This document shows positions 1-6,659 of a stretch of 6,659 bases of DNA, piece by piece. The stretch comes from an uncultured Erysipelotrichaceae bacterium (GTDB lineage: Bacteria; Bacillota_I; Bacilli_A; RF39; UBA660), in the NCBI GenBank assembly GCA_902783345.1, contig CACZQI010000063.1, positions 1-6,659 of the forward strand, written 5' to 3'. Every line of letters begins with the position of its first letter. Position 1 is the first letter of the stretch. The notes beneath the pieces are model-generated. The model did no database searches. It worked only from the letters and a program-made list of their open reading frames with translations, and was not told the DNA's origin. Position numbers and translations under genes: made by a program.

Positions 1-396
1 TATGCATCATTTGATTATGATTATATTGGTAATAAAGAAAGTAATTTAGTTAAAATGGATATATTAATTAATGGTGAAGTAGTTGATGCTTTAAGCGTTA
101 TAGTTCATAAAGATGTAGCATATCACAGAGGCATGCAAATAACTAAAGCTTTACGTACGCTTATTCCAAGACAATTATTTGAAGTTCCAATTCAAGCAAG
201 TATTGGTTCTAAAATAATTGCAAGAGAAACTATTAGTGCTATGAAGAAAAATGTTTTAGCCAAATGTTATGGCGGAGATGTAACGAGAAAAAGAAAATTA
301 TTAGAAAAACAAAAAGAAGGTAAAAAGCGAATGAAAATGGTAGGTTCTGTTGAAGTACCACCAGAAGCATTCTTATCAATTTTAAGTAATGAGTAA
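1..396 (+). CDS. lepA: Elongation factor 4 (LepA), C-terminal part, 5' end outside window
   Basis: LepA is a ribosome-associated translational GTPase, often described as a back-translocase. Only the last 131 residues are visible, about a fifth of a protein usually near 600 residues, so the GTPase domain lies upstream. The reading frame is open from base 1; the ATG at 55 is internal, since in-frame sequence before it ([10 protein letters not shown]...) already matches the family. Visible regions are the end of the EF-G domain V-like fold and the LepA-specific C-terminal domain. Recognisable family stretches are [30 protein letters not shown] and the basic [20 protein letters not shown] segment, followed by the typical VPPEAF near the end. 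The stop overlaps the next gene by 8 nt, suggesting one mRNA and translational coupling. No truncation or frameshift is seen in the visible part. Confidence 0.97.
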
Positions 397-940
397 TGTT
401 GTCAGATGTAAATGGGTTAATTTAAATAATCCCAAATATATTGAGTATCATGATAAGGAGTGGGGCATTCCTTCTTTTTCAGATGCTTATTTATTTGAAA
501 TGCTTATTTTAGAAAGTTTTCAAGCTGGACTTTCTTGGGAATGCATCTTAAATAAAAGAGAATCCTTTAGACTATCTTTTGATAATTTTGATTATCAATT
601 AATCGCTAATTATAATGGAGAAAAAATAAATGAACTTATGAATAATAAAGATATTATTCGTAATAAATTAAAAATAAAAGCGGCTATTAATAATGCTAAG
701 GTATTTATTAATATTCAAAAAGAATATGGTTCATTCAGTAATTATATTTGGCATTTTACAAATGGCTCAATTATAAAAAATCAAGATGATAATTTTAAAG
801 CATCATCAAAACTATCTGATGAAGTAAGCGCTGATTTAAAAAAGCGAGGAATGAAATTTGTGGGAAGTACGATTATTTATTCATATTTACAAGCCATCGG
901 AGTTATAAATGATCATGAACTTAATTGTGCTCTTTATTAA
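389..940 (+). CDS. tag: DNA-3-methyladenine glycosylase I (Tag)
   Basis: This base-excision repair glycosylase removes N3-methyladenine from alkylated DNA in the cytoplasm. The 183-residue length is normal for the family. Hallmarks are an RCKW start, YHDKEWGIP at about 20-28, [16 protein letters not shown] at 35-50 and [12 protein letters not shown] near the C-terminus. By comparison with E. coli Tag, Glu42 should match the active-site Glu38 and Trp50 the base-pocket Trp46. The zinc-snap ligands look complete: Cys7, His21, His176 and Cys180 (HxxxC at the C-terminus). The ATG at 389 is the first possible start, because an in-frame TAA lies at 383-385. No clear Shine-Dalgarno precedes it, so initiation probably depends on translation of the overlapping lepA. 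The gene appears intact and functional. Its place between lepA and hemW is not the usual Firmicutes order. Confidence 0.95.
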
Positions 941-942
941 AT

Positions 943-948
943 TATGAT
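943..948 (+). promoter_or_regulatory. Possible -10 box (TATGAT) ahead of hemW
   Basis: TATGAT lies three bases after the tag stop and 24 bases before the hemW ATG, inside the 10-mer ATTATGATAA (941-950). The same 10-mer occurs before the 2122 gene. Only a weak -35 (TTAATT at 921-926, 16 nt spacer) can be proposed. It may give hemW extra transcription independent of lepA and tag. In such AT-rich DNA chance matches are common. Confidence 0.35.
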
Positions 949-972
949 AAACTTAAATAGGTAGGTGTAGTT

Positions 973-2055
973 ATGAATCATGTCTATGTTCATATTCCTT
1001 TTTGTAAAAGCATTTGCTCTTATTGTGATTTTTGTAAAATGTTTTATGATAAAGAAGTTGCTTTAAATTATTTAAATGCTTTAAAAGAAGAAATAAACGA
1101 ATATTATGAAGATGAAATTATTGATACTTTATATATTGGTGGGGGAACACCATCAAGTTTAGATTATGATTTATTAGATAAATTATTTGACATCTTAAAA
1201 GTATTTAAACTAAGTGAAAAATGCGAATTTACTTTTGAATGTAATCCAGATGATTTAAACGAATACTTTGTTAAAAAAATTGCATCTTTTGGGGTAAATA
1301 GAGTAAGTATTGGAATAGAGTCTTTTCATAAAGATAAGTTAAAATTTATGGAAAGGACATCTAATTTTGATGATATTAAAACTAAAATGAATTTACTTAG
1401 ATATTATGGAATTAATAATATTAATATTGATTTAATGTACGCTATTCCTAATGAAACATTAGATATTTTAAAAAAGGATGTTAAAATGTTTTTAAAACTA
1501 AATCCTACACATATTAGTACTTATTCTTTAATTATAGAAGATCATACAAAAATTAAAATTAATAATGCGCAAAATATTAATGAAGATTTAGAAGCAAAAA
1601 TGTATGAATATATTTGTAAAAAGTTAGCATCAAAAGGTTATATTCATTATGAAGTGTCTAATTTTGCTTTAAAAGGATATGAATCAAAACATAATTTAGC
1701 TTATTGGAATAATGAAGAATATTTTGGTTTTGGTCTTGGAGCATCTGGTTATATTAATGGTTTTAGATATGATAATACTCGTAATATAAGTGAATATGAA
1801 AATGGCAAATATCATGCTACTGAAGCACTTTTATCTAAAAAAGAATTAATGGAATATGAACTTATGCTTGGTTTTAGGAAAATGGAAGGAATAAGCTTGC
1901 AAAGTTTCTTTGATAAATATGGCGTTAATATGCAAGAGGTTTTTCCTATAAAACCACTTGTTCATAATAAAGATTTAATATATAAAAATGGTTTTATTTA
2001 TATTAATCCTGAAAAAATATATATTATGAATGAAATCTTAAACAAAATGATATAA
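973..2055 (+). CDS. hemW: HemW-like radical SAM protein (putative heme chaperone; often misnamed oxygen-independent coproporphyrinogen oxidase)
   Basis: HemW proteins bind a [4Fe-4S] cluster, SAM and heme, and are thought to deliver heme to membrane targets. The 360 residues are slightly short of the common 370-400. The cluster motif CxxxCxxCxC is at Cys11, 15, 18 and 21, preceded by YVHIPF. GGGTPS is at 56-61, and the HemW signature HNxxYW is at 240-245. A HemN_C-like C-terminal domain runs from about 290 (ELMEYELMLGFRKMEGI, ending NEIL). Departures from the usual pattern are GIES instead of GVQS (Glu116), MERTS instead of LGRxH (Ser130), and GASGY instead of GAHxY (Ser258). The nearest start-site signal is AGGTG at 963-967, 5 nt before the ATG. 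A lepA-hemW neighbourhood supports HemW over true HemN; cytoplasmic. Whether this host makes heme cannot be told here. Confidence 0.9.
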   Translation: MNHVYVHIPFCKSICSYCDFCKMFYDKEVALNYLNALKEEINEYYEDEIIDTLYIGGGTPSSLDYDLLDKLFDILKVFKLSEKCEFTFECNPDDLNEYFVKKIASFGVNRVSIGIESFHKDKLKFMERTSNFDDIKTKMNLLRYYGINNINIDLMYAIPNETLDILKKDVKMFLKLNPTHISTYSLIIEDHTKIKINNAQNINEDLEAKMYEYICKKLASKGYIHYEVSNFALKGYESKHNLAYWNNEEYFGFGLGASGYINGFRYDNTRNISEYENGKYHATEALLSKKELMEYELMLGFRKMEGISLQSFFDKYGVNMQEVFPIKPLVHNKDLIYKNGFIYINPEKIYIMNEILNKMI

Positions 2056-2060
2056 TTAAA

Positions 2061-2093
2061 TAGACTTGAAAAAATATATAATTATGATAAAAT
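2061..2093 (+). promoter_or_regulatory. Probable sigma-A-type promoter for the surface protein gene at 2122
   Basis: TTGAAA at 2066-2071 is followed after 16 nt by TAAAAT (2088-2093). An overlapping alternative is TAGACT (2061-2066), 16 nt, TATGAT (2083-2088). Either resembles TTGACA/TATAAT and leaves about 30 bases to the ATG, with the ribosome-binding site between. No terminator hairpin is visible after hemW, so some read-through from the housekeeping cluster is also possible. This is a sequence-only call in AT-rich DNA. Confidence 0.5.
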
Positions 2094-2121
2094 TATTTAT
2101 AGTAAAAGAGGTTGTTAATTA

Positions 2122-3504
2122 ATGAAATTTAAATATTTATTTACAGGATTATTATTAAATATAGTATTAATTGTAAATGTAAGCGCTGCAACATTAGAAA
2201 TTAAAGCTAAAGAAAAAGCTGTTATTAATAATGCTGATTCTGCAGTTATTTTAGTTAATATTAAAGATGTTGGGGAAGAAGAAATTAATCAAGTAGAATT
2301 TGATTTAGCTTATAATAAAGATTTATTATCTGTAAAACCATTAGAAAATGAATTTGGTTATTCGCAAAATATTAATAAAGATAATATTTTTATTAATAAA
2401 GCAAAGAAAAATTTTACTGATGGGTCAATTATATCTTTTAATGTAACTAATTTAAATAAAGATGAAATTGATATGAAAGAAGATTTTTCAATTACTAATG
2501 TTAAAATAAATGATACTGCTTTATCTGAAGAAGAAGCAGCTAAAATTATGCCACTATCTTTAACGTTAAAAAAACAAATAACTACTACCACTAGGGCTTT
2601 AAATACTAGTGCGGAGCTTAAAACATTTAAAGTAAATTATGGTACCATTAAACCAGCATTTTCTAAAGACGTTAAAGAATATAAAATATATATTGATAAA
2701 GATACTATTAGACAAGTGACTATAACGCCAGAATTTGAACAAACTGGTGTTCAGATGGAAGTAGAATGTACTTTAGGTTGTTCTTCAGCTAATCCTTTAA
2801 ATAAGCTTAATTTAACTCAAGGTAAAAATGAAGCAACTTTTACATTTACTTCTGAAGATGGTAAAAATAAAAATGAATATAAATTTATAATATATCGTGG
2901 ACCAACAACTGATGGCTCAAATTTACTTTCTAGTTTAGCATTTGAAGAAGATGTTAAAATTAATGAAAAATTTGATAAATCTAATTTAGATTATACGGCT
3001 ACAGTGCCTTTTGAAACTGAAAAGTTAACAGTTGTGGCAACTCCAGAGGATGCTAATGCTGATGTTAGTATTAAAGGAAATGACAAATTAGAAGTTGGCG
3101 AAAATGTAATAACTATTACTGTAACTAGCGCTGAAACAATGGAAAAGAAAATCTATAATATTACAGTTACTAAAGAAGAAGAGAAAAAAGAAGAGGAAAA
3201 TGCTACTGAAGTAGCGCCTATAATTGAAAAACAAGAGCCTCAAAAGAAAAATAATCTTAAATTAATTATTATAATTGGAGTGATAAGTACCTTAATAATT
3301 GCCTTATCAGCATATTTTATCTTCTTTTATAAGGGTAAGAAAAAACCTTCTAAAGTTGTAAAAGAAGATTTAGATAGTACTGTAACTACTAATAAAGCCT
3401 TTATTGATGAAGAAAAAGAACCAACAAGTGTTGATGATGCTTTAAAAGATTTAATGCAAACTAAAGAGATAAATAATGTAAATGATGAACCTACTGATTT
3501 TTAA
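2122..3504 (+). CDS. Secreted membrane-anchored protein with cohesin-like and two cadherin-like beta-sandwich domains
   Basis: The specific function is unknown; the layout is that of a cell-surface protein. Residues 1-23 form a signal peptide (MKFKYLF, a hydrophobic run, then VSAA). Residues about 24-150 look like a cohesin-type beta domain (QVEFDLAYNKDLLSV, then DGSIISFNVTNL, then ITNVKIND). A Thr-rich linker (ITTTTR, around 153-158) leads to two modules resembling the cadherin-like beta-sandwich family: 166-259 (GTIKPAFSKDVKEYKIYI) and 269-350 (NLDYTATVPFETEKLTVVAT, GENVITITVT). A charged linker, a helix at about 381-403 and a 57-residue cytoplasmic tail follow. There is no LPxTG sorting motif. 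Cys216 and Cys220 (CTLGC) could form a small loop in the first cadherin-like module. The start is supported by AAGAGG at 2106-2111, 10 nt upstream. The domain assignments are by eye and moderately sure. It could serve in adhesion or in scaffolding a surface complex, but nothing visible fixes a partner. Confidence 0.8.
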   Translation: MKFKYLFTGLLLNIVLIVNVSAATLEIKAKEKAVINNADSAVILVNIKDVGEEEINQVEFDLAYNKDLLSVKPLENEFGYSQNINKDNIFINKAKKNFTDGSIISFNVTNLNKDEIDMKEDFSITNVKINDTALSEEEAAKIMPLSLTLKKQITTTTRALNTSAELKTFKVNYGTIKPAFSKDVKEYKIYIDKDTIRQVTITPEFEQTGVQMEVECTLGCSSANPLNKLNLTQGKNEATFTFTSEDGKNKNEYKFIIYRGPTTDGSNLLSSLAFEEDVKINEKFDKSNLDYTATVPFETEKLTVVATPEDANADVSIKGNDKLEVGENVITITVTSAETMEKKIYNITVTKEEEKKEEENATEVAPIIEKQEPQKKNNLKLIIIIGVISTLIIALSAYFIFFYKGKKKPSKVVKEDLDSTVTTNKAFIDEEKEPTSVDDALKDLMQTKEINNVNDEPTDF

Positions 3505-3514
3505 GTAGGTTTTT
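3487..3514 (+). terminator. Rho-independent terminator overlapping the end of the preceding gene
   Basis: AACCTACT (3488-3495) pairs perfectly with AGTAGGTT (3504-3511) across an 8-nt loop, with a possible G-U pair extending the stem at 3487/3512. The stem runs into a T-rich tract (TTTTT at 3510-3514, then CTTT). The left arm encodes the last residues of the upstream protein and its TAA stop (3502-3504) bridges the loop and right arm. It separates the surface protein gene from the prepilin-like operon. Confidence 0.82.
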
Positions 3515-3515
3515 C

Positions 3516-3544
3516 TTTAATTTTAATTCATTTTGTTATATAAT
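3516..3544 (+). promoter_or_regulatory. Probable promoter of the prepilin-like gene pair
   Basis: TATAAT at 3539-3544 matches the sigma-A -10 consensus and lies 27 bases before the ATG at 3572. The -35 region is weak: TTTAAT at 3516-3521 with a 17-nt spacer. It sits directly after a terminator, where a new promoter is expected. The downstream ATGATAA echoes the other two promoter-like sites in the window. The ribosome-binding site is AGGAG at 3556-3560. Confidence 0.55.
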
Positions 3545-3571
3545 GATAAGAGAATAGGAGAGTAGCATAAT

Positions 3572-5308
3572 ATGAAGAATAATGGGTTTATTGCCACAAC
3601 ATTAATATATTCTTTCTTTTTAGTTTTTTGCGCTATCCTTCTTAGTTATATTGCTTTAAGCACATATAATAAAAATTTAATAGCTAAAGCCAATGAAAAT
3701 ATTCGCAAAGATATTAATGAAAAAACTATTGGTGATATTGAGTATGGTTCCTACTTTAAAATAGAAGTTAAAAATAAAAATGTTGAGTCTAAAGATATTA
3801 ATTGGATAGTTTTTAATAATAAAAATAATGGTGAAACTGAACTAGTTTCTTCTGGAATTGTTTTTAATAAATATATTTATAAAATGAAAGATTTTGCGGA
3901 AATAAAAAATGTTGTTGTTACCTATCATAATGAATGCTTATCAAGTAAAGTTAGGTTATTAACTAAAAGTGACATGTATAATGTTATGAAGCAAAATGCT
4001 AAAAATACTAGAGTTTTAAAAAACTTTTTAAATGTCGATAATGCCAATGAAAGCGTTAATTATTTATTATATAATAAATCTAATGGTTCTGAATATTGGT
4101 ATAATTATATATATAAAGAACCTACGGGGGATTTTTACTCATTATCTGAATTTCAAAATGTCGCCTTAAATAATAATGAGCCTACTACTTATAATCGAAT
4201 AAATCCAAGTACTGGTGATTATTACGATATTAATAGTTCAATTAATGTAAGATTAGTTATTACTCTGCCATCTGATATTAAAATAGTTGGTGGAAATGGT
4301 AGTTATTCAAATCCTTATGTTATTTCTACCGAAAATTGTTTTAGGGAATTATCTTTAATTAATAATATTTTAGCAAATGGTTATAATAATAAATCAAATT
4401 ATACTAATCCAGGTAAAGCCGTTGCTTTAGCTGATGAAGGAGTGCGCACTACTTTTGATGATTATGGAACTAGTTATTATTTTAGAGGAGATGTTAAAAA
4501 TAATTATTTAATATTCGCGGGTAAATGTTGGCGAATAGTAAGAATAACTGGAAATAACGCCATAAAAATAGTTTTACAAAATGATGATGGAATAGGATGC
4601 AGTGAATATACCACCGCTGGGTCAAGCAAATATAATGATGTTTCAGGATTATATAATACGTCAGCTGGAGTTGGCTATATGTATGGAAATAAAGCCTCTA
4701 ATAGTTATAGTGAAGCCCAAGCAAATACCTATGATAGTAGAGTATTATTATTTTTAAAAGATTGGTATGATAATTCTTTTACTGAAAGTCAAAGAAGTGA
4801 GTTTGCTGATGTAATTTGGTGTAATGATAAAAGAATATCTGGCTCATATAGCCTTAATAATTCGCTATTTATGGCAAAAATAAGAATAGATGGTGCTGGT
4901 AATAGTGCAAATATTGCTCCAAGTTTAGTTTGTTTTTCATCCGGGGATAGTAATTTATTATCAAGGTTTACAGCTAGTGATATAACAAATGGCAATGGCA
5001 AATTAAAAAGTGGTTTAAGAGAATATAAAATTGGTCTTCTAACAGCCGATGAAGTTGCATTTGCTGGTGGAGTATATAGTAGTAATAATAATAAATTTTA
5101 TTTATATGGTCATAGTAATAATGCCTCATCTTGGCTTTTGACACCATCATCTAGATATATGGTTTATACATTAGATGGATATAATGGCACTATTGGATTA
5201 AATACAGTTAATACTTCAGTTGGTATTCGTCCAGTTGTCGCACTTAGCCAAAATACAAAAATAGTTGCTGGTGATGGAAGCCTAGATAATCCATATGTGG
5301 TTGAATAA
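3572..5308 (+). CDS. Prepilin-like surface protein lacking Glu+5, with two tandem copies of a DUF6273-like module
   Basis: The function is unknown. The N-terminus (KNNG, then FIATTLIYSFF) resembles a class III prepilin leader: a short basic start, Gly5|Phe6, and a hydrophobic helix at 6-32. The +5 residue is Thr10 rather than Glu. A short polar helix (33-53) leads to two apparent copies of one module. Copy 1 (about 54-251) has GSYFKIEV, INWIVF, RLLTKSDM (128-135), then VRLVITL and GNGSYSNPYV (241-250). Copy 2 (about 300-578) has YYFRGDVKNNYLIFAG, CWRIVRITG, IWCNDK, IGLLTADEVAFAGG (487-500), WLLTP (521-525), then GIRPVVAL and GDGSLDNPYV. Copy 2 carries four cysteines (319, 343, 417, 454) conserved in the next gene. 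The likely location is the outer face of the membrane, perhaps at a pilus tip. A simple signal anchor without pilin processing is the main alternative. AGGAG at 3556-3560 supports the start. Confidence 0.82.
   Translation: MKNNGFIATTLIYSFFLVFCAILLSYIALSTYNKNLIAKANENIRKDINEKTIGDIEYGSYFKIEVKNKNVESKDINWIVFNNKNNGETELVSSGIVFNKYIYKMKDFAEIKNVVVTYHNECLSSKVRLLTKSDMYNVMKQNAKNTRVLKNFLNVDNANESVNYLLYNKSNGSEYWYNYIYKEPTGDFYSLSEFQNVALNNNEPTTYNRINPSTGDYYDINSSINVRLVITLPSDIKIVGGNGSYSNPYVISTENCFRELSLINNILANGYNNKSNYTNPGKAVALADEGVRTTFDDYGTSYYFRGDVKNNYLIFAGKCWRIVRITGNNAIKIVLQNDDGIGCSEYTTAGSSKYNDVSGLYNTSAGVGYMYGNKASNSYSEAQANTYDSRVLLFLKDWYDNSFTESQRSEFADVIWCNDKRISGSYSLNNSLFMAKIRIDGAGNSANIAPSLVCFSSGDSNLLSRFTASDITNGNGKLKSGLREYKIGLLTADEVAFAGGVYSSNNNKFYLYGHSNNASSWLLTPSSRYMVYTLDGYNGTIGLNTVNTSVGIRPVVALSQNTKIVAGDGSLDNPYVVE
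4457..4584 (+). repeat. Copy 1 of a 128-bp segment shared by the two prepilin-like genes
   Basis: This coding stretch aligns without gaps to 5993-6120 in the next gene, with 103 of 128 bases identical by my hand count. It encodes the start of the shared module (DDYG, then SYYFRG, then CWRIVR). Differences fall in both synonymous and replacement positions, so it is an older coding duplication and not a recent copy. Confidence 0.85.
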
Positions 5309-5313
5309 GGGGG
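5307..5313 (+). promoter_or_regulatory. G-rich ribosome-binding site at the junction of the prepilin-like genes
   Basis: AAGGGGG starts inside the TAA stop of the upstream gene and ends 4 nt before the ATG at 5318. It fixes the start of the second gene and indicates that both genes are translated from one mRNA. Confidence 0.7.
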
Positions 5314-5317
5314 TATT

Positions 5318-6659
5318 ATGAAAAAGAATATAAATAATAAAGGATTTGTCATGATTGAAACAATTATAGTAATGAGTATTTTAGCGATTGGTTTAATATC
5401 TTTATATGCTTCATATGCTCTTATTATGAAAAGGAATGCTAATAATACTAATGATAAAGCCGAAAATACATATATTGCATATCAAATTAACAATTATAAA
5501 TTTTATCAACCATCAAATATATTAGATAGTACTTATTATGTTGAAGTATACTCATTAGGAGGTAATTATTTAAAAAGAGATTGTGGGTTGGTTGGTTCTA
5601 CTGCTAAGTGTACCTCACAAATTATAATACCTAAAGAAGAACAAGCCTTATATCGAAATTTAAATATTGATAAAATATATTATTTTACAAGAAATTTATC
5701 AGAGCTTTTTAATAGTGATGCCTTACTTTTATTTGATGGTAGTACGATAAACTATTTAAACAAGCAAAAAAATAATATAAATGTTAGTAGTACAGCTGAG
5801 AGAACAGTTTTAGTTAAAACTAAATATGATAATGAAACAAATTTTTCTTATTATCAAAAAGAGTATAGTTATAATGCTAAAAATATTCGAAGACTAATTT
5901 ATGGTGAAGAAAATAAAAATGTATCAAATCCTATGACTAATCCAGGAGTAAATATATCTTCAAATAATGAAAAAATAATAGGAACAACTATTGATGATTA
6001 TGGAATAAGTTATTATTTTAGAGGTAATGTCCAAAACAATTATTTAGTATTTGCGGGAATGTGCTGGCGAATAGTTAGAGTAACTGGGAATGGTAATATA
6101 AAACTAGTTTTATATAATGAATCTAATGCATCATGTACTGAAACTGGTGAAAATAAAGCCTTTGCAAGATATAGCACTAATAATTTTAAAATAAGTTATA
6201 ATAGCAGTAATAATTATAATACTTATGTTGGTTATAAATATAGTAATAATACTAGTTCAAGTAATTATAATGATAATCATGCCAATAATATAGACAGTAA
6301 TATTTTAGCAAAATTAAAAATGTGGTACGATTCAAAAATTAGTGATCAGAATAAATTACTACTTGCGGATGTCATTTGGTGTAATGATAAAAGCGTAGTT
6401 AGTGATTTATCATATAATGTAAATAGTTTTAGTAATTTAACTGGAAGTGGGGTTAAAAATGAAGCAACATATTATAGTGCTTCTAGAAGACTTATGCCGA
6501 GCGCTAATGCTGGTCCAAGTTTAAATTGTACTAATAGTTTATCAAAATTAACATCAACAAATTTAAATGGTTATAAAATTGGTCTTTTAACTGCCGATGA
6601 AGTAGCATATGCCGGTGGTGCTTATAACGCATCTAATAATAATTATTATTTATATAATA
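5318..6659 (+). CDS. Prepilin-type protein with canonical class III leader and DUF6273-like module, 3' end outside window
   Basis: The frame is open from ATG 5318 to the window end: 447 codons plus one base, with no stop. The leader is a textbook prepilin site: basic MKKNINNK, Gly9|Phe10, Glu14 at +5, and a hydrophobic helix to about 37. Residues about 38-220 form a region I do not recognise, with a DCGLVGSTAKC cysteine pair that may be a disulfide loop. From about 226 comes the same module as in the upstream protein: SYYFRGNVQNNYLVFAG, CWRIVR, IWCNDK, and IGLLTADEVAYAGG at 421-434. Cysteines 249, 273, 355 and 404 match the neighbour's four. A loop at about 284-325 is very rich in Asn, Ser and Tyr. 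By comparison, about 65 residues are missing, including the WLLTP and GIRPVV segments. It is probably a minor pilin or pseudopilin with a large exposed domain, expressed together with the gene before it. Confidence 0.82.
   Translation, partial: MKKNINNKGFVMIETIIVMSILAIGLISLYASYALIMKRNANNTNDKAENTYIAYQINNYKFYQPSNILDSTYYVEVYSLGGNYLKRDCGLVGSTAKCTSQIIIPKEEQALYRNLNIDKIYYFTRNLSELFNSDALLLFDGSTINYLNKQKNNINVSSTAERTVLVKTKYDNETNFSYYQKEYSYNAKNIRRLIYGEENKNVSNPMTNPGVNISSNNEKIIGTTIDDYGISYYFRGNVQNNYLVFAGMCWRIVRVTGNGNIKLVLYNESNASCTETGENKAFARYSTNNFKISYNSSNNYNTYVGYKYSNNTSSSNYNDNHANNIDSNILAKLKMWYDSKISDQNKLLLADVIWCNDKSVVSDLSYNVNSFSNLTGSGVKNEATYYSASRRLMPSANAGPSLNCTNSLSKLTSTNLNGYKIGLLTADEVAYAGGAYNASNNNYYLYN
5993..6120 (+). 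repeat. Copy 2 of the 128-bp segment shared by the two prepilin-like genes
   Basis: This is the counterpart of 4457-4584, at about 80% identity without gaps by hand count. It marks the start of the shared C-terminal module and shows that the two genes arose by tandem duplication or by spread of this module. Confidence 0.85.

What the first reader, a model, noticed from the sequence alone, without database searches (positions are those of the whole stretch)
3572..6659. Two-gene operon of prepilin-like proteins carrying a shared large surface module
Adjacent genes with prepilin-like leaders share a long, well-conserved C-terminal module (YYFRG..., CWRIVR, IWCNDK, GLLTADEVA.AGG) that is not a classical pilin fold. 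They have their own promoter-like sequence after a terminator and a 9-nt gap between them. A reasonable inference is a pair of minor pilins or pseudopilins that present this module outside the cell, for adhesion or surface sensing. I know of no characterised function for such a pair.
Basis: partly seen in the sequence, partly recalled or inferred. Interest (0 to 1): 0.75.

Follow-up and report, generated by a model that had tools for sequence, protein, structure and literature searches.

The report
Lectin-tipped pilus protein pair
Two neighbouring genes, probably from an uncultured Mycoplasma-related bacterium, appear to encode pilus building blocks that each carry the same lectin-like head, whose relatives occur on phage tails and are in one case hypermutated by a retroelement.

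The parts
3572..5308 (+). ORF1: modular prepilin-like protein lacking Glu5 (578 aa)
3572..3724 (+). ORF1 leader (MKNNG|F) and predicted long N-terminal helix (residues 5-50)
   Evidence: G5 F6 I7 A8 invariant in 15 of 15 rows; AF2 helix 5-50; no pilin HMM hit
3725..4357 (+). ORF1 domain 1 (residues 52-262): C-type-lectin-like, probably a degenerate copy of the module
4358..5305 (+). ORF1 C-terminal DUF6273-like module (residues 263-578)
5126..5239 (+). ORF1 stretch equivalent to the DGR variable region of the G088 homologue (residues 519-556)
   Evidence: alignment A4; VR/TR
5318..6659 (+). ORF2: modular prepilin with Glu5, cut by the window end; C-terminus known from P0121
5318..5935 (+). ORF2 leader (MKKNINNKG|FVMIE), helix and alpha/beta stalk domain (residues 1-206)
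   Evidence: TIGR02532 above cut-off, ComGE model 4e-5 below cut-off; 17 of 17 rows of A2, the window's included, match the ComGE model at E<=0.1; AF2
5936..6659 (+). ORF2 C-terminal DUF6273-like module (residues 207-447+)
3487..3512 (+). terminator-like hairpin at the end of the upstream gene

Best explanation
ORF1 and ORF2 are two minor type IV pilins of the modular kind. Prepilin peptidase would cut after the glycine of each leader. The N-terminal helices would enter a type IV filament, most likely at or near its tip, with Glu5-less ORF1 in a position like that of GspK or PilA and ORF2 next to it. The grafted DUF6273-like heads (one on ORF2, a good one plus a degenerate one on ORF1) would stick out and bind a ligand, probably a host or mucus glycan or protein, through the variable face near the C-terminus. 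Shown by computation: leaders, shared module, fold match, second lectin-like domain in ORF1, conserved pairing, homologous heads in phage tail-region genes and as a DGR target. Inferred: processing, assembly, tip position, ligand type.
Confidence: 0.62

Rival explanations
1. Only ORF2 is a pilin; ORF1 is a signal-anchored surface protein with two lectin-like domains that happens to sit beside it.
For: No Glu5, no pilin model hit in 15 rows; the same module sits on many proteins that look signal-anchored rather than pilin-like (loose motif).
Against: Invariant G|FIA site after a short basic/polar leader and a predicted continuous 46-residue helix; conserved linkage with ORF2-type. The K subunit and S. 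sanguinis PilA also lack Glu5 (PMC9934059).
Confidence: 0.2
2. The pair belongs to a competence (Com-type) or type II-like pseudopilus; the heads capture DNA or secretion cargo rather than host ligands.
For: ORF2's best NCBIfam match is ComGE; Com pili are capped by four minor pilins including ComGE and ComGG (PMC12153270, passages read).
Against: Those passages describe no grafted heads on Com minor pilins; DUF6273-like relatives in phage tail regions and in a DGR fit varied ligands better than DNA.
Confidence: 0.15
3. The heads are a diversified receptor repertoire: a DGR or recombination elsewhere in the genome rewrites the pilin heads.
For: A module homologue is a DGR variable protein in G088; pilin-type P0014 and P0016 are nearly identical outside the modules but differ inside them; two phages 99.4% identical over 8.3 kb differ in the module.
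Against: No RT or template repeat in the window; ORF1 versus its 97% relative P0001 has only 2 of 20 changes in the equivalent stretch. P0014/P0016 and the L003 phage end may be assembly chimeras. No RT in the 3 phage records.
Confidence: 0.12

Closest known systems
Streptococcus sanguinis type IV pilins PilA/PilB/PilC (modular minor pilins)
   Same: Operon-encoded minor pilins, one without Glu5 (PilA), one with Glu5 and a large C-terminal lectin module (PilC) (PMC9934059, passages).
   Different: Here both partners carry the module, the module is DUF6273-like rather than concanavalin-A-like, and ORF1 has two lectin-like domains.
DUF6273 (PF19789) domain of Thomasclavelia ramosa IgA peptidase (PDB 9qa6)
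   Different: There it is fused to an M64 peptidase; the passage read calls it a domain of unknown function (PMC12402451); window sequences fall below Pfam's cut-off.
DUF6273 tentaclins and other DGR target proteins of gut phages
   Same: C-type-lectin-like domain with the DGR variable region on its surface and at its C-terminus (PMC10743442, PMC11792537, passages).
   Different: Phage-borne and not described as prepilins in those passages; no DGR seen in the window.
Bacteroides ovatus pilin tip with a C-type lectin domain (type V pili)
   Same: C-type lectin domain in a pilus tip protein (mentioned in PMC6199706, passage).
   Different: Different pilus class and assembly route (recalled); the original paper is not held.

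Membership tests
type IV pilin (class III signal peptide) | Short leader ending in G before a hydrophobic stretch | tested here: met
   ORF2 TIGR02532 above cut-off; ORF1 by invariant G-F-I-A in 15 of 15 rows, not by model
type IV pilin (class III signal peptide) | Glu at position 5 of the mature protein | tested here: inconclusive
   Met in ORF2 (E14); not met in ORF1 (T, S or A in 14 of 14 listed ORF1-types); some tip pilins lack it (PMC9934059)
type IV pilin (class III signal peptide) | Long N-terminal alpha helix of about 50 residues | tested here: met
   ORF1 helix 5-50; ORF2 model, made from the start-truncated P0121, helices 2-30 and 38-49 with a low-confidence break
type IV pilin (class III signal peptide) | Prepilin peptidase, ATPase and platform protein in the genome | not testable with these tools
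   No whole genome held; no Bacillota genome handle could be reached
modular pilins (PMC8179133) | Pilin part fused to a domain not specific to type IV filaments | tested here: met
   Same module on prepilins, on proteins without prepilin leader and in phage tail-region genes
DUF6273 (PF19789) | Score over Pfam's gathering cut-off | tested here: not met
   No hit for either window protein at E<=1; 3 of 9 relatives scanned (P0004, P0012, P0016) exceed the cut-off and 22 of 60 rows of A3 match at E<=0.01. Filed only as DUF6273-like
DUF6273 (PF19789) | Fold of the solved DUF6273 domain (9qa6) | tested here: met
DGR variable protein | Adenine-biased VR/TR pair and reverse transcriptase nearby | tested here: not met
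   None in the 6659-base window; met in homologue G088/L020. Sequence beyond the window not seen

The most novel reading that the evidence does not exclude
These bacteria carry a diversifying receptor system on their pili: several minor pilins of one filament share a lectin-fold head of the class that DGRs hypermutate, and the heads are swapped or rewritten between cells, giving a retractable pilus with changing target specificity.
Probability: 0.13. Interest if true: 0.85.

Novelty: new variant of a known kind. Interest (0 to 1): 0.55.

Why it matters
Linking it to a solved fold, to phage tail genes and to a DGR suggests a job, ligand recognition. On prepilins it would make type IV pili of uncultured Mycoplasma-related bacteria adaptable adhesins. 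Two related orders, RFN20 and ML615J-28, are reported to lack srtA/B sortases (PMC10868615, passages); whether the window's host belongs there is unknown, but in such cells pili could be a main route to display binding domains. The claims can be tested with recombinant heads.

Tried and rejected
Promoter claim: not above chance. DGR acting on the window genes: no template repeat, no reverse transcriptase, no excess change in the equivalent stretch between ORF1 and P0001. Module in phage or plasmid records by tblastn: no match at 1e-5 in either, though IMG/VR phages had it. ORF1 as single query and the ORF2-type alignment A2 in IMG/VR: no relatives confirmed. PDB sequence search with alignment A3: none at E<=0.1. 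Region search with ORF1 residues 1-262: 7 hits, all already known ORF1-types, so no case of leader plus domain 1 without the module was found. Host pilus machinery: could not be searched. Pfam DUF6273 in the Saccharibacteria genome G001 by the genome search: no match although tblastn found the module there, and no control genome rang. Structural search of ORF2's stalk: no pilin in the VIA list, which does not exclude one. TR sequences of the two G088 DGRs against another module gene of the same genome (L026): no match, so that gene is no target of these templates. Literature: the listings showed no title on DUF6273-type pilins; of the 5 papers holding 'DUF6273' I read passages of 3 and did not open PMC13432834 and PMC9145396. 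The dataset of 264 modular-pilin architectures (PMC8179133) was not looked at, since supplement look-ups were capped at 0; the architecture may be listed there.

Counts and their limits. The prepilin pattern gave 41 of 231; I dropped 4 (P0098, P0151, P0157, P0197) as signal-anchor types on reading them, leaving 37; P0121 is a 38th whose database start lies downstream of the leader. The 'SipW-like' class (149 of 231) rests on a loose motif that I recalled and which even caught P0121; only 1 of 9 proteins tested hit the SipW model, below cut-off, and camelysin matched 2 of 60. Contig sharing rests on equal longest-contig lengths, not on seen sequence. Row P0013 was left out of the domain-1 profile, and rows of A3 with 150 or fewer module residues were dropped (number not printed). 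VR/TR ends were set by a score that tolerates mismatches at template adenines; the plain 60-base windows gave 10 of 11, 7 of 7 and 2 of 2 mismatches at adenines.

Full report
What is there. The window reads lepA (3' end), tag, hemW, a membrane protein with cadherin-like domains (2122-3504), then ORF1 (3572-5308) and ORF2 (5318 to the window end) on one strand. G+C is about 25-27%. ORF1 and ORF2 share 43% identity over 258 residues in their C-terminal halves and are 9 nt apart. The scan finds a terminator-like hairpin at 3487-3512, but promoter-like sites are at chance level.

Who it belongs to. No whole genome is held. The only two listed relatives whose names carry an organism are 'MAG ... 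[bacterium]' and 'MAG ... [Tenericutes bacterium]' (P0181, P0216), so an uncultured Mycoplasma-related member of the Bacilli is likely (inference).

A conserved pair. Of 14 ORF1-type proteins, 9 share an exact longest-contig length with one of 18 ORF2-type proteins. Among 231 listed relatives, 37 have prepilin leaders by my pattern: 14 ORF1-type, 2 short ORF1-like, 17 ORF2-type and 4 others (after dropping 4 false calls); P0121 makes 38. The other 193 are mostly proteins that look signal-anchored, or fragments.

Homologues tell the likely use. In three IMG/VR contigs (L003/L013 and L012 near-identical phages, L014 another) the module ends a gene that lies, by eye, in the tail region; in L014 a CHAP-like gene follows (domain names recalled). 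L003 and L012 are 99.4% identical over 8296 bp but differ in the module, although L003's 3' end looks chimeric. None of the three records has a reverse transcriptase match. In the class of Saccharibacteria genome G001, 16 of 147 genomes match the ORF2-type profile at E<=0.001: 12 clearly over the module, 1 weakly at its C-terminal end, and 3 only over the leader; no row joins leader and module. Reverse transcriptases occur in 7 of these 12 genomes, in 6 over the family cut-off. In G088 one lies beside a module gene: L020 has a variable protein (31% identity to P0044 over 224 aa, E 2e-11), an Avd-like gene (NF033474 E 4.8e-7, 30 bits, below its cut-off of 80), an RT and a 125-bp VR/TR pair with 27 mismatches, 25 of them at template adenines. 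A second pair in G088 (L021) has 22 mismatches, 21 at adenines, and its VR translates to the module's C-terminal signature. A third adenine-biased pair (L022, 9 of 9) targets a protein that does not look like the module. In a plain scan of nine RT loci, three loci (two places, both in G088) were positive; L022 stayed under that scan's mismatch minimum; four control loci gave none. The VR aligns with ORF1 residues 519-556 and overlaps the most variable blocks of the module (P0121 residues 451-480, mean entropy 2.3-2.7 bits). In the window there is no template repeat, and only 2 of 20 ORF1/P0001 differences fall there: I claim recognition, not DGR action, for this pair.

Swapping among prepilins. 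P0014 and P0016 are 96-100% identical per 25-residue block over the first 250 residues and fall to 32-80% inside the modules, while the two copies within each protein are 99% identical. This fits cassette replacement with homogenisation, or an assembly artefact.

Mechanism and comparison. The closest precedent is S. [quoted passage not shown] modular pilins were counted at more than 1,200 proteins in 264 architectures (PMC8179133, passages). The present pair differs in module type, in both partners carrying it, and in ORF1's two heads. Pilus machinery, processing and ligand are unproven.

Noticed in passing
L020 (G088:C9:9500-16500), 1326-4859: DGR in a Saccharimonadia genome: module-bearing variable protein with (by eye) signal peptide and sortase-like C-terminus, Avd-like gene, RT, VR/TR with 25 of 27 mismatches at template adenines; a second DGR with a module-type VR in L021.
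   Followed up: partly
L020 574-1068, minus strand: A prepilin-like ORF (AFTVLELLLC...) lies next to the DGR variable-protein gene, in opposite orientation.
   Followed up: no
L003 and L012: Two phage contigs 99.4% identical over 8.3 kb diverge inside the module of a tail-region gene; L003's end may be a chimeric assembly.
   Followed up: partly
P0014 and P0016 (protein database): Prepilins nearly identical outside, but different inside, two modules that are 99% identical within each protein.
   Followed up: partly
L001 7628-9196, 9200-11143, 16281-17627: Saccharibacteria surface proteins with similar N-terminal anchor regions but different C-terminal parts (one DUF6273-like, two repeat-like by eye), suggesting module shuffling.
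   Followed up: no
window 2122-3504: Protein with two cadherin-like stretches (PF12733, E 2.2e-21) and, by eye, a signal peptide and a C-terminal transmembrane segment, upstream of the pair; role unknown.
   Followed up: no
P0121 versus window 5318: The database gene call for ORF2 starts downstream of the prepilin leader, which hides its pilin nature.
   Followed up: yes
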